Shown: positions 1 through 64,000 of the stretch, piece after piece
Numbering within the stretch: position 1 is the stretch's first letter
Layout of the letters: every line of letters begins with the position of its first letter
Source: Halobaculum sp. MBLA0147
Lineage (GTDB): Archaea > Halobacteriota > Halobacteria > Halobacteriales > Haloferacaceae
DNA length: 64,000 bases
Assembly: GCF_041361345.1 (NCBI RefSeq)
Contig: NZ_JBGKAD010000001.1
Span: forward strand, 2,914,001-2,978,000
Reading direction: 5' to 3'
Program-made: the position numbers and the translations under genes
The notes under the pieces: model-generated
Told to the model about the DNA's origin: nothing
The model's database searches: none
The model's input: the letters and a program-made list of their open reading frames with translations, nothing else

Positions 1-516
1 AGTTGGGGGACGCTAGAGCAGTTGTACGCGAGTCCACTCCCGTTCCGGACGGTGTTGTCGGCCGAGGTGTTCGCCGGCCTCCTGGTGAACACGATCACGA
101 GCGGACTCCTGTTGCTCGCGATGATGGTGACGACCGGACGGTATCTGACGCTGGACCTCCTCACGGTCGTCCCACTGACCGTCGCGACGGTCGTGCCCGT
201 CGTCGGATTGGGTCTCGCCGCCGGCGGCCTCGCACTGCTGTACAAGCGGATCAGCCAGTTGTTCCTGCTCGTCCAGTTCTGCTTCCTCGTCGCAGTCGCG
301 ATCCGTGGCCGCGGGCTCGTTCGACTGCTCCCGCTGAACCTCGGAACGGCCCTCCTCACGCGAACGATGGCGGACGGGGAGCCACTGTCGGCGATGCCGG
401 TCGCCGAACTGGGACTGCTCGTCGGGAAGGCGGTCGGGTTCCTCGTCGTCGGAGGTGTCGTGTTCGGGTACTGCCTCCGTGTCGCGCGCCGACGTGGCGT
501 CCTGGGACACTACTGA
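1..516 (+). CDS. ABC-2 type transporter permease, C-terminal fragment
   Basis: The reading frame is open from the first base, so the N-terminus lies outside the window and only the last 171 residues are visible. They begin with the W-G-T-L-E-Q-L stretch that precedes the transmembrane core of ABC-2 permeases. Hydrophobic segments follow at about visible residues 27-50, 58-85, 90-105 and 140-160. Such permeases pair with a separate ATPase to export drugs, lipids or polysaccharides across the cytoplasmic membrane. The ATPase is not in the window and the substrate cannot be told. A TTG and several GTG codons inside the fragment are not likely starts, because the conserved motif lies before them. 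Confidence 0.8.
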   Translation, partial: SWGTLEQLYASPLPFRTVLSAEVFAGLLVNTITSGLLLLAMMVTTGRYLTLDLLTVVPLTVATVVPVVGLGLAAGGLALLYKRISQLFLLVQFCFLVAVAIRGRGLVRLLPLNLGTALLTRTMADGEPLSAMPVAELGLLVGKAVGFLVVGGVVFGYCLRVARRRGVLGHY

Positions 517-623
517 GCCGACGGCCCGCCCGTTCCGTCCGGCGCCGCCGAGTCACCGACACGTCCACTCCGTCTCGGCTCGGGCCCGTCGACGACCGGT
601 CGACCCTCCCGCCGAGGGGGTGA

Positions 624-3428
624 TCACGACGACTCCGTCTCGATCTCGAACCGCGCGCCGCCGTCCGCGGACTCTCCGACCGACACCGTCCAGCCGTGTG
701 CCTCGACGGTGTCGGCGACGATCGAGAGCCCGAACCCGGTCCCCGCCTCGCTCGTCGAGAACCCGTGTTCGAGCACTCGATCGCGGTCCGCTGGGTCGAT
801 CCCGGGGCCGTCGTCTGCGACCGCGAACCCCGACCGGCCGTCCGACAGCGGCGCGACCGTCACCGTCACCGCGCCCGGCGAGTGGTCCACGGCGTTGCGG
901 AACAGGTTCTCGAAGACGCGTGCGAGCCGACTCCGGTCGCCGGTCACCTCACCGAGGCCGTCGTCGACGACGAGCGTGGCGTCGGTCGTGTCGACGTACC
1001 CCCACGCCTCGCGGGCCAGCGCCGCCACGGACACCGGTTCCGGATCCTCGACCGCCGCACCACCGCGTGCGAGTGCGAGTAAGTCGTCGATCAGTCGCCC
1101 GATCCGGTCGTGAGCGTCCGCGACGGGCTCGAGGTGCTCCGTCTCCCCGGTGTCGCGAGCCACCTCGAGGTAGCCGTCGGCGACCGACAGGGGGTTCCGG
1201 AGGTCGTGTGCGACGACACTGGCGAACTCGTCGAGGCGTTCGTTCTGACGCCGGAGCTCCGCCTCCCGCTCGACGCGCCGCAGCGCCGCCTCCACGCTCG
1301 CCCCGAGCAGGCGGAACAGGTCGACCTCCGTCTGCGAGAACTCCCGGCGGTCGACGGTCCCGGTCGACAACAGCCCGTACTCGCCGAGTGGTACCTGCAC
1401 CTCGCTGCGCAGTGCCGTGTCCTCGGCGTACGTCCCAGAGGTCTCGTCGAGTTCGGTCCACACGCGGACCTCGCCCGACTCGAACGCCTCGTGGGCCAGA
1501 CTCTCGCCGGGTTCGAACGCCGGCAACTCGCCGAACAGTTCCCGCGTCCGGTCGGTCGCCGCCACCGGGAGGAGGCGGTCGGTTCGCTCGTCGTACCGTC
1601 GCAGGACGGTCAACTCGAGGTCGAGCACTTCCTCGGCGGCCGCGACGGCGGCCTCGCCGACGGCAGCCACGGACTCGGAGTCGTTGAGTTCCCGACCGAC
1701 GAACTGGAGGTCTCGGAGGCGCGCCTCGAACTCCTTGCGCTCGGTGATGTCGGTCACGACGGCGATGACACTCTCGACGGTGCCGTCGTCGGTCGTGATC
1801 GGTGCCGCCGACAGCAACACGTCCACTCGACCGCCGTCGCGGCGTGTCGCGCGCGTCTCGACGGCACGGACGCGCTCGCCCTCGAACGCTCGTTCGAAGT
1901 ACGTCGCCACGGTGTCACCGCCCGCAGCCTCCGTCAGCGGGTTCGGGCCGCCGACGACGGCGTCGCGCTCCCACCCGAACACCGACTCGGCGGCGCGGTT
2001 CCACGAGCGGACGGTGCCGTCCGGGGCGACCTCGACGATGGGCGAGGGCGCGGCCGCGACGGTCGAGGCTAGTCGCTCGTTGGTGCGTTCGAGACGACGC
2101 TCCGTCTCGGCCGCCTCCGTCACGTCGCGCGCGACCACGACGAGCTGTTCCCCCTCGTCGGGCGAGAACGGCGTGAGCCGCACGTCGAAGTCGCGTGTGC
2201 CGTCGGGCGTCTCGAAGGAGAGTCGCATCTCGTCGCCCGTGCCACGACCGGGATCCGTCCCCCCGTCGTCGAACACGCCGGCGACCGCGTCCCCGAACGC
2301 CGCCGCGGCCGCCGGGTCGAGTCGGCCCTCGACCACGTCTGCGACGGGGTCTCCGACGACCGCCTCGGGCTCGTCGGCGCCGACCAACGACGCGGCCGCG
2401 GGGTTCGCGTACTGGACCCGGAAGGCGTCGTCCAACACGAACACGGCGTCGTCGACGGTCCGCAGGATCGCCTCGTCGCGCTCCAACTCTCGTCGTCGCG
2501 TCTCTCGATCGGTCACGTCCCGCGAGAACACGGTCAGACCGTCCTCGTCCGGGAACGCGCGGATCTCCGCCTCGTACTCGACCGGCGCCTGGAGCCGGGT
2601 CTGGAACGCGACCGGCTCGCCGGTCGCCATCGCCTCGCGGTAGCGACGCTCCAGTTCGGTCCCGACGAGCTCCGGGAACGCCTCCCAGAGCACTACCCCG
2701 ATCGACTCGTCCGGGTCGACACCGATCCGCTCTGCCATCCGCTCGTTGACGTACACGATCCGCCAGTCGTCGTCGACGGAGTACACGCCGTCCGTCGTCC
2801 GGTCCAGCGTCTGGCGGAACCGCTCTACGGTGCGTTCGGCACGTGCACGCTCGCGAGCGGTCGCGGCCACCGACCGAACACGCCGGGCCAAGCGGTCCAG
2901 CGACGCGTCCGGGTCGCGGATCGGGACGAACGCCGACGCCCCCGCCTCCGTCGCGGCGCGCTCGACGGCCGGGCTCGGGTCGTCGGCGACCAACACCGTC
3001 GGCACCGACGGTGCCTCGGTCGTCAGTCGCTCCACCAGCGTGACCCCACTGTCGTCGGCGAGTGTCTGTGCCGTCACTACGCAGTCGATCTGCCCTGCGG
3101 CCACGTGGCTGGCTCTACCGTCCGGCTCGCCCGGTCCGTCCGGTGGTCGGACACGTTGTCCGCCGTCGCGGCGCGTGCCGTCACACTCCTCGTGGCCCGT
3201 AGTGACTCCCTCGGAGTCACCCTCTCGGGTCCTCGTCGTGTCACCCTCTCGGGTCCCCGTCGTGTCACCCTCGACGCCGTCGCCCCGGACGACTGTCAGC
3301 GCACTCGCCACGCCGTCGGCGGTCCGGACCGTCGTCGTCTCGTCGGAGAGGCGCTCGCGGACACGGGTCACCGCCGTCTCGTCGTCGTCGACGTACAACA
3401 CGGTGACGGGAACGGTCGAGTTCCTCAC
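624..3428 (-). CDS. Multi-PAS/GAF sensor histidine kinase with degenerate receiver domain
   Basis: This is a soluble 934-residue kinase. It has an N-terminal receiver-like domain (residues 8-200), three PAS domains (from about 205, 325 and 450), a GAF domain (about 575-715), a HisKA helix with VAHDLRNP (His near 741) and an HATPase with N (NLFRNAVDHS), G1 (DDGPGID) and G2 (GTGFGLS) boxes. No transmembrane segment is seen, so it should sense a cytosolic signal such as redox state or a ligand. The receiver is split by a Gly/Thr/Glu-rich insertion at about 48-110. After it, D-C-V-V-T-A-Q has no Asp at the usual phosphoacceptor position. The GTG at 3428 was chosen because ATTAATA lies about 30 bases upstream; reading the frame further upstream enters the divergent YrdC gene. 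Confidence 0.85.
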   Translation of the reverse strand: MRNSTVPVTVLYVDDDETAVTRVRERLSDETTTVRTADGVASALTVVRGDGVEGDTTGTREGDTTRTREGDSEGVTTGHEECDGTRRDGGQRVRPPDGPGEPDGRASHVAAGQIDCVVTAQTLADDSGVTLVERLTTEAPSVPTVLVADDPSPAVERAATEAGASAFVPIRDPDASLDRLARRVRSVAATARERARAERTVERFRQTLDRTTDGVYSVDDDWRIVYVNERMAERIGVDPDESIGVVLWEAFPELVGTELERRYREAMATGEPVAFQTRLQAPVEYEAEIRAFPDEDGLTVFSRDVTDRETRRRELERDEAILRTVDDAVFVLDDAFRVQYANPAAASLVGADEPEAVVGDPVADVVEGRLDPAAAAAFGDAVAGVFDDGGTDPGRGTGDEMRLSFETPDGTRDFDVRLTPFSPDEGEQLVVVARDVTEAAETERRLERTNERLASTVAAAPSPIVEVAPDGTVRSWNRAAESVFGWERDAVVGGPNPLTEAAGGDTVATYFERAFEGERVRAVETRATRRDGGRVDVLLSAAPITTDDGTVESVIAVVTDITERKEFEARLRDLQFVGRELNDSESVAAVGEAAVAAAEEVLDLELTVLRRYDERTDRLLPVAATDRTRELFGELPAFEPGESLAHEAFESGEVRVWTELDETSGTYAEDTALRSEVQVPLGEYGLLSTGTVDRREFSQTEVDLFRLLGASVEAALRRVEREAELRRQNERLDEFASVVAHDLRNPLSVADGYLEVARDTGETEHLEPVADAHDRIGRLIDDLLALARGGAAVEDPEPVSVAALAREAWGYVDTTDATLVVDDGLGEVTGDRSRLARVFENLFRNAVDHSPGAVTVTVAPLSDGRSGFAVADDGPGIDPADRDRVLEHGFSTSEAGTGFGLSIVADTVEAHGWTVSVGESADGGARFEIETESS
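3202..3275. repeat. Hairpin and 24-base tandem repeat inside the kinase receiver insertion
   Basis: A perfect 8-base inverted repeat (GTGACTCC, 3-base loop, GGAGTCAC) at 3202-3220 runs into a 24-base direct repeat with copies starting at 3216 and 3240 and a partial third at 3264. The repeat codes for the T-R-E-G-D units of the receiver insertion. It keeps the reading frame because 24 is a multiple of three. Confidence 0.85.
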
Positions 3429-3510
3429 GTCGAGTACACGCTCGTGGTACTCGGTATTAATCCTGACCCTGCTCTCTGGAGCAGCCTCCAGACGGCCCCG
3501 CCGGCTGTCG

Positions 3511-3591
3511 CGGACGCGAAGGGGGACGACGCCCTCGGACGGGCGACTCCCTCGGACGCGAAGGGGGACGACGTCCCCGGACGGGCGACTC
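3511..3591. repeat. 42-base tandem duplication in a divergent promoter region
   Basis: Two nearly identical 39-base copies start at 3511 and 3553 (CGGACGCGAAGGGG onward), differing at about three bases. They fill the spacer between the histidine kinase and the divergent YrdC gene. No protein that I recognise is encoded by them. Confidence 0.85.
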
Positions 3592-3704
3592 TCCGGTACG
3601 TGTGTCGCCTCTCTTCGATCCGCGCCTCCACGCTGCCTCCTGGCCCACCGTGCGGATCGGTCCGAGCCGCTACACACTTCTCCGTGTACGACCGACGGCG
3701 ACTC

Positions 3705-4289
3705 GTGACAGACACACTCGACCACGCCGCGGGCGTCCTCCGAGAGGGTGGTCTCGTCGTCTACCCCACGGAGACGGTGTACGGGCTCGGTGCCGACGCG
3801 ACCGACGCGACGGCGGTCGAGCGGGTGTTCGACGCGAAGGGGCGCGACCGCGAGAAGCCGCTCTCGGCGGGGTTCCCCGACGTCGAGACCGCACTCGACG
3901 CGACGGCACCGAGCGACCGAGCGACCGCCTTCGCTCGCGAGTTCCTCCCCGGACCGGTGACCGTCGTCGTCACCCGCGGCCCGCAGTTCCCGGACGTGTT
4001 GACCGCCGGCAGCGACCGCGTCGGCATCAGAGTGCCGGCCGACGAGACCGCCCGCGAGTTGGCCGCCCGTGCCGAGTGCCCGGTGACGGCGACGAGCGCG
4101 AACCGCTCGGGGACCGGGAGTGTCCGCCGCGTCGCGACCCTCTCGGCGTCGATCCGCGACCGGGTCGACGCAGTCGTCGACACCGGCGAGACGCCCGGCG
4201 GCGAGAGCACCGTCGTCGACCCCGAACGGGGCGTGATCCACCGCGCCGGCCCACGAGCCGACGCGATCCGCGACTGGCTCGACGAGTGA
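3705..4289 (+). CDS. yrdC: Sua5/YciO/YrdC family L-threonylcarbamoyladenylate synthase
   Basis: The family makes threonylcarbamoyl-AMP from threonine, bicarbonate and ATP, the first step of t6A37 modification in tRNAs that read ANN codons. The 194-residue protein is one YrdC domain: VVYPTETVYGLG near residue 20, the KGRDREKPLS nucleotide-binding stretch, GPVTVVV, and TSANRSG. It lacks the C-terminal Sua5 domain of about 120 residues, so it is YrdC-like rather than full Sua5. The GTG at 3705 fits the usual short N-terminus; a GTG at 3684 in the same frame would add seven residues. A related YciO function is possible but less likely given the intact motifs. Confidence 0.88.
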   Translation: MTDTLDHAAGVLREGGLVVYPTETVYGLGADATDATAVERVFDAKGRDREKPLSAGFPDVETALDATAPSDRATAFAREFLPGPVTVVVTRGPQFPDVLTAGSDRVGIRVPADETARELAARAECPVTATSANRSGTGSVRRVATLSASIRDRVDAVVDTGETPGGESTVVDPERGVIHRAGPRADAIRDWLDE

Positions 4290-4474
4290 GGCCGCCGCCG
4301 TGATCGGTCGGCTGCGGCACCACCCGGACTCGTCGGCCGGGACTCGAGACGTGTCGACGACAGAACGGAGCCGCCTCTCGTCCGTTTTATCGCCACTTCT
4401 CTAGATTCAGTAAGGAAGAACAGGTGTAACCGTAGCGTAATTTCAAGGGTCGGTAGTCCTCAGACTCGGTCGTC

Positions 4475-6307
4475 ATGTCTAGTGACACCGTAGTCTCGGG
4501 GCGTGTCGTCCAGCCGCCGGCGGGGCCGGCGGCGGACGTGCCGGTCAGACTCGTCGCGGGGAGCGAGGCGGCCGACGACACACGGACGGACGGGGAGCCA
4601 CTCGCGGAGGCGGAGACGGACGCGTCGGGGACGTTCGACCTCGTCGTCGACGAGTCGCCCGCGGCAGTCGCCGACTCGGAGCCGACGCTCGAAGTCGTCG
4701 GACCCGGGTCGGAGCCGCTGGCACGCGAGTCCGTGACCGAACTGGTCGCCGACGGTGGCGGCGAACTCGACACCGTCGTGCTCCCGGCGAGTGCAGACCT
4801 CGACGGCGACGCCGCCGACGCGACGGCCGACGGCGGCCAGGTCTCCTCGTCGGTCGCGACGATGCTCGTCGGCGGCTACGCGGGCGACTCGCAGATGCCC
4901 CACCACGGCACCGTCGAACAGCGCGGGATGACGGAGACGCCGCGTCGCCCCGGCACACGTGGGTTCGGGCGGTTCCGGCGGCTGTTCGACGCGCTGCCCC
5001 CGGCCACCCACGACCCGGAGTTCCTCGAACTGCTCGGGCGCGAGGGTGGCCCGATGGACGGCGGCGAGCGCGAGCGGCCGGAGGACAGCGACTTCCCGCC
5101 GGCGGGGTACGTGTTCTTCGGGCAGTTCGTCGACCACGACGTGACCTTGGACCCCACGTCGAGTCTCGACAGACAGAACGACCCGGACGCCTTGCGGAAC
5201 TTCCGGACGCCGGGGACGGACCTGGACAACGTGTACGGCGCCGGCCCCGAGGTGAGTCGCCACCTCTACCAGCGTGGTGCGCCCCGCGGCGAGGCGACCG
5301 AACAGGCCGACCCGGCGAAGTTCCTCCTCCGGCGCAACGACGCCGGGGAGTTGGCCGACGTGCCGCGAAACAGCCAGGAGACGGCACTGATCGGCGACCC
5401 ACGCAACGACGAGAACCTGATCGTCTCGCAGGTCCAGTGTTCGATGCTGTCGGCACACAACGAGATCGTCGACAGACTCGAAGCCGAGGGGATCGAGGAG
5501 GGGCGCTTCGAGGAGGCCCAACAGCTGCTCCGGTGGACGTACCAGTGGCTACTGTTGAACGACTTCCTCCCGCGGGTGTGTGACCCCGAGATCGTCGAGT
5601 CGGTCCGCGAGGAGGGCCGCGAGTTCTACCAGGTGCCCGACGACGACCGGCCGTTCGTGCCCCTGGAGTTCGCGGGGGCCGCGTACCGGTACGGCCACAG
5701 TCGGATCGAGGAGCGGTACACGGTCAACGACGAGTTCGAGGCGGACCTGTTCACCGCCGAAGGGGGGCCGACGCTGCGCGGCTTCCGCGTGGTGCCGTCG
5801 GACCGCACCGTCGACTGGGCGCGGTTCTTCGACCTGGACGGCGGCTCCGTCCAGCGTGTCGCCCCCATCGACACCGTCCTCCCGAACAGTCTGATGGACC
5901 TCCCGTTCGTCGGCGAGGGGCCGTCGTCGCTGGCGGCTCGCAACCTCGTCCGCGGGCGACGGCTCGGGCTCCCGTCCGGCCAGGCGGTGGCGCGCGCGAT
6001 GGGTGTCGACCCGCTCTCCAGCGAGGCGGTCGGCTTCACCGAGGCCGCCGAGGCGGTCCCGGTCGCGCCCGGCGACCGGGAGACGCCGCTGTGGTTCTAC
6101 GTCCTCGGCGAGGCGGCGGAGGAACACGACGGCGCGCGCCTCGGTCCGGTCGGGAGTCGGCTCGTCGCGGAGACGCTCGTCGGCCTCGTCGACGAGAACC
6201 CCAAGTCCTACCGGCGACTCCAGCCGAACTGGACGCCCGCGGACCCGGACGTGCTCCCGTTCGACAGGCACCTCACCGTCGGGGAACTGCTCGCCTTCGG
6301 GCGGTGA
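4475..6307 (+). CDS. Animal-type haem peroxidase (peroxidase-cyclooxygenase superfamily) with N-terminal beta domain
   Basis: The 610-residue protein matches the animal haem peroxidase fold. F-G-Q-F-V-D-H-D-V-T carries the distal His near residue 221. G-D-P-R-N-D-E-N-L-I then S-A-H-N is the conserved helix of bacterial members, and Y-G-H-S-R-I supplies the likely proximal His near 408. Residues 1-115 look like a small carboxypeptidase-regulatory or CNA-B-like beta domain (SGRVVQP ... GTFDL). No signal peptide is present, so the enzyme is probably cytosolic unless exported in another way. The substrate is unknown; peroxide-dependent oxidation of halide or organic compounds is typical. An A/T-rich promoter region (GTAATTTC near 4440) lies just before the ATG. 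Confidence 0.85.
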   Translation: MSSDTVVSGRVVQPPAGPAADVPVRLVAGSEAADDTRTDGEPLAEAETDASGTFDLVVDESPAAVADSEPTLEVVGPGSEPLARESVTELVADGGGELDTVVLPASADLDGDAADATADGGQVSSSVATMLVGGYAGDSQMPHHGTVEQRGMTETPRRPGTRGFGRFRRLFDALPPATHDPEFLELLGREGGPMDGGERERPEDSDFPPAGYVFFGQFVDHDVTLDPTSSLDRQNDPDALRNFRTPGTDLDNVYGAGPEVSRHLYQRGAPRGEATEQADPAKFLLRRNDAGELADVPRNSQETALIGDPRNDENLIVSQVQCSMLSAHNEIVDRLEAEGIEEGRFEEAQQLLRWTYQWLLLNDFLPRVCDPEIVESVREEGREFYQVPDDDRPFVPLEFAGAAYRYGHSRIEERYTVNDEFEADLFTAEGGPTLRGFRVVPSDRTVDWARFFDLDGGSVQRVAPIDTVLPNSLMDLPFVGEGPSSLAARNLVRGRRLGLPSGQAVARAMGVDPLSSEAVGFTEAAEAVPVAPGDRETPLWFYVLGEAAEEHDGARLGPVGSRLVAETLVGLVDENPKSYRRLQPNWTPADPDVLPFDRHLTVGELLAFGR

Positions 6308-6378
6308 GTCGTGTCGGTTGCGGTCGGTGAGGCGGTGGTCGCCCGTCGGCGCCGCGGGTCGCCCGCCGGTGGCCGCTC

Positions 6379-7218
6379 TCACAGCCCGAGGAGACTCCGG
6401 AGACTGTTCGTCGCGACGCCACACTCCTCGCGGTACGGACAGGGGTCGCACTTCGGCGAGCCGCCGAGCCGCGGCGGCGGGCCGTCGATCCCGCGCGCCG
6501 TCCGGAGTGCGCGCCGGTAGGCCGCGGTCCGCCTGACGCCGAGTCGGACTTCGCGGACGACCGCGTACGCCGGGTACTCGACGAAGGCACGCGGGATCTC
6601 GCGCTCGCGCTCCCACGCGAGCGCCTTCGCCGCCGCGACGGCTCTGACGGCGTGTGGTTCCCACACCCCCGTCTCGTGTGGCTCTCCCGGCGAGACGAAC
6701 ACCGGTGCCGGCGGTGGGGTGCCGTCCGTCGTGGGCTCGTCGTCGACGGGAGTCTGGTCGTCGTCCGGCGTCGCTCCGTCGTCGCCCGCAGCCGCGAGCG
6801 TCGCGCCCGCGAGCACCTTCGACGCGACACCGTGACAGTCCTTCCCGACGAGGTACGTCTCCCGGGCCGCGGGAGCGACGAGCGCGTCCCAGACCGGCCG
6901 CTCGGCGAGTGTTCGGAGTCGCTCGCGGTAGGTCGCCGGCTCGACGGCGACGGGAGTGGTCGCGAGTGTCGCGTCGTCCGCGTCCCTGAGTTCCCGGTAG
7001 CGGTCCGCGAGAGCGGTGACGCGTGTCACCGTCTCGGGCACCGTGCGCTCGTCGCGACGGGCGTAGTAGAGCTGCCGTGGACAGTAGGCGGCGCGTGCGA
7101 GGTCCGAGAAGGCGGTGAGGTCGTCGGTGTCGCGGGACTCTGTGGTGGTGTCCTCGCCGTCGGGTGGTTCGGCGGCGGCGCTCTCCGTGTCGCCGTCGGG
7201 AGTCGACGAGTCTGTCAC
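6379..7218 (-). CDS. Cas4-like (DUF83, RecB-family) protein, standalone
   Basis: This 279-residue protein has the cysteine layout of Cas4 nucleases: Y-C-P-R-Q-L-Y-Y near residue 50 and C-D-P-C-P-Y-R-E-E-C near 257. Together these four Cys would hold a 4Fe-4S cluster. The nuclease core between them is divergent: F-V-E-Y-P-A-Y and R-R-T-A-A-Y-R-R-A-L resemble the E...K and QxxxY motifs, but the Lys of the catalytic E-x-K is not obvious. An acidic low-complexity stretch sits near residues 140-165. No CRISPR array or other cas gene is in the window, so it is more likely a housekeeping or orphan RecB-type protein than part of CRISPR adaptation. The GTG at 7218 starts V-T-D-S-S and is the first start after the upstream gene end. 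Confidence 0.7.
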   Translation of the reverse strand: MTDSSTPDGDTESAAAEPPDGEDTTTESRDTDDLTAFSDLARAAYCPRQLYYARRDERTVPETVTRVTALADRYRELRDADDATLATTPVAVEPATYRERLRTLAERPVWDALVAPAARETYLVGKDCHGVASKVLAGATLAAAGDDGATPDDDQTPVDDEPTTDGTPPPAPVFVSPGEPHETGVWEPHAVRAVAAAKALAWEREREIPRAFVEYPAYAVVREVRLGVRRTAAYRRALRTARGIDGPPPRLGGSPKCDPCPYREECGVATNSLRSLLGL

Positions 7219-7363
7219 TGTACGGCCGTCTCGGGTGTCGGCCGGGGTGGGCGGTGTCGGTGGCACGTGCCGTCTGGTCGTGGTATCCGACTTGAACCCT
7301 CGGGACGGTGTCGTCGAACGCCCGAGAGGTAGACAACGAGCCGCAGCGTGATCCACTTCGCAG

Positions 7364-8641
7364 TCAGGCGAACAGTTGCCGTGCCTCGTCGACCGCCTCG
7401 ACGAGTGCGTCGACCTCCTCGCGGGTGTTGTAGACGTAGAACGAGGCTCGCGCGGACGCCGCCGCGCCGAGTTCGTCGTGGAGCGGCTGGGTACAGTGGT
7501 CGCCCGCCCGGATCGCGACGCCGTGGTCGTTGACGATACTCGAGAGGTCGTGGGCGTGGACGCCGTCGAGGTTGAACGCGACCAACCCCGCACGGTCGTC
7601 GCCTGGTGGCCCGTAGACGGTCACGTCGTCGTGTTCCGTCAGCCGGTCGTAGGCGTAGGAGGCCAGGGCCGACTCGTGGTCGTGGACGCGGTCCATCCCG
7701 ATCTCCTCGAGGTAGTCGATCGCGGCGTGGAGTCCGATCCCCTGTGCGATCACCGGGGTGCCGGCCTCGAACTTCCAGGGCAACTCCTCCCACTCGGAGT
7801 CCTCGAAGGTGACCGACCGGATCATCTCCCCACCGTAGAGGTACGGCTCCATCTCCTCCAACACGGCCTCCTTCCCGTACAACACGCCGATCCCGGTCGG
7901 CCCACACATCTTGTGCCCGGAGAAGGCGTAGAAGTCACAGCCGATCTCCGCCACGTCGACCGGCATGTGTGGGACCGCCTGCGCACCGTCGACGAAGGCG
8001 TAGGCGTCGTGCTCGTGGGCCAACGCCGTGAGTTCCTCGACGGGGTTGACCGTCCCCAACGTGTTCGAGACGTGGAGCGCACTCACCATCTGGGTGTCGT
8101 CGTCGATCAACTCGGCGGCGTGGTCCGTGTCGAGGTACCCCCCGTCCGTCACGCGGACGTACCGCGCCTCCGCGCCGGTCTTCTCGCAGATCTGCTGCCA
8201 GGTGACCAGCGAGGCGTGGTGTTCCATCTGAGTCATCACGACGTTGTCGCCGGGGCCAAGTTCCGCCAGCCCCCACGCGTACGCGACGAGGTTCTCCGAC
8301 TCCGTCGTGTTCTTGGTGAACACGATCTCCTCGCGGCCGTCCGCGCCGACGAACTCGGCGACGCGGTCGTGTGCCTCCTCGTAGGCGACCGACGCCTCCT
8401 GACTCAGGTGGTGGATCCCGCGGTGGACGTTGGCGTTGTACGTCCGGTAGAAGTCCGCGATGGCCTCCACGACCGGCTCCGGAGTGTGACTCGTCGCGGC
8501 GTTGTCGAGGTACACCAGCGGCGTGTCGTCGTCCTCGTCCGGCCCCGGCGTGGTCGGGTCGCCGCCGACCTGCCGGTCGAGCACCGGGAAGTCCGCACGG
8601 ATCGACTCCACGTCGACCGCGTACTGCTCCTGTGTTCCCAT
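7364..8641 (-). CDS. sufS: SufS-type cysteine desulfurase
   Basis: The PLP enzyme takes sulfur from cysteine to form a persulfide for Fe-S cluster assembly, normally handing it to SufBCD scaffold proteins. The 425-residue protein opens with V-Y-L-D-N-A-A-T-S-H. It carries the PLP Lys in S-G-H-K-M-C-G-P near residue 244 and the persulfide Cys in R-A-G-D-H-C-T-Q near 383, placing it in group II (SufS/CsdA). An acidic linker near residues 26-40 is a haloarchaeal insertion. The ATG at 8641 is clear. SufB, SufC and SufD are not adjacent, so the gene appears to be transcribed alone. Confidence 0.92.
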   Translation of the reverse strand: MGTQEQYAVDVESIRADFPVLDRQVGGDPTTPGPDEDDDTPLVYLDNAATSHTPEPVVEAIADFYRTYNANVHRGIHHLSQEASVAYEEAHDRVAEFVGADGREEIVFTKNTTESENLVAYAWGLAELGPGDNVVMTQMEHHASLVTWQQICEKTGAEARYVRVTDGGYLDTDHAAELIDDDTQMVSALHVSNTLGTVNPVEELTALAHEHDAYAFVDGAQAVPHMPVDVAEIGCDFYAFSGHKMCGPTGIGVLYGKEAVLEEMEPYLYGGEMIRSVTFEDSEWEELPWKFEAGTPVIAQGIGLHAAIDYLEEIGMDRVHDHESALASYAYDRLTEHDDVTVYGPPGDDRAGLVAFNLDGVHAHDLSSIVNDHGVAIRAGDHCTQPLHDELGAAASARASFYVYNTREEVDALVEAVDEARQLFA

Positions 8642-8847
8642 CACTCGTGTAGTGGTGGCCGAGCCGTAACACCTCTTCGGTCTCCCCGATCCGAGCGCGT
8701 CGACTCCGGCGGCACGCGGCCGCTCGCGTCCCGTCGCGGCGGAACCGGATCGGCACGGAGCGGCACGGAGCCGGGCTGGACGGAGCGTGACACGAACCAC
8801 CGCCAGCCTGCGCGCGAGCGACAAGTTCCTACCGACCGCCCACGTAC

Positions 8848-10341
8848 GTGGCGACCGTGTCACCGGCGCACGCACTCGGGTTCGAGACGCAACGAGAGGA
8901 GGTGGCCGACGCGTCGCTGTCGGTCGAGGGGTCGCTCCCGGACTGGCTCGTCGGGCGACTGATCCGCAACGGCCCCGGGCAGTTCGAGGCGGGCGACACC
9001 CCGTTGCGCCACTGGTTCGACCCGTACGCACTGTTGCGCGGCTTCCGGATCGACGGGCGGACGGACACGGTGACGTACACGAACCGGTTCGTCCGCAGCG
9101 AGGACTACGAGTACGCCCGCGAACACGGGGACGTCCGCCGGATGCTCCCCGGCACGCCGCCGGATCGATCGCTGTTCACGCGACTCCGCCACACGCTCAC
9201 GGGGGCGTTCCAGGACAACCCCTCCATCGGCGTCCAACACCTCGGCGGGACGGTGACGGCGATCACGGAGTCGCCGGTCGGCGTCGCGGTCGACGACGAG
9301 ACGCTGGCGACGACCGGCCGGCGCGACCTCACGACCGGGCTGGACGCGGACTTCACGCTCGGGCACCCACACTACGACCCCGAGCGGGACGTGTTCGTCA
9401 ACTTCGCCGTCTCCTACGGGAGCGGCGCGACGTACACCCTGTTCGAGCGCGACCGCCGGACGGCGAGCCCGGAGATCGTCGGCGAGGTGTCGTTCGACGA
9501 CGCGCCGTACGCCCACTCGTTCGCGTTGACCGACGAGTTCGCGATCCTCGCGTCGATCCCGTACGGGCTCGACACGACGAAGCTGCTCACGGGCGCGTTC
9601 GGCGACGGGACGTTCCTGGACGCGATCACCGCCTTCGAGGGGAGTGGTCCCGGTCGCGGGTCGGCGCCGACGCGGGACGCCGCGTTCCTCCTGTTCGACC
9701 GCGAGACGGGGGAGGTGGCCCACCGGGTGGCGGCGGACCCGTTCTTCGTCTACCACCACGCCAACGCCTTCCGCGAGGACGACACGATCGTCGTCGACCT
9801 GATCGCCTACGAGGACGAGCGGGCGATGACGGGGTTGACTCTCGAGAACCTCGCCGGTTCGGACCCGGACGTGCCGACCGGCGACTTCGTGCGCTACCGG
9901 CTCCCGTTGGACGACGGGCGGGCGGCCCGCGAGACGCTGTACGAGGGCCAGGTGGAGTTCCCGACGCTGGCGTACCCGGACCGACTCGGGGAGCCGTACC
10001 GCTACTGTTACCTCGCGGCGAACGCCGACGGCTCCAGTCTGCCGACGCGACTCGTGAAGTACGACCACCGGACGGAGGAGACGACGACGTGGACGCCGGA
10101 CCGCACGGGGGCGGCGTTCCCCGGCGAACCGCTGTTCGAGAGTGCCCCGGGCGCGGACGCCGAGGACGCGGGCGTGATCGTCACCACCGTGTTGGACGCC
10201 GACGCCGAGCGGACGGACCTCGTCGTGTTGGACGCCCGGACGATGGAACGGGTCGCCCGCGCCGAGGGTGTCCACCGGCTCCCGTACGGCTTCCACGGCC
10301 AGTTCTACCGCGACGGTGACCCGGTGCGGAGTATGGCCTGA
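8848..10341 (+). CDS. Carotenoid oxygenase (RPE65/CCD family)
   Basis: The 497-residue protein has the four iron-binding histidines of the carotenoid cleavage dioxygenases: G-H-P-H (about 173), Y-A-H-S-F (about 223), Y-H-H-A-N-A-F (about 302) and G-F-H-G-Q-F (about 482), plus the R-N-G-P start motif. These enzymes use Fe(II) and O2 to cut carotenoids; in haloarchaea one outcome is retinal for rhodopsins, but no rhodopsin or carotenoid gene is nearby, so the substrate is open. GTG codons at 8848 and 8857 are both possible starts. Confidence 0.88.
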   Translation: MATVSPAHALGFETQREEVADASLSVEGSLPDWLVGRLIRNGPGQFEAGDTPLRHWFDPYALLRGFRIDGRTDTVTYTNRFVRSEDYEYAREHGDVRRMLPGTPPDRSLFTRLRHTLTGAFQDNPSIGVQHLGGTVTAITESPVGVAVDDETLATTGRRDLTTGLDADFTLGHPHYDPERDVFVNFAVSYGSGATYTLFERDRRTASPEIVGEVSFDDAPYAHSFALTDEFAILASIPYGLDTTKLLTGAFGDGTFLDAITAFEGSGPGRGSAPTRDAAFLLFDRETGEVAHRVAADPFFVYHHANAFREDDTIVVDLIAYEDERAMTGLTLENLAGSDPDVPTGDFVRYRLPLDDGRAARETLYEGQVEFPTLAYPDRLGEPYRYCYLAANADGSSLPTRLVKYDHRTEETTTWTPDRTGAAFPGEPLFESAPGADAEDAGVIVTTVLDADAERTDLVVLDARTMERVARAEGVHRLPYGFHGQFYRDGDPVRSMA

Positions 10342-10475
10342 GCCGGTCGACAGACCCGTCGTACGGTTACGCCGCCTAGACAGGGCTACACCACTCGGGA
10401 TCGGGGCACACCACCCGCCGAGAACACCGCGGTACCCTTCCGTCTGCGTCACGTACGACGGTCGAGTGATCACGG

Positions 10476-11330
10476 ATGCTCGGTGACCTCCACATGGGCT
10501 GGGAACACGTCGGGTTCCTCAACTGGCCCGTCGATCCGGCGGTCGTCGCCCCGACGCTGCCGGACGGCCTCGTCGTCGACACCTACGACGGAGACGCGTA
10601 CCTCTCGGTCGTGCCGTTCACGAACGTCGACGTGCGACCCCAGTGGCTCCCCGACGGACTCGGGGTCCCACTCCCGGAGTTGAACCTCCGGACCTACGTC
10701 CGTCTCGCGGACGAGGGAGACGGGACAGGCGAGACGGACGGAGCGGGCGGGGAGAGCGAAGCGGACGGCGTGGGTGAGGCGGGTGACGGAGACGACACGG
10801 ACGGGCGTGCCAACGCGGACGAGCCCGCGGCGGGAGACGCCGCCGCCGACCCGATGGCACCCGAGGCTGGCGTCTACTTCTACAGTCTCGACGCGGAAGG
10901 GGCAGCCGGCGTCGCGGGCGCCCGCCTGCTCCACCACCTGCCGTACTACCGCGCCGAGATCGACCTCCGAGAGACGGACGACGGTGTCCGGTTCGAGAGT
11001 CGTCGCCGCCACCCCGGCGCACGGGCGGCGTCGTTCGCGGGGCGGTACGGCCCGACCGGCGAGGCGTTCACCGCCGAACGCGGCTCGCTGGCGTCGTTCC
11101 TCACGGACCGCGCGCGGTACTTCACCGAGACGCCGGACGGAGACCTGCGCTACGCGACGGTGTCGCACGAACGCTGGCCGCTGTACGAGGCGACGGTCGA
11201 CCTGTACCGCAACGACCTGTTCGCCGCCAACGGGTTCGCCGAGCCGGAGACGGAGCCGGTCTGTTACTACAGTCCGCGCGTGACGACGCGCGCCTCCGAG
11301 AGCCGCCCGGTCGCGGAGCTGCAGCGGTGA
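10476..11330 (+). CDS. DUF2071 (YqjF-like) family protein
   Basis: The 284-residue protein matches the YqjF/DUF2071 family: W-E-H-V-G-F-L-N-W-P-V-D near the start, L-P-D-G-L-V-V-D-T-Y-D-G and Y-L-S-V-V-P-F, then L-N-L-R-T-Y-V before an acidic insertion (about residues 80-130), and V-Y-F-Y-S-L-D after it. The family resembles acetoacetate decarboxylase in fold, but its reaction is not known. The ATG at 10476 was chosen; another ATG at 10494 (M-G-W-E-H) would drop six residues. It ends inside the upstream region of the next small gene. Confidence 0.78.
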   Translation: MLGDLHMGWEHVGFLNWPVDPAVVAPTLPDGLVVDTYDGDAYLSVVPFTNVDVRPQWLPDGLGVPLPELNLRTYVRLADEGDGTGETDGAGGESEADGVGEAGDGDDTDGRANADEPAAGDAAADPMAPEAGVYFYSLDAEGAAGVAGARLLHHLPYYRAEIDLRETDDGVRFESRRRHPGARAASFAGRYGPTGEAFTAERGSLASFLTDRARYFTETPDGDLRYATVSHERWPLYEATVDLYRNDLFAANGFAEPETEPVCYYSPRVTTRASESRPVAELQR

Positions 11331-11412
11331 CGCCACCCGTCGCCGGCAGCAAGTCCGCTGTCGCTCCGTCGCCGGCAGGACGGTCGTCGGTCGACACACG
11401 CTCCGCAGGTAC

Positions 11413-11420
11413 GCTTTTGT
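11413..11420 (+). promoter_or_regulatory. TATA-like element of a leaderless gene
   Basis: GCTTTTGT lies 24-31 bases before the GTG at 11444, with no Shine-Dalgarno sequence between. This spacing fixes the start of the following small gene. Confidence 0.55.
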
Positions 11421-11443
11421 CTGCGGGTGACGAGCGGACCGGC

Positions 11444-11659
11444 GTGCAACTGGACTTCTCGAAGGTGCGACGCGACGACGCGTACAGCGAGATCGAACTC
11501 CGGTACACGACGCCGAAGGGGACACGAACGGTCCGGGGCGTGGGGCGTGCGACGAGTCTCGGCACCGGCGAGTCCGTGATTCGCGTCGTCGAACGCGACG
11601 ACACGACCGTCACCGTCCCCCACGAGCGGGTCGTCGAGATCACCTCGACGGACCTCTGA
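11444..11659 (+). CDS. Small conserved haloarchaeal protein of unknown function
   Basis: The frame is open further upstream, but the GTG at 11444 sits the leaderless distance behind a TATA-like box and begins a well-ordered 71-residue protein (V-Q-L-D-F-S-K-V). The pattern of alternating beta strands (I-E-L-R-Y-T-T, T-V-R-G-V-G-R-A, V-I-R-V-V-E-R-D-D-T-T-V-T-V-P) suggests a small beta-barrel or SH3-like fold. No function is recognised. It converges on the acetyltransferase gene, with only 14 bases between the stops. Confidence 0.65.
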   Translation: MQLDFSKVRRDDAYSEIELRYTTPKGTRTVRGVGRATSLGTGESVIRVVERDDTTVTVPHERVVEITSTDL

Positions 11660-11673
11660 GAAGAGTCGCGCTC

Positions 11674-12255
11674 TCACTCCGCCATCCGACGCCGCTCGTC
11701 CTCGCGGTCCGCCCACCAGTCCTCGCGGAGGAGCCCGTACTGCACCGTGTCGACGTACGCGCCGTCGACGAAGCGGTCCCGACGGATCACGCCCTCCTGC
11801 TCGAAGCCCAGCGACTCCAACAGGCCGCGCGAGGCGTCGTTGAACGCGTACGCACTGGCACCGACCGCCGGGTGGTCGTACGTCCGGAACACGTAGTCGA
11901 TTAGCAGCGAGACGGCCGCGGTGCCGTACCCCTCGCCGTGGACCTCCGGGACGAGCCAGTATGCCAACTCCGGTCGTCGCCAGTCGGCGTCGTCGATCGA
12001 GACCGCGCCGATCCGCCGACCGGACTCGCTCGCCGACCCCGAGGAGGGGTCATCGAGACAGACGAGGAAGCCGCCGTCGCCGTCGGTCTCGGTCAGCCAC
12101 GACTCCGTCTCCGCGCGGCTCCTGATCGAACTCCCCAGCGGGTACCTGATCTCGGGGTTGGTGAGTCCTCGCTGGACGAAGTCGGCGTCGTCCGGCTCTG
12201 TCGTCCGCAGAGTCACGCCCGTCTCCCCGTCTCGCGTGACGCGTGCTCCTGGCAT
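11674..12255 (-). CDS. GNAT family N-acetyltransferase (RimJ/RimL-like)
   Basis: The 193-residue protein has the RimJ/RimL layout: L-R-T-T-E-P-D-D-A-D-F at the start, A-Y-W-L-V-P-E-V-H-G-E-G-Y-G-T-A-A as the acetyl-CoA pyrophosphate loop, and F-N-D-A-S-R-G-L-L-E-S-L-G-F-E-Q-E-G as the C-terminal motif. Such enzymes move acetyl groups from acetyl-CoA to protein N-termini, amino acids or antibiotics; the acceptor here is unknown. An A/T-rich TATAC element about 24 bases upstream of the ATG fits a leaderless transcript. Confidence 0.85.
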   Translation of the reverse strand: MPGARVTRDGETGVTLRTTEPDDADFVQRGLTNPEIRYPLGSSIRSRAETESWLTETDGDGGFLVCLDDPSSGSASESGRRIGAVSIDDADWRRPELAYWLVPEVHGEGYGTAAVSLLIDYVFRTYDHPAVGASAYAFNDASRGLLESLGFEQEGVIRRDRFVDGAYVDTVQYGLLREDWWADREDERRRMAE

Positions 12256-12360
12256 ACACTCCGGTTCGGCGACCGCAGTATACCTCTTGTGTGTCCGTGA
12301 GTGTCGCTCGCACGGGACGCCCGGCGGTGCGGTGGAACGGCGTCGACGGCGTCAGTGGGT

Positions 12361-12422
12361 GAGTCACTCCGGTGCGTCGTCGTCGGGGGAGGGAGGCGAG
12401 TCACTCCGGTGCGTCGTCGTCG
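12361..12422. repeat. 37-base tandem duplication of a gene 3' end
   Basis: A 25-base sequence starting GAGTCACTCCGGTGC occurs at 12361 and again at 12398. The second copy contains the last codons (D-D-D-A-P-E) and stop of the 12401-13618 gene; the first lies just beyond the stop. Confidence 0.9.
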
Positions 12423-13618
12423 CGCCCGCGGAGCGTGAACGGCCCGATGGAGAGCGTCCGTTTGGTGACGGTCGCGATACGCAACACGTAGGCGGTCAAC
12501 ACGAGGAACGGGAGCGACGCGACGGCGACGGCGGCGGCGACCGCGACGACCGCGAACGAGACACCCGCGACGCCGCCGTCGACGAGCAACACCTCGTGGA
12601 ACAACACCGCCGAGACGGCCGTCACCAGCGCCGGCACGGCCGCACCGAGGATCACCCGCGAGAGGTCGATCAGCTCCCACTGGAAGTACAGCGTCTTCAG
12701 GTGCTCACGCGCCGGGCCGAACAGCTCCAGCGTCGTCGCCACCTCGTCCAGTCGCTCCCGCTGGGTGTCGGTCACGGCGTCGGCCTCGACGTGTTGGAGC
12801 CGCCGCGCGCGGTGGAGCAACAGCGAGTAGTCGAAGTTCAACGCCGGGGCCAACAGGCCGAAGGTTCCGAACTCCGCTCCGGCCAGTCCCTCGCGGACGC
12901 GCTCGGCGTCTCGTTCCACGTCGGCCGCGAGCGCCGCGAGGCGTTCGGGTGGTGGCGCCTCCTCGGATCGCTCGCCGTCCTCGACCGACGCCGGGAGTGT
13001 GTCGCCGAGTTCGCGCGCCCGGTCGCGCGCAGCGGTGACGAGCACGCGGAGGAACGCCGACGGCTCCGCCGGCGCGGGCTCCCCGGTCGCCTCGGCCACC
13101 TCCTCCCGGAACTCCAGAGCCCCGGTCATCCGCTCGCGTTGGTCGCCGACGGCGCCCAACTCCTGTGAGAGGACGAGCTGATCGAGCGTGACGACGAGCG
13201 TGACGCCGGTGATCGTCGCGCCCACGAACGCCTGGAACACCGTCTCCACGGGGTCGCCAGTCCGTAATGCCGTCGCCGCCTCCGGGACCAGTGTCCCGAC
13301 GGCGACGAGGAGGAGCCACAGCCCGACGACGGAGCCGGCGATCACCGTCGACCGCGGGGCGCTCACGAACACCCGGAAGGCGAATCCCCCGGCCTCGCCG
13401 CGCTCGCGCATCTCGTCCGCGGTACCCCCCTCGCGGTCGAGGTGACGGTCGCCCCCGGTGTCGTCGTCCGACGAGTCGCCGCCCCGTCCCGCGTCCTCGT
13501 CTTCCGTCGCCGTCCCCCCACCGGCGTCGTCCGCCGCCGTCTCTCCGGTGCCGTCGCTCGCCGTCGTCTCGTCGTCGGCCGCGGACTCTCCAGTCACGAG
13601 TCGCCGTTCGATCACCAC
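12401..13618 (-). CDS. Haloarchaeal membrane protein of unknown function
   Basis: The 405-residue protein has a disordered acidic N-terminus (residues 1-75, rich in Asp, Gly and Thr). Hydrophobic segments follow at about 90-110 and 130-150, then a charged helical cytosolic or extracellular domain (about 160-320), and two more membrane segments at about 325-350 and 355-385. The membrane-loop-membrane design with a long helical middle resembles haloarchaeal proteins annotated only as membrane proteins. No catalytic motif is seen. The GTG at 13618 precedes a long run of disordered sequence, so the true start could be internal. Its 3' end is partly duplicated downstream. Confidence 0.7.
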   Translation of the reverse strand: MVIERRLVTGESAADDETTASDGTGETAADDAGGGTATEDEDAGRGGDSSDDDTGGDRHLDREGGTADEMRERGEAGGFAFRVFVSAPRSTVIAGSVVGLWLLLVAVGTLVPEAATALRTGDPVETVFQAFVGATITGVTLVVTLDQLVLSQELGAVGDQRERMTGALEFREEVAEATGEPAPAEPSAFLRVLVTAARDRARELGDTLPASVEDGERSEEAPPPERLAALAADVERDAERVREGLAGAEFGTFGLLAPALNFDYSLLLHRARRLQHVEADAVTDTQRERLDEVATTLELFGPAREHLKTLYFQWELIDLSRVILGAAVPALVTAVSAVLFHEVLLVDGGVAGVSFAVVAVAAAVAVASLPFLVLTAYVLRIATVTKRTLSIGPFTLRGRDDDAPE

Positions 13619-13759
13619 CGAAGTGAACGTTCCGCTGGAGCTGCGGTCGGTGTCCGTCGAGACCCGTCACCGGAGCGGACACCGCCCACCGCTCCCGTCA
13701 CCCTCGCTCGAGTCTCGCCCGTCGTCCGACCGACCCTCGGGCGTCGCGCGCCTGCGAGC

Positions 13760-14224
13760 CTACTCTTGGTAGGCGAGTCGCACCTGCTCCCACTTCCCGC
13801 GCTGTTCGAGGTGGTCCTGGAGCGCTTCGGCGTACTCCTGGGTGAGGTCCTCCGCCGCGGCGAGTTTCTCCTCGTCGGGGCCGGAGTCGCCACCGCCGCC
13901 CAGCACTGCGTCCTTGATCCCGGAGATGGCGTCCGAGAGGCCGCCGCCGCCGGACCCACCGCCGGGTCCGCCGCCGGGACCGCCGGCCATCCCGCCCATC
14001 CCGTCGGACATGTTCTCCAGTTCGGGCATGATCTGCGGGAGCTTCTCGGTGTCGGCGACGATCCGGGCCGTCTCGGGGTCGTCGGCGTCCTCGATCTCGA
14101 ACTCCGTGGCGGTCATGATCAACCCCCACTCCTGGTTCGTGAACGTCGACTGCCGGACGCGGCTGTTGAACTGTTGGTCCACCTGCATCCGGTCGCCCAC
14201 GATGGCGTCCGTCCAGTCGCTCAT
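13760..14224 (-). CDS. DUF5799 family protein
   Basis: The 154-residue protein starts M-S-D-W-T-D-A-I-V-G-D-R-M-Q-V-D-Q-Q-F, a pattern known in the haloarchaeal DUF5799 family. A Gly/Met-rich linker at about 80-105 separates an N-terminal domain (residues 1-75) from a helical C-terminus (110-154). The function is unknown. The ATG at 14224 was preferred because the family pattern begins exactly there; an earlier in-frame start would add unrelated residues. Confidence 0.75.
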   Translation of the reverse strand: MSDWTDAIVGDRMQVDQQFNSRVRQSTFTNQEWGLIMTATEFEIEDADDPETARIVADTEKLPQIMPELENMSDGMGGMAGGPGGGPGGGSGGGGLSDAISGIKDAVLGGGGDSGPDEEKLAAAEDLTQEYAEALQDHLEQRGKWEQVRLAYQE

Positions 14225-14336
14225 ACTCGACCGGAGGTGGGCGGCCGGCTTGTGGGTTTCCCCTCCCGTCGCCGCGGTACGGGCCACCCGAGCAATCGAC
14301 CGTCGCGTCGGGACCGAGCCACCGCCGCCGACACAC

Positions 14337-14807
14337 TCAGATCGCGTCGCTCGTCGCCGTGTAGACGCCGCCCAGGACGAGCCCGTAGACGGCGTGCCAC
14401 AGCAGCGACGGCGGCGCGAAGTTCGGGAACGGCGGCGAGGCGGGCGACCCGACCGCTCCGAGCCACACCGGCATCACCAGCGCCGCGAACACGACCCACG
14501 TCGCGACACCCCACGCGACCCCGGCGCCGACGAGTCGGCCGGGAGCGTCGAGATCCGCCGCACCGACGAGCCCCGCGAAGATCACACCCAGTACCGCCCC
14601 GTGCGAGACGTGGACGACGAACCCAGCAAGCGGGTTCTGTGGCGGCGCCAACGTGTACAGCGACGGGATCGCCACCGCGATCGTCGGGGTGTTCATCGCC
14701 ACGACGAGGACACCCATCACGAGCGCCCCGGCGATCCCGCCGAGGACGCCCGCTCGCCAGTTACCGCGTTCCGTACTACCGTTCGCCGTGTCTGTCACTG
14801 TCGACAT
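14337..14807 (-). CDS. Four-helix membrane protein, DUF6789-like
   Basis: The 156-residue protein has four hydrophobic segments: about residues 18-40 (V-L-G-G-I-A-G-A-L-V-M-G), 60-85, 95-118 and 130-150. Small-residue GxxxG-like spacing and an H-V-S-H-G-A-V-L-G stretch resemble DUF6789 and related haloarchaeal membrane proteins. The role is unknown. The ATG at 14807 starts M-S-T-V-T-D-T. The gene diverges from the antitoxin gene at 14998. Confidence 0.65.
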   Translation of the reverse strand: MSTVTDTANGSTERGNWRAGVLGGIAGALVMGVLVVAMNTPTIAVAIPSLYTLAPPQNPLAGFVVHVSHGAVLGVIFAGLVGAADLDAPGRLVGAGVAWGVATWVVFAALVMPVWLGAVGSPASPPFPNFAPPSLLWHAVYGLVLGGVYTATSDAI

Positions 14808-14943
14808 CGTGTCCGGTCCGAGGCACACTCGGGACAAGGCTCTCTGGGGGCCGTGCGTCCGCGACGGAGCGAGGGGCAACGTTCAAGTTGTGTGTGTGGA
14901 GTGGTGGACCTCTCGGCCGACGCGACTGTGGGATTGGGACGGT

Positions 14944-14978
14944 GGTACACGCGGTACGACACTAGACACAAGTGTACC
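14944..14978. promoter_or_regulatory. Inverted repeat around the antitoxin promoter
   Basis: GGTACAC at 14944-14950 and its exact complement GTGTACC at 14972-14978 bracket the position expected for the TATA/BRE region of the gene starting at 14998. Ribbon-helix-helix antitoxins commonly bind such paired sites to repress their own operon. Confidence 0.5.
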
Positions 14979-14997
14979 GTCTCCGTACTACACGGGT

Positions 14998-15279
14998 ATG
15001 GCACGTGCAGACGACGAGGAACCCGCCGATCCAGAGACGACGACGCTGAACCTCCGTGTGACCGAACAACTCCTCGCCGACATCGACGTCGCGTGGAAGG
15101 AAGAGGGGTACACGTCGCGTAGCGAGTTCCTCCGGCACGCGATCCGCGACGCCGTCGAACACCCGGGGTTGTCGCGTGACGCGTTGAGCACGATTGCGGC
15201 CGAGGAGTACGCGATGCGGCACGACGAGGGGGACGCGATCCCGCGAGCGGCCGTGCTGGAGTCACTCGACGAGGAGTGA
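14998..15279 (+). CDS. Ribbon-helix-helix antitoxin
   Basis: The 93-residue protein has a short acidic tail, then T-T-L-N-L-R-V-T-E-Q-L-L-A-D-I-D as the DNA-binding strand and helix. S-R-S-E-F-L-R-H-A-I-R-D-A-V-E follows as the second helix (residues 14-55), the CopG/ParD-type fold. The C-terminal part (60-93) would wrap a toxin. The RelE-like frame starts six bases after the stop, the usual antitoxin-toxin order. The frame is intact, unlike its partner. It probably represses its own promoter through the inverted repeat just upstream. Confidence 0.85.
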   Translation: MARADDEEPADPETTTLNLRVTEQLLADIDVAWKEEGYTSRSEFLRHAIRDAVEHPGLSRDALSTIAAEEYAMRHDEGDAIPRAAVLESLDEE

Positions 15280-15285
15280 TCCGTC

Positions 15286-15573
15286 GTGGGCGACACCGAC
15301 GAGTGGACGTGGGAGTTCCGACCCTCGGCGAAGGAGTAGTTGGACGCTCTCGAGGACGCGACACAGCGACGGATCGTCGAGAAACTCGACGAGATCGTCA
15401 CCGACCGGTGGCGCGACCCGCCCGCGTACGTCGAGCCACTCAGCGGCGTTCCGCACGGCAAGATCCGAGTGGGAGACTACAGACTCGGCGCGCTCGCCGA
15501 TCGAGACCGCTCCGTGTTGATCGTGTACGAGATCGAACACCGCTCCGGTGCGTACGAACCCGGTGACGACTGA
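15286..15573 (+). pseudogene. RelE-family toxin interrupted by an in-frame amber codon
   Basis: Reading from the GTG at 15286 gives V-G-D-T-D-E-W-T-W-E-F-R-P-S-A-K-E, then TAG at codon 18 (15337-15339). The frame then continues unbroken as L-D-A-L-E-D ... P-H-G-K-I-R-V-G-D-Y-R-L-G-A ... H-R-S-G-A-Y. The whole is a typical haloarchaeal RelE/ParE toxin except for the stop. The strand carrying the early part of the fold is lost unless the codon is read through. A TTG at 15340 could restart a 77-residue product without the first strand. The simplest reading is a toxin inactivated by a single-base change while its antitoxin survives. Confidence 0.8.
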
Positions 15574-15625
15574 GTCGAACGCCGAGGCCGGTGGCCGGTG
15601 GAGAAGAGGGACCCGCCGGCGACTG

Positions 15626-16516
15626 CTACGGAGTTTCGAGGTACGTCACCAGCGTCTCGCGGGCGATCTCGAACAGTTCCCGGAGGTGGTCGGCCGTCTG
15701 GTCGAACCGCGGCTCCCACTCTTCGGTGCCGAGGTAGTCGCTGACGACGAGCAGTGCGGCCGCCTCGTAGCGGTGGTGGCGCGCGACCGCGAACACCGCC
15801 GCGGCCTCCATCTCGACGGTGAGCACCCCACGCTCCGCGTAGTGGTCCACCTCCGGCACCGTCTCGCGGTACGCGGCGTCGACCGTCCACGTCGTCCCCT
15901 CGTGGACCGTCCGGGTCGAGTCCGCGGTGGTCGCCCGTGCGTCCGCCGCCAGCGACGGCGTCGGCTTGACGAGTTCCCCTGGCGCGAGGTAGTGGTGTGA
16001 GGTCCCCTCGTCGCGGATCGCGCGGTCGGGGATGATCACGTCCGCCATCGACACGTCCGTCTGGAGACAGCCGGCGTACCCCACCGAGAGGAACGCCTCG
16101 ACACCCGCGGCGCCCAGCGTCTCGACGATCATCGCCGTCACCGGCGCGCCGATGCCGAAGTTCCCGACGACGCCGACGGACCCGGTCGCGTCGTCATCGG
16201 GAGTGTCGCCCGCGTCCGCGTCGTGCTCGGGAGCGGCGTCCGTGTCCGCGTCGCCGTCGGGAGCGGCCGCACCGTCCACCGACACGTCCGCGAGGACGTG
16301 ACAGTCGAACAGGTAGTGGTCGGCGAACAGTTCGCGTGTCTCGTGTGTCTCGACGGCGTGCTCGAACAGGGTCGGCTGGTAGCAGAGGACGACGGCGTCG
16401 GGCGTCTCGGCGGGCGTCACGGCCGCCGCCTCCACCTCGTGGTCGGCGGAGATCAGCGCCGGTGCCTCGTGCTTGCCGTCGAAGGCGGGGTACTCGTAGG
16501 GCACGTGAGCAGGCAC
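15626..16516 (-). CDS. Nucleoside phosphorylase family protein (PNP/UDP family)
   Basis: The 296-residue protein matches the purine/uridine phosphorylase fold. G-V-V-G-N-F-G-I-G-A-P is the phosphate-binding loop, followed by V-G-Y-A-G-C-L-Q, then V-E-M-E-A-A-A-V-F-A-V-A, in which the Glu contacts ribose, and V-V-S-D-Y-L-G with the base-site Asp. These enzymes split nucleosides with phosphate to free base and ribose 1-phosphate. An acidic low-complexity insertion sits at about residues 80-110. The start is uncertain: GTG at 16516 (V-P-A-H-V-P-Y-E-Y) was preferred, while an in-frame TTG lies five codons further upstream. AMP nucleosidase activity is a possible alternative. Confidence 0.8.
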   Translation of the reverse strand: MPAHVPYEYPAFDGKHEAPALISADHEVEAAAVTPAETPDAVVLCYQPTLFEHAVETHETRELFADHYLFDCHVLADVSVDGAAAPDGDADTDAAPEHDADAGDTPDDDATGSVGVVGNFGIGAPVTAMIVETLGAAGVEAFLSVGYAGCLQTDVSMADVIIPDRAIRDEGTSHHYLAPGELVKPTPSLAADARATTADSTRTVHEGTTWTVDAAYRETVPEVDHYAERGVLTVEMEAAAVFAVARHHRYEAAALLVVSDYLGTEEWEPRFDQTADHLRELFEIARETLVTYLETP

Positions 16517-16662
16517 GAGAACGCGAGGCAAGTACGTTCGGCCGCCTCGTGACGATGTCGCACGGGGTCGGGTGCGCTGCTCGTCTCTTACGAGGACCCG
16601 GCCGCTCGTGACCGCGGTGTCGCCCCTCGTCCTCTCGTGGCGTTCCCGTACGGCCGGCTCTC

Positions 16663-17538
16663 TCACGCCCGCCACTCGCGGACTCGCGTCACCGCGTCGG
16701 CGACGGTGTCGCGGACGGCGTCCACCAGCGGCGTCGGGAGGTGACCGACGAGTCGCAGCCCCCACGCGGGCCAGCCGACGGGGTAGCTCGCCCGCGGTCG
16801 CGCGACTGTCGCGGCGTGGACGACGACCCGCGCAACGCGTTCGGGGGAGACGGCGGCGAGTCCGCCGTCCAACAGTCGCCCACGCTCCAGTCGTCGGTAC
16901 GTCTCCGCGAACGCAGCGTGGCGGTCCGCGGACGGTGGGAGTCGCTCCAGCCCCCGCTCGTCGAACGGGGTGTCGACCCAGGCGGGTTCGACGGTCGTCG
17001 CCGCGACGCCGGTGCCGCGACACTCCGCGCGGAGCGCGTCCGTCGTCGTCGCCGCGGCGGCCTTCGCGGCCGCGTAGTGGCCCGTGCCCGGGAACACCGT
17101 CCGCGCGAGTGAACTCGTCACCGTCACCACGTTGCCGTCGGCGGCGCGCAGGAGGTCGAACGCCGTCCGCGCGAGCGCCGTCGGCCCGTGGACCAGCACG
17201 TCGTACAACTCCCGGACGGCCGTCTCGTCGGTGTCGAGCACCGCGCCGGGGAGTGCGTACCCCGCCACGTTCGCCAGACAGTCGAGGCGTCCCGTCTCCG
17301 CGGCGATCCGGTCGCGGACCCGCTCGCGGTCCGCCGCGTCGGTCACGTCGAGTTCCGCGGTGACCACGTCGTCGTCGTCCACCCACGGGTCGGTCTCGTC
17401 GAGTGCCGCCGCCACGTCCGTCGCGTACACGCGCCACCCGTCCGCGCGGAACCGCTCGACGACGGCGCGGCCGACACCACCCGCCGCACCGGTGACGAGT
17501 GCCGTCTCGGTAGAGGGACTCGTCGTCTCGTCGTGCAC
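16663..17538 (-). CDS. Short-chain dehydrogenase/reductase
   Basis: The 291-residue protein has the SDR pattern: V-T-G-A-A-G-G-V-G-R for dinucleotide binding at about 15-25, D-V-T-D at about 67, N-V-A-G at about 92, catalytic V-T-S-S and the Y-A-A-A-K pair. The C-terminal extension ends R-L-V-G-H-L-P-T-P-L-V-D, as in SDRs of the retinol-dehydrogenase-like group. The substrate is unknown. The GTG at 17538 is the first start after the repeat-filled spacer shared with the divergent Gfo/Idh gene, so the two may be co-regulated. Confidence 0.85.
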   Translation of the reverse strand: MHDETTSPSTETALVTGAAGGVGRAVVERFRADGWRVYATDVAAALDETDPWVDDDDVVTAELDVTDAADRERVRDRIAAETGRLDCLANVAGYALPGAVLDTDETAVRELYDVLVHGPTALARTAFDLLRAADGNVVTVTSSLARTVFPGTGHYAAAKAAAATTTDALRAECRGTGVAATTVEPAWVDTPFDERGLERLPPSADRHAAFAETYRRLERGRLLDGGLAAVSPERVARVVVHAATVARPRASYPVGWPAWGLRLVGHLPTPLVDAVRDTVADAVTRVREWRA

Positions 17539-17574
17539 GACCGATCTCGGGGGCGCCAGCGTGTTGAACCCGCC

Positions 17575-17682
17575 GGACGTGGACCGGCGGGTGTCGGACG
17601 GGGCGGACGTGGACCGGCGGGTGTCGAGCCCACCGGACGTGGACCGGCGGGTGTCGAACGCGCCGAACACGACCCGCCGGGA
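17575..17682. repeat. 30-base tandem repeat between divergent genes
   Basis: The 22-base sequence GGACGTGGACCGGCGGGTGT plus CG occurs exactly at 17575, 17605 and 17635, and a decayed fourth copy follows near 17665. It fills most of the 183-base spacer between the SDR gene (minus strand) and the Gfo/Idh gene (plus strand). The period of 30 would keep a reading frame, but neither frame looks like protein. Confidence 0.9.
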
Positions 17683-17721
17683 AACCAACCCACAAGTTCC
17701 CCACGACCCGAGGAGGCGGGT

Positions 17722-18825
17722 ATGTACCAGGTGGGGATCGTCGGCTGTGGCGTGATCGGGGAGCGACTGGCGTCGACGTTCGCGGAGCACGAGGCGACGA
17801 CGGTGACGGTCGCCTGCGACCGCGACGAGACGCGCGTCTCCGAGTTCGCGGCCGACCACGACTGCGAGGCCGTGACGGACCACCAGACGCTGGTGACACA
17901 CGAGGCCGTCGACGTGGTGTACGTCGGCGTCCCGCCCGCACACCACGTCGCGGTGGCGACGGACGCGCTGGCGGCCGGACGGCACGTGCTCTGTGAGAAA
18001 CCGATCGCGCCGACCGCCGACGGCGGCGAGGAACTCGTCGCGGCGGCCGCGTCCGCGACGGTCGCCGACGGCGTCGCGGACGGGCGGACGGACGGCGCCG
18101 CCGAGGCCGACGAGGTGGGTCCCGCGTCGGGCGGTGACGGAGCGGCGGCCGCGACGGGCGCCGACCGGCGGCCGGTGACGGGCGTGAACCTCCCGTTCCG
18201 GTACACGCCGGGGTTCCGCGAGCTCCGCGAGCGGGTCCGCGAGGGCGCCGTCGGCGACGTGTGCCGCGTCGACTTGCACTTCCGGTTCCCGCGGTGGCCC
18301 CGCGAGTGGCAGGACGTGTCGTGGCTGGAGGGACGCGAACAGGGTGGCCCGATCCGCGAAGTGGGGACACACTTCCTGTTCGGCGTCGAGGAGATCTTCG
18401 GGTCGATCCGCCGCCTCACCGCCGAGGCCCAGTACGCCGGCCCGGACCGCTACGAGCAGTCCGTCGTCGGCTCGTTCGCCGTCGACGATCTCGACGGCGA
18501 CGGGGAGGTCCACGGGACGCTGGACCTGGCGACGGACGTGGCCGCGAGCGAGGAGAACTCCATCACCGTGTTGGGGACCGACGGGTCGCTGTCGCTGATG
18601 GAGTGGTACAAACTGATCGCAGACCGCGGCGAGGACGACGAGCAGGTGTTGGTCGACAGTCGAGCGTCCTCAACGCTGGCTCTCGTTGACGCCTTCGTCG
18701 CGGAACTCGACGGCGAAGGTGGCGATCTAGTGTCCTTCGAGGAGGCGACACGGGTGCAACGCGCCGTCGACGCCGTGTTCGACTCGGGGGGCGAGCCGGT
18801 GTCGCTCGCCGCGGACGCCGAGTGA
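17722..18825 (+). CDS. Gfo/Idh/MocA family oxidoreductase
   Basis: The 367-residue protein starts with a Rossmann motif (V-G-I-V-G-C-G-V-I-G-E-R) and carries C-E-K-P-I-A near residue 94, the conserved Lys/Pro signature of this NAD(P)-dependent sugar or inositol dehydrogenase family. The C-terminal half (about 160-360) is the substrate beta-sheet domain, with G-G-P-I-R-E-V-G-T-H-F at the active site. An acidic Ala/Gly insertion at about 112-150 breaks the Rossmann domain end. A purine-rich GGAGG lies six bases before the ATG, a rarer case of a Shine-Dalgarno-led gene in this window. The 3' end runs into a 20-base repeat. Confidence 0.87.
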   Translation: MYQVGIVGCGVIGERLASTFAEHEATTVTVACDRDETRVSEFAADHDCEAVTDHQTLVTHEAVDVVYVGVPPAHHVAVATDALAAGRHVLCEKPIAPTADGGEELVAAAASATVADGVADGRTDGAAEADEVGPASGGDGAAAATGADRRPVTGVNLPFRYTPGFRELRERVREGAVGDVCRVDLHFRFPRWPREWQDVSWLEGREQGGPIREVGTHFLFGVEEIFGSIRRLTAEAQYAGPDRYEQSVVGSFAVDDLDGDGEVHGTLDLATDVAASEENSITVLGTDGSLSLMEWYKLIADRGEDDEQVLVDSRASSTLALVDAFVAELDGEGGDLVSFEEATRVQRAVDAVFDSGGEPVSLAADAE

Positions 18826-18900
18826 CCCCGGTCGCCGAGTGAGTGCTGCAGACGGCGGGTGAGTGCCGTAGACGCCGAACGAGTGCTCCGGACGCCGAGT
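18814..18900. repeat. 20-base degenerate tandem repeat derived from a gene 3' end
   Basis: Starting with the last codons and stop of the Gfo/Idh gene (GACGCCGAGTGA), a unit of about 20 bases recurs at 18831, 18851, 18871 and 18891. The copies read GTCGCCGAGTGAGTGC, GACGGCGGGTGAGTGC, GACGCCGAACGAGTGC and GACGCCGAGT. The array fills the spacer between convergent genes. Confidence 0.88.
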
Positions 18901-18908
18901 GGCGCGGC

Positions 18909-19928
18909 TCACCGCGCGAGCAGGTGGAGCCGTTCGGGCTCTACGGACAGCGAGACGGTGTCCCCGTCGGGCGCGTCGGTGGGGTCGAACGTCAGCGTCA
19001 GTTCGTCCCCGTCCGGGAGGCGAGCACTCGCTCGGACGTGGTCCCCGAGGTAGAAGCGATCCTCCAGTGTCGCCTCCACCGGACCGCCGCCAACGTCGAA
19101 CGCCTGCGGCCGAGCGACGACCGTCACCTCGCCGTCCGTCGCAGTCTCCGGTGCCGGGACCGCGGCGTACCCCAGATCTAACACCCCGTCGTCGACGGTC
19201 GCCGACAACCTGTTCGAGGTGCCGACGAAGTCCGCGACGAACGGGGTCGCCGGGCGCTCGTACACTTCCTCGGGGGTCCCGACCTGCTCCACTCGACCGT
19301 CGTTCAACACCGCGATCCGGTCACACATCACCATCGCCTCCGCCTGGTCGTGGGTGACGTAGAGACTCGTCACGTCGAGATCGGCCAGCAGCCCGCCGAT
19401 CTCCTCCTGGAGGCGCGTCTTCAGCTTCGCGTCGAGCCCGGTCATCGGCTCGTCCAACAGGAGGACCCGTGGCTCGATCGCCAGCGCGCGGGCGAGGCCG
19501 ACGCGCTGTTGTTGGCCACCCGACAGCGTCGTCGGGTCGCGGTCACCCAGCCCGCCGATCCCGAGCAGTTCGAGCAACTCGGCCGCCCGCTCGTGACGCT
19601 CGGCGCGGGGGACGTCCCGCATCTTGAGCCCGAAGGCGACGTTCTCGCGGACGCTCATGTTGTCGAACAGCGCGTACGACTGGAACACCAGTCCCACGTC
19701 GCGTCGCTCCGGAGGCACGTCCGTCACCGGCTCGCCGTCGAAGGCGACCCGGCCCTCCGTCGGCGTCTCGAACCCGGCGACCGTCCGGAGTGTGGTCGTC
19801 TTCCCGCAGCCGGACGGGCCGACGAGGCCGAGCGTCTCGCCCGGTTCGACGGTGAGCGAGACCCCGTCGACCGCGACCGTCTCGTCGAAGCGTTTCGTCA
19901 CGTCGCGTAGTTCCACTCGTTCACTCAT
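18909..19928 (-). CDS. ABC transporter ATP-binding protein (FbpC/PotA-like)
   Basis: The 339-residue ATPase has Walker A G-P-S-G-C-G-K-T-T near residue 35, Q-loop F-Q-S-Y-A-L-F, signature L-S-G-G-Q-Q-Q-R-V, Walker B L-L-L-D-E-P-M-T-G-L-D and the T-H-D-Q switch His. A TOBE-type domain follows from about 235 (R-P-Q-A-F-D ... F-D-P-T-D-A-P). It energises uptake by the two permeases and binding protein just upstream on the same strand. The TOBE domain and operon order (binding protein, permease, permease, ATPase) point to iron, thiamine or polyamine uptake. Confidence 0.92.
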   Translation of the reverse strand: MSERVELRDVTKRFDETVAVDGVSLTVEPGETLGLVGPSGCGKTTTLRTVAGFETPTEGRVAFDGEPVTDVPPERRDVGLVFQSYALFDNMSVRENVAFGLKMRDVPRAERHERAAELLELLGIGGLGDRDPTTLSGGQQQRVGLARALAIEPRVLLLDEPMTGLDAKLKTRLQEEIGGLLADLDVTSLYVTHDQAEAMVMCDRIAVLNDGRVEQVGTPEEVYERPATPFVADFVGTSNRLSATVDDGVLDLGYAAVPAPETATDGEVTVVARPQAFDVGGGPVEATLEDRFYLGDHVRASARLPDGDELTLTFDPTDAPDGDTVSLSVEPERLHLLAR

Positions 19929-20039
19929 GGTGTGGTCTCGTCGCCGCTCGTGGTCGTGTGGCTGTGCCGTACCGTACTCGGTGCCGGGCCTCCGCTCGGC
20001 TGCCCCGGGGACGGAGCGAGCCCCCGTCGACACCGGGTG

Positions 20040-20981
20040 TCACTGGACACCTCCCGTCGAGAACCCGCGTTCGCCGGTCGCACGCAGCAGGGCGGTGACG
20101 CCGGCGACGATCAGGAAGTAGATCGACACCGCCGCGGCCGCCCGCTGGAACGGGTTGTTCGAGATGTTCTCGAAGAGGAACAGCGAGAACGGCTTCGGGC
20201 CCCGCGAGTAGACGACGTACGAGAAGTTGAACTCCGCCGCCGCCAGCGTCCAACAGACGATCGACCCCGAGAGGATGCCGCGTTTCGCGTTCGGGAGGAT
20301 CACCGTCGCGACCGTCCGTGGCCACGACGCCCCCAGCGAGCGCGCGGTCTCCTCCAGCCGTCTGAGGTCCATCGACTCGAACGACGACTGGACGGCCAAC
20401 ACCATGTACGGCGCCTTCAGAAGCGAGTAGCCGATCACCAGCGCGACCGCACTCGGCAGGTTCGGGTACGTCCGCAGGAACGCGATCCCGAGGACGATCC
20501 CCGGCACGACCGGCAACACCGCGACGGTGTTCAGCCAGTCGCGTCCGGCGAACTCGTACCGCGTCACCGCGTACGCGATGGGGATCCCGACGACGAGGTT
20601 CACCCCGACACCACCCAGCGCGAGCAGGACGCTGAAGGCGAGACTCGCGGGGATCCGGACGGCGAGTCCCGTCGCCGGTACGTCGACGACCCAGGTCCCG
20701 AGGCCACGAGAGGCGCCGACCGTCTCCGCGAGACCCAGCGCCTGTGCCCAGTGGGTCAGCGTCAGCGGGCCGCTCGGGCCGACACCGGCCCAGCTCTCGA
20801 AGAACGACGCGACGAACGTGAGCACCACGGGCCCGATCAGGAACACCACGCAGCCGACGACCAGCCCGACGAGCGCCCGGCGCCCGACGGCGGCCGACAG
20901 CCGGTCCAGCACGCCGATCGAGGTGTCGGGCACGCCCCGGACAGCGAGTCCGCCGTCGGCCGCGACGTCGTCGTCGGTCAC
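20040..20981 (-). CDS. ABC transporter permease (second of pair)
   Basis: The 313-residue protein has about six hydrophobic segments and the EAA loop E-T-A-R-S-L-G-A-S-W-P-R-T-V-A-T-V-I-L-P, which couples to the ATPase. It is the PotC/FbpB-C-type partner of the permease upstream. Its GTG start overlaps the stop of that gene by four bases (GTGA), indicating translational coupling. An acidic tail precedes the first helix. About 110 bases separate its stop from the ATPase start. Confidence 0.9.
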   Translation of the reverse strand: MTDDDVAADGGLAVRGVPDTSIGVLDRLSAAVGRRALVGLVVGCVVFLIGPVVLTFVASFFESWAGVGPSGPLTLTHWAQALGLAETVGASRGLGTWVVDVPATGLAVRIPASLAFSVLLALGGVGVNLVVGIPIAYAVTRYEFAGRDWLNTVAVLPVVPGIVLGIAFLRTYPNLPSAVALVIGYSLLKAPYMVLAVQSSFESMDLRRLEETARSLGASWPRTVATVILPNAKRGILSGSIVCWTLAAAEFNFSYVVYSRGPKPFSLFLFENISNNPFQRAAAAVSIYFLIVAGVTALLRATGERGFSTGGVQ

Positions 20982-21961
20982 GCCTCGGCCACCTCCGCGT
21001 CCGTGAAGCGCAGTCCGGCGAAGGTGAACAGCAGGGTGAACGCGAAGAACACCGTCGCCAACGCCGACGCCATCGGGAGGTCGAACCCGACCTGGATCTC
21101 CTGGTCGAACCGGAAGGTGATCACCGACAGCGCCTTCAACACGAGTACGGTGCCGAAGATGGCGAGCGCGGTGCGGAACGTGAGGATCACCGCGCCGACG
21201 ACACCGGGCCGGATCTGTGGGAGGGTGACGTACCGGAACGTCTCCCACGGACTCGCACCCAACGAGCGAGCGGCGGCCTCGGCGTCCTCGTTCACCTCGG
21301 CGTACGTCCCGCGCAACAGGAACGTCGCCCGCGGGATCATCGAGTACAGGTAGCCGAAGAACAGCCCGAGGATCGCCTTCGTCGAGCCTGACGGTTGCCC
21401 GGTCAACGCGACCGCGTCGGGACTCGTCCCCGCGAGGACGGCGACGGCGTTCGAGAGCACGCCCGTCGTGCCGAACAACACGATCATCATGAACGCCGCG
21501 ACGATGCCGGGGAGACTGATCGGGAACGAGACCAGCGTGACGACCGCCCCTTCGAACGGGAGGTCGTACTTCTCCAACGCGTGGGCGATCCCGACGCCGA
21601 CGGCGACGCTGACGACGGTCGTCGCGGCCCCGAACCACAGCGAGTTCCAGATCACCGCGCCGTACACCGGGTCCGTCCCCGGGACGACGGCGTCACCGAC
21701 GACGGGGAGGTACGCGAGGATCGAGGCGAACAGCTCCCGGTAGGCGGACAGGGTGAACCCCTCGACGGCGAAACTGGAGGTCGAGGTGCTCACCCGCACC
21801 ATCTCGACGAGCGGGACGAAGGCCCCGAACGTCGCCAGCGCGAGGAACGGCAGCGACAACACCGCGATCCGTCGTCGCTCGCGGTCGCGTTCGGTCTCCG
21901 GGAGTGCGGTCGTCGCGGCGCGCTCTCGGAGGCCGGTCTCCTCGGAGTCGAGTGCGGCCAT
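20978..21961 (-). CDS. ABC transporter permease (first of pair)
   Basis: The 327-residue protein has an N-terminal charged tail, about six membrane segments, and the EAA loop A-A-A-R-S-L-G-A-S-P-W-E-T-F-R-Y-V-T-L-P near residue 250. It belongs to the binding-protein-dependent inner membrane component family (PotB/FbpB-like). It starts six bases after the solute-binding protein stop and overlaps the next permease by four bases, so the four genes form one operon. Confidence 0.9.
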   Translation of the reverse strand: MAALDSEETGLRERAATTALPETERDRERRRIAVLSLPFLALATFGAFVPLVEMVRVSTSTSSFAVEGFTLSAYRELFASILAYLPVVGDAVVPGTDPVYGAVIWNSLWFGAATTVVSVAVGVGIAHALEKYDLPFEGAVVTLVSFPISLPGIVAAFMMIVLFGTTGVLSNAVAVLAGTSPDAVALTGQPSGSTKAILGLFFGYLYSMIPRATFLLRGTYAEVNEDAEAAARSLGASPWETFRYVTLPQIRPGVVGAVILTFRTALAIFGTVLVLKALSVITFRFDQEIQVGFDLPMASALATVFFAFTLLFTFAGLRFTDAEVAEA

Positions 21962-21966
21962 CGGCC

Positions 21967-23181
21967 TCAGTACCCCGTCAGTCCGACACCCTTCCCGATC
22001 TCCTCGATGATCGACTCCTGGTTGTCGACCAGCTTCGTGTAGTCGACCTGGAACTCCGTCTCCTCGTAGCGAGACTGTGGCGGGAACTCCTCGGGCATCT
22101 CCAACTCCGGCGCCCGGATCGGCCGGACGAACGCGTCGAGGAACTTCCGTTGCCCCTCCAGGGAGAGCACGTAGTCCATGAACAGCTTACACGCCTCCGG
22201 GTTCGGGGCGCCTTTCAGCATCCCGTAGCCGTACGGCTGGTTGAACGCACCCTTCTCGCCGTTCGGGCCGGTGAGCAGCGTCGTCGCCACCTGGTCCTCC
22301 CCGATGGAGTCGGCGTTGTACTTCAGGTCCAGCCCGGTGTAGTCGTACTCGACGAACGTGTGGACCTCGCCCTTCGTGAACTTCTGTTCGACGTTGCCCG
22401 CGAAGACGGCACCCTTCTCTTTCACCTCGTTGTAGTAGTCGATCACCGGCTGCACGTCGTCGAGACTCCCGCCGTAGGCGTTGTTGATCGACAGCGCACC
22501 CGCGAGCCCGACGGCCGCGTTCGGCGGCTGGTACTGTGTCTTCGACGCGATCTCCTCGCGTTTGAGGTCCTCCCACGTCTCCGGCGGCTCGATCCCCTGC
22601 TCCTCGTAGATGTCCTTCCGGTAGGTGACGGTCGTCGTCATCCGCCGCGTGGCGGTCATGTGGCCGTCGTCCGTCTTCAGCTTCTCCGGCACCTTGTCCC
22701 AGTTGGCCGGCTTGTACGCCTGCGTGAGTCCGTCCTGCATCGCCAGGATGCCGAAGGTGTAGCCGCCGTTGTACGCCGAGTGGGTGGGGTCCTGTGCGTG
22801 CGAGCGCAGGTCCGACAGTGCCTCGCCCGAGGAACGCTGGTCGTCGTTCAGCGGGACGCCGTACTGTTCCTCGAACGTCTCCATCTGTGCGCCCCAGTTC
22901 GACCAGCCGGTCTGGACCGCGTAGACGAACAGCTTCTCCGGGAACTCGCTCGCCGAGACGCTCGTCTGGAAGTCCCCGTACCCGACCTCGTACGTCTCGG
23001 CGTCGGAGTCGGACCCGGACGAGTCGCCGGAGCCGGAGTCACCGGACCCCGAGTCGCCGGCACCCGAACCCCCGGAGCCGCCCGCGTCCGTACTCGAGTC
23101 GCTACTGGTCACGCAGCCGGCGAGGCCGGCCGCCACCGCCGCGCCCGTCAGGGAGAGTGCTCCCCGTCTGGAGTGCGCCAT
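21967..23181 (-). CDS. Extracellular solute-binding lipoprotein of an iron/polyamine-type ABC importer
   Basis: The 404-residue protein has a short signal peptide with A-L-S-L-T-G-A-A-V-A-A-G-L-A-G-C, a lipobox whose Cys near residue 23 would be lipid-modified. A Gly/Ser/Asp linker (about 27-60) follows, then a periplasmic-binding-protein fold of the spermidine/iron family (F-V-Y-A-V-Q-T-G-W-S-N-W, Y-R-K-D-I-Y-E-E-Q-G-I, P-E-T-W-E-D-L). The start R-R-G-A-L resembles a weak twin-arginine signal, common in haloarchaea. It leads the operon with two permeases and an ATPase. The ligand cannot be assigned safely. Confidence 0.9.
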   Translation of the reverse strand: MAHSRRGALSLTGAAVAAGLAGCVTSSDSSTDAGGSGGSGAGDSGSGDSGSGDSSGSDSDAETYEVGYGDFQTSVSASEFPEKLFVYAVQTGWSNWGAQMETFEEQYGVPLNDDQRSSGEALSDLRSHAQDPTHSAYNGGYTFGILAMQDGLTQAYKPANWDKVPEKLKTDDGHMTATRRMTTTVTYRKDIYEEQGIEPPETWEDLKREEIASKTQYQPPNAAVGLAGALSINNAYGGSLDDVQPVIDYYNEVKEKGAVFAGNVEQKFTKGEVHTFVEYDYTGLDLKYNADSIGEDQVATTLLTGPNGEKGAFNQPYGYGMLKGAPNPEACKLFMDYVLSLEGQRKFLDAFVRPIRAPELEMPEEFPPQSRYEETEFQVDYTKLVDNQESIIEEIGKGVGLTGY

Positions 23182-23488
23182 GTGCGCCGCCTCGGAGGAG
23201 GGAAGAAAGAAGGTTGATATGAGTCGAACGTACGGTTGACACCGGTCACGACTGCTATATATCGTGTGTCTCCGACACAAGATGAAACTCGGCGTTGGCG
23301 AGAGCCGCCACGGAGCGTCGGCCACGGACGGGCCTCGCAGCCCGCCGTCCCGCGACGCGGTACCACTCGAACGTACCACTCGGTGAACGGTTCGGTGAAC
23401 GGTACTGTGTGCGGCGTGCAGTACCGCTCGTTCTCGTCGGCTCGCGACCACCGTAACCGACACGTCGGCGGCCGTTCAATCGGGGCGT
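23182..23488. other. 307-base gap without a gene
   Basis: It holds the importer promoter and palindrome (23255-23279) and small direct repeats at about 23358-23404 (GTACCACTCGAACGTACCACTCG and GGTGAACGGTTCGGTGAACGGT in part). I see no credible protein in either strand. Confidence 0.7.
23255..23279 (-). promoter_or_regulatory. TATA box and adjoining palindrome of the importer operon
   Basis: CTATATATCG (23255-23264) is the clearest TATA element in the 308-base gap. On the minus strand it would start transcription roughly 45-50 bases before the binding-protein ATG. TGTGTC-TCC-GACACA (23265-23279) abuts it on the upstream side, where an activator or metal-responsive repressor would bind. Confidence 0.6.
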
Positions 23489-23758
23489 ATGCCACGCGAG
23501 CGACTCGCCGACGCGAGCGAGGAACTGCGACTGGCAGCGGAGGCGGCGACCGGCGACGAGCGCGAGCGGATCTACCGGCAGGCGGACGCGCTCGCGGACG
23601 CCGCCGCGGCCGACGAGGGGCCGGACCACGGGAAACTGGCGCGGCACACTCACGCACTCCGCGAGATCGAGGACGCGGTCGACGAGACGGCCGGCGACCA
23701 CGTCGCCGCCGCTCGCGAGCTGGTGAGCGCGTACCGCGAGGGTGTCGACGGGGTGTGA
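23489..23758 (+). CDS. Small helical haloarchaeal protein (DUF7553-like)
   Basis: The 89-residue protein is almost wholly charged helix: L-A-D-A-S-E-E-L-R-L-A-A-E-A at the start and V-A-A-A-R-E-L-V-S-A-Y-R-E-G at the end, likely two or three helices packing together. It resembles small haloarchaeal proteins of the DUF7553 type, whose role is unknown. The ATG at 23489 has TTCAAT about 15 bases upstream and no clear Shine-Dalgarno sequence. Its stop lies directly at the edge of the A/T-rich island. Confidence 0.65.
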   Translation: MPRERLADASEELRLAAEAATGDERERIYRQADALADAAAADEGPDHGKLARHTHALREIEDAVDETAGDHVAAARELVSAYREGVDGV

Positions 23759-23767
23759 GTAGTTAAT

Positions 23768-24811
23768 TTACCTGCCTTTTGTTTCCTTACTCACACTATC
23801 TCCGTCTATCTCTAGTTTAATACCTCCTCCCTGTATGGATTGTACCGTTATATTTGAGTCTAAGCTCACCGGTGAATAAACGCTAATGGATTCTCCACCG
23901 ACATCTATCTCATATTTGAACTTACTCGGAGAAGTGCTATTCGCCACATCGATTTCTCTGACTCCTTTGCTCTCTAATTCAGACTCGATATCTGATCTAG
24001 ATATACCGTTTCCAGTAGCTGACCGTATGACATCTACCATATCCGGTCTATTTAGAATGTCAGAATTATTTGCTGCTTTATTCTCAAAGGCATCAATATC
24101 GCTCTCTCTTACTAGTCCGTTTCCAGACTGTGTCCGCAAATCGGACACTATCTCGGAAAGTTTGTTGAACTGGCTTAGCGAGGACTCTGACCGATTACAC
24201 TGCAGAAAGTCCTTGAAGTAGTCCGAGTCCGTTTTATCATAGATTTTAATTTCACCAGACCTTCTAAACGTCTGTGTCTTGAATAGCGGAGAGATGGCCG
24301 CCTTCTGTATGTTGGACGCATCGGGATATACTTCGTCTTGAGTTATATCGTCCAAGTCCCCGTTATCTCGGGCTAGCCTCTCGATCACCTCTGTACCCAT
24401 TTTGAGAAGAACACAGGCATTGACCGGAGTTGGAGATTGAATATTCTGTCCATCAAACTCTACTTGAGATACAAATAGAGTGCCACTTGCGGCATTGCCT
24501 TGGCTCATCTTGTTGTTCAAACTTACAGCGAGGTTGGCTGCCACATCTTCAAAGTCTTGAATACCCAGACTTGGGTTTGATACTTTAGCCAGACTCTGTC
24601 GCATACTTGAGGCCTGAATAAAATCTCCAACAAAAACGTCGCTCTTGTCTCGCATTGTTGCAATTCTATTAATATATTCATCGAAAATATCGGGGATCAG
24701 GTTCCCATATTCGGCTTTCGTTTCGGACTTAATCCTCTGGTTAGATCTCCCACCGACATCTACCTGTGCAACCTTAGTAACGTCAAATCGTACACCAGTC
24801 TGTGTACTCAT
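23768..24811 (-). CDS. NA37-like nucleoid-associated protein in an A/T-rich island
   Basis: The 347-residue protein differs sharply from its neighbours in base use: most third codon positions are A or T and TTT, AAT and ATA codons abound. Its layout matches NA37 (YejK/NdpA) proteins. An N-terminal helical part has F-E-D-V-A-A-N-L-A, a beta segment G-T-L-F-V-S-Q-V-E-F, A-C-V-L-L-K-M-G, the hallmark Q-K-A-A-I-S-P and D-S-D-Y-F-K-D-F-L-Q-C, then helices and a C-terminal strand pair. Such proteins bind DNA or are tied to phage defence contexts, but here no partner gene is present. A TTTAAATA box 24-31 bases upstream makes the ATG at 24811 leaderless. The family match is by eye. Confidence 0.6.
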   Translation of the reverse strand: MSTQTGVRFDVTKVAQVDVGGRSNQRIKSETKAEYGNLIPDIFDEYINRIATMRDKSDVFVGDFIQASSMRQSLAKVSNPSLGIQDFEDVAANLAVSLNNKMSQGNAASGTLFVSQVEFDGQNIQSPTPVNACVLLKMGTEVIERLARDNGDLDDITQDEVYPDASNIQKAAISPLFKTQTFRRSGEIKIYDKTDSDYFKDFLQCNRSESSLSQFNKLSEIVSDLRTQSGNGLVRESDIDAFENKAANNSDILNRPDMVDVIRSATGNGISRSDIESELESKGVREIDVANSTSPSKFKYEIDVGGESISVYSPVSLDSNITVQSIQGGGIKLEIDGDSVSKETKGR

Positions 24812-24834
24812 CAGTTGCCTGTTACAACCATTCG

Positions 24835-24842
24835 TATTTAAA
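24835..24842 (-). promoter_or_regulatory. TATA box of the island gene
   Basis: TTTAAATA on the minus strand lies 24-31 bases before the ATG at 24811, the standard haloarchaeal position. The island therefore carries its own promoter. Confidence 0.7.
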
Positions 24843-24890
24843 CTGCCGCAGTGGCTAGAGCGCTCGATCGGGTACAATTAAGATATAAGA

Positions 24891-25520
24891 TCAACAGACG
24901 TTCTTCGGTTCGACGCCCAGCGACTCCAGCGTCTCCACGTAGTCGTCGTAGGCGGCCGTCAGTACCTCGTCGGCGGCCGTCCGTGCCGCCTCGCGAGCCG
25001 CCTCGGGGTCGTCGGCCGCGGCGACGACATCGCCGAGTCGGGTCTGGACGGCCGCGAGGTCGGCGGTCACGTCCTCGCGGAGGTCCCGGAACTCGTTCGC
25101 ACCGGACGGGTCGGCGTCGCCGACGAAGAACCCGACCGCCTGCCCTATCCGGGTGTCGGCGAGCACCTGCCGGGCGAGTAGCGCCCCGAGACGCGCCGCC
25201 TCGCCCTCCGTGGCCGCCAACGCTTCCACGTCCGGGAACGCGCGGTCGTCCGGCTCGCCGATCCCGGCGTGCTCGTCCGCCGTCGCCGCCACGTCGGCGA
25301 ACAGCTCCCGACTCGCGTCGCTGGTCTCCCCGGTCTCGTCGTCGCTCCACCCGGCGAGCGCGTCGGCGACGAGGGCGGCCTCGCGAGCGACGACGGCCCG
25401 CACCGCGTCGCCGGCCATCTCCCCGCCGGTGAGCGCGTACAGCGACTTCGACGAGCCGAGCCGCGACAGCGGCGTCTCGTGTGCGTCCCGGAGCGTGTCG
25501 GTGAACTCCTCGGCGTCCAT
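24891..25520 (-). CDS. Conserved helical haloarchaeal protein of unknown function
   Basis: The 209-residue protein is acidic and almost all helical (T-L-R-D-A-H-E-T-P-L-S-R-L-G-S-S-K-S-L-Y-A-L-T-G-G near the start, then repeated A-A-x-x-A helices). The size and helical pattern recall rubrerythrin- or ferritin-like bundles, but the ExxH metal pairs are not present, so no function is claimed. The C-terminus ends V-E-P-K-N-V-C right at the boundary with A/T-rich DNA. The last residues may have been altered when the island entered. Confidence 0.65.
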   Translation of the reverse strand: MDAEEFTDTLRDAHETPLSRLGSSKSLYALTGGEMAGDAVRAVVAREAALVADALAGWSDDETGETSDASRELFADVAATADEHAGIGEPDDRAFPDVEALAATEGEAARLGALLARQVLADTRIGQAVGFFVGDADPSGANEFRDLREDVTADLAAVQTRLGDVVAAADDPEAAREAARTAADEVLTAAYDDYVETLESLGVEPKNVC

Positions 25521-25598
25521 GGACACTGGTTCGGCGGGCGCCCGTTTGAATCCACGGACGGCGGCGACGCTCGTCCACCGAGTCGAGCGACCGTGATC

Positions 25599-25649
25599 GC
25601 TCGACGACCGCGATTGCTCGACGACCGCGATTGCTCGACGGCCGACGGC
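25599..25649. repeat. 17-base tandem repeat upstream of the SpoIIM fusion gene
   Basis: GCTCGACGACCGCGATT occurs at 25599 and 25616, with a partial copy at 25633 that runs into GACGGCC units. The array lies between two divergent genes (25520 and 25748). Confidence 0.85.
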
Positions 25650-25747
25650 CGGGCGACGGCCGACGGCCGCCGCCAGACGACCGACCGGAACCACCGCGTG
25701 TGAGACACGGAGGAAACGTTAGGTGCGCCCGAGCCGAGCCACCGGAC

Positions 25748-27955
25748 GTGTCCCCGGACGATCACTCGCACGACGATCACTCGCACGACCCACACCCGGA
25801 CGACGCCGGTCCGACGGACGGCCCACGGACGGACGGCGGGGAGTCACGGTCGACTACGACGACGGAGTCGACGGCACCGGCGACTGCACGACCGACTGCG
25901 GCCGCGCTGCCGGCGTTCGACGACCGCGACCCGTCGCTCTCGGCGTCGCTGACGGCCGCGGTGCGACTCCTCCGCGACTTCCCCGCCGCGGTGTTCCCCG
26001 CGTACCTGCTGGCGCTGGGTACCGCCAGCGTCGCCCGCGTCCCGGTGTTGCTCGGTGTCGCCGCCGCGACGGCGCTCCTCGCGACGACCGGCCGGATCGA
26101 ACCGGTGTTGCAGGCGGCCGAACCCCTGTTCCGCGAGGCGCAGGCGACTACCGGGGAGCCGAGTGGCGGACCCTTCGGCGGCGGTGGTATCTTCGGCGGC
26201 GACACACCACCCGACGGCGCCAGTAGCGATCCGGGCTTCTCACCGGAACTCGAGGCGGCGCTGGCCGATCTCGTCACTCCGGAGACGGTGCTGCTCGTCC
26301 TCGGTGGTGGAGCACTCGCGCTGGTCGTCGGGCTCCTCGTCCGCGCCGTCGCCGTCGCGGTGGCGCAGTCGACGGTCTGGGCGACGTTCGCGGTCGCGGA
26401 CGGACGGGGTGCGCCGGCGACTGACGACACCTCGCACCCGACCGACGACTCGGCGCGTGCGACAGACGACGCCGGACGGACGACCGGCGTCGCCTCGCGT
26501 GCGAGTCACGTCGCGTTGACCGACGGTATCCGCGGTGCGGGGCGGTGGCAGACGTTCCTCGGGTTGGCACTCGTCCGGTTGCTCGTCGCGGCTGTGCTCG
26601 TCGGTGGTTCCCTCCTCGTGACCGGCGTGTTGACCGCCCTCTCGCCCGCCGCGATCGTCCTCGGCGTGTTGGGGACCCTCGCGGCAGTGGCCGTGACGCT
26701 GGTCGTCCTGTTGGTGCTGTCGTTCGCGAACCCGGCCGCAGTCGTCGACGACCGCAGTGTCGCCGGTGCGATCCGGGGGAGTCTCGGCTTCGTCCGCCGG
26801 CACCCCGGCGAGACGGTCGTGTTCGGACTCGTCGCCGCCGGGCTGTACGTCGGTGCCGGCGTCGCCGCCGGCGCGCTGTCGGCCGCGGGCGCGGGACGTG
26901 TCGGTGGATTGTTCGTCCCGCTGGCCGTCTCGCCGCTCGTCGACCTGTTGGCGACGGGGTTGTACGCCGGCGTCCGCCGGCCGAGCGAGCGACTCGACCA
27001 CGAGGCAGCGACCGATCGAGAGCCGACACCCGACCGAGCGCCGCCCGCAGACCGGACGGCGGCGGACGAGCGGCTGGAATCTGTATCCGCAGGTTCGACG
27101 GAGCAGACCGACACCACCGCGGACGACGACGGGTTCGAGTGGGTGACGGAGACCGAACCCGCCGAGACGGGGGTCGACGCGGTTCCGGAACGAGGCGCCG
27201 ACGCTACGGCCGAGGGTGGAGACGAGGCCGCACCCGGGCAGGGAGACGACGCCACGACCGACCCCGGCGCCCACGACACGGGAACCGGAACGAGACGTGA
27301 GCCGTCGAGACGCGCCGACACGCCACCACTCGCCGTCTCCTCCGGCGAGCGTCGCTCACTCGCCGTCGCGCTCCGCGGACTGTTCGGCGGCGGACTCCGA
27401 CGGTGTCTCGGGTTCGTCCCGCGGCATTCAGTCGCGGTCGTCGTCGCGACACTCGCGTTCGTCGCCGGCGGTGCGGGTGGGTGGGCGGTCGTCGCGCCGT
27501 CCGGGATCGCAGTGCCGCCGCCGGGTGACGTGCAGGGGGTGTTCGGCGCGTTCCCGGTGAGCACGTTCGCGAACATCGCCGCGAACAACTGGCTGGTCGC
27601 GGTCTCCGGCGCGTTCGGTGGGCTCGCGTTCGCGGTGCCGGCCGCGACCGCCGCGGCGTTCAACGGCGCCGTGATCGGCGCACTGGCCGCCGCCTTCGAT
27701 CCTCGTGCGCTCGTGGCACTGGTCGCCCCGCACGGCGTGATCGAACTCCCGATCCTCGTGGTCGCGTGGGGGATGGGGCTCCACCTCGGCGCCGTCGGCT
27801 GGCGTGGTGTCCGTGGACGCGTCGACGCCGCGACGGTCGCCGGACGACTCCAGACCGTCGCGAGTGGACTGGCGGGTGTGGCCGTCCTCCTCGTCGTCGC
27901 GAGCTTCGTCGAGGCGTTCCTCACCCCGCAGATCGCGGCGCTCGTCTTGGGGTGA
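25748..27955 (+). CDS. Fused DUF4013-like / stage II sporulation protein M-like membrane protein
   Basis: The 735-residue protein has a His/Asp-rich disordered start, then a multi-span membrane domain (about residues 60-410). That domain has an A-V-R-L-L-R-D-F-P-A-A-V-F-P-A-Y-L-L-A stretch and an F-V-R-R-H-P-G-E-T-V element typical of DUF4013/DUF7847 proteins. A long acidic linker (about 420-530) follows. The last 190 residues match SpoIIM-type domains: N-I-A-A-N-N-W, F-N-G-A-V-I-G, and P-H-G-V-I-E-L-P. SpoIIM-like proteins in archaea often occur near membrane-shape or signalling genes, but their role is unknown. The GTG at 25748 was chosen as the first start after the repeats. Confidence 0.75.
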   Translation: MSPDDHSHDDHSHDPHPDDAGPTDGPRTDGGESRSTTTTESTAPATARPTAAALPAFDDRDPSLSASLTAAVRLLRDFPAAVFPAYLLALGTASVARVPVLLGVAAATALLATTGRIEPVLQAAEPLFREAQATTGEPSGGPFGGGGIFGGDTPPDGASSDPGFSPELEAALADLVTPETVLLVLGGGALALVVGLLVRAVAVAVAQSTVWATFAVADGRGAPATDDTSHPTDDSARATDDAGRTTGVASRASHVALTDGIRGAGRWQTFLGLALVRLLVAAVLVGGSLLVTGVLTALSPAAIVLGVLGTLAAVAVTLVVLLVLSFANPAAVVDDRSVAGAIRGSLGFVRRHPGETVVFGLVAAGLYVGAGVAAGALSAAGAGRVGGLFVPLAVSPLVDLLATGLYAGVRRPSERLDHEAATDREPTPDRAPPADRTAADERLESVSAGSTEQTDTTADDDGFEWVTETEPAETGVDAVPERGADATAEGGDEAAPGQGDDATTDPGAHDTGTGTRREPSRRADTPPLAVSSGERRSLAVALRGLFGGGLRRCLGFVPRHSVAVVVATLAFVAGGAGGWAVVAPSGIAVPPPGDVQGVFGAFPVSTFANIAANNWLVAVSGAFGGLAFAVPAATAAAFNGAVIGALAAAFDPRALVALVAPHGVIELPILVVAWGMGLHLGAVGWRGVRGRVDAATVAGRLQTVASGLAGVAVLLVVASFVEAFLTPQIAALVLG

Positions 27956-28003
27956 GGCCGGCTGGTCCCCGACCGCCCGACGCCCACCCCGATCGCGACG
28001 GCC

Positions 28004-29296
28004 TTACGCGCCCGTCTCGGTCTGGTCCGCGCCCGCCGTCTCCCGTTCTCCGAGGTGGGCACGGAGCGTGTCGACGTCCTTGTTCCCGGCGCCGGTGTTG
28101 AGCAGGACGACCGTGTCGTCCGCGCCGAACGCACCGCGGTCGGCCAGCGCGAACGCCCCGGAGACGGCCGCCGCACACGTCGCGCCGATCTCGATCCCCT
28201 CGGTCCGCGCGACCGTGAGCGCGGCGTCGAGGATGGCGTGGTCGTCCGTCGCGACCGCCCCACCGCCGCTCTCCTCGATGGCGTCGAGCAGCAGCGGGGA
28301 GGCGCCGGGATCCGGCACCGCGATGCCGTTACACGCCGTGGTGATCTCCGACTCGGGGACGGCCTCGTGTTCGTCCGCGCCGCGCTCCCAGGCGTCGACG
28401 ACCGGCGCACACCCCTCCGCTTGCGCGGCGTACAGCGCCGGGGTGTCGTCGACGAACCCCAACTCGCGGAACTCGTGGGCGCCCTTGTGAACGCCGAGGA
28501 GACCGACGCCGCCACCGGTCGGGTACACCACCGCGTCGGGGCTCCGGAAGTCGAGCTGTTCGAGGATCTCGTGGCCCATCGTCTTCTTGCCGTCGTGTCG
28601 GTACGGCGTCACGAACGTCTTCGTCGAGTACCACGACGCACCCTCCGGGTCGCCTCCCGACTCCGTCCCCGCCGTGTCCTCGTCGCTCGGTCCCTCGACG
28701 GCGTCCCAGTAGGCGCTCCCGGCGTCGGTGATCTCCCCGGCGACTGTCCGGAGATCGCCGCCGTGGACCTCGGTCATCGCCTGCTGTGTGAAGCCCGCTC
28801 TGTCGGGGAGGAACACGTGTGCCTCGAGATCGGCACGCGCCGCGTAGGCGGCCGCCGACTGTCCCGCGTTACCGGCGGAGTTCAGTGCGATCTCGTCGGC
28901 GTCGTGCTGGCTCGCGGCGGTCACGGCCGCGCTCTGACCGCGGTCCTTGAACGTCCCCGTCGGGTTCCGGCCCTCGTCTTTGAGGTACACCGCGCCGACG
29001 CCCATCTCCTCGGCGAGTGACGGACACTCCAGTAGCGGTGTCGCTCCCTCGGCGAGCGAGACGGCCGCCGACCGGGGGAACGGGAGCAGTTCCTCGTAGC
29101 GCCACATCGACTCGAACGGGCGCGCCGTCAGCGTCTCCGGCGTCACCGTCACCGCGTCGAGGTCGTACTCCGGGTCGAGAATTCCTCCACACGCCGGACA
29201 GCGGTGGGTGACCTCGGCCGGGTCGTGGCTCGCGTCGCAGTCGACACACCGGAGCGCCTCGAAGGCCGTCGTCGTCGCGACCGTCTGCTCGTCCAT
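28004..29296 (-). CDS. thrC: Threonine synthase
   Basis: The PLP enzyme converts O-phosphohomoserine to threonine and phosphate. The 430-residue protein has an N-terminal zinc ribbon (C-V-D-C ... C-P-A-C, about residues 17-36). It has the PLP Lys in P-T-G-T-F-K-D-R-G near 120, the phosphate loop T-G-G-G-V-G-L-L-G, and a C-terminal G-A-G-N-K. An insertion at about 205-220 is acidic. The pathway partners (homoserine kinase, dehydrogenase) are not in the window. The ATG at 29296 is supported by the immediate start of the ribbon domain. Cysteate synthase is a less likely alternative. Confidence 0.9.
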   Translation of the reverse strand: MDEQTVATTTAFEALRCVDCDASHDPAEVTHRCPACGGILDPEYDLDAVTVTPETLTARPFESMWRYEELLPFPRSAAVSLAEGATPLLECPSLAEEMGVGAVYLKDEGRNPTGTFKDRGQSAAVTAASQHDADEIALNSAGNAGQSAAAYAARADLEAHVFLPDRAGFTQQAMTEVHGGDLRTVAGEITDAGSAYWDAVEGPSDEDTAGTESGGDPEGASWYSTKTFVTPYRHDGKKTMGHEILEQLDFRSPDAVVYPTGGGVGLLGVHKGAHEFRELGFVDDTPALYAAQAEGCAPVVDAWERGADEHEAVPESEITTACNGIAVPDPGASPLLLDAIEESGGGAVATDDHAILDAALTVARTEGIEIGATCAAAVSGAFALADRGAFGADDTVVLLNTGAGNKDVDTLRAHLGERETAGADQTETGA

Positions 29297-29413
29297 ACCG
29301 ACCCGCGCGCCCGGACGCCCCTAAACACTCGCGTCCCGGCGAGCGAGACGGGACGGACCGCGGCCGCGGCGACGGTGAGTCGACACCGACGGACGCGGCG
29401 ACCGAGTGCGGCG

Positions 29414-30151
29414 TCACACGACCGCCCCCGGGAGACGACGGGACTCCGGCACCGATCGACGGCAGTCGGCGTCCGACCGGCAGTCGTCGCCGGAGACCGT
29501 GCCGGCACGCCTGAGTGTGTCTGCGTCCCGGACGGCGGCGCCCCACCCGATCGGGTCCTCGGGGGGCGACGGCCCGGGAACCGGAACGGCGGTGTCGACC
29601 GGCCGTGGTGTCGGGGTCGGCGTCGGTGACGCCGTGGGGTTCGGCGTCTCGGTCGGCGATCTCGTCGGACTGTGTGTCTCGGGCGGTGGAACGACGGTCA
29701 CGCTGGCAGTGTCGGTTCGCGTCGCTCCGTCGTCGTCGGTGACGGTCACGCGTGCGGTGTAGGTGCCGGTCGACCGCGGGGTGAACGTCGCACGTGCGTC
29801 CTCACCCCCGTCGAGGCCGACTACCCGCCCGTCGGGGCCGGTGACGGACCAGTGGTAGGCGACGATCTCGCCGTCCGGGTCGAACGATCCGCCGGCGTCG
29901 AGGTACGCGGTCCGGCCCTCGGGCACCGTCTGGTCGAGTCCCGCACGCGCGACCGGTGGCTGGTCGGTCTCGGTGGCCGTCACCACAGTCGCACCACCCG
30001 ATCCGGCACCGACTCCCGGCACCGACGGCGTGTGTCCGAGTCCGGTCTGGCCGCTCGCCGCCGCGCCGCCCCCGACGGCTCCGACGGCGGCCAGTACGAC
30101 CACGGCGACGACGAGGCGTCGTCTTCCCCCCAGGTGTCGTGTCTCACTCAC
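29414..30151 (-). CDS. Secreted PKD-domain protein
   Basis: The 245-residue protein has an N-terminal hydrophobic segment (R-R-L-V-V-A-V-V-V-L-A-A-V-G-A-V-G-G) that acts as signal or anchor. One PKD domain follows at about residues 65-150 (P-V-A-R-A-G-L-D-Q-T-V, A-G-G-S-F-D-P-D-G, Y-H-W-S-V-T-G-P-D, Y-T-A-R-V-T-V-T-D-D-D-G). A Thr/Pro-rich stalk (about 155-195) and a charged tail complete it. It should face the outside of the cell, where PKD domains mediate protein or sugar contact. The GTG at 30151 lies about 30 bases behind a TTTATCA box. Confidence 0.78.
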   Translation of the reverse strand: MSETRHLGGRRRLVVAVVVLAAVGAVGGGAAASGQTGLGHTPSVPGVGAGSGGATVVTATETDQPPVARAGLDQTVPEGRTAYLDAGGSFDPDGEIVAYHWSVTGPDGRVVGLDGGEDARATFTPRSTGTYTARVTVTDDDGATRTDTASVTVVPPPETHSPTRSPTETPNPTASPTPTPTPRPVDTAVPVPGPSPPEDPIGWGAAVRDADTLRRAGTVSGDDCRSDADCRRSVPESRRLPGAVV

Positions 30152-30248
30152 GCGACGGGTTGGTCCCGGTATCGGTGATAAAGGCTCGTGCCGACGCCGC
30201 TCGGGTGGAGTGCGTGGCTCTTTGTCGGTGGCGGACGGAGGGTGACTC

Positions 30249-30500
30249 GTGCCCATCGTCAGGTTCGAGACCGCGGACACGGAGACACACACCGCCGTCG
30301 GGGAGGGGCTGACCAGACTCGTCCGCGACGCCGACCGACTCGTCGTCGACTCGTCGGTCGGGAAGTACGCCGTCGAACACGGAGACGGCTGTGGCGAGTG
30401 CGGGGAGCACGTCGCACCTGGCGACGCGTTCTACCTCGACGGCGACACCGGCGAGGTGTTGTGCGAGAGACACGGCCGCGAGCGGCGTGGCGAGACGTGA
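30249..30500 (+). CDS. Small haloarchaeal protein with a putative zinc site
   Basis: The 83-residue protein has an acidic start and a C-terminal C-G-E-C-G (near 49) plus C-E-R-H (near 73) that could bind zinc. No known family is recognised. The GTG at 30249 follows a CTTTGTCGG element by about 28 bases. It converges on the MTH865-like gene. Confidence 0.65.
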   Translation: MPIVRFETADTETHTAVGEGLTRLVRDADRLVVDSSVGKYAVEHGDGCGECGEHVAPGDAFYLDGDTGEVLCERHGRERRGET

Positions 30501-30638
30501 CCGGCGTGACGGACCCGTCGCCGACGAAGCGCCGTCGCTACGGAGAGTCGGTGTCTGGGCCGTCGAGCGCGGTCGCGACGGACCGTGTGAGTCGGGCGCG
30601 ACGCGGCCGCGACGTGACCGAGAAGACGCTCTGGCTCC

Positions 30639-30899
30639 TCAGAAGACGCCCTGGTTCTCGAGGCCCTCGAGAATGTCGTCGACGAGGGTCTCCACGTCGT
30701 CGTACGGGAACTCCTGTTCGTCGCCGAGCTTGGCCGCCATCTCCATGGCGGTCAGCGACACGTCGCCGGCTTCGAACTTCGTGCCCGGTCCGTTCGGCAG
30801 CGCCGGCACGAGGTCCATCTGGTTCGAGACGGGGTAGTCGGCACCCTCGAACGCCTCGGTGAACTGTTCACGGAGTTCGGCCTCCACGTCGTCGGACAT
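30639..30899 (-). CDS. MTH865-like family protein
   Basis: The 86-residue protein resembles MTH865, a small EF-hand-like archaeal protein: L-R-E-Q-F-T-E-A-F-E-G-A-D-Y-P-V-S-N, L-V-P-A-L-P-N-G-P-G-T-K-F, and a final L-V-D-D-I-L-E-G-L. Its role is unknown. The ATG at 30899 is clear. It diverges from the M42 aminopeptidase gene, with 162 bases between the starts. Confidence 0.75.
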   Translation of the reverse strand: MSDDVEAELREQFTEAFEGADYPVSNQMDLVPALPNGPGTKFEAGDVSLTAMEMAAKLGDEQEFPYDDVETLVDDILEGLENQGVF

Positions 30900-31061
30900 G
30901 GTAACACAGAGTGTCCGACTGTCGCAAAAGCGTTCCGGAACCCCCGACAACCCGGACCGCGTTTGGGACCGCGACCACGGGGCGGTCACGGTGAGACGGA
31001 CCAACCGGCGGAACCCTCGGAGACGCGTGGTTTTTACACGGGTCCCGCACAACCCCGTCTC

Positions 31062-32159
31062 GTGACAGAGACAGCGTTCGACTTCGACTTCGGTCTGCTG
31101 AAGGATCTCACCGAGACGAGCGGCGTCCCGGGGTACGAGGACCGCGTCCGCGAACTCGTCCGCGAGGAACTCGCGACGGAGACGGACGAGGTACGGACGG
31201 ACGCGATGGGGAACGTCGTCGGCACGATCTACGGCTCCGACGGCGACGCGGGCGACGACGCGACCGGTGCGGGCGACACCTACGAGGTCGCCGTCGCCGC
31301 CCACATGGACGAGATCGGCTTCATGGTGAAACACGTCACCGACGACGGGTTCCTCAAACTCGACGCGCTCGGCGGGTGGGACGCGCGGGTGCTCCGCGCA
31401 CAGCGCGTCACCGTCCACACCGACGACGGCGACGTGACGGGACTGATCGGCTCGGTCCCGCCCCACACGCTCGACGAGGAGCAGCGCGAGAAGGAGGAGG
31501 CCGTCGAGGACGTGGTCGTCGACCTCGGGCGCGACGCCGACGAGGTCGCGGAGCTGGTGAGCGTCGGCGACCTGGTGACGATGGAGCAGTCGACGGTCCG
31601 GATGGGCGAGACGGTTACCGGGAAGGCGCTCGACGACCGAATCTGTGTGTTCGCGATGCTGGAGGCGGCCCGCCGGATCGAGGAGCCGGACGTGACGATC
31701 CACTTCTGTGCGACGGTCCAGGAGGAGGTCGGCCTCCGCGGTGCGCGCGCCTTGGGTGTCGACGTGGACCCGGACCTCGCCGTCGCGCTCGACGTGACGG
31801 TCGCCAGCGACGTGCCGGGTGTCGATCCGGACAAGGAGGTGACGGAACTCGGCGAGGGGACCGCGATCAAGCTCAAAGACTCCTCGGTCATCACGACGCC
31901 GAAGGTCCACCGACGGCTGCGCGCGGTCGCCGAGGACGAGTCGATCCCCCACCAACTGGAGGTGTTGCCCGCAGGCGGGACGGACACGGCGGGATTCCAG
32001 AACACGAACGGCGCCAAACCCGTCGGCGCGATCTCGATCCCGACGCGGTACCTCCACACCGTCACCGAGACCGCGAACGGCGAGGACGTGGCCGCGACCA
32101 TCGACCTCCTGACCGCGTTCCTCCGCACGGAGACCGGCGCACACGACTACAGTCTGTAG
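31062..32159 (+). CDS. M42 family metallopeptidase (CelM/FrvX-type aminopeptidase)
   Basis: The 365-residue protein carries all the M42 metal ligands in order: A-A-H-M-D-E-I-G (His near 80), A-L-D-D-R (Asp near 190), Q-E-E-V-G-L-R-G (the catalytic and bridging Glu), L-D-V-T-V-A-S-D (Asp), and R-Y-L-H-T (last His). Such enzymes form large tetrahedral complexes that trim peptides after the proteasome. An acidic insertion near residues 55-68 is typical of halophiles. The GTG at 31062 lies about 28 bases behind a TTTTTACA box and has no Shine-Dalgarno sequence. Confidence 0.9.
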   Translation: MTETAFDFDFGLLKDLTETSGVPGYEDRVRELVREELATETDEVRTDAMGNVVGTIYGSDGDAGDDATGAGDTYEVAVAAHMDEIGFMVKHVTDDGFLKLDALGGWDARVLRAQRVTVHTDDGDVTGLIGSVPPHTLDEEQREKEEAVEDVVVDLGRDADEVAELVSVGDLVTMEQSTVRMGETVTGKALDDRICVFAMLEAARRIEEPDVTIHFCATVQEEVGLRGARALGVDVDPDLAVALDVTVASDVPGVDPDKEVTELGEGTAIKLKDSSVITTPKVHRRLRAVAEDESIPHQLEVLPAGGTDTAGFQNTNGAKPVGAISIPTRYLHTVTETANGEDVAATIDLLTAFLRTETGAHDYSL

Positions 32160-32247
32160 GTGGCCGACGACGCTGCGGACGGCGCCGCCGACCGGCCCCA
32201 CCACCCGATCGACCGGCCCCTCGGGTCGGGTGACGGACGCCGGCGGT

Positions 32248-32571
32248 TCAGTTGTAGTCGCGCCAGCGGTGGCCACAGTCGACACACTTGAAGAACCGCG
32301 TCGGCGGCTCGTCGGCGCTGGCGGTCTGTTTGAACGTGTAGTACGCCTCCTCGTGGCCGCACTCGTCGCAGTGGACCTGGTCGTCGGTGGGCTTCCCCTC
32401 GAAGTTGAGTCCCTCCTCGGTCTCGATCACGTCGTCGGTGCTCTGTTCCGTGGTCGACTCGTACGTCTCCGAGAGGCCGGCCGCCTGCTCCTCGGTCGCC
32501 CCACAGTCCGTACACACCATCTGGCCGTCCTCGTTCACCATCATCGAGCCGCAGTCGTCGCAAAACTGCAT
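32248..32571 (-). CDS. tfs: Transcription factor S (TFIIS/RPA12-like)
   Basis: The 107-residue protein has two zinc ribbons: C-D-D-C ... C-T-D-C at residues 4-23 and C-D-E-C ... C-V-D-C near 68-98. The second holds the Q-T-A-S-A-D-E-P-P-T-R-F-F loop with the acidic D-E pair that stimulates RNA cleavage by stalled RNA polymerase. The acidic linker (about 30-60) is haloarchaeal. The role is rescue of arrested transcription and proofreading. It converges on the M42 aminopeptidase gene. Confidence 0.92.
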   Translation of the reverse strand: MQFCDDCGSMMVNEDGQMVCTDCGATEEQAAGLSETYESTTEQSTDDVIETEEGLNFEGKPTDDQVHCDECGHEEAYYTFKQTASADEPPTRFFKCVDCGHRWRDYN

Positions 32572-32741
32572 GTCCGAGTCGTTGTCGAGCGTGCCTCAAA
32601 CCGTCGTCGGTCGCCGAGTTCCACTCCCACGCGTCCGCGTCGACGGACAGCGGACCCGTCGTCGCCGGGGGCTCGTCCGATCGCGAACGGTCTCGCTGGC
32701 CTCGGCACAACTGCTTTCCATCGGCACGCCTCAGAGGGGGT

Positions 32742-33578
32742 ATGGCACGGCTCCCGTTCGGTGTCGCGCGCCTCGACTCGGTGCTGGGTGGCGGCGCACC
32801 GCCCGGCAACAGCGTCTTGATCGCGGGTGAGTCCGGGGCCGGCGGCCGCGAGTTCGCGTACACGAGTGCCGCGATGAACGCGCTGGCGGTGTCGGACCCC
32901 GAACTGTTCGACCTCTACTACGGCGACTTGGAGGAGGAGACGGAACCACCCGAAGGTGTCCACTACCTCTCGCTGTCGGCGGGCCCGGACTACATCGAGC
33001 GCGAACTCCGGTACGTCATGGACGACGAGATCGTCGACAGCGTCGTCGACGAGATCGAGTTCCGCGACTTCTCGCCGGAGTACTTCCAACTGTCGAGTAT
33101 CCCTCGGGAGTGGTACATGGGGGAGGCCTCCTCGCTGAAGGACCTCAGCGGCGGCGAGAACCGCGAGGAGGTGATGGGCGCTCTCGGGGAGTACCTCTCG
33201 GACAACGCCGCCGGCAACCTCGTCGTCCTCGACTCGCTGACGGAGTTGGTCGACGCCGCGGGCGGCGAGATCAGTTGGGACGACGTGGCGATGCTCGCCC
33301 GCGGGCTCGGCAAGGCCGCCCACTCGTGGGGGTGTCTCCTGTTGGCCATCGTCAACGTGGACACGCTCACCGACATCGAGTACGGGCAGTTGATGGACGC
33401 CTCCGGCGGGACGCTGGAGTTCACGTGGGAGTCCGGCGGCTCCCAGCGCGCCCGGACGATGGTGGTCAAGGAGTTCCGTGGTGTGCTCTCGCAGTTGGAG
33501 GCCGAGAACATCGTCCAGTTCGAGACGGAGATCCACGACGGCGGGCTCGACATCAGCGACGTGCGGAAGATCCGGTGA
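32742..33578 (+). CDS. RecA-superfamily (KaiC/RadA-like) protein with degenerate Walker A
   Basis: The 278-residue protein is built like a single KaiC/RadA ATPase domain: an F-G-V-A-R-L-D-S-V-L-G-G-G start, a Walker A position that reads G-E-S-G-A-G-G-R-E (the Lys and Ser/Thr are missing), Walker B-like L-V-V-L-D-S-L-T-E, and a C-terminal F-E-T-E-I-H-D-G-G. Without the P-loop Lys it is unlikely to hydrolyse ATP normally, so it may act as a regulator. The ATG at 32742 is the first start with the family N-terminus. Confidence 0.8.
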   Translation: MARLPFGVARLDSVLGGGAPPGNSVLIAGESGAGGREFAYTSAAMNALAVSDPELFDLYYGDLEEETEPPEGVHYLSLSAGPDYIERELRYVMDDEIVDSVVDEIEFRDFSPEYFQLSSIPREWYMGEASSLKDLSGGENREEVMGALGEYLSDNAAGNLVVLDSLTELVDAAGGEISWDDVAMLARGLGKAAHSWGCLLLAIVNVDTLTDIEYGQLMDASGGTLEFTWESGGSQRARTMVVKEFRGVLSQLEAENIVQFETEIHDGGLDISDVRKIR

Positions 33579-33784
33579 TCGGCGACACTGTGGCCGCGAA
33601 TCGCCGCGGTCACGAGGCTAGCGTGGTGGCGCCGTCCGTCGCTGTAGAACCGCCCGTCGCGGTGGACGTGCGACGGCGGTCCCGTTTCGGCCCCGCCGTG
33701 GGTGGAGTCCGCGTGCCCCCGAGCGAAACGGCGGTCGCGGACGGCACAGTTACTTAAGACCCGACGCCGAACACTGCACGAGTG

Positions 33785-34813
33785 ATGTCCGGGGAGCAGG
33801 TCGGGGAACTGCCGGAGCCACTGCGCGAGTGGGTGGAGTCGCGTGCCGCAGAGACCGGCCGGGAGCCCACGGAGGTGTTGTTACGGGCGGCGGCAGCCTA
33901 CCGGCTCCTCGACGAGAACGACGAGTTGTTGCCGGAGCCGCCGCTCACCGACGGGAGCGTCGACGCCGAGACGCTCGCGGCGGCGGACGGCGAGACTCCG
34001 GCACTGGACGCGGCGAGTGTCGACGGCGCCGCGACCGACGAGGAACTGACCGAGTTGCGCGACCGCGTCGCCGCGTTGGAGTCGGACCTCGACGAGAAGG
34101 TGGACGACGTGCGCGAGCGCGTGATCCAGGTGAAACGCGAGACGGACCAGAAAGCCGCCGTCGACCACGGCCACCCGGACCTGCGTGCGGACACGCGGGC
34201 GGCGAGCGAGCGAGCCGACGAGGCGGTAGAGACGGCCGACGAGGCCGCACGGCGAGCCGACGAGGCGGCGGAGACGGCCGAGACGGCGACGGAGGAGATC
34301 GAGGCACTCCGCGAAGAGTTCGCGGACCTCGACGCCGCCGTCGAAGGCGGGTTCGAGAACTACGAGGACGTGTTACGCGGGCTGAAGGACGCGACGGACG
34401 ACGTACGGTCGCGCGCGGACCGCCTGGCGGACGTGCTCGCGGATCTCCGCGACCGCGTCACGGCCGTGGAGTCGACGCGGTCACTCCGCGAGGCGACGGC
34501 GACGCTGCGGCGCGAGGCAAACCAGAAGGGGGTGACGGAGGCCGTGTGTGGCTCCTGTGAGTCGACCGTCCACGTCGGGCTGCTCTCGGCTCCCCGGTGT
34601 CCACACTGTGAGGCGCCGTACGGCGGTGTCGACGCCGATACCGGGCTGTTCCGGTCCCCGCGCCTCACGATCGCCGACCGCCCGGCGCTGACCGACGAGC
34701 CGCGCGATCGGCCAATCGGAGGGGCGGAGACGGAGTCGGGAACCGACACGGAGCCGCTCGATCTGGATCGGACGACCGAGTCGACGACCGACGGCGGGAC
34801 GAGAGACCTGTGA
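33785..34813 (+). CDS. Coiled-coil protein with C-terminal zinc ribbon
   Basis: The 342-residue protein begins with a ribbon-helix-helix-like stretch (L-R-E-W-V-E-S-R-A-A-E-T-G-R-E-P-T-E-V-L). It continues as a long coiled coil (about residues 75-240, heptads such as A-D-E-A-A-R-R-A-D-E-A-A), and has C-G-S-C ... C-P-H-C near 258-280, a zinc ribbon. The acidic C-terminal tail is disordered. It overlaps the next gene by four bases (GTGA), so the two should be made together. The ATG at 33785 follows a TTACTTAAG box by about 30 bases. The function is unknown. Confidence 0.75.
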   Translation: MSGEQVGELPEPLREWVESRAAETGREPTEVLLRAAAAYRLLDENDELLPEPPLTDGSVDAETLAAADGETPALDAASVDGAATDEELTELRDRVAALESDLDEKVDDVRERVIQVKRETDQKAAVDHGHPDLRADTRAASERADEAVETADEAARRADEAAETAETATEEIEALREEFADLDAAVEGGFENYEDVLRGLKDATDDVRSRADRLADVLADLRDRVTAVESTRSLREATATLRREANQKGVTEAVCGSCESTVHVGLLSAPRCPHCEAPYGGVDADTGLFRSPRLTIADRPALTDEPRDRPIGGAETESGTDTEPLDLDRTTESTTDGGTRDL

Positions 34814-35853
34814 CCGACGCCGACGAGGACCGCGACGCGGAGCAGGCGTCCGACGAGGACAACGACGTGACGCCCGACTCCGAGGAGGACCGCGACGCGG
34901 AACCGGAGGTGGAGGTGTCGTTCGGGCCGGACGGTGCACCGAGCGTCGAGACAGGTGTCGACGGCGATCCCGTTCCCTCGTCGTCTGTCGAGGCCGACGA
35001 GTCGTCCTCCGGCGACGCCTCGGGCGACCCGGCGCCGAACGAGCAGGCCACGGAGGGTGACGACTCGACCACGGTGAGGGAGGGTGACGACTCGACCACG
35101 GTGAGGGAGGGTGACGACTCGCCCTCCGAAGACGGCGACGCGGACTCCGTCGACGGGGGAGACCCCGACGACACCCCGCGAGACGACCCGAGTCGTGGCC
35201 CGTTCGTCGAGGACCTCGCCGCGGAGGTGCGCGAGGAGTACGACACGGTACCCGACGACGAGGTGGACGACCCACCCGACATCTTCGCCGACCGCCGGTC
35301 GACGAGCGACGAGGGAGCGAGCGGCGACCGTACGAGTGGTGACGCGGAGCCACTCGACGACGGACCGCCGGACGACACGACGGCGTCGAACGAGACGGCC
35401 GACGACCCGTTCGCGGAGCAGTCTGCCGACGGGGCGCTCGGCGACCGGTCCGAGGAGGACGGCCGCCGTCGGGTTCCGTTGTCGGAGCTCGCCGACGAGG
35501 TCCGACGCGACGCGGAGGCCGTCGACCCCGACGACGACCCCCTGTTCGAACCGGCAGGGACGGACGACGCCGGCCCCTCCGGGTGGGACCGGCTCGAGCG
35601 AGAGTCCGAGGAGTTCTCACAACCCGACGCGGAGCCGGCCGCCGAGGCGGTCGACGAGGTGGGGCAGGAGCACGTCGTCGACAAACGGCAGTACTGCCAG
35701 CAGTGTCCGCACTTGGCCGACCCGCCGGAACTCGGCTGCACCCACGAGGGGACCGAGATCGTCGAGGTGACCGACGCCGAACACTTCCGGGTCCGAGCGT
35801 GTCCGGTGATCGGCGAGGACGGCCCGAACTTCGACGCCGTCGACGACTCCTGA
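34810..35853 (+). CDS. Acidic disordered protein with C-terminal four-Cys motif
   Basis: The 347-residue protein is nearly all Asp, Glu, Ser, Thr and Gly up to about residue 285. The last 60 residues are ordered: C-Q-Q-C ... G-C-T-H-E-G ... C-P-V-I-G, probably zinc-binding. Three copies of the nine-residue unit E-G-D-D-S-T-T-V-R (the last changed) near residues 82-105 come from a 27-base DNA repeat. Its start overlaps the coiled-coil gene by four bases. Both carry zinc motifs, so they may form a complex. No known family is recognised. Confidence 0.7.
   Translation: MTDADEDRDAEQASDEDNDVTPDSEEDRDAEPEVEVSFGPDGAPSVETGVDGDPVPSSSVEADESSSGDASGDPAPNEQATEGDDSTTVREGDDSTTVREGDDSPSEDGDADSVDGGDPDDTPRDDPSRGPFVEDLAAEVREEYDTVPDDEVDDPPDIFADRRSTSDEGASGDRTSGDAEPLDDGPPDDTTASNETADDPFAEQSADGALGDRSEEDGRRRVPLSELADEVRRDAEAVDPDDDPLFEPAGTDDAGPSGWDRLERESEEFSQPDAEPAAEAVDEVGQEHVVDKRQYCQQCPHLADPPELGCTHEGTEIVEVTDAEHFRVRACPVIGEDGPNFDAVDDS
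35053..35125 (+). repeat. 27-base in-frame tandem repeat
   Basis: GAGGGTGACGACTCG starts copies at 35053, 35080 and 35107, a period of 27 bases or nine codons. The repeat stays in frame within the acidic protein. Confidence 0.9.
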
Positions 35854-35873
35854 CGGCCGCTCTCGACCACGGC

Positions 35874-35925
35874 ACACCCGCCGACGGTGGATGCACGGGG
35901 GCGACACACCCGCCGACGGTGGATG
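35874..35925. repeat. 32-base tandem duplication after the acidic protein gene
   Basis: The 20-base sequence ACACCCGCCGACGGTGGATG occurs exactly at 35874 and 35906. It lies 20 bases past a stop codon and is not coding in any convincing frame. Confidence 0.9.
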
Positions 35926-35975
35926 GACGAGCGCGCGCAGACGAACTGAGAGACGACTCCCGATACGTTCCAGAC

Positions 35976-36003
35976 ATACTAGTATCGCAACTCTTACTGT
36001 AAG
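35976..36003. promoter_or_regulatory. Two palindromes upstream of a small membrane protein gene
   Basis: ATACTAGTAT (35976-35985, perfect) and CTTAC-T-GTAAG (35993-36003, perfect) sit just before a TAGTTACA promoter element near 36006. Their position suits an operator or activator site. Confidence 0.5.
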
Positions 36004-36040
36004 ATAGTTACAAACCGAAGGAGTGAAAACTATAGAGCGT

Positions 36041-36214
36041 GTGTACCCGCTCGTGCAGTCGACCGACACCGCACACTCGACGCTCGGATCGCGAATCGTG
36101 ACACGACTGGCGGCTCGACCGCGTCTGATCGGCGCGCTGCTGGCGCTGGTGGCGTTGCTGGCGACACAGGGTGCGGCGGCCGCGGAGAACGGGATGGTCG
36201 GAATCGGTCCCTGA
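36041..36214 (+). CDS. Small membrane protein (DUF7503-like)
   Basis: The short protein ends with R-L-A-A-R-P-R-L-I-G-A-L-L-A-L-V-A-L-L then a small tail M-V-G-I-G-P. This is the pattern of DUF7503 haloarchaeal peptides (a conserved R-P-R-L-I-G-A-L segment then one membrane helix). No function is known for these. The start is not certain: GTG at 36041 (57 residues) lies about 30 bases behind TAGTTACA; GTG at 36023 or 36053 in the same frame are alternatives. Confidence 0.6.
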   Translation: MYPLVQSTDTAHSTLGSRIVTRLAARPRLIGALLALVALLATQGAAAAENGMVGIGP

Positions 36215-36234
36215 CGGGACAGTACGCGTGACGA

Positions 36235-37065
36235 TCAGACGGCGACGCGGCCGACGAGTCCCTCGACACCGCCGTCGTCGAGCGCGTCGGCGTACTCGTC
36301 GGTGAGCATGAGTCGCTGGCGCGGGCGACCCATCTCGACGGGCACCTTCTCCGTGGTGACGACGCCGAGGTCCTCGAGTTCACCCTTCCGGCGGGAGAAC
36401 GTCGCCTTCGACGCCAACCCGACCTCCTCGCCCCACCGGCTGAGGTCGTAGTGGAGCGTCTCGTTCTTCGCGGCGACCAGCACCGCGGCGGTGACGGCCT
36501 CGAACTCCGCCGTCTCCACGTCGCGTTGTCCCACGACGTGGCTCAGGCTGGCCTCGAAGTCGTCGCGGAACCGGTCGCCCAGGTCCGCGTCCATCGTCGA
36601 CCGCAGGCGGTCGAGCGCGGGGGTCCGCAGCGAGAAGTCCTCGGCGGTCTCCCACGCGGTCTCGGCGGCCTCGCGGGCCGCCGGCAGGAACGAGCCCTCG
36701 TCGGCCGACAGGATCGCGCCGGTGCCGTCGGCCAACAGCGGTGCGTGGACTTCGTCTTCGCCGACGATCAGCGGTCCGTCGGCGCTCCCGGCGCGTTCAC
36801 GTACCGCGAGCGTGTCCGCCTCCACGAGGTTCGCGGCCTGACTCGCCGCCACGAACCGCTCGCGCAGTGTCACGAGTGTGCCACGCTCCGACAGGAGTCG
36901 CAGCGTCGGTAGCTCGTCCGGGTCGAACTCGGCCCCGACCTCCGCCAGCGCGGCGACGTACTCCCACGGGGGGTCCAGCAGGTAGTACGTCGCGTCGGCG
37001 GGTGCCTCCACCAGGACGTTCCGTACGACGTCGACGGGTTCGGTCGCATCCAGTTCACTCGACAT
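36235..37065 (-). CDS. tbsP: Transcriptional regulator TbsP
   Basis: The 276-residue protein matches the haloarchaeal TbsP regulator (DUF5821): L-R-L-L-S-E-R-G-T-L near residue 58, F-S-L-R-T-P near 140, and a C-terminal winged helix with L-H-Y-D-L-S-R-W-G-E-E-V-G-L-A-S-K-A-T-F. In Haloferax volcanii TbsP works with TrmB to control sugar metabolism genes such as gapII. The ATG at 37065 has a GGATTAAG box roughly 30 bases upstream. It diverges from a small ribbon-helix-helix gene across an inverted repeat. Confidence 0.82.
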   Translation of the reverse strand: MSSELDATEPVDVVRNVLVEAPADATYYLLDPPWEYVAALAEVGAEFDPDELPTLRLLSERGTLVTLRERFVAASQAANLVEADTLAVRERAGSADGPLIVGEDEVHAPLLADGTGAILSADEGSFLPAAREAAETAWETAEDFSLRTPALDRLRSTMDADLGDRFRDDFEASLSHVVGQRDVETAEFEAVTAAVLVAAKNETLHYDLSRWGEEVGLASKATFSRRKGELEDLGVVTTEKVPVEMGRPRQRLMLTDEYADALDDGGVEGLVGRVAV

Positions 37066-37147
37066 CCGTACGTATGCCACCGATGCTCGTCGGACTTAAT
37101 CCTACCGGAACCCAGAACAAAACGTGGTTCGGCGGCGGCGACAGTCG

Positions 37148-37180
37148 GAGTCAGACGGCCGGACGACGGTCGTCTGACTC
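37148..37180. promoter_or_regulatory. 10-base inverted repeat between tbsP and a small RHH gene
   Basis: GAGTCAGACG (37148-37157) is exactly complementary to CGTCTGACTC (37171-37180), with a 13-base spacer. It lies directly upstream of the ATACTAGT promoter element of the small gene at 37215 and about 85 bases from the tbsP start. It could be an operator for either protein. Confidence 0.6.
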
Positions 37181-37214
37181 AGATACTAGTGTGAGCGAGG
37201 TGTACGCGGGTGTG

Positions 37215-37373
37215 ATGGACGAGACTCTCCTCGACATGGACGAAGTTACGCTCGAACTCACCGACGAGGAGTTGGCCGAGATCGACGAGATCGCCTTCCG
37301 GGACCACCGCGACAACCGCGAGGCGGCGATCCGCGAGCTGTTGGACGAGTGGCTCAAGCGACGCGAGGAGTGA
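37215..37373 (+). CDS. Small ribbon-helix-helix protein (DUF7120-like)
   Basis: The 52-residue protein reads D-E-V-T-L-E-L-T-D-E-E-L-A-E-I-D-E-I-A-F then N-R-E-A-A-I-R-E-L-L-D-E-W-L-K, a minimal ribbon-helix-helix DNA-binding fold as in DUF7120 proteins of haloarchaea. It is likely a dimer. The ATG at 37215 follows ATACTAGT by about 28 bases; an in-frame GTG at 37200 would add five residues. It has no toxin-like partner beside it, so a regulator role is more probable than an antitoxin. Confidence 0.75.
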   Translation: MDETLLDMDEVTLELTDEELAEIDEIAFRDHRDNREAAIRELLDEWLKRREE

Positions 37374-37451
37374 CTCGGCGTCGGTGTGACGGATCGTGTC
37401 GCCACTGGAACGCGGGTGAACGACGGGAGTCGCACGAGAACCGCCGAGAAC

Positions 37452-37628
37452 TCAGTTGTCGCCAGTCTTCGACTGCCACTCGTAGTCGCGCCGCTTCGCC
37501 GAGTCGCCGAACCCACACGAGGAACACACCTTCTTCTTCACGTGGTAGGACTTCTCGCCGCAGCGACGACACTTCACGTGCGTCGTGGTGTTCTTCTTCC
37601 CCTGCGAGGGCGTACCTGCACCGGTCAT
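37452..37628 (-). CDS. rpl37e: 50S ribosomal protein L37e
   Basis: The 58-residue protein has [14 protein letters not shown] and C-S-S-C-G-F-G, the four-Cys zinc site of L37e, with the family end D-Y-E-W. It is part of the large ribosomal subunit. Its ATG overlaps the LSm stop by four bases, so the two are cotranscribed and probably translationally coupled. This lsm-rpl37e overlap is known in haloarchaea such as Haloferax. Confidence 0.95.
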
Positions 37629-37840
37629 AGGTCGATCGAGACGACGTTGTCGCCACGGATAATCGTTGTGTCTTCGACCTCGTCGTCGGCGTCGCCGTCG
37701 ATCTCCGTCGGCTCCAGGACGACGTTCATGTGTTGATCGTACCCGGTCAACACCCCGAAGTGGGCGTTCCCGTCCTTCAGTCGTACCGTCACCGGCGCGT
37801 CCAGCGCCTCCTCCAACACGTCGAGTGGTCGCCCGCTCAT
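37625..37840 (-). CDS. lsm: LSm (Sm-like) RNA-binding protein
   Basis: The 71-residue protein has the Sm1 motif ([17 protein letters not shown] then [14 protein letters not shown]) and Sm2 ([10 protein letters not shown]). It should form a ring that binds U-rich small RNAs and tRNA. An acidic loop lies between the motifs, as in haloarchaea. It precedes rpl37e with a four-base overlap. Confidence 0.95.
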
Positions 37841-37925
37841 GAAGACGGGTCGGCCCGAGACACAATTAAACGTACCGGAGCGAGACCGCCGGCCGCCTCG
37901 ACGGCCCGATTACTCACCGACCGGC

Positions 37926-39029
37926 TCACTCGACGGTCGCCAGGTCCTCGGTGGCAGCCTCGACGACCGCCTCGGGGTCGACGGGGGCGTCCGCCCACGC
38001 CGGGAGTCGCGTGTCCGACCCGGGCTCGGCGACGGCGTCGGCGTACGTCCCGACCTGTTCGAGTTCGCCGGCACGGTCGTACGGGAGGTCGTTGAACGCC
38101 GCGTCCGTCGCGTACGACCGGACCAACGCCTCGGCCGTCTCGCGGTACCGTTCCGGGAGCGTCGCGTACTCCGGGTCGATCCCGTGTTCCTCGACGGCGC
38201 GCAACAGCGTCGCGCCGACGGACTGGCTCATCTCCGAGAGCCCCGTCGGCCCGGAGACGGCGCGGTGGTCGTGAGAGTAGCTCCCCAGGTCGACCTGTGC
38301 CGTCCCGGCGGCGCCGACCGCGTCGTAGGCGTCCGCGAGCGTTCCGACCTCCAGGCCCCACTGGCGTTGGACGCGCAGCCCACGGATCACGTCTCGCGTC
38401 GCCGCGAACTCTCCCGCGAGCGCGTAGCGGAAGGCGTCGAGGTACGCGAGGAACGGGTCACCGTGACGCTCCCGCAGCGTCCGCACCAGCGGCGTGTAGA
38501 ACAGTCGGAACAGTCGACCGTACAGCCCGTCGTTCTCGACCCGGGCGTAGTACCCCTTCGAGAAGGAGAACCCGTCCGCCTCGGTCAACGGGAACAACAG
38601 TCGTCGGACGTACCCGCGGTCGTACGTCTCCGTGTCGGCGTCGTGGACGACGACGTGTTCGGCGTCTGTCGCCAGCGCCGCGCCCAGCGCGAGCCACACG
38701 TCGCGTCCCTTCCCGCGTGGGCCGCCGACGCCGGCCCGCTCCAACAGGTCGTTCAGCTCCGGGCCGTCACACCACACGGTCTCCAGCCGCAGGTCGAAGT
38801 CGTCGAGCCACGCGCGGAACGCCGGGACCTTCTCCGCACTCGCACGCAGTGGGACGATCACCCGTCCGGGGTCCAGCGCCGCCAGCTCCGAGAGGACGCG
38901 CTCGGCCGCGAGTCCGGCGTACTCGCGTTCCGTCATCGGCACCACGACCGCGGCGCGGTCGACGGACACGGACCGCGTCGCGTCCCGGAGGTCGTGGAGC
39001 GTCGTGATCCGCTCTTGGACGTACTCCAT
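37926..39029 (-). CDS. GpgS-like family glycosyltransferase
   Basis: The 367-residue protein has the glucosyl- or mannosyl-3-phosphoglycerate synthase layout: V-V-V-P-M-T-E-R-E-Y near 27, V-I-V-P-L near 57, G-K-G-R-D-V-W near 106, and the metal-binding D-A-D-T near 128. Y-A-L-A-G-E-F-A and G-L-E-V-G-T-L acceptor loops follow. Family members make glucosylglycerate-type solutes from 3-phosphoglycerate. Whether this one does so cannot be told from sequence, and no matching phosphatase is nearby. The ATG at 39029 lies about 29 bases after a GTTATCC element. Confidence 0.75.
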   Translation of the reverse strand: MEYVQERITTLHDLRDATRSVSVDRAAVVVPMTEREYAGLAAERVLSELAALDPGRVIVPLRASAEKVPAFRAWLDDFDLRLETVWCDGPELNDLLERAGVGGPRGKGRDVWLALGAALATDAEHVVVHDADTETYDRGYVRRLLFPLTEADGFSFSKGYYARVENDGLYGRLFRLFYTPLVRTLRERHGDPFLAYLDAFRYALAGEFAATRDVIRGLRVQRQWGLEVGTLADAYDAVGAAGTAQVDLGSYSHDHRAVSGPTGLSEMSQSVGATLLRAVEEHGIDPEYATLPERYRETAEALVRSYATDAAFNDLPYDRAGELEQVGTYADAVAEPGSDTRLPAWADAPVDPEAVVEAATEDLATVE

Positions 39030-39198
39030 CGTACACACTGACACGGGCCACCGCCGGATAACTCCCGCGTCTCCGCGAGCGCGGCGAGCGGCAGGGGCGT
39101 TCCGGCCGCCACCACCGTCTCCGGGTCGCGGTGTGAGTGGTCCGCCCCGCTCGACCGCTTTGGAAACCCATTCGTGGGCGGCGACGCGAGACACGAGT

Positions 39199-39483
39199 AT
39201 GAGCGACGACGACGGCGACCTCCCACCGGGACTGGGTGTCGACGCCGACGAAGCCGACGTGGACGGAGACGGCGAGTTCCCGGCCGACGAGCACCGCCGC
39301 CAACTCCTCCGACAGGTGGCCGAGGAGGTGCGCGGCGACTCCAGCGAGTCACGGCAGGTGAGTGCGATCCTCTACCGTGTCTCGGACCTGTACGACCCCG
39401 AGGAGGACACTTCGCCCGAGGAGATCTACCTCAACGTCCGCAACATCCTCCAGGTGAAGGCCAACGGCGGTCTCGACCGGTAG
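39199..39483 (+). CDS. Small conserved haloarchaeal protein of unknown function
   Basis: The 94-residue protein has an acidic disordered start and a helical C-terminal half (E-H-R-R-Q-L-L-R-Q-V-A-E-E-V-R, Q-V-S-A-I-L-Y-R-V-S-D-L-Y, I-Y-L-N-V-R-N-I-L-Q-V). No function is recognised. The ATG at 39199 is clear. It is followed about 100 bases later by the VOC gene on the same strand. Confidence 0.7.
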   Translation: MSDDDGDLPPGLGVDADEADVDGDGEFPADEHRRQLLRQVAEEVRGDSSESRQVSAILYRVSDLYDPEEDTSPEEIYLNVRNILQVKANGGLDR

Positions 39484-39583
39484 TCACGGGTCTCGCCCGT
39501 CGCCCGAACGACGCTGGAATCTGGCGGTGACACTCGTGTCACCGCCGAGTAGGCTTATCTCGGCGGAGAGCGTACCCGAAGAC

Positions 39584-40345
39584 GTGACAGACACCGACGC
39601 GACGGACGCGACAGACGACCCCGAGAGTACCGACGCGGAGACGACTGACTCGGAGACCGAGACGACGGTGACCACCGGCGCCGAGACGGAGACGACGGCG
39701 GACGATCCGAGTGTGGCTACGGACGGCGGGGGTGCGACGGCCGAGACGCCCCCGGTGGCGGCGGAGCGACCGGACAGTCCGATCCAGACCACCGGGACGG
39801 ACCACGTCACGGTCTGGGGCTCCAACGAGGAGGACACACTCGCCTTCTACCGGGACCTGTTGGGGATGCCGCTCGTGCTCCGGCAGCCGAACCTCGACGA
39901 CCCCTCGCAGACGCACCTGTTCTTCGACACCGGCGACGGACGCATCCTCACGGTATTCGTCGGTGACCGCCCGTCCGCGAACGGCCAGCGAGTCTCGACG
40001 GGTGCTGTCCACCACCTCTGTTTCTCCGTCGCACCCGAGAGCTTCCGGGAGACGATGGACGCCTTGGAGGAGGACGGTCGCGGATACAACCTGTTCGACC
40101 GCGGAATCTTCCTCTCGTTGTACACCCGCGACAACAACGGCCTCGTGATCGAACTCACGACGGACAAGTACGACATCCCGGACGACCGGAAGGGCGAGGT
40201 GCTCGCGACCGCCCAGCGGCTCCGCGAGGAGGACGGCTCCGACTTCGCCGAGGACCGACACCTCGCGGCCGCACTGGAGGAACACGGGCTCGACGCGACG
40301 CCGAACGACCTCCCGGACGCACCGAGCGGCACCGGGGGACTCTGA
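39584..40345 (+). CDS. VOC superfamily protein (glyoxalase / ring-cleavage dioxygenase type)
   Basis: The 253-residue protein has an acidic Thr-rich tail (1-70) before one VOC module: D-H-V-T-V-W-G (metal His near 74), F-Y-R-D-L-L-G-M-P-L, A-V-H-H-L-C-F-S-V, and L-V-I-E-L-T-T-D (Glu). Such proteins bind a metal for isomerisation, dioxygenation or resistance. The reaction is not predictable. The GTG at 39584 follows a GGCTTATC box by about 28 bases. The frame is open upstream but has no conserved sequence. Confidence 0.82.
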   Translation: MTDTDATDATDDPESTDAETTDSETETTVTTGAETETTADDPSVATDGGGATAETPPVAAERPDSPIQTTGTDHVTVWGSNEEDTLAFYRDLLGMPLVLRQPNLDDPSQTHLFFDTGDGRILTVFVGDRPSANGQRVSTGAVHHLCFSVAPESFRETMDALEEDGRGYNLFDRGIFLSLYTRDNNGLVIELTTDKYDIPDDRKGEVLATAQRLREEDGSDFAEDRHLAAALEEHGLDATPNDLPDAPSGTGGL

Positions 40346-40486
40346 TCGGGTCGGGCGCACCGACGGTGGGGGCTCCGATCCGGCGGCGGGGGTCGACACC
40401 GGTCCCGGAGGGACTCCCCGTCGCCGCGCTCGTGGGCGGATCGGACACATCGACAGTAACTTGAGACAGTGTCGGTGTGTACTGGT

Positions 40487-41713
40487 ATGCTCTACGCGCT
40501 CGTCGACGACGCGCAGGCCTTCTTGGAGGCCGTCGTCTCCGTCGAGGGACGACTCGTCGTCACGGTGCTGTTGTTGTCGGCCGCGGGTGCGACGGCGCTG
40601 TACCTCGCCCCGCGGACGGTCAGGCTCGCGCGGCGACTCCTCACGGAGCGGGTGCTCGAACACGACCGCGTTCCGGCGGAGGTCTCGGAGTTCAGTTGGC
40701 GCGTGCCGACGCGGCTCGTCGTCAGACTCGTCCAACTCGCGCTGGTGACGACGGTCACGCTCGCCGTGCTCGTCGTCTGGGGGTTCGGCGGCGTCGCGGC
40801 GGCGGTCGTCGTCTTCCTCGCGGGCGTGTTGCCGAAGGTGGCACGCGCCGCCGCGACGCTCGGTGTCGTCGCCGGGGCACTGATCGGAATCGACCTGTTG
40901 GAGGCGTGGCTCGAGGAGTACGCCTCGGACTCGGACGCCCTCAACGAACACCAGGAGGGGATCGTCTTCCGCGTGCTCCAGTTGTCCGTGCTGTTGGCGG
41001 CCGGCGTCGGGGCGCTCACGATCTGGGAGGTGAACCTCGACGGGCTGCTCGTCGGGGCTGGGTTCCTCGGCATCGTGGTCGGGACCGCCGCACGGACGAC
41101 GCTCGGGTCGCTGATCGCCGGCTTCGTGTTGATGTTCTCCCGGCCGTTCGAGTTGGGCGACTGGGTGGAGATCGACGGGGACGAGGGGATCGTCTCCGAC
41201 ATCACCGTCGTCAACACCCGCGTCCGCAACCAACACGGCGAGGAGATCGTCATCCCGAACGAGCGGGTCGCGAACGCGACGATCACCAACCGCACGCGAC
41301 TCGGGCAACTCCGCCTGTCCGTCGACGTGGGTGTCGACTACGACGCGGACGTGGCGTACGCCGAGGAGGTCGTGAGCGAGGCGCTGGGCGACGTGCGGCC
41401 GATCCTCCAGAACCCGACGCCACAGGTGGTCCCGAAGTCGCTGGGTGACTCGGCGGTCGTCCTGGAGTGTCGCTTCTGGATCGACCACCCGAGCGCCGCC
41501 CGGCGGACGATGGCGAAGGCCGCCGTCGTCCGCGAGGTGAAGGCCGCGCTCGACGAGGCCGGCGTGAAGATCCCCTACCCGCAGCGGGAGATCCTCGGCC
41601 GCGAGGAGACGGACGGACTGCGTGTCCGACGCGCGCACCGAGAGGCAGACGAGCGACCCGTGGAGGGGGCCGCCGACGCCTCGCCCGCAACCGACGGCGG
41701 TACCGGGGAGTGA
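40487..41713 (+). CDS. mscS: MscS family mechanosensitive channel
   Basis: The 408-residue protein has membrane helices at about residues 22-45, 80-100, 105-125, and 160-185. The conserved MscS pore and beta domain follow (G-T-A-A-R-T-T-L-G-S-L-I-A-G, F-E-L-G-D-W-V-E-I-D-G, N-T-R-V-R-N-Q-H-G-E). It opens on membrane tension to release solutes in hypo-osmotic shock. The charged tail is long. A GTAACTTGAG promoter element lies about 28 bases before the ATG at 40487. Confidence 0.9.
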   Translation: MLYALVDDAQAFLEAVVSVEGRLVVTVLLLSAAGATALYLAPRTVRLARRLLTERVLEHDRVPAEVSEFSWRVPTRLVVRLVQLALVTTVTLAVLVVWGFGGVAAAVVVFLAGVLPKVARAAATLGVVAGALIGIDLLEAWLEEYASDSDALNEHQEGIVFRVLQLSVLLAAGVGALTIWEVNLDGLLVGAGFLGIVVGTAARTTLGSLIAGFVLMFSRPFELGDWVEIDGDEGIVSDITVVNTRVRNQHGEEIVIPNERVANATITNRTRLGQLRLSVDVGVDYDADVAYAEEVVSEALGDVRPILQNPTPQVVPKSLGDSAVVLECRFWIDHPSAARRTMAKAAVVREVKAALDEAGVKIPYPQREILGREETDGLRVRRAHREADERPVEGAADASPATDGGTGE

Positions 41714-41729
41714 GGACGGAGGGCGTTCG

Positions 41730-41750
41730 CTGCGAGTCCGCGACTCGCAG
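41730..41750. terminator. Perfect hairpin between convergent mscS and uspA genes
   Basis: CTGCGAGTC-CGC-GACTCGCAG forms a 9-base stem with a 3-base loop. It lies 16 bases past the mscS stop and 50 bases before the uspA stop, suiting a bidirectional terminator or processing site. Confidence 0.5.
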
Positions 41751-41767
41751 GCCGTGCGCGTCGCCGG

Positions 41768-41821
41768 GGGTCAGGGGGCGACCGTGACCGGAACTGAGGG
41801 TCAGGGGACGACGGTGACCGG
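41768..41821. repeat. 30-base tandem duplication of the uspA 3' end
   Basis: GGGTCAGGGGGCGACCGTGA (41768) and GGGTCAGGGGACGACGGTGA (41798) are near-identical. The second holds the stop and last codons (P-V-T-V-V-P) of the uspA gene; the first lies just beyond. Confidence 0.88.
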
Positions 41822-42196
41822 GACCGTGGCGCCACGGACGACGGTCTCGCTGGCGCTACCCAGCATCGCCCGCTCGACGCGCCCGGCGCCGTGGTGGCCC
41901 ATCACCACGTGGTCGACCTGCTCGTCTGCGACGTAGGCGAGCAGCTCCTTGGCGGCCGCGCGGGCGCTGCGGACGGACATCTCAGTCGTCTGGCGCAGTT
42001 CCACCTCCGCGGTCACGTCGCTGTCGGCGAGCACCTCGCGAGCGCGGTCGAAGATCTCCTCGGTCGCGGCGGTCTCGCCGTCGGAGACGTGGACGGCGTG
42101 GAGTTCGGCGTCGTACCGCGCCGCCAGGTCGGCGGCGAACGCCAGTGCCCGCATACTGTTGTCCGATCCGTCGATAGCCGCGAGGACGTGGTCCAT
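41801..42196 (-). CDS. Universal stress protein UspA family
   Basis: The 131-residue protein is one Usp domain: V-L-A-A-I-D-G-S-D-N-S start, H-A-V-H-V-S-D middle, and the nucleotide-binding G-H-H-G-A-G-R-V-E-R-A-M-L-G-S-A-S-E near 100, ending V-P-V-T-V-V. ATP-binding type is likely because the G-x-x-G-x(9)-G-S motif is present. Its role in stress is not specific. It converges with mscS, and its 3' end is partly duplicated downstream. Confidence 0.9.
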   Translation of the reverse strand: MDHVLAAIDGSDNSMRALAFAADLAARYDAELHAVHVSDGETAATEEIFDRAREVLADSDVTAEVELRQTTEMSVRSARAAAKELLAYVADEQVDHVVMGHHGAGRVERAMLGSASETVVRGATVPVTVVP

Positions 42197-42312
42197 ACCT
42201 CCGAGAGACGCCGCGGGAGAGAAGAACCTACCGCCGTCGGTGCGTCGTCCCCGGCGACACGCCCCCGTCGGCCGCGAAGCGGCGTCGCCGACACGTCACC
42301 GCCGTCGACACG

Positions 42313-43284
42313 TCACCGCCGGAGGGCAGACAGCGCCTCCGCCGCCTCGCGTGCCGCCGCGAGGTGGTCGCGAGCGGCGCGCGGGTCCGACGCGGCGGCC
42401 CCGCGTCTGGCGTGTTCCGCGACCGCCGCGGTCAGCGACTCGCGTGCGGCCGCCAGGTCACCCGGTGTCGGCTCCGCCGTGCCCGGCGCGCCCGACGCGT
42501 CGTCTGCGACCGGCCGTTCGTCGCGCGTGTCCGGCTGTCGTGTCCGGTCGCGTCGCGTCGCAGGGTCGGTGGTCTGTTCGCGTCGCGTCGCAGGGTCGGT
42601 GGTCTGTTCGCGTCGCGTCGCGGGTTCCGTGGTTCGCTCGCGCCGTGTCGCGGGTTCCGTGGTCCGGTCGCGCCGCGGTGTCGGCTCGGTGGTTCGCTCC
42701 CGCCGTGTCGCGGGCTGGGTGGCCCGTTCGTCCCGCGTGGCGGGCCGTCGGGTGTCGTCCCGACGTGTGGCGGGGGGCTGTGCGTCGCCAGTCTCGGCGT
42801 CGGTGGTCGCGGCGCCCGTCTCTCGACTCGACGGCGTCGCCTCTCGACGCACGTCGTTCGGTGTCGTCTGGTTCTCGGTCGCCGTCTGGCGGTCCTCCCC
42901 CGCGGATCGTTCGTCGGCCGCCGGCGCCCGCTCGTCGCCGGAGGCGACCCGTCCGTCGTCCGCAGTCTGCCCACGCTCCCCGTTCGCGGTCGTCTCGTCG
43001 GCACCCGTCGCCTGCTCGGCGGCAGCGGCGGCGCCGTCACCCTCGGCGGAACAGCTCGGACAGAACACCTGGCCGTTCTGGCGGAACAGTGGGTCGCCAC
43101 AGGTGTCACAGTGCTTGTTCGTCATCGTCGCGCCCTTCAGCAGGAGTTCGCTCATCCGCTGTGTCGACTCCCGCTTCTGGGCGTCGTCGCCGTACTTCTC
43201 CTCGAGTTTGCGGCGCTCCGCCTCGCGGTCGAAGCCGTCGTCGGCACTGTCGTCGGCTCGGTCACCGTCGTCGCTGTCGCTCAT
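42313..43284 (-). CDS. Sjogren/scleroderma autoantigen 1 (p27) family zinc protein with decapeptide repeats
   Basis: The 323-residue protein has an N-terminal helix (R-R-K-L-E-E-K-Y-G-D-D) and a zinc ribbon near 57-78 (M-T-N-K-H-C-D-T-C-G then F-C-P-S-C), the pattern of the autoantigen p27 family. The middle (about 90-250) is disordered, with about eight ten-residue units of the type R-R-E-R-T-T-E-P-A-T. A helical C-terminus (A-A-A-R-E-S-L-T-A-A-V-A-E-H-A) closes it. The p27 role in archaea is unknown. The ATG at 43284 is clear. Confidence 0.8.
   Translation of the reverse strand: MSDSDDGDRADDSADDGFDREAERRKLEEKYGDDAQKRESTQRMSELLLKGATMTNKHCDTCGDPLFRQNGQVFCPSCSAEGDGAAAAAEQATGADETTANGERGQTADDGRVASGDERAPAADERSAGEDRQTATENQTTPNDVRREATPSSRETGAATTDAETGDAQPPATRRDDTRRPATRDERATQPATRRERTTEPTPRRDRTTEPATRRERTTEPATRREQTTDPATRREQTTDPATRRDRTRQPDTRDERPVADDASGAPGTAEPTPGDLAAARESLTAAVAEHARRGAAASDPRAARDHLAAAREAAEALSALRR
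42530..42760 (-). repeat. 30-base in-frame repeat coding for decapeptides
   Basis: Units of 30 bases, two of them containing an identical 25-base run starting CGTCGCAGGGTCGGTGG, code for R-R-E-Q-T-T-D-P-A-T and relatives. About eight imperfect copies are visible, and they drift mainly at two or three codons. Confidence 0.85.
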
Positions 43285-43423
43285 ACTCGCGTGAAGACGG
43301 GCGAGAGCGAAAAGTCGACTGGATACCGACTGGTCTCGCGCCCGGACGACTGGTGCTCGTCCGCTCGATGGACCCCGACGGACGGACAGAGTGACCGACA
43401 GTCGCTCGGTCGACTCGGCCGAC

Positions 43424-44689
43424 TCACCCGCTCGGTGGGAGCCGGATCGACACCCGTGTCCCCCCGAGGTCGCTGTCGCCGACGGCGACCGCGCCGTCGG
43501 AACTCCGGACGATCCACCGGGTGAGCCACAACCCGAGGCCGTCGCTGTGTGTCAGCGGCGTCTCGGTGTCGGCTGTGAGCACGCGCCGTTCCGTCGCCGG
43601 CAACCCCGGACCGTCGTCGGCGACGTGGACCACCACCCACTCGCGCCCGTCGGCGGTCTCCCGCGTCACGTCGACGGCGACTCGCGGTTCCGCGGTGTCG
43701 TTGTGTTCCAGCGCGTTGTCGAGGACGTTGTCCAGCGCGTACGGCAACAGGTCGTGTGCCTCGACGGGAACCGTCTCCGGCGTGTCGACGGACACTTCGG
43801 CGGCCGGACAGCCGTCCCGGTGTCGCCCGACGCGGTCGCGCACCACCGCGGCGAGGTCGAACGTCGTCGACTCCGCCGGCTCCCCCTCCAACTGTTCGAC
43901 GGTACGGGCGGTGTCGCTCAAGGCGACGATGTTCGACAGCCGTTCTTCGATCACCGCCACGTGCTCGTCGTCGACGGCCGGGTCGTCCGCCAGCATCGCC
44001 AACCGCCCCCGAGCGACGTTCACGTCCGTCCGGATGTTGTGTCGGAGGACGCGGTTGAGCACGGCGAGTCGCTGTTCGCGCTGCCGGCGCTCGGTCACGT
44101 CGCTGACGGCGAACACCGCCCCGTCCAGCGACCCCTCGTCCGTCTCGACGGGCGCTCCCCAGACGCGCACGTCGCGGACGGCGCCGTTCTCGTGGACGTG
44201 TCGGGTCTCGACGCCGTGGAGGCGCTCGCCGGCCGCCAGCCGCGAGAGGAACTCGTCGGGGCTCGCGTCGCCGTCCGACCCGCCGTCCGCGACCCGCTCG
44301 TCCGACACGGCCAGCGCCTGCGGGTAGCGCTCCCCGCGCATCTCCGTGTCCGACCACCCGAACAGGCGCCGTGCGCCGTCGTTCCACACGCGAATCCGAC
44401 CGTCGCCGTCGACGACGACGATGGCGACCGGGACCGTCTCCACAACCGTCGCGAACCGCGTGACCAGTCGTTCGACCGCCTCCGTCAACACCGACACCTG
44501 TCCGGCCGTGTCGATCTCCTCGCGCAACACGGCGACCAACTCCGAGAGGAGGTCGTCGGTCAACGCCTCGCGGTCGGCCGTCGCCCGCGCGTCGTAGGCG
44601 TCCAACAGCGCGCGTTGGGCCTCCGTGTACCCCTCCTCGGAGAGCACCCGGAACAGGTTCCCCACGAGTTGCCCGGTGTGATCCGACAT
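43424..44689 (-). CDS. PAS sensor histidine kinase
   Basis: The 421-residue protein has a helical N-terminus (1-75), one PAS domain (about 80-200, V-P-V-A-I-V-V-V-D-G-D-G-R-I-R-V-W-N), a HisKA-like helix with V-L-R-H-N-I-R-T-D (His near 217), and an HATPase (D-N-V-L-D-N-A-L-E-H-N, A-D-D-G-P-G-L, S-D-G-L-G-L-W-L). No membrane segment is seen. The L-R-H-N motif is common in haloarchaeal kinases. No response regulator is adjacent. An inverted repeat overlaps its start codon. Confidence 0.88.
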   Translation of the reverse strand: MSDHTGQLVGNLFRVLSEEGYTEAQRALLDAYDARATADREALTDDLLSELVAVLREEIDTAGQVSVLTEAVERLVTRFATVVETVPVAIVVVDGDGRIRVWNDGARRLFGWSDTEMRGERYPQALAVSDERVADGGSDGDASPDEFLSRLAAGERLHGVETRHVHENGAVRDVRVWGAPVETDEGSLDGAVFAVSDVTERRQREQRLAVLNRVLRHNIRTDVNVARGRLAMLADDPAVDDEHVAVIEERLSNIVALSDTARTVEQLEGEPAESTTFDLAAVVRDRVGRHRDGCPAAEVSVDTPETVPVEAHDLLPYALDNVLDNALEHNDTAEPRVAVDVTRETADGREWVVVHVADDGPGLPATERRVLTADTETPLTHSDGLGLWLTRWIVRSSDGAVAVGDSDLGGTRVSIRLPPSG

Positions 44690-44704
44690 TTAGGTCTGCC
44701 TAAA
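44689..44704. promoter_or_regulatory. Palindrome at a histidine kinase start
   Basis: TTTAGG-TCTG-CCTAAA is a perfect 6-base inverted repeat beginning at the first base of the kinase ATG. It could bind a regulator of the kinase or of the divergent helicase gene 80 bases away. Confidence 0.5.
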
Positions 44705-44783
44705 CGATGCCCCGGTTAACGATTGTCGTCTCGGGGACGCGGGCGCCGTCAACCCTTCATACCGTCGGGGCCGAACGGGTGGT

Positions 44784-46952
44784 GTGGCGACGACAGACGA
44801 CCACCTGCGGTTCTTCCCGTACGAGGAGCCGTACCCGAACCAGCGGGAGGCGATGGACCGGGTCGGCAACGCCCTCGCCCGCGGACAGGACGTGCTGTTC
44901 GAGGGGGCACCCGGCACCGGGAAGACGCTCTCGGCGCTGGTGCCCGCGCTCCAGCACGCCCGCGAGGAGGACCGCACGGTCGTCATCACGACGAACGTCC
45001 ACCAGCAGATGCGGCAGTTCGTGGAGGACGCCCGCGCGATCAACGCCGTCGAGCCGATCAACGCCGTCGTGTTCCGCGGGAAGTCCTCGATGTGTCACAT
45101 CGACGTGGACTACCAGGAGTGTCAGACGCTCCGCGACACCACCCGCTCGCTCGTCGAGGACCGCGAGGAACGCGAACAGCTCGAGGACCGCGCCGAGGAG
45201 CTCCAAGACCGCCTGCGCGAGGGGGACGACGAGGCCGCGGAGGCGTACGAGGCGATCACGGAGGAACTCGACCAACTGGAGGACACCATCGACGAGGAGG
45301 CGGCGAACGTCTGTGACTACTACCGGCAGAACCTCACGGCGAACACCGACGAGTTCTTCGCGTGGCTGTTCGACGACGTGCGCACCCCCGACGAGATCTA
45401 CCAGTACGCCGGCGAACGGGGCTTCTGCGGCTACGAACTGCTCAAGGAGGGGATGGAGGACGTGGAGCTGGTGGTGTGTAACTACCACCACCTGCTGGAC
45501 CCGACGATCCGCGAGCAGTTCTTCCGGTGGCTCGACCGCGACCCGGAACAGGTGATCACCGTCTTCGACGAGGCGCACAACGTCGAGGACGCCGCCCGCG
45601 ACCACGCGACGCGGACGCTGACGGAGAACACTCTCCAGTCGGCACTGGACGAACTCGAAGAGACGGACGACTCGCGTGCCGAGCCCGCCCGCAACGTGTT
45701 GGCGGCGTTCACCGAGGCGCTGCGAGAGACGTACGACGACGCCCTGGGGTTCGGGGAACGCGAGCGCGTCGAGGAGGACTGGCACGACCTCTCGGTCGCC
45801 AACGAGAGTCGTCGCGACGATCTCACGCTGGCGTTCCTCGACCGCTACGAGGGCCGGGGGATCAGAGCCGAGTGTGACCTCGCGCTGCAACTCGGGAAGC
45901 GACTCGACGAACAGTACGAGGAGGCGTACCGCGACGGGGAGGCGGCGACGCGGCGCGAGTGTCACCTGCTCCAGGCGGCGGGGTTCGTCGCCTCGTGGAT
46001 GGACGACAGCGGCGAACTCGGCCAACACCCGGTGGTGGCGGTGCGGCGCGACGCCGGCACCGGCGACGTGTACGGTCGCGCGGAGCTGTACACCTGTATC
46101 CCGCGACAGGTCACGGAGGAGCTGTTCTCCGAGGTGTACGCCTCCGTGTTGATGTCCGCGACGCTGCGGCCGTTCGACGTGACCGAGGACGTACTCGGCC
46201 TCGACACCCCGGCGACCCTGGCGTACGAACTCGCGTACCCGCCGGAACACCGCCGGACGTACGCCGTCCAGACGCCGGCACTGTTCGCCTCCGAGCGGGA
46301 CGACCCCGCCACACAGGAGACGGTCGCGTCGACGCTGGCCGACGCCGTGCGGATGACGCCCGGCAACTCGCTGTTGTTCTTCCCGTCGTACGCGGAGGCC
46401 GAGCGGTACCACGAACTGCTGTCGGGGGGGCCGGTCGGGAGTCGCCTCATGCTCGACGAGCCGGGGACGCGGACGGAGGACCTGCGCAGTCGGTTCGTCT
46501 CTCACGAGGACGCGACGCTGTTCACCTCGCTGTGGGGGACACTCGCCGAGGGCGTGAGCTTCGACGGGGACGCGGCCCGGACCGTCGCGGTCGTCGGGGT
46601 GCCGTACCCACACCTCTCCGAGCGGATGGAGGCGGTCCAAGACGCCTACGACCGGGCGTTCGCGGAGCGGTCGCGCGACGCCGGCTGGGAGTACGCCGTC
46701 GAGATCCCGACGATCCGCAAGACGCGGCAGGCGCTGGGGCGCGTCATCCGCTCGCCAGAGGACTACGGGGTACGACTGCTGCTCGACAAGCGGTACACGA
46801 CCGCGGACATGGGAGAGTACTCCGTCCGCGACACGTTCCCGCCGGAGGAGGCGTCCGAGATCGTGGACGTGGCCCCGGAGAAACTGCGGTTCGGGATGTT
46901 GAACTTCTACGGCGACCACGACGCCTACGACGGCTCGCCGCCCGACCCGTGA
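44784..46952 (+). CDS. XPD/Rad3-family DNA helicase
   Basis: The 722-residue helicase has Walker A G-A-P-G-T-G-K-T-L near residue 42. Four Cys of an Fe-S cluster lie near 104, 113, 177 and 215 (S-M-C-H, Q-E-C-Q, V-C-D-Y, F-C-G-Y). The D-E-A-H box is near 262, and motifs V-VI follow (G-T-L-A-E-G-V-S-F-D-G, Q-A-L-G-R-V-I-R-S). It unwinds DNA 5'-3' in repair; in archaea its link to nucleotide excision repair is probable but not proven. The acidic arch (about 130-175) is typical. The GTG at 44784 follows TTCATAC by about 26 bases. Confidence 0.9.
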   Translation: MATTDDHLRFFPYEEPYPNQREAMDRVGNALARGQDVLFEGAPGTGKTLSALVPALQHAREEDRTVVITTNVHQQMRQFVEDARAINAVEPINAVVFRGKSSMCHIDVDYQECQTLRDTTRSLVEDREEREQLEDRAEELQDRLREGDDEAAEAYEAITEELDQLEDTIDEEAANVCDYYRQNLTANTDEFFAWLFDDVRTPDEIYQYAGERGFCGYELLKEGMEDVELVVCNYHHLLDPTIREQFFRWLDRDPEQVITVFDEAHNVEDAARDHATRTLTENTLQSALDELEETDDSRAEPARNVLAAFTEALRETYDDALGFGERERVEEDWHDLSVANESRRDDLTLAFLDRYEGRGIRAECDLALQLGKRLDEQYEEAYRDGEAATRRECHLLQAAGFVASWMDDSGELGQHPVVAVRRDAGTGDVYGRAELYTCIPRQVTEELFSEVYASVLMSATLRPFDVTEDVLGLDTPATLAYELAYPPEHRRTYAVQTPALFASERDDPATQETVASTLADAVRMTPGNSLLFFPSYAEAERYHELLSGGPVGSRLMLDEPGTRTEDLRSRFVSHEDATLFTSLWGTLAEGVSFDGDAARTVAVVGVPYPHLSERMEAVQDAYDRAFAERSRDAGWEYAVEIPTIRKTRQALGRVIRSPEDYGVRLLLDKRYTTADMGEYSVRDTFPPEEASEIVDVAPEKLRFGMLNFYGDHDAYDGSPPDP

Positions 46953-47035
46953 GGCCGAAGTCGGGTGACCGCCCGACCGCGGTGGCTGGACTACGGAACC
47001 CCCGGTCGGACCGCCGACTCCGCGCCCACCGCGAG

Positions 47036-47812
47036 TCAGACGGTGTTCGTGAACCCGCCGTCGACCAACAGCGAGGCGCCGGTGACGTACCGGGCCATGT
47101 CGCTGGCGAGGAAGACGACCGCGTCGGCCACGTCCTCCGGACGGCCCACCCGGTCGAGCGGCGTGTCGGCGACGAACTCCTCTTCGACCGGTGACCCGAT
47201 CATCCCCGAGTCCTCGATGGACATCGCAGTCTCCGTCAGCCCCGGGTGGACGGCGTTGACACGCACGTCCGGTCCCAGATCCGCCGCCATCCCGTAGGTG
47301 AGCAGCCTGACGCCACCCTTCGCGGCCGAGTAGGGGGTCACGCCGCCGTACCCCTCCATCCCGGCCGCACTGGTGACGTTGACGATCGCACCCGAAGTGT
47401 CGTCGGCCGCCATCTTGCTCGCCGCCACCTTCGAGGCGTAGAACGTCCCGTCGAGCACGACGCTGCGGACTGCGCGGTACGCCTCGGGATCCGCCTCGTG
47501 GAACGGCCCCATCGGCCCCGCCACACCGGCGTTGTTCACCAGCGTGTCGACGCCGCCGAACTCGTCGGCCGCCTCCACGGCGCGTCGCACGTCGTCGAGG
47601 TCGGTCACGTCACAGTCGACGTGTGTCGCACGCCGATCCGTCTCCGCCGCGATCAGTTCGTGTGTGGGTCGGCCGTCGAGCCGCGGCTCCGTCCGCACGT
47701 CCGCGACGACCACGTCGGCTCCCTCCTCGGCGAACCGCCGCGCCACGGCACGACCGATTCCACTCGCCGCCCCCGTCACCACTGCCGTCCGATCCGCGAG
47801 TAACGTCGACAC
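47036..47812 (-). CDS. Short-chain dehydrogenase/reductase (glucose/ribitol dehydrogenase type)
   Basis: The 258-residue protein has V-T-G-A-A-S-G-I-G-R at the start, D-V-T-D near 70, N-N-A-G near 92, V-T-S-A-A-G and the catalytic Y-S-A-A-K, then D-V-R-V-N-A-V-H-P-G and a C-terminal G-A-S-L-L-V-D-G-G-F. It is a classical NAD(P)-dependent SDR. The substrate is unknown. The GTG at 47812 is a plausible leaderless start. It converges with the XPD gene. Confidence 0.88.
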   Translation of the reverse strand: MSTLLADRTAVVTGAASGIGRAVARRFAEEGADVVVADVRTEPRLDGRPTHELIAAETDRRATHVDCDVTDLDDVRRAVEAADEFGGVDTLVNNAGVAGPMGPFHEADPEAYRAVRSVVLDGTFYASKVAASKMAADDTSGAIVNVTSAAGMEGYGGVTPYSAAKGGVRLLTYGMAADLGPDVRVNAVHPGLTETAMSIEDSGMIGSPVEEEFVADTPLDRVGRPEDVADAVVFLASDMARYVTGASLLVDGGFTNTV

Positions 47813-48250
47813 GCGGTGGAGTACCCGAGGTCGTGTATTGTGCTTTTCGGGTAGTTATCTCTAACGATAACGTCGTTCGAGGTCGGTCCTACACTCCCGG
47901 TGCCGTTCTCATCCGAGTACGCGAGAGCGGTCGGTCGGCGGTGTCGTGGTGTCGAGACGGTGGCTCGGTCGGAACGTCTCGTCAGACGGGGCTCGGCGGG
48001 GGTAACTGCTCGTCATCGCCACCGTACCGAGACTCCAGGGGCGGTGCAGTTAAACCCGCCGTCACCGCCGCGTCGTCGTGACTGTCGACCGGTCCATCTC
48101 GGTCACCGTCGAGTCGTCGCGGTCCGCTCTCTCGGTGGTCGTGTCGTCGCCACTACGGAGCCGTCGCTCGTGGGTGTCAGAAATGAAGCCGGTCCCGTCG
48201 TGAGACGGAGAACGTCGTTGTGTCCCGATACCGCGAGTCGTGTTCCAGAC
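47813..48250. other. 438-base region without an assured gene
   Basis: Near its left end a palindrome GTTATC-TCTAAC-GATAAC (47854-47871) sits near the SDR promoter. Further on, GTTAAAC (48049-48055) precedes by 23-29 bases the GTG at 48078. That GTG opens a 41-codon frame ending at 48203 (V-T-V-D-R-S-I-S-V-T...). The frame has no family likeness, so it is not listed as a gene. Confidence 0.6.
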
Positions 48251-48445
48251 TTACAGACGGGTGAGGTCCTTCGCGCGCGGACCCTTCTCCGCCTGCTCGA
48301 TCTCGAACTCGACTTCCTGGCCTTCCTCGAGGTCCGGACCGCCGACGTCCTCCATGTGGAAGAACACGTCCTCGTCCGAGTCCTCAGTCGAAATGAATCC
48401 GTAGCCGCCAGTGTCGTTGAAGAAGTCAACCTTTCCGGTCGCCAT
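48251..48445 (-). CDS. cspA: Cold-shock domain protein
   Basis: The 64-residue protein is one cold-shock domain with RNP1 G-Y-G-F-I and RNP2 V-F-F-H, preceded by G-K-V-D-F-F-N. It binds single-stranded nucleic acid, likely as an RNA chaperone. The last residues D-L-T-R-L are typical. Its ATG sits 22-35 bases after a CTTATACG element on the minus strand, so it is leaderless or nearly so. Confidence 0.95.
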
Positions 48446-48704
48446 TGCAACTCCACCGACGCCGGACGGACGTATAAGCCTTCCGAAGAGCGGGCGTGGG
48501 TGGGGGAGAAGATACGCGGTTCTCACCCCGACGAGACCGAGTATTTCGGCACTTCGGGGCCGAAACGGTCCTCGTGTCGACCGGACGCCCGTCCGAGCCG
48601 CACCGACCGCGGAGTCGCCGCGAGCGGGCAGACGGGCGTCGACGGGGGAGGAGAACACACGAGTTTTTGTCGTCGCCGCGCCGACGTTGCGAGCGTGATC
48701 GCAG

Positions 48705-48992
48705 GTGAGTGACGGGACCGACGGAGACGACGGAGGCGGCGCGACGGACGGGCGACCCCGGAGTGCGACCGAGGTGACGGACTCCGGGACGGCCGCCGGC
48801 GGTCGACGAGACACGGCGAGTGGCGACCCAGAGTACGACGTCCCGAGTCGGCCGTCGATCGGCGACCGACTCGTCGGCGGTGCGGCGGACAAGCCGGTGT
48901 TGGCGGTGTTCGTCGTGATCCTCCTCGTCCTCGCGGTCGGGTTCCTCGCGGCCAGCCTCTTCGTGGCTGCACAGTTCCTCGGCCTGTTGTGA
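48705..48992 (+). CDS. Small single-span membrane protein
   Basis: The 95-residue protein has an acidic Gly-rich first half (1-58) and one hydrophobic helix ([18 protein letters not shown]), typical of the haloarchaeal DUF-type short membrane proteins. No function is recognised. The GTG at 48705 follows a GTTTTTGTC element by about 40 bases. Confidence 0.65.
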
Positions 48993-49121
48993 CCCTCGCG
49001 AGCGGCGCGACGCTCGGTCGGCGGCGGGACCCGAGGTGGACGACTGACTCCTCGACGGACGACACGACCGGAGACGGGAGACACGACCTGGAACGGGAGG
49101 ACACGACACGAGACCGCGGAC

Positions 49122-49538
49122 TCACTCCTCGACGGCCAACACGAACTCCAGCGACGCGCCGTCGGCCAGCGCCGTCGCGAGGTCGCGGTCGAGGTCGGCC
49201 GCGGCACCGTCGGCGTCGACCACCACCGTCCGGTCGTCGACGTACTCGCTCGTCCGACACACCAGACTCCGCTCGCTCTCGAAGGTCAACTCGGGGTCGC
49301 CACGACCGGTCGCCGTCCACGTCTCGCCGTCGACGCGAACCGTCGCGGTGATCGTCGCCGACGCGTCGCGACACGCCGCGACGAACGCGTCGTCGAACGA
49401 CGCCGGCGCGCGGTCGGCCTCGACCGCGAGGATACAGTCACCTGCGGGCGTGAGCCAGTCGTCCGTCGTCACCTCGAAGGTACTCTCGTGGGCCGCCGAG
49501 ACGTGTTCGTGTCCCGTGGCCGTCACGACTTCTCGCAC
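49122..49538 (-). CDS. DUF371 family protein
   Basis: The 138-residue protein starts [20 protein letters not shown], then [14 protein letters not shown], the pattern of archaeal DUF371. It is probably a beta-rich fold. The function is not known. The GTG at 49538 was chosen because the conserved region starts there. It is the last gene on the same strand as the DUF368-aglB pair, 119 bases downstream. Confidence 0.8.
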
Positions 49539-49657
49539 ACACGCCTCTCGTGGACTCGGAGAGAAGTGTACTCCGATCTGGCGTGGATCGAGACTCGACA
49601 CTCGCCACACGGGACTTCGGGACTCGACCCTCACCACACGAGGTGGACTTCGCCGCG

Positions 49658-50734
49658 TCAGATGTCCACGTCACCCGCGAGCCGGTCCAACGCCAGCACG
49701 ACGACGGCGCCGGCGGCGGCGGCGACGAGGAACGCGCCGACGACGGTCGGCGTCCACGACCGCCCGGCCTCCGCGAGTGCGGTCGTCGTCCCGGCGACCG
49801 GTGCACGCAACGCACCCACGACCAGGCCGACGAGGAACGTCGTCGTCGTCCGCCGGTCGCGAGCCAACGCCGCCCGCACCACCCGCGCCACCGACAGGAG
49901 GCCGACGACCCCGCCCGCGACGAATACGGCGACGGTGACGACGAGCGGACCCAACTCGGGTGCCGACCCGCCGGTCGCGACCGTCGACAGCGCCGTCAGC
50001 AGCTCCTTCAGCGCCCCCGACATGCGCTCGTACTGCCCGATGATCACGAGGATCAACGACCCGGAGATCCCGGGCAACAGCATCGCGCTCACCGCGAGCG
50101 CCCCGGCGAGGAACGTCGCGGGCAGCGACCCGCTCAGTGCCGCCCGTGCACTCCCCGAGGCGACGCCGGCGATCGCGACGGCGGCGAGGAAGGCGACGAG
50201 ACCGCGCGTCTCGTCGACTGCGACGGCGTCTCTGAGCACCCACACGGAGGCGGCGATCAACCCGAAGAACGCGCCGAACGTGATCGCCGGCGCCGTCGTC
50301 AACGCCGTGTTCACCGACGGAACGACGATCAACACGGCCGTCACGAGTCCCGCACCGAGCGTCAGGAGGAAGGGCACGTCCGCCTCGCGGAGTGTCTCGA
50401 CGAGGGCGTCCGGTCCCCGTCCGAGATCGGCGAGTAGCCGACGTGCGAGTGACGGGTCGACCGCCGATACCGCCGCGACGAGCCGGTCGTAGATCCCCGT
50501 GATGAGTGCGACGGTCCCACCGGAGACGCCGGGAACGCCGTCCGCAGTTCCCATCGCGAACCCACGGAGGTACGCTCCCGGCGTCGACACGTCGCCCTCG
50601 ACGACCGCCTCTGTCGACGGTTCCGATCCGGTCCCACCGGGGTGAGTCGGCGTCGTGTCGTCGACGGCCGACGACTCGGCGTCGTCGACTCCCGCCGCTC
50701 CAGTCCCGCCGTCGGGCGACGTGTCACTCGTCAT
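49658..50734 (-). CDS. DUF368 polyprenyl-phosphate transporter-like membrane protein
   Basis: The 358-residue protein has an acidic tail (1-50) and the DUF368 fold: G-F-A-M-G-T-A-D-G-V-P-G-V-S-G-G-T near 57, then about eight membrane segments with the second conserved motif L-L-P-G-I-S-G-S near 224. Bacterial members (PopT) flip undecaprenyl phosphate back to the cytosolic face after glycan transfer. Here it starts four bases past the aglB stop, so it is probably cotranscribed with the oligosaccharyltransferase that frees dolichol phosphate. The inference is that it recycles that carrier. Its exact lipid is unproven. Confidence 0.82.
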   Translation of the reverse strand: MTSDTSPDGGTGAAGVDDAESSAVDDTTPTHPGGTGSEPSTEAVVEGDVSTPGAYLRGFAMGTADGVPGVSGGTVALITGIYDRLVAAVSAVDPSLARRLLADLGRGPDALVETLREADVPFLLTLGAGLVTAVLIVVPSVNTALTTAPAITFGAFFGLIAASVWVLRDAVAVDETRGLVAFLAAVAIAGVASGSARAALSGSLPATFLAGALAVSAMLLPGISGSLILVIIGQYERMSGALKELLTALSTVATGGSAPELGPLVVTVAVFVAGGVVGLLSVARVVRAALARDRRTTTTFLVGLVVGALRAPVAGTTTALAEAGRSWTPTVVGAFLVAAAAGAVVVLALDRLAGDVDI

Positions 50735-50738
50735 CGTC

Positions 50739-53700
50739 TCACTGTCGTACCGCCCGCGACAGTACGTCTGCCGAGCGGACACGAGCGTCTGGTACCGCCG
50801 TGTCGTCGGACACGCCACCGTCGCCACGCGTGTCTGTGCCGTCCGCCGAACGCTCCGAGCCGTCCGCGGAGCCGTCCATCGGCACGGAGACGCCGTCGGC
50901 ACCGCCCAGCGCGGCGGACTCGTTGCCACCGGTCTCGTTGCCGGCGGACTCGTCACCGCTCCCGGTCGTCGCACCCTCGGGGGCGCGACGGACCGTCTCC
51001 GACAGTTCGACGCTCACCTCGCCGTCGTCGGCGCCGTTGACGTCGCCCTCGGAGACGTTCAAGATCGCGGCGTTCTGGAGCACGTAGGCGGACTCGTTCG
51101 TCCGCAGGTCACCGGCGACCCGGTACGGACCGGCCGCCCGGACGGAGACGTTCGTGTACCCGTTCTCGGGACCGAACTCGTCGTAGTCGGTCGTGGCGTA
51201 CGGCAGCGTCATCGTGAACTCACCGTCGGCGTCCGCCGTCGCCTGCTGCCGGTAGACGAACGTCGTCGCGTTCTGTCCCTGCCCACCGGGGATTCGCATC
51301 CTGACCGCCGCGGTCACCGTCTCGTTGGGTTCCGCACCGCTCCCGGTGACGGTCGCGCCGGGGACACGCTCGAACGTCTTCACCCACGACGGCGTGTTCT
51401 TGAAGAGGGTCCCCGGACGGGCGCCCAGTCCACGTGCTGCCCGGAGCTGGTCGGCGCGGTACTGCCCGTCGGCGAACGCGGTCGTCGCCGTCGCGTTCAC
51501 GAGCCGGTAGTGTTCCAGTGCCGGCACCGGTTCGCGCGGAATCTGTCCGATTCCACCGATCCGAGCCGACCCGTCGCGCTCGACGAACGCCTCGGCCGCA
51601 CTCCGGTTCCGGAACGTCTGGATCGCCGAGCCGTTCCGCGGCACGCTCTTGAACTCGACTCCAGTCTGGCTCTGGATCACGTCGTAGTCGAACACGACGA
51701 CCCGGTCACCGACGAGCGGCCGACGGATCGTCGGCTCCGCACGACTCCCGTGGTAGGCGTACAGCCGGACCATCGTACTCTCGTAGTACCGCTGCCGTCT
51801 GTCCGGTGCGATCCGCTGGAAGCCACGCTGTTGGCCGCTGGCCGGAGCGAGGATCTGTTTGACACCACCGTTGGGACCCGTCGCGAAGAAGTCGCCGGCC
51901 GAGACGTTCCCGGCGTCGTAGAACTGGACCGGCGCGGAGAACTTCGGATTCTGTCCCGACAAGACCGACGTCATCTTGTAGTCGACCATCACGTACCGCG
52001 TCTGGTCACCCTCCTCGCCGCGTTCGAGCAGTGCCTCCCGGGCCGCCGACTCGTTGGGGGCCAGCAGGAAGTTCGCCGCCTGTCGTGCCCCCTCCTGGAA
52101 CGGGTTGGCGTTGGGAATCCGCTCGCCACGCATCGTGATCCAGTGACCGTAGTCCCACCACGACTGGACGCCGTACGCCCCGTCGGAGTAGTCGAAGTCA
52201 CTGTCGGCTGGCCTGTCGTACTGCCCGTAGAACGCCATCGGCTCGTCGGCGTCGCCGAAGGTCCCCTCCTCGGGGGTGTTCCCCTGGAGGTACTCGAGAC
52301 TCTGACCCCACACGACGGTCGACGCGTCGGGCCCGTCCTCGCTCGCCTGGAGTGCGTTCTGTGTCGGGGCGTTCCGGGGACCGAGGTTCATCGACACGCC
52401 CAACACCGGGACCAGAACCAGCATGAGCACGACGACCGCCGTGAGCACCTGGTACGTCTCGACGTCGGGTGCCTCGAGTCCGCTCCCGAGGTCGATGTCG
52501 ACCACCGCGAGCACGTCGCGGACGAACGGCGCCGTGAACACCGCCACGGCGACCGCGAGGTAGTAGTTGAATCGGTTCTGCGTGAACGCCGCCATCGTCA
52601 TGAAGATCGCCCACACGAGGACGAACAGCGTCTCCGGCTCGTACCGGATCCGCGTCGCCGCCGCGAACACGATCCCGGCGATCACGAACACGCCGGCCAG
52701 TTCCGGCGCGACGCCCAGCGGCGAGACGATCAGTCCGAACACGTCCGGGACCGGACCGAAGTTCCCGGCGAACACGACGAGCGTCGCCAGTCCGGCGAAC
52801 CCGATGAACCGGTAGTCACGGCCCGCCCCGCGTCGGTACATCGGCCCGACCAACGTCCAGACGGCGCCGATCACCGCGGCCGGGAACGCGAACCCGTACT
52901 CCCGGAGGACGACGCCCACGTCGCCGAAGATCCGTGCGGCACGCGACCCGAGGAACGGCTGTGCCTCGGCGATGGTGAGGGTGTTCCCTCCGGCACCGAA
53001 CCCGACGATCCGGAGCAGGTTCCCTTCGATACTCGACAGCGGCCCGGCGTCGACGACACCGAGGACGATCAGACCGACGACGGCGGTACCCGCGACGGTC
53101 GCGACGTACCCGTTCTCGTCGGCCCACTCGTTGTCGAACGTCCGCGCCTCGAACTGTCTGGAGAGCCACGCGAGCCCGACACCGCCGACCGCCACACTCA
53201 CCCCGACGACCGGTTGGAGGAGACTCAGCCTCGTCGCGGAGAACGAGGTCGTGTCGATCCCGACGAGCGTGAGCAGCGCCACCGTGACTCCCGTGACGGC
53301 GACGACGAACCCGGTGTGTTCCGGCGGCCGACCGCTCGCGTGGTCCGACACCGCCTGGAGGACGGCGAACACGCCGAACACACCGACCAGCAGGACACCG
53401 GGCGGCCACGCGTAGATGTACGCCGCCATCGCGACCCCGGCGAGGACACTGTACGTCGTCGAGCGACGCAGGTCCCCCCACTCGCGGGCCGTGACGAGCT
53501 CCCAGATCGGCCGGTCCTCTCTCGCGACGGCCAGCGCGACGACGGTCGCGAACACTGCAGTCACCTGGAACAGCGGCTCGACGCCGTTGTGGTCCGCGAA
53601 CCCGGCCAGCGTCCGCTGGAGGAACGTCCCGGGCAACAGCATCAACACGACCGCGGCGAACAGTGCCGGCACACGCCCCGCGAGCCGCTTGGCGACCAAG

Positions 53701-54143
53701 TACGCCGGGATGGCCGTCAACGCACCCGCGACCGCCGGTGCGACGAGGAGTGTCTTCGCCACCAACTCCGGCGACGGGGAGCCGAGACCGACGATCAGTG
53801 CGGCCGTCGCGACGATCTGGTCGTACAGTGTCCCGAACTGTCCCACGGAGGTGCCCAGCGGGAAGTTCGTCCACGGGTCGTACGGCATCGTGGACGGCCA
53901 GTGTCTGACGACGTACCGGACCTCGCGGAGGTGGTACCACGCGTCGTTCCCGGAGAACAGGACCTCACCGCCTCGGACGTAGTTGGAGTACGGACGGAGC
54001 CGTATCCACAGCATCGTGGCGACGACGACCAGGAGTACCGGGACCTCGAACCGGTCCCGGACGGCTCCCAGCGCGGAGGTCGCCGCCCCGGTCTCGTCGG
54101 AGACCGAGGAGGACCCCTCGTCACGCTCACTACTGTGACTCAT
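50739..54143 (-). CDS. aglB: Dolichyl-phosphooligosaccharide--protein glycotransferase AglB
   Basis: The 1134-residue enzyme transfers glycan from a dolichol-linked donor to Asn in N-x-S/T sequons on the outer face of the membrane. It has about 13 membrane segments in the first 570 residues and the acidic loop S-G-N-D-A-W-Y-H near residue 67. W-W-D-Y-G-H-W near 662 is the STT3 signature, followed by a beta-rich C-terminal domain (from about 880). It is longer than bacterial PglB, as in other haloarchaea. A GCTTATTG box 25-32 bases before the ATG makes it leaderless. Confidence 0.95.
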   Translation of the reverse strand: MSHSSERDEGSSSVSDETGAATSALGAVRDRFEVPVLLVVVATMLWIRLRPYSNYVRGGEVLFSGNDAWYHLREVRYVVRHWPSTMPYDPWTNFPLGTSVGQFGTLYDQIVATAALIVGLGSPSPELVAKTLLVAPAVAGALTAIPAYLVAKRLAGRVPALFAAVVLMLLPGTFLQRTLAGFADHNGVEPLFQVTAVFATVVALAVAREDRPIWELVTAREWGDLRRSTTYSVLAGVAMAAYIYAWPPGVLLVGVFGVFAVLQAVSDHASGRPPEHTGFVVAVTGVTVALLTLVGIDTTSFSATRLSLLQPVVGVSVAVGGVGLAWLSRQFEARTFDNEWADENGYVATVAGTAVVGLIVLGVVDAGPLSSIEGNLLRIVGFGAGGNTLTIAEAQPFLGSRAARIFGDVGVVLREYGFAFPAAVIGAVWTLVGPMYRRGAGRDYRFIGFAGLATLVVFAGNFGPVPDVFGLIVSPLGVAPELAGVFVIAGIVFAAATRIRYEPETLFVLVWAIFMTMAAFTQNRFNYYLAVAVAVFTAPFVRDVLAVVDIDLGSGLEAPDVETYQVLTAVVVLMLVLVPVLGVSMNLGPRNAPTQNALQASEDGPDASTVVWGQSLEYLQGNTPEEGTFGDADEPMAFYGQYDRPADSDFDYSDGAYGVQSWWDYGHWITMRGERIPNANPFQEGARQAANFLLAPNESAAREALLERGEEGDQTRYVMVDYKMTSVLSGQNPKFSAPVQFYDAGNVSAGDFFATGPNGGVKQILAPASGQQRGFQRIAPDRRQRYYESTMVRLYAYHGSRAEPTIRRPLVGDRVVVFDYDVIQSQTGVEFKSVPRNGSAIQTFRNRSAAEAFVERDGSARIGGIGQIPREPVPALEHYRLVNATATTAFADGQYRADQLRAARGLGARPGTLFKNTPSWVKTFERVPGATVTGSGAEPNETVTAAVRMRIPGGQGQNATTFVYRQQATADADGEFTMTLPYATTDYDEFGPENGYTNVSVRAAGPYRVAGDLRTNESAYVLQNAAILNVSEGDVNGADDGEVSVELSETVRRAPEGATTGSGDESAGNETGGNESAALGGADGVSVPMDGSADGSERSADGTDTRGDGGVSDDTAVPDARVRSADVLSRAVRQ

Positions 54144-54167
54144 TGTCCCCACGAACCCCGAAAACGG

Positions 54168-54175
54168 CAATAAGC
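54168..54175 (-). promoter_or_regulatory. TATA box of aglB
   Basis: GCTTATTG on the minus strand lies 25-32 bases before the ATG at 54143, in the standard position, and would drive aglB and the DUF368 gene together. Confidence 0.65.
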
Positions 54176-54270
54176 CTTGTTATTCCCGTACGACGGCGAG
54201 GAGCAACGAGTCGTCGAGATCGGCCGACGGCGGGACCCTCGCGATCCCACCCAGACGGCTCACCGAGCCG

Positions 54271-54350
54271 TCTCCGAAGCGCCTCTAGTCGGGTCGCCGA
54301 GCTGTCTCCGAAACGCCTCTAGTCGGGTCGCCGAGTCGCCTCCAGCCGGG
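54271..54350. repeat. 34-base tandem repeat upstream of aglB
   Basis: A unit starting TCTCCGAAGCGCCTCTAGTC occurs at 54271 and 54305, with a decayed third copy near 54336. It lies between the aglB promoter and the end of the GT4 gene. Confidence 0.88.
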
Positions 54351-54404
54351 CTCGATCGCGTCCCTCTCGAGTCCCGACGCCCGGTCGTGTCTCCCGGACG
54401 TGTG

Positions 54405-55577
54405 TCAGTGCCGGTACACGTCGAGCAGTCTGTCGACGACGCCCGTCCACGTCGGCACCGCGTCCGGATCCGGTCGCGGGCCGTCGACGGCACGCTCGAC
54501 GGCCTCGGCCACGGCCGCCGGAGAGGTCTCCGCGAGGCCGACGACACCCCGTTCGTCGGTCCAGTCGGTCAACGCCGCGCGGTCGGCGACGACGGCTGGC
54601 GTGCCGCTCGCGAGCGCCTCCGCGACCGTCAACCCGTACGCCTCGTGTGACGACGGCGAACAGAACACCGCCGCACCGGCGTACAGTCCCGGGAGTCGCT
54701 CGTCCGGGACGTACCCGAGGAACCGGACGCGGTCGCTCACACCCGCAGCCGCCGCCCGCTCGCGCAGTGCCGACTCGTACGGGCCGGACCCGGCGACACG
54801 GAGGTCGAACGCCGGCAACTCGGCGAGCGCGTCGATCACGTGCTGGACTCCCTTGTACGCCGCCAGCCGACCGACGGTGAGCAGGTACGGGCGGTCGGCG
54901 TCGTCCGCCCTCTCTTCGTCGTCCCCTCTCTCTCCGTCGTCTCCCCTCTCTTCGTCGTCCGCACCTTCTCGGTGGTCCCGGAACCGCTCGCGTTCGATCC
55001 CGTTCGGGATCACGGTCGGTGAGACGCCGAAGTCGGCCGCCAACTGTCGTCGCTCCCAGTCACTCACGGCGACCACCGTGTCCGCAGCACGGAGCACACC
55101 TGCACCGAGTGGCCGGTACACGGAGAGGAGGCGATCTCTGAGCCCGTCGTCGCTCTCGCCGTGGTAGTGTGGTGTCGCGACGAGGCGCGGTGCTGGCTCG
55201 TCACCGCTCGCGCGCAGCGCCCGCACCGCACGCACCGCCGCCGTCGTCAGACCTCCGAGGGCGAACGGCACCGCGTGGTAGTTGTGGACGTGGACCACGT
55301 CGGGCACGCTGGGAGCGACCGCACCTCGGAGCGCCCGCCACACAGTCGTGACGACGCCGGGGGCGACGTAGATGGCGCCGTCCGGTGCGAGCGCCCGGAC
55401 GCGTCGGACACGGACCCCGTCGCGGCGTTCGCGTGAGGCACCCGCTCCGCCGGCGTCCGCCGCGAGCACCGTCACGTCGTGGCCGCGCTCGACGAGTCGT
55501 GTCGCCAACTGGTGGACGTGGGTCTCGACGCCGCCGGTCTGTGGTGGGTAACGGTGGGTGACGTAACAGACGTGCAC
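54405..55577 (-). CDS. GT4 family glycosyltransferase
   Basis: The 390-residue protein starts V-C-Y-V-T-H-R-Y-P-P-Q-T-G-G-V-E-T-H with the GT4 glycine loop, has V-I-P-N-G-I-E near 192, V-G-R-L-A-A-Y-K-G, and the E-A-Y-G-L-T-V-A-E-A-L-A-S-G-T-P donor-binding motif near 310. An acidic repeat of G-D-D-E-E-R near 205-225 is a haloarchaeal insert. It adds a sugar to a glycan or lipid, and lies 16 bases past the GT2 gene in the same operon. A role in the AglB glycan is inferred from position only. Confidence 0.88.
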   Translation of the reverse strand: MHVCYVTHRYPPQTGGVETHVHQLATRLVERGHDVTVLAADAGGAGASRERRDGVRVRRVRALAPDGAIYVAPGVVTTVWRALRGAVAPSVPDVVHVHNYHAVPFALGGLTTAAVRAVRALRASGDEPAPRLVATPHYHGESDDGLRDRLLSVYRPLGAGVLRAADTVVAVSDWERRQLAADFGVSPTVIPNGIERERFRDHREGADDEERGDDGERGDDEERADDADRPYLLTVGRLAAYKGVQHVIDALAELPAFDLRVAGSGPYESALRERAAAAGVSDRVRFLGYVPDERLPGLYAGAAVFCSPSSHEAYGLTVAEALASGTPAVVADRAALTDWTDERGVVGLAETSPAAVAEAVERAVDGPRPDPDAVPTWTGVVDRLLDVYRH

Positions 55578-55593
55578 GGTCGTGACCTCGGCG

Positions 55594-56751
55594 TCAGTCG
55601 TACGCCTCGCGCAGTTCCTCGTCGACCTCCCACAGCCCGTCGCCCTCGCCGGCCAGTAGCTTCACCGCGGCTCGCACGAGCGACACCTGCGTGTCGAACA
55701 GCGAGTAGACGGGCTGGAGCGAGCCGAGCAGGTCCCGCGAGCCCGCGGCGACGAACCCGGCGACGGCCACCGGAACGAGCAGTCCAGCCGGCCCGGCCAA
55801 CGCGAGGCCGGCCAGTGTCGCCGTCGCGACTCCGGCGGCGACGAGCCACGGGGAGACGACGGTGAACCACCAGTTGAACGGGAGGACGAGGGCACCGTAC
55901 AGCCCGTAACGGGGACGGAACAACATCCCGCGCTGTCGCCACAGGAGTCTGAGCAGTCCCATCGCGCGCCGGTCCTTCTGACTGCGCCGCTTGCGGAACG
56001 CGGAGTGGGACGCCTCCTTGTACCGGATCGCGGGGTCGAACAGGGCCCGGTCCCCGTTCTTGCGGATCTTCAGGGCCAGTTCCGTGTCGTCCGCGATGGA
56101 GTCCTCGTCGACGGGGACGATCGCGTCGCGTTCGAACGCCGAGAACGGCCCGTGGAAGATGAACGTCGAGTCGAGGTGTGACTCCAGCGTCTGGATCCGC
56201 GCCTGTACGTCGCGGTAGCCGCGCTCCACGTCACTGCCGCCGAGTACCTCGGCGTTGCGGCCGGTGACGGCCGCCACGTCGGGGTCCGCGAGGTTCGCGA
56301 CCGCCTCGCGGACGGCGTCGGGCGCGACGCGAGAGTCACAGTCCGTCTTGACGACGACCTCGTTGCTCGCGGCGGCGTACGCCTCGTTGAGCGCCACCGC
56401 GAGGCCGCGGCGCTCCTCCTCGCGGAGGAGCGTCAGCTCCGGGGTGACGCGGTCGGCGAAGAACGACTCGACGATGTCGGGTGTCGCGTCCTCGCTGGAG
56501 TCGACGACGACGACCTCGACGCGGTCCATCGGGTAGTCCCAACTACAGATACTCTGGAGCTTCGACTCGACGATGGCGGCCTCCTCGTACGTCGGGAGGA
56601 CGACGCTCACCGACGGCAACTCGTCGTACCGCTTGTCCGCCGGAGAGCCCTCCGGGTCGACGACGACCGCCAGGGCGGCGAAGACGAGGTACGGGAGTCC
56701 CGTCGCGGCGACCAACCGGGCCAACAGTTCGAGAGGACGACGCGCTCGCAT
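55594..56751 (-). CDS. GT2 family glycosyltransferase with C-terminal membrane segments
   Basis: The 385-residue protein has an N-terminal hydrophobic segment (about 10-30), then the GT2 core: V-S-V-V-L-P-T-Y-E-E near 48, V-V-V-D-S-S near 80, the metal-binding D-C-D-S near 138, and D-D-T-E-L-A near 220 as catalytic region. Two or three membrane helices (about 285-345) follow. It resembles haloarchaeal Agl-type glycosyltransferases that build the lipid-linked oligosaccharide. The ATG at 56751 was preferred over an upstream GTG that adds only Arg-rich residues. Confidence 0.85.
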   Translation of the reverse strand: MRARRPLELLARLVAATGLPYLVFAALAVVVDPEGSPADKRYDELPSVSVVLPTYEEAAIVESKLQSICSWDYPMDRVEVVVVDSSEDATPDIVESFFADRVTPELTLLREEERRGLAVALNEAYAAASNEVVVKTDCDSRVAPDAVREAVANLADPDVAAVTGRNAEVLGGSDVERGYRDVQARIQTLESHLDSTFIFHGPFSAFERDAIVPVDEDSIADDTELALKIRKNGDRALFDPAIRYKEASHSAFRKRRSQKDRRAMGLLRLLWRQRGMLFRPRYGLYGALVLPFNWWFTVVSPWLVAAGVATATLAGLALAGPAGLLVPVAVAGFVAAGSRDLLGSLQPVYSLFDTQVSLVRAAVKLLAGEGDGLWEVDEELREAYD

Positions 56752-56823
56752 ACCGCGCCGTACAGCGACCCCGCACAAAACGACGGCGGTCCGGCCGTCG
56801 GTAGTGTTCGGATACGGCCGGAC

Positions 56824-56890
56824 TGTCGAGTGCGGCCCCTACCCGAAGTTCGGGTTGTCGAGTGCGGCTCCTACCCGAAGTTCTCGGTCT
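56824..56890. repeat. 32-base tandem duplication of a flavin reductase 3' end
   Basis: TGTCGAGTGCGGCCCCTACC (56824) and TGTCGAGTGCGGCTCCTACC (56856) begin two near-identical copies. The second holds the stop (56871) and last codons T-E-N-F-G of the reductase gene, while the first carries a second copy of E-N-F and a stop beyond it. Confidence 0.9.
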
Positions 56891-57515
56891 TGATGCGGGC
56901 GCGGTGGATGCCGGCGGTCTCCAGCGCGCTCTCGGCCTCCGCGACGAAGTCGGCGAAGCCGTAGACGAACGCCTGCTCGCCGTCGGCCTCCGTCACCACG
57001 TCGGCCGTCACGGCGCCGATGGGGCCGTCGGTGACGGTCACGTGGGCGCCACGCTCGCGGAGTGCGTCCAGCCGCGCCTCGTGTGCGGGCGCGTCGTCTT
57101 GGTACACGATGGCGACGTCGTTGCCCTCGGCCAGCGCCCGCTCCCCGATGGCGACGGCCGGGCCGACGCCAGGCCCACCGGCGAGGACGACCGCTCGCGC
57201 TTCGCCCTCGTAGAACTCGTCGCCGAACGGGCCGGCGGCGTCCAACTCCGCGCCCGGCTCCAGGTTCGCGAGGTACGACGCGAAGTCCGGGCCCTCGTCG
57301 TCGCCACCGTCGAGACCGACGGTGGTCTCGAACGTCTCGTCCGTGTCCGGCGAGGAGACGGTGTAGAACCGCGACACTTCCTCGCCGTCGATCTCCGCGG
57401 TGAACCGGACGAACTGTCCCGGCTCCGCGACGAAGTCGGCGGGCGACTCCAGCGTGAGTGCCACCGTCTCCGGGCCGACTCGCTCGACTCCCGCGACGCT
57501 CGTAGTGAACTCCAT
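56871..57515 (-). CDS. Ferredoxin/flavin reductase-type FAD-NAD(P) oxidoreductase
   Basis: The 214-residue protein has an FAD-binding beta barrel (G-Q-F-V-R-F near 38 and R-F-Y-T-V-S-S-P near 50) and an NAD(P) domain (V-V-L-A-G-G-P-G-V-G-P near 113, F-V-Y-G-F near 190). It moves electrons between NAD(P)H and a flavin or iron-sulfur partner. No separate ferredoxin is adjacent. It is 65 bases past the DUF6149 gene on the same strand, so the two may share a transcript. Confidence 0.82.
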   Translation of the reverse strand: MEFTTSVAGVERVGPETVALTLESPADFVAEPGQFVRFTAEIDGEEVSRFYTVSSPDTDETFETTVGLDGGDDEGPDFASYLANLEPGAELDAAGPFGDEFYEGEARAVVLAGGPGVGPAVAIGERALAEGNDVAIVYQDDAPAHEARLDALRERGAHVTVTDGPIGAVTADVVTEADGEQAFVYGFADFVAEAESALETAGIHRARIKTENFG

Positions 57516-57580
57516 GTGGCCCGGTGGGGCCCGCGACGGCAGGAACCTGTCGGTACAGACTCGTGTCCGATCGACCGGTC

Positions 57581-58177
57581 TCAGTCCGCGCTCGCCTCGT
57601 CCTCGGAGACGCCGGGCGCCTGCGACACGTCCACGTCGTCGGGCTCGGGGGCGTTGCCGCGGTGGAGCTCCCCCTCGCCGTCCTCGACGTACACGTCGTC
57701 GGCGAAGCCGGCGACGGCGTTCTCGAACTCCCCCTCCTCCAGCGCCTCGGGGGTCGCGGGAGCGTCCGCGATCCCGCCGGCCGGGCGGAACTCGCCCAGC
57801 GGGTCGTCGATGGTGATCCCGTGGTCGCGGAAGAACGACTCGTAGCGACGGTAGTGGTCGTCGAGTTCGTCCGCGGGGAACTCCATCATCGACGCCCACC
57901 CGTGGGTGAAGAAGTCGAAGTTCGCCTGGAGGTGGGTGATCTCGCGGGCCTCCGCCTCCGGGTAGCCCGCCTCCAACGCGGCGACGTAGGTGTCCATCGT
58001 CGCGTCGAAGAACTCGTCCAGGTGGTCGCGGCGCGCCTCGCGGTGTTCCTCGGGAGCCTTCTCCAAGAAGACGCGCGTGTGGAGGTCGACCAGCTTGTCG
58101 TTGACCATCCCGCCGATCACGGGTGTCGTCAGGGCGCGCTTGGCCGCCCAGTGGCGGACGTTCTGCTGGAGTTTCAT
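57581..58177 (-). CDS. DUF6149 family protein
   Basis: The 198-residue protein starts M-K-L-Q-Q-N-V-R-H-W-A-A-K-R-A and continues with H-T-R-V-F-L, Y-P-E-A-E-A-R-E-I-T-H, and F-T-H-G-W-A-S-M-M-E-F-P, which is the haloarchaeal DUF6149 pattern. It is mostly helical, with a disordered acidic tail (about 150-198). Conserved His residues could bind a metal or haem, but that is a guess. It precedes the flavin reductase and diverges from an FAD oxidoreductase. Confidence 0.78.
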   Translation of the reverse strand: MKLQQNVRHWAAKRALTTPVIGGMVNDKLVDLHTRVFLEKAPEEHREARRDHLDEFFDATMDTYVAALEAGYPEAEAREITHLQANFDFFTHGWASMMEFPADELDDHYRRYESFFRDHGITIDDPLGEFRPAGGIADAPATPEALEEGEFENAVAGFADDVYVEDGEGELHRGNAPEPDDVDVSQAPGVSEDEASAD

Positions 58178-58350
58178 GTCGTCCGAACCAGGGTCCCGAC
58201 GGACTTAACCACTGTCTTCGGCGGCGGTGTCCCCGCGGGCGTCCCCACCTCGCGTCGCGGGACGAGACGGGCTGTGTGAGGAATTCGCACGCTCTCGCGG
58301 ACGATACGTGGATAGCAACCCACATTAACCCCGAGTCCGAACCGCGAGCC

Positions 58351-59616
58351 ATGAGCCAGTCGTTCGTGATCGTCGGCGACGGGATCGCCGGCAGTTCCGC
58401 CGCCGAGACCCTCCGTGAGGAACGGACGGACGCGGACATCACGGTACTCACCGACGAGGGCGAGGCGCTGTACAACCGGATTCTGATCAAGGAGTTCGCC
58501 AAGGGGAAGCTCCCCGAGGCACCGATCTCGATCCACGACGAGGACTGGTACGCCGAGCGCGACATCGACCTCCAGTTGGACACCTACGTCACCGACGTGC
58601 GGCCGGACGCCGGCGAGGTGGAGACCCACGAGGGAGAGACCTACGAGTTCGACAAGCTCCTGTTGGCCGTCGGCGGTACCCCGAACCAGCTCCCGGTCGA
58701 CAACTCCGACGCCGAGGGCATCCACCACTTCTGGACGTTCCAGGACGCCCGGAAGATCAACGAGTCCGCCAGCGCCGCCGAGAAGGGCGTGATCGTCGGT
58801 GCCGGCCTGCTCGGGATCGACCTGGCGGCCGTCTGTGGCGCACAGGGTGTCGAGGGGAAGTACCTGATGCGCGGTGACTCCTGGTGGCGCTACGCGCTCT
58901 CGGAGGAGGGGGCCGAGATCATGCACGACGCGATGCGGGAGAAGGGTGTCGAGCCGGTCTTCCAGTCCGGCGTCGACCGCTTCGAGACGGACGAGGAGGG
59001 CCACGTCACGGCGGCGATCGACCCGGACGGCGAGCGCTACGAGTGTGACTTCGCGGGGGTCGCCATCGGGTTGGACCGCAACACGGAACTGCTGGAGAAC
59101 CTCGACGTGGAGATCGACGGCGGGATCGTCACTGACGAGTACATGCAGACCACGCACCCGGACGTGTTCGCGGCCGGCGACATCACGCAGTTCTACGACG
59201 TGATCCTCGAGGAGCGCGCCCAGAACGGCGCCTGGGGCTCCGCGAAGGAGCAGGGGTCGATCGCCGCCAAGAACATGCTGGAGTACGGCACCGAGGAGTT
59301 CGAGTGGGTCACGTCTTACTCCATCACGCACTTCGACTTCCCGTTCCTCTCGTTCGGGCACCCGACGCTGGGTGACGACCACGTCGAGCAGAAGTACTCC
59401 GAGAACGAGTGGCGGCGGCTGGCGCTGAAGGACGGCCGCATCGTCGGCGGCGTCCTGATCGGCGACCTGGCCCCGCAGTCCGGTTACAAGCAGCTGATGC
59501 GGGAACGCGTCGACGTGTCGGGACAGGAGGACGTGTTGTTGCGCGAGGAGTTCTCCGCCGACGACATCGAACGCGAGGGGCAGGTCGAACAAGAGGCAGA
59601 GGCCGTCGAGAACTGA
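58351..59616 (+). CDS. NAD(P)/FAD-dependent oxidoreductase (pyridine nucleotide-disulfide type)
   Basis: The 421-residue protein has the FAD Rossmann motif V-G-D-G-I-A-G-S-S-A-A-E, then Y-N-R-I-L-I, an L-L-L-A-V-G-G-T-P mid-motif near 107, a second G-A-G-L-L-G-I-D for NAD(P) near 151, and A-A-G-D-I near 274. It resembles the nitrite-reductase/rubredoxin-reductase subfamily, which passes electrons from NADH. No disulfide Cys pair is seen. A CATTAACC box lies about 28 bases before the ATG at 58351. Confidence 0.86.
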   Translation: MSQSFVIVGDGIAGSSAAETLREERTDADITVLTDEGEALYNRILIKEFAKGKLPEAPISIHDEDWYAERDIDLQLDTYVTDVRPDAGEVETHEGETYEFDKLLLAVGGTPNQLPVDNSDAEGIHHFWTFQDARKINESASAAEKGVIVGAGLLGIDLAAVCGAQGVEGKYLMRGDSWWRYALSEEGAEIMHDAMREKGVEPVFQSGVDRFETDEEGHVTAAIDPDGERYECDFAGVAIGLDRNTELLENLDVEIDGGIVTDEYMQTTHPDVFAAGDITQFYDVILEERAQNGAWGSAKEQGSIAAKNMLEYGTEEFEWVTSYSITHFDFPFLSFGHPTLGDDHVEQKYSENEWRRLALKDGRIVGGVLIGDLAPQSGYKQLMRERVDVSGQEDVLLREEFSADDIEREGQVEQEAEAVEN

Positions 59617-59794
59617 CTCGGCCCGGACGAGTCGGGTGACGGTCTCGAGTTTCGACAGTTCGATCACGTTCTCCAGAGTCCCAACTCTGCACGCCTCGGT
59701 CTTCACGCTCTACTCTGCGCGCGTCGACCGTCTGGCTCGACACGCGACGCGCCGAGCGGTCGCGTCGACAGTCCACGGATCGATCGGGGGTGTC

Positions 59795-61447
59795 TCACGG
59801 CGCCGAGTCGCCCGTCCGACAGTCGTGGGTCACGAGCCGCCGCGTGGTGAGACGCTCGCGCTCGGGTCTGTCGAGACGCGTCGGCTCCCTCGTGACGACG
59901 AGCGAGACGGTCGCCAGGCGCTCGTCGTGGCGCCGATTCCACCGCTCGCACAGGCCCGCGGCGGTCGCGTGGCGGAGCCGGTCACCGCCGTGCCACCACA
60001 CCGCGGTGAGATACTTGCGCCACCGTACCGACGGGTAGGTGGCGGCCACGTCCGGTGGGCGGTCGCCGATCGCGGACGGCCTCGGGAACGCGTCGACTCG
60101 CCGGCCGTCCACGGTCGTCGCCGGGGCGGCGAACCAGGCGGCCGCTCGTGGGGGATCCGGCGCGAACATGTCCCACCGGTACCGCTCTGGTTCGACGGCA
60201 CCGGCCTCGGTCTCGACCGGCACGACACCCAACGCGGCCGCGTTCCACACGAGGACGCCGACGAGCAGGAGGGTGGCGACCGCGCGCGTCCCGCCGGCTA
60301 CCCACCGGCCGGTGTTCGGCCTGCCGGTGGAGGCGGCCAGGGAGCCAATCCCGCCGACACCACGCCGCGACACGAGCCACGCCGTCGCCGCACGACACCG
60401 AGCCGCGACGGGAGCGACTGCACTCTCGACGCGGTTCCACACCGGGGAACGGAGCGCCGGGAGGAGCGCGACGACGGCGACGACCGGGAACACGCCGAGC
60501 CACATCGTCGCCGCCATCCCGAGGTGACCGGCGAGCAGCCCGGCGGCGACCGCGGTTCGCCGCCAGTCGCTCGCCAACACGAGTGCGGGCGCGACGACGA
60601 GGAGCGCGAGCCACGCCCACCCGAACGTCGTCACGACGGCCGGCGTGCCGGCGACGAGATCGCCCAGCGGCGTCGTGAACCGGTCGAGTTGGAACACGTA
60701 CCGCACCGCGGTGCCGTCGAGCCACCCGCTCCCGCGGAGTTTGATCGCGGCGTTCACCACGTAGACGGTGGCGACTTGGACGAAGAGTCCGAGCGTCGCG
60801 ACGCTCGCGACCGTCCGCGGGGTCGTCGCGACACCGGCGCCACCCCCGCCGTCGCTCGCGGCGGTCGGCGGGGGAGCTCGTCGGACGGCGTCGATGGACC
60901 ACCGCGTCCCCAGCGGGAGGAGACTCCCCCACAGCAGCAGACGGCGCAACAGTGAGTCACCGCCGTTCAACACCAGTGGGTTCCGCGCGTGCAGCGAGAC
61001 GAGCAACACGAGCGACACGACACAGGCGAGTCGGGTCCGGTACCCGACGAGCAGTGCCATCGCTGCGAGTCCGGCGAGACAGAACAGTCCCGTCTGCGTC
61101 GTCGTCGACCCCCACAGCGCGTGCAGCGACACGGACGAGACGACCGGCCGGACGGCACGCAGCGTCTCGCGTGGGAGCACACCGGCGTCGGTGTAGAAGA
61201 CGCGGAGCCACCGCGCCCGCAGCGCCAGGTCGACGAGCAGCAGGAGTCCGACGCCGATCCGCAGCGCCGCGAGTGCCCGGGTGTCGACGGCCGCGTGTGT
61301 CGCGAACCACGTCCGGCCACGGTCGCGGACACGGCCCGACAGGTGCACCGAGAGGTACCGGAGTCGCCGCCACAGTCGCCGGAGCCGTCCCGGCGTGGGG
61401 TCGGACGACGAGACGGGAGCCACAGTACGAGGGGTCGGTCGCCACAC
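59795..61447 (-). CDS. HTTM-domain membrane protein (gamma-carboxylase-like)
   Basis: The 550-residue protein has about eight hydrophobic segments in the HTTM fold: L-A-A-L-R-I-G-V-G-L-L-L-L-V-D near 60, V-Y-V-V-N-A-A-I-K-L near 235, and F-G-W-A-W-L near 282. A soluble C-terminal part follows (about 430-550, R-Y-R-W-D-M-F-A-P-D). HTTM proteins include vitamin K-dependent carboxylase, but most microbial ones have no known reaction. The conserved active Lys/His are not clear here. The start is uncertain: GTG at 61447, or GTG at 61423. Confidence 0.78.
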   Translation of the reverse strand: MWRPTPRTVAPVSSSDPTPGRLRRLWRRLRYLSVHLSGRVRDRGRTWFATHAAVDTRALAALRIGVGLLLLVDLALRARWLRVFYTDAGVLPRETLRAVRPVVSSVSLHALWGSTTTQTGLFCLAGLAAMALLVGYRTRLACVVSLVLLVSLHARNPLVLNGGDSLLRRLLLWGSLLPLGTRWSIDAVRRAPPPTAASDGGGGAGVATTPRTVASVATLGLFVQVATVYVVNAAIKLRGSGWLDGTAVRYVFQLDRFTTPLGDLVAGTPAVVTTFGWAWLALLVVAPALVLASDWRRTAVAAGLLAGHLGMAATMWLGVFPVVAVVALLPALRSPVWNRVESAVAPVAARCRAATAWLVSRRGVGGIGSLAASTGRPNTGRWVAGGTRAVATLLLVGVLVWNAAALGVVPVETEAGAVEPERYRWDMFAPDPPRAAAWFAAPATTVDGRRVDAFPRPSAIGDRPPDVAATYPSVRWRKYLTAVWWHGGDRLRHATAAGLCERWNRRHDERLATVSLVVTREPTRLDRPERERLTTRRLVTHDCRTGDSAP

Positions 61448-61664
61448 CGGAATGGCTCTTGTGGTCGTCCCCGGGGCGAGTACACGACGGCGTCGGTGGT
61501 GTCGGACTGACAGTGTCCGGCTCGGGGCTCCGACCAGTGGTGTCCGACACGCGAGTCCGACCGGTGCCTGCGGCTCGGAGTCCCCCGGTAGCGCGGCTCG
61601 CCTCCGTTCGACGGCGTCCACCCGCCCCGTGTGTATTTCAGGCTGGAACCGTTCGTAGCGAGCG

Positions 61665-61871
61665 ATGACCTCCACCCTCCGGTACGTCTCGTGGGGGATG
61701 GCCGGGCTCTCGGCGGCCTCGATCGTCGGCTTGCTCGCGGCGGGCGTCGCCGCACTGTTCGGCAACCGGACGGTCAGCGAGCGGTTCTTCGTCACGGTCT
61801 TCGGCGTCTGGCTGGCGCTCGTGCTCGCGATGGGGTTCCTCTACGGGCTCCACGCGATCCTGGGCGACTGA
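61665..61871 (+). CDS. Small two-helix membrane protein
   Basis: The 68-residue protein has two hydrophobic helices (about residues 8-30 and 43-64) joined by a short polar loop (F-G-N-R-T-V-S-E-R). It is small and without known family. The ATG at 61665 lies about 30 bases behind GTGTATTTC. It precedes the aminotransferase on the same strand by 127 bases. Confidence 0.65.
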   Translation: MTSTLRYVSWGMAGLSAASIVGLLAAGVAALFGNRTVSERFFVTVFGVWLALVLAMGFLYGLHAILGD

Positions 61872-61998
61872 GGTGGTCGCTGTGGACCGGTCGCGGTCTC
61901 CCCCGCTCGACGCGGCGGAGTGTGGCCGCGGCCCGCGATTGCCGGCGACCCACACCGGGTGACCCGAGGTTTTCCCGTCGCGGGCCACAGGAGTGGGT

Positions 61999-63156
61999 GT
62001 GCACGACCTCGCCGCCCGGACCGACGCGTTCCAGCGGTCCCAGATCCGCGTGATGTTCGACCTCGCAGAGGCGGCCGCCGCCGACGGTGCGGACCTCGTC
62101 CGTCTGGAGGTGGGCGAGCCGGACTTCGACACCCCCGAGCACGTCACGGAGGCCGCCTTCGAGGCGGTCCGTGACGGTGCGACCGACTACACCGCCAGCG
62201 CCGGGATCGAACCGCTCCGGCGTGCCGTGGCGGAGACGACCGAAGCGGAGTACGACCTCTCGTACGACCCCGACCAGATCGTCGTCACCAACGGGGGGAT
62301 GGAGGCGCTCCACGTCGCCGCGCTCACGCTCGTCGACCCCGGCGAGGAGTTGGTGGTGCCGAGTCCGGCGTGGCCCAACTACGGCATCCACGCCGCGCTC
62401 GCCGACGGCCAGTTGCGCGAGGTGGAACTGCCACCGCCGTACGACCTCGACGCCGAGCGACTCGTCGCCGCGATCGACGACGACACTGCGGCGGTGGTGC
62501 TCACGACGCCCTCGAACCCGACGGGCCGCGTCTACGACCCCGAGCCGATCCGGCGGGTCGCCGCCGCTGCGGCCGCCCACGACGCCTACGTGATCGCCGA
62601 CGAGGTGTACGCCGGGCTCACCTACGACCGCGATCCGACCGGAGTCGCCGCCCTCGTCGACCACCCCGAGCGAGTGGTGACGGTCGGCTCGCTGTCGAAG
62701 ACACACGCGATGACCGGCTGGCGACTCGGCTGGCTCGCGGCCGCCGATCCGGTGGTCGAGGCCGCCACCGCCGTCCGCGAGGGGACGACGAGCTGTCCGT
62801 CTGCGCCCGCCCAACACGCCGGCGTCGCCGCGCTCGCCGGCCCGGACGAGCCCGCCGAACGGATGTTCGAGGCGTTCCGCGACCGCCGCGACTACGTCGC
62901 CGAACGACTCGCGGCGATGGACGGCGTCACCGCGCCGCGGCCGGAGGGTGCCTTCTACGCGTTCCTCGACGTGGACGGTGCGACGGAGAGTCTCCCGCTC
63001 GCTAAGCGGCTGTTGGAGGAGACCGGCGTCGTCCTCGCCCCCGGCTCCGGGTTCGGTGCCGGCGGCGAGGGGCGACTGCGGCTGTCCTTCGCCAACTCGC
63101 TGGACCGGCTCGCGGAGGGGTTCGACAGGCTGGAGACGTTCCTCCCGATCGAGTGA
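61999..63156 (+). CDS. Class I/II PLP-dependent aminotransferase (AspC-like)
   Basis: The 385-residue protein has L-E-V-G-E-P-D-F-D near 32, Y-T-A-S-A-G near 62, N-P-T-G-R near 174, D-E-V-Y near 200, and the PLP Lys in S-L-S-K-T-H-A-M near 235, followed by R-L-G-W. A C-terminal R-L-S-F-A-N binds the carboxylate. It moves amino groups between amino and keto acids; aspartate or another substrate cannot be told apart. The GTG at 61999 follows a GTTTTCC box by about 26 bases; the GTG at 61993 is an alternative. Confidence 0.9.
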   Translation: MHDLAARTDAFQRSQIRVMFDLAEAAAADGADLVRLEVGEPDFDTPEHVTEAAFEAVRDGATDYTASAGIEPLRRAVAETTEAEYDLSYDPDQIVVTNGGMEALHVAALTLVDPGEELVVPSPAWPNYGIHAALADGQLREVELPPPYDLDAERLVAAIDDDTAAVVLTTPSNPTGRVYDPEPIRRVAAAAAAHDAYVIADEVYAGLTYDRDPTGVAALVDHPERVVTVGSLSKTHAMTGWRLGWLAAADPVVEAATAVREGTTSCPSAPAQHAGVAALAGPDEPAERMFEAFRDRRDYVAERLAAMDGVTAPRPEGAFYAFLDVDGATESLPLAKRLLEETGVVLAPGSGFGAGGEGRLRLSFANSLDRLAEGFDRLETFLPIE

Positions 63157-63160
63157 GTCT

Positions 63161-63197
63161 CGGGGGTGCCCCCGGGCCGGGTGACTCTCGGAGTCAC
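63161..63197. terminator. Two hairpins between convergent genes
   Basis: CGGGGG-TG-CCCCCG (63161-63174) and GTGACTC-TCG-GAGTCAC (63181-63197) are perfect inverted repeats. They lie between the aminotransferase stop (63156) and the SDR stop (63242), a good place for a two-sided terminator. No poly-T tract follows. Confidence 0.5.
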
Positions 63198-63241
63198 ACC
63201 GTCTCGTCTGGTTGTCCGCTACGACTCGAGCCGCGGTACTG

Positions 63242-63982
63242 CTACCGCATCAACTCGCCGCCGTTGACGTTGAGCGTCTCGCCGGTGACGAAGCCGGCGT
63301 CTCGGAGGTACGCGACGGCGTCGGCGATGTCCTCGGGCTGGCCGTAGCGGTCGACCGGGATCGCGGCCAACTCCTCGGCCTTCTCCGCCGCGCTGCGGTC
63401 GGCGGTCATGTCCGTCTCGACGTGGCCCGGCGCGACGGCATTGACCCGCACGTCCGGCGCGAAGTCGCCCGCGTGACTCTTCGTCAGCGAGAGCAACCCG
63501 CCCTTCGAGGCGGCGTAGTGGACCTCGACGGGTGCGCCGGTGAACGCGAGGATCGAGGAGACGTTCGTCACGGACGGGGTCGGCGCGCCGCCGCCGTCGG
63601 CGCTCCGGAGGTGTGGCAGCGCCGCCTTCGTACAGCAGAACGCGGAGTTGACGTTCACGTCCATCACGCGGTCGAAGTCGGCCGGCGACAACTCCTCGGT
63701 GTAGACGTGTTGGTCGATCCCAGCGTTGTTGACGAGGTGGTCCACACCGCCGAAGGCGTCGACGGTCTCGGCGACGAGCCGGTCGGCGTCGTCCGGGTCC
63801 GAGGCGTCGGCTTCGACGACGATGGCCTCCGCCCCCGCCTCGCGGACCGCGGCGGCGGTCTCGGCGGCGGCGTCCGGCGAGGAGTGGTAGTTGACCGTCA
63901 CGTCGTAGCCGTCTCGGGCGAACCGCCGGGCGGTCGCCGCGCCGATCCCTCTGGAGGAGCCGGTGACGATGGCTGCTGGCAC
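63242..63982 (-). CDS. FabG-like short-chain dehydrogenase
   Basis: The 246-residue protein has I-V-T-G-S-S-R-G-I-G-A near 5, D-A-S-D near 62, N-N-A-G near 88, V-S-S-I-L near 140, the catalytic Y-A-A-S-K pair near 156, V-N-A-V-A-P-G-H-V-E-T-D, and G-E-T-L-N-V-N-G-G near 235. It matches 3-oxoacyl-ACP reductase-type SDRs. Haloarchaea lack a normal fatty-acid synthase, so another keto substrate is likely. The GTG at 63982 is near the window edge, but the whole fold is present. Confidence 0.88.
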   Translation of the reverse strand: MPAAIVTGSSRGIGAATARRFARDGYDVTVNYHSSPDAAAETAAAVREAGAEAIVVEADASDPDDADRLVAETVDAFGGVDHLVNNAGIDQHVYTEELSPADFDRVMDVNVNSAFCCTKAALPHLRSADGGGAPTPSVTNVSSILAFTGAPVEVHYAASKGGLLSLTKSHAGDFAPDVRVNAVAPGHVETDMTADRSAAEKAEELAAIPVDRYGQPEDIADAVAYLRDAGFVTGETLNVNGGELMR

Positions 63983-64000
63983 GACCGTACGTTCCCGGCC

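Follow-up and report, generated by a model that had tools for sequence, protein, structure and literature searches.

The DUF368 proteins of V. cholerae and S. aureus have been described as candidate C55-P translocases; that of Haloferax volcanii, HVO_RS12060, partially complements a V. cholerae ΔVCA0040 strain (PMC9876793). The aglB gene of H. volcanii, encoding the archaeal oligosaccharyltransferase, is HVO_RS12050 according to two independent papers (PMC7749143, PMC5131992). Since the locus tags run in steps of five, one gene lies between HVO_RS12050 and HVO_RS12060, as in five related Haloferax species, and the archaeal gene already tested in V. cholerae is therefore almost certainly a neighbour of aglB. 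A literature search for AglB together with DUF368 returned no paper, and the connection appears to be unstated there. The search likewise found no DUF368 transport assay or deletion in any archaeon and no demonstration of direction, substrate or glycosylation phenotype for an archaeal DUF368 protein.

How dolichyl phosphate regains the cytosolic face is, to our knowledge, not settled for N-glycosylation in general, eukaryotes included. No gene for the return of the spent carrier is named in the papers on the archaeal pathway that were consulted (e.g., PMC3871713, PMC4335974). The characterised archaeal N-glycans are built on dolichol monophosphate; for Halobacterium salinarum, use of both the monophosphate and the pyrophosphate has been proposed (PMC4476749).

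The window, i.e., the whole stretch of DNA analysed here, comprises 64,000 nucleotides of Halobaculum sp. MBLA0147 (contig NZ_JBGKAD010000001.1, positions 2,914,001 to 2,978,000). It carries aglB and a DUF368 gene side by side, with the following features:

54144–54190, minus strand: candidate aglB promoter region (inferred), with an AT-rich element located some 41 nt upstream of the start codon
50739–54143, minus strand: aglB, archaeal oligosaccharyltransferase of 1134 aa (TIGR04154; STT3, AglB core and AglB_L1 domains; WWDYG motif)
50735–50738, minus strand: gap of exactly 4 nt between the aglB stop and the DUF368 start
49658–50734, minus strand: DUF368/PopT-family polyprenyl-phosphate transporter of 358 aa (PF04018)

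Elsewhere in the window (4475–6307, plus strand), a 610-aa protein matches animal haem peroxidase (PF03098, E 7e-21), an unexpected finding in a haloarchaeon.

The aglB frame extends from 54170 to 50739 on the minus strand; ATG at 54143 is the preferred start, an in-frame TTG is present upstream at 54170, and the TGA stop occupies 50741–50739. The product scores 832 bits against TIGR04154 (E 5.9e-250, cut-off 450 bits) and also matches PF02516, PF22627 and PF18079, which represent the STT3, AglB core and AglB_L1 domains. The above-threshold profile score and the WWDYG motif at residue 662 identify it as AglB; a GNDAWYH motif is located at residue 65. It is the sole full TIGR04154 match in the genome. 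A second STT3-like gene of the same genome (C1:1503249–1505201) reaches 102 bits, below the cut-off, and could encode another oligosaccharyltransferase-like enzyme.

The DUF368 gene begins with ATG at 50734, and its stop ends at 49658. Its product scores 196.9 bits against PF04018 (E 5.6e-58, cut-off 26), and a genome-wide profile search yielded this single copy of the family. Against the NCBIfam PopT equivalogs NF052564 and NF052563 the protein reaches 163 and 91 bits, below the cut-off of 400 in both cases; by profile score it is thus a PF04018 member with no orthologue-grade match to these bacterial models. The confident AlphaFold model (mean pLDDT 88.5) is all-helical. It has two halves, and in both of them a PGxSG segment forms a break between helices; this polytopic helical architecture with one PGxSG segment per half is the one characteristic of PF04018. 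The motifs are PGVSGGT at 68 and PGISGS at 221. In an alignment of 58 haloarchaeal DUF368 proteins, P68, G69, S71 and G72 and likewise P221, G222, S224 and G225 are invariant, and the charged residues D65, R84, D119 and R294 are fully or almost fully conserved. A sequence search revealed no solved relative of the protein. Foldseek gave a best E of 0.22 for any chain, and the comparison with BacA (6fmt; VIA Z 5.2, rmsd 4.5, 152 aligned) did not rise above unrelated rows; the BacA, ZIP and aquaporin matches are weak and tied, and no solved fold matches clearly.

As an earlier note on this DNA had stated, DUF368 starts four bases past the AglB stop. The 261 nt that precede aglB contain an AT-rich octamer of 88% AT, about 41 nt upstream of the ATG, in surrounding DNA of 70% GC. 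Before DUF368 no comparable element is found, all octamers over the 200 nt upstream being at most 50% AT. A shared promoter and a single transcript are plausible, and the presence of the AT-rich element before aglB alone fits them. A fusion of the two genes was also considered for one genome with a long DUF368 frame (G029, 1066 aa) and was rejected, that frame being out of frame with aglB.

The earlier note had proposed a survey of this neighbourhood across haloarchaea, and its outcome is strongly positive. Profile searches for AglB and DUF368 were performed in 146 Halobacteriales genomes and gene distances were measured, a pair being counted where a same-strand DUF368 follows aglB at no more than 3 kb. 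DUF368 is present in 142 of the 146 genomes and AglB exceeds its cut-off in 141; pairing is found in 106 genomes from 14 of the 17 sampled families, with profile end and profile start nearly always within about 1 kb. The pairing is neither chance nor a local accident. Some of the unpaired remainder are split by contig ends, and in others the genes are truly apart. About one quarter of the genomes with both genes have them separate or on different contigs; besides genomes with copies of the orphan clade described below, these include a few outside that clade, such as G115, G138, G144, G063 and G010. One genome (G011, 98% complete) has aglB and lacks DUF368. In another (G065, 97% complete), a DUF368 of the linked type is present with no aglB detected and with unrelated surrounding genes (L214, G065:C4:263000-276000), which could reflect either gene loss or an assembly gap.

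A gene-order control, in which every open frame at 80 named aglB loci was clustered by similarity, places DUF368 as the most conserved aglB neighbour (65 of 80 loci, 29 of 36 genera), invariably on the aglB strand. The runner-up, a divergent AglG-type glycosyltransferase, occurs at 43 loci, and the remaining neighbours at 22 or fewer, many in mixed orientation. The other aglB neighbours tested from the window (GT4, GT2, a short-chain dehydrogenase and further frames) have relatives at 0–4 of the 80 loci. DUF368 is thus exceptional in a neighbourhood whose gene order otherwise varies from locus to locus. The GT4 and GT2 glycosyltransferase genes directly upstream of aglB in the window (54405–56778, minus strand), with relatives at 3 and 4 of these loci, are lineage-specific.

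Spacing between the aglB stop and the nearest DUF368 start was compared for the 65 named pairs: the genes overlap or abut in 13, are 1–20 nt apart in 24, 21–200 nt apart in 22 and more than 1 kb apart in 6, so that 37 pairs overlap or lie within 20 nt, although DUF368 start codons were chosen by position and individual values may be off. Overlaps of 1–4 nt are frequent, and those of exactly −4 and −1 occur repeatedly in groups as far apart as Halococcus, Halolamina, Halocatena and the small-genome family f2. In five Haloferax species, including larsenii and elongans, aglM lies on the opposite strand between aglB and DUF368, and Haloquadratum has a same-strand UDP-glucose-dehydrogenase-type gene between them.

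In a maximum-likelihood tree of 103 DUF368 proteins, midpoint-rooted for drawing only, 34 unlinked (orphan) rows form one clade (support 100/97) nested among the aglB-linked copies. Because of this nesting, linkage to aglB is probably ancestral in Halobacteriales. The orphan clade (L184–L222) seems to have had a single origin among the aglB-linked copies. Its members are the sole copy in several lineages, namely in f9 and in some members of families f4 and f7. Eight genomes have both a linked and an orphan DUF368; in every one of them, the copy outside the orphan clade adjoins aglB and the orphan is located elsewhere. No alternative conserved partner of the orphans was detected, the best neighbour occurring at no more than 8 of 35 orphan loci.

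Outside the order, none of the 37 DUF368-bearing genomes of the phylum sample has DUF368 next to aglB, the nearest cases being about 12–20 kb away on the same contig; all 37 encode a TIGR04154 match, 35 of them over the cut-off. The pairing is a haloarchaeal trait, and the claim made here is restricted to haloarchaea. At one non-haloarchaeal locus of the same phylum (L258:16465–19237), genes for uracil phosphoribosyltransferase and a uracil/xanthine-family permease precede DUF368 and share its strand.

We consider it likely that aglB and DUF368 act together in haloarchaeal N-glycosylation as a conserved unit of two genes, in which DUF368 returns dolichyl phosphate inward. On the outer face, AglB would move the glycan from dolichyl-phosphate-glycan to asparagine and leave dolichyl phosphate behind. 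DUF368 would then take this lipid from the outer to the inner face, where it could be reloaded by Agl glycosyltransferases. The product of AglB would be the substrate of DUF368 directly; no phosphatase step, and thus no pyrophosphatase, would be needed between them, because the carrier is a monophosphate and matches the phosphomonoester substrate of the family. Co-transcription could match return capacity to the rate of transfer, and DUF368 may be required in glycosylation. Inward translocation of polyprenyl phosphate by a haloarchaeal DUF368 protein is suggested by the partial complementation obtained with HVO_RS12060 (PMC9876793).

The recycling of the carrier after AglB, as the earlier note had it, is supported by the survey and by this complementation with a gene two locus tags from aglB. 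Its wording, dolichol (pyro)phosphate, holds for the monophosphate and not for the pyrophosphate in most haloarchaea, H. salinarum being the proposed exception (PMC4476749). To call this the missing step is too strong: DedA/VTT proteins (PF09335) are encoded in 141 of the 146 genomes, and the genome G011 has aglB but no DUF368. Redundancy is therefore to be expected, a single DUF368 deletion may show little, and carrier return probably has routes other than DUF368. Complementary presence and absence of DUF368 and DedA was not seen among the 146 genomes, both being near-universal. It is also rather unlikely that AglB and DUF368 form a physical complex passing the freed dolichyl phosphate directly, as a recycling machine dedicated to N-glycosylation. 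We know of no oligosaccharyltransferase for which coupled carrier return of this kind has been described.

DUF368 could instead be a general polyprenyl-phosphate translocase serving every DolP pathway (DolP-mannose, low-salt glycan, exopolysaccharide) and owe its place beside aglB solely to aglB being the source that yields free carrier in the greatest amount or most constantly. Haloarchaea do use DolP in further pathways (PMC3871713; see also PMC9943897); orphan copies distant from aglB are the only DUF368 of several lineages, and G065 retains DUF368 with no aglB detected. However, the linkage of DUF368 to aglB is far tighter than that of aglB to any other glycosylation gene, and we regard this general role, which is compatible with the recycling proposal, as rather unlikely. 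The reverse direction, in which DUF368 would act as an outward flippase of glycan-loaded dolichyl phosphate and supply AglB with substrate, could draw on the published statement that the means by which the lipid-linked glycan of H. volcanii crosses the membrane is unknown (PMC4335974). It appears very unlikely, given that the bacterial relatives are C55-P translocases, one of which the H. volcanii homologue partly replaces (PMC9876793), and that AglR and Agl15 are already the proposed flippases (PMC3871713).

The pairing could also be an old unbroken operon with no functional tie, conserved as a single ancestral state in one order whose genomes are not independent of each other; the unlinked DUF368 genes outside the order, such as the one behind the uracil phosphoribosyltransferase and permease genes, agree with this. 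Yet all other aglB neighbours were shuffled over the same span, orphan DUF368 copies were shuffled freely, and the spacing is near zero even in distant families, which leaves mere inheritance of gene order highly improbable. If the recycling proposal is true, haloarchaea offer a named carrier-return gene beside aglB in a tractable model, and it would suggest why an archaeal DUF368 could partly stand in for a bacterial cell-wall transporter.

Among the known systems, DUF368/PopT (V. cholerae VCA0040, S. aureus SAOUHSC_00846) is the closest: the window protein belongs to the same family, PF04018, has both PGxSG motifs, and shares 31–41% local identity over about 110–130 residues with homologues from Vibrio, Salinivibrio and Photobacterium. 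The bacterial PopT proteins serve cell-wall C55-P after pyrophosphate hydrolysis, whereas in the window an oligosaccharyltransferase gene is the partner and dolichyl phosphate the likely substrate. HVO_RS12060, studied by Sit et al. in 2022 (PMC9876793), is most likely the orthologue of the window protein and lies close to aglB; the main text of that paper does not mention AglB. DedA/UptA (PF09335), the second known carrier-translocase family, is a protein family separate from DUF368. AglR and Agl15 of H. volcanii are membrane proteins of the same pathways that are also proposed to move lipid carriers (PMC3871713), but as outward flippases of the loaded carrier, and they are not DUF368 proteins. 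The window DUF368 is thus a protein of a known family, for which the AglB partner and the likely dolichyl phosphate carrier are new.
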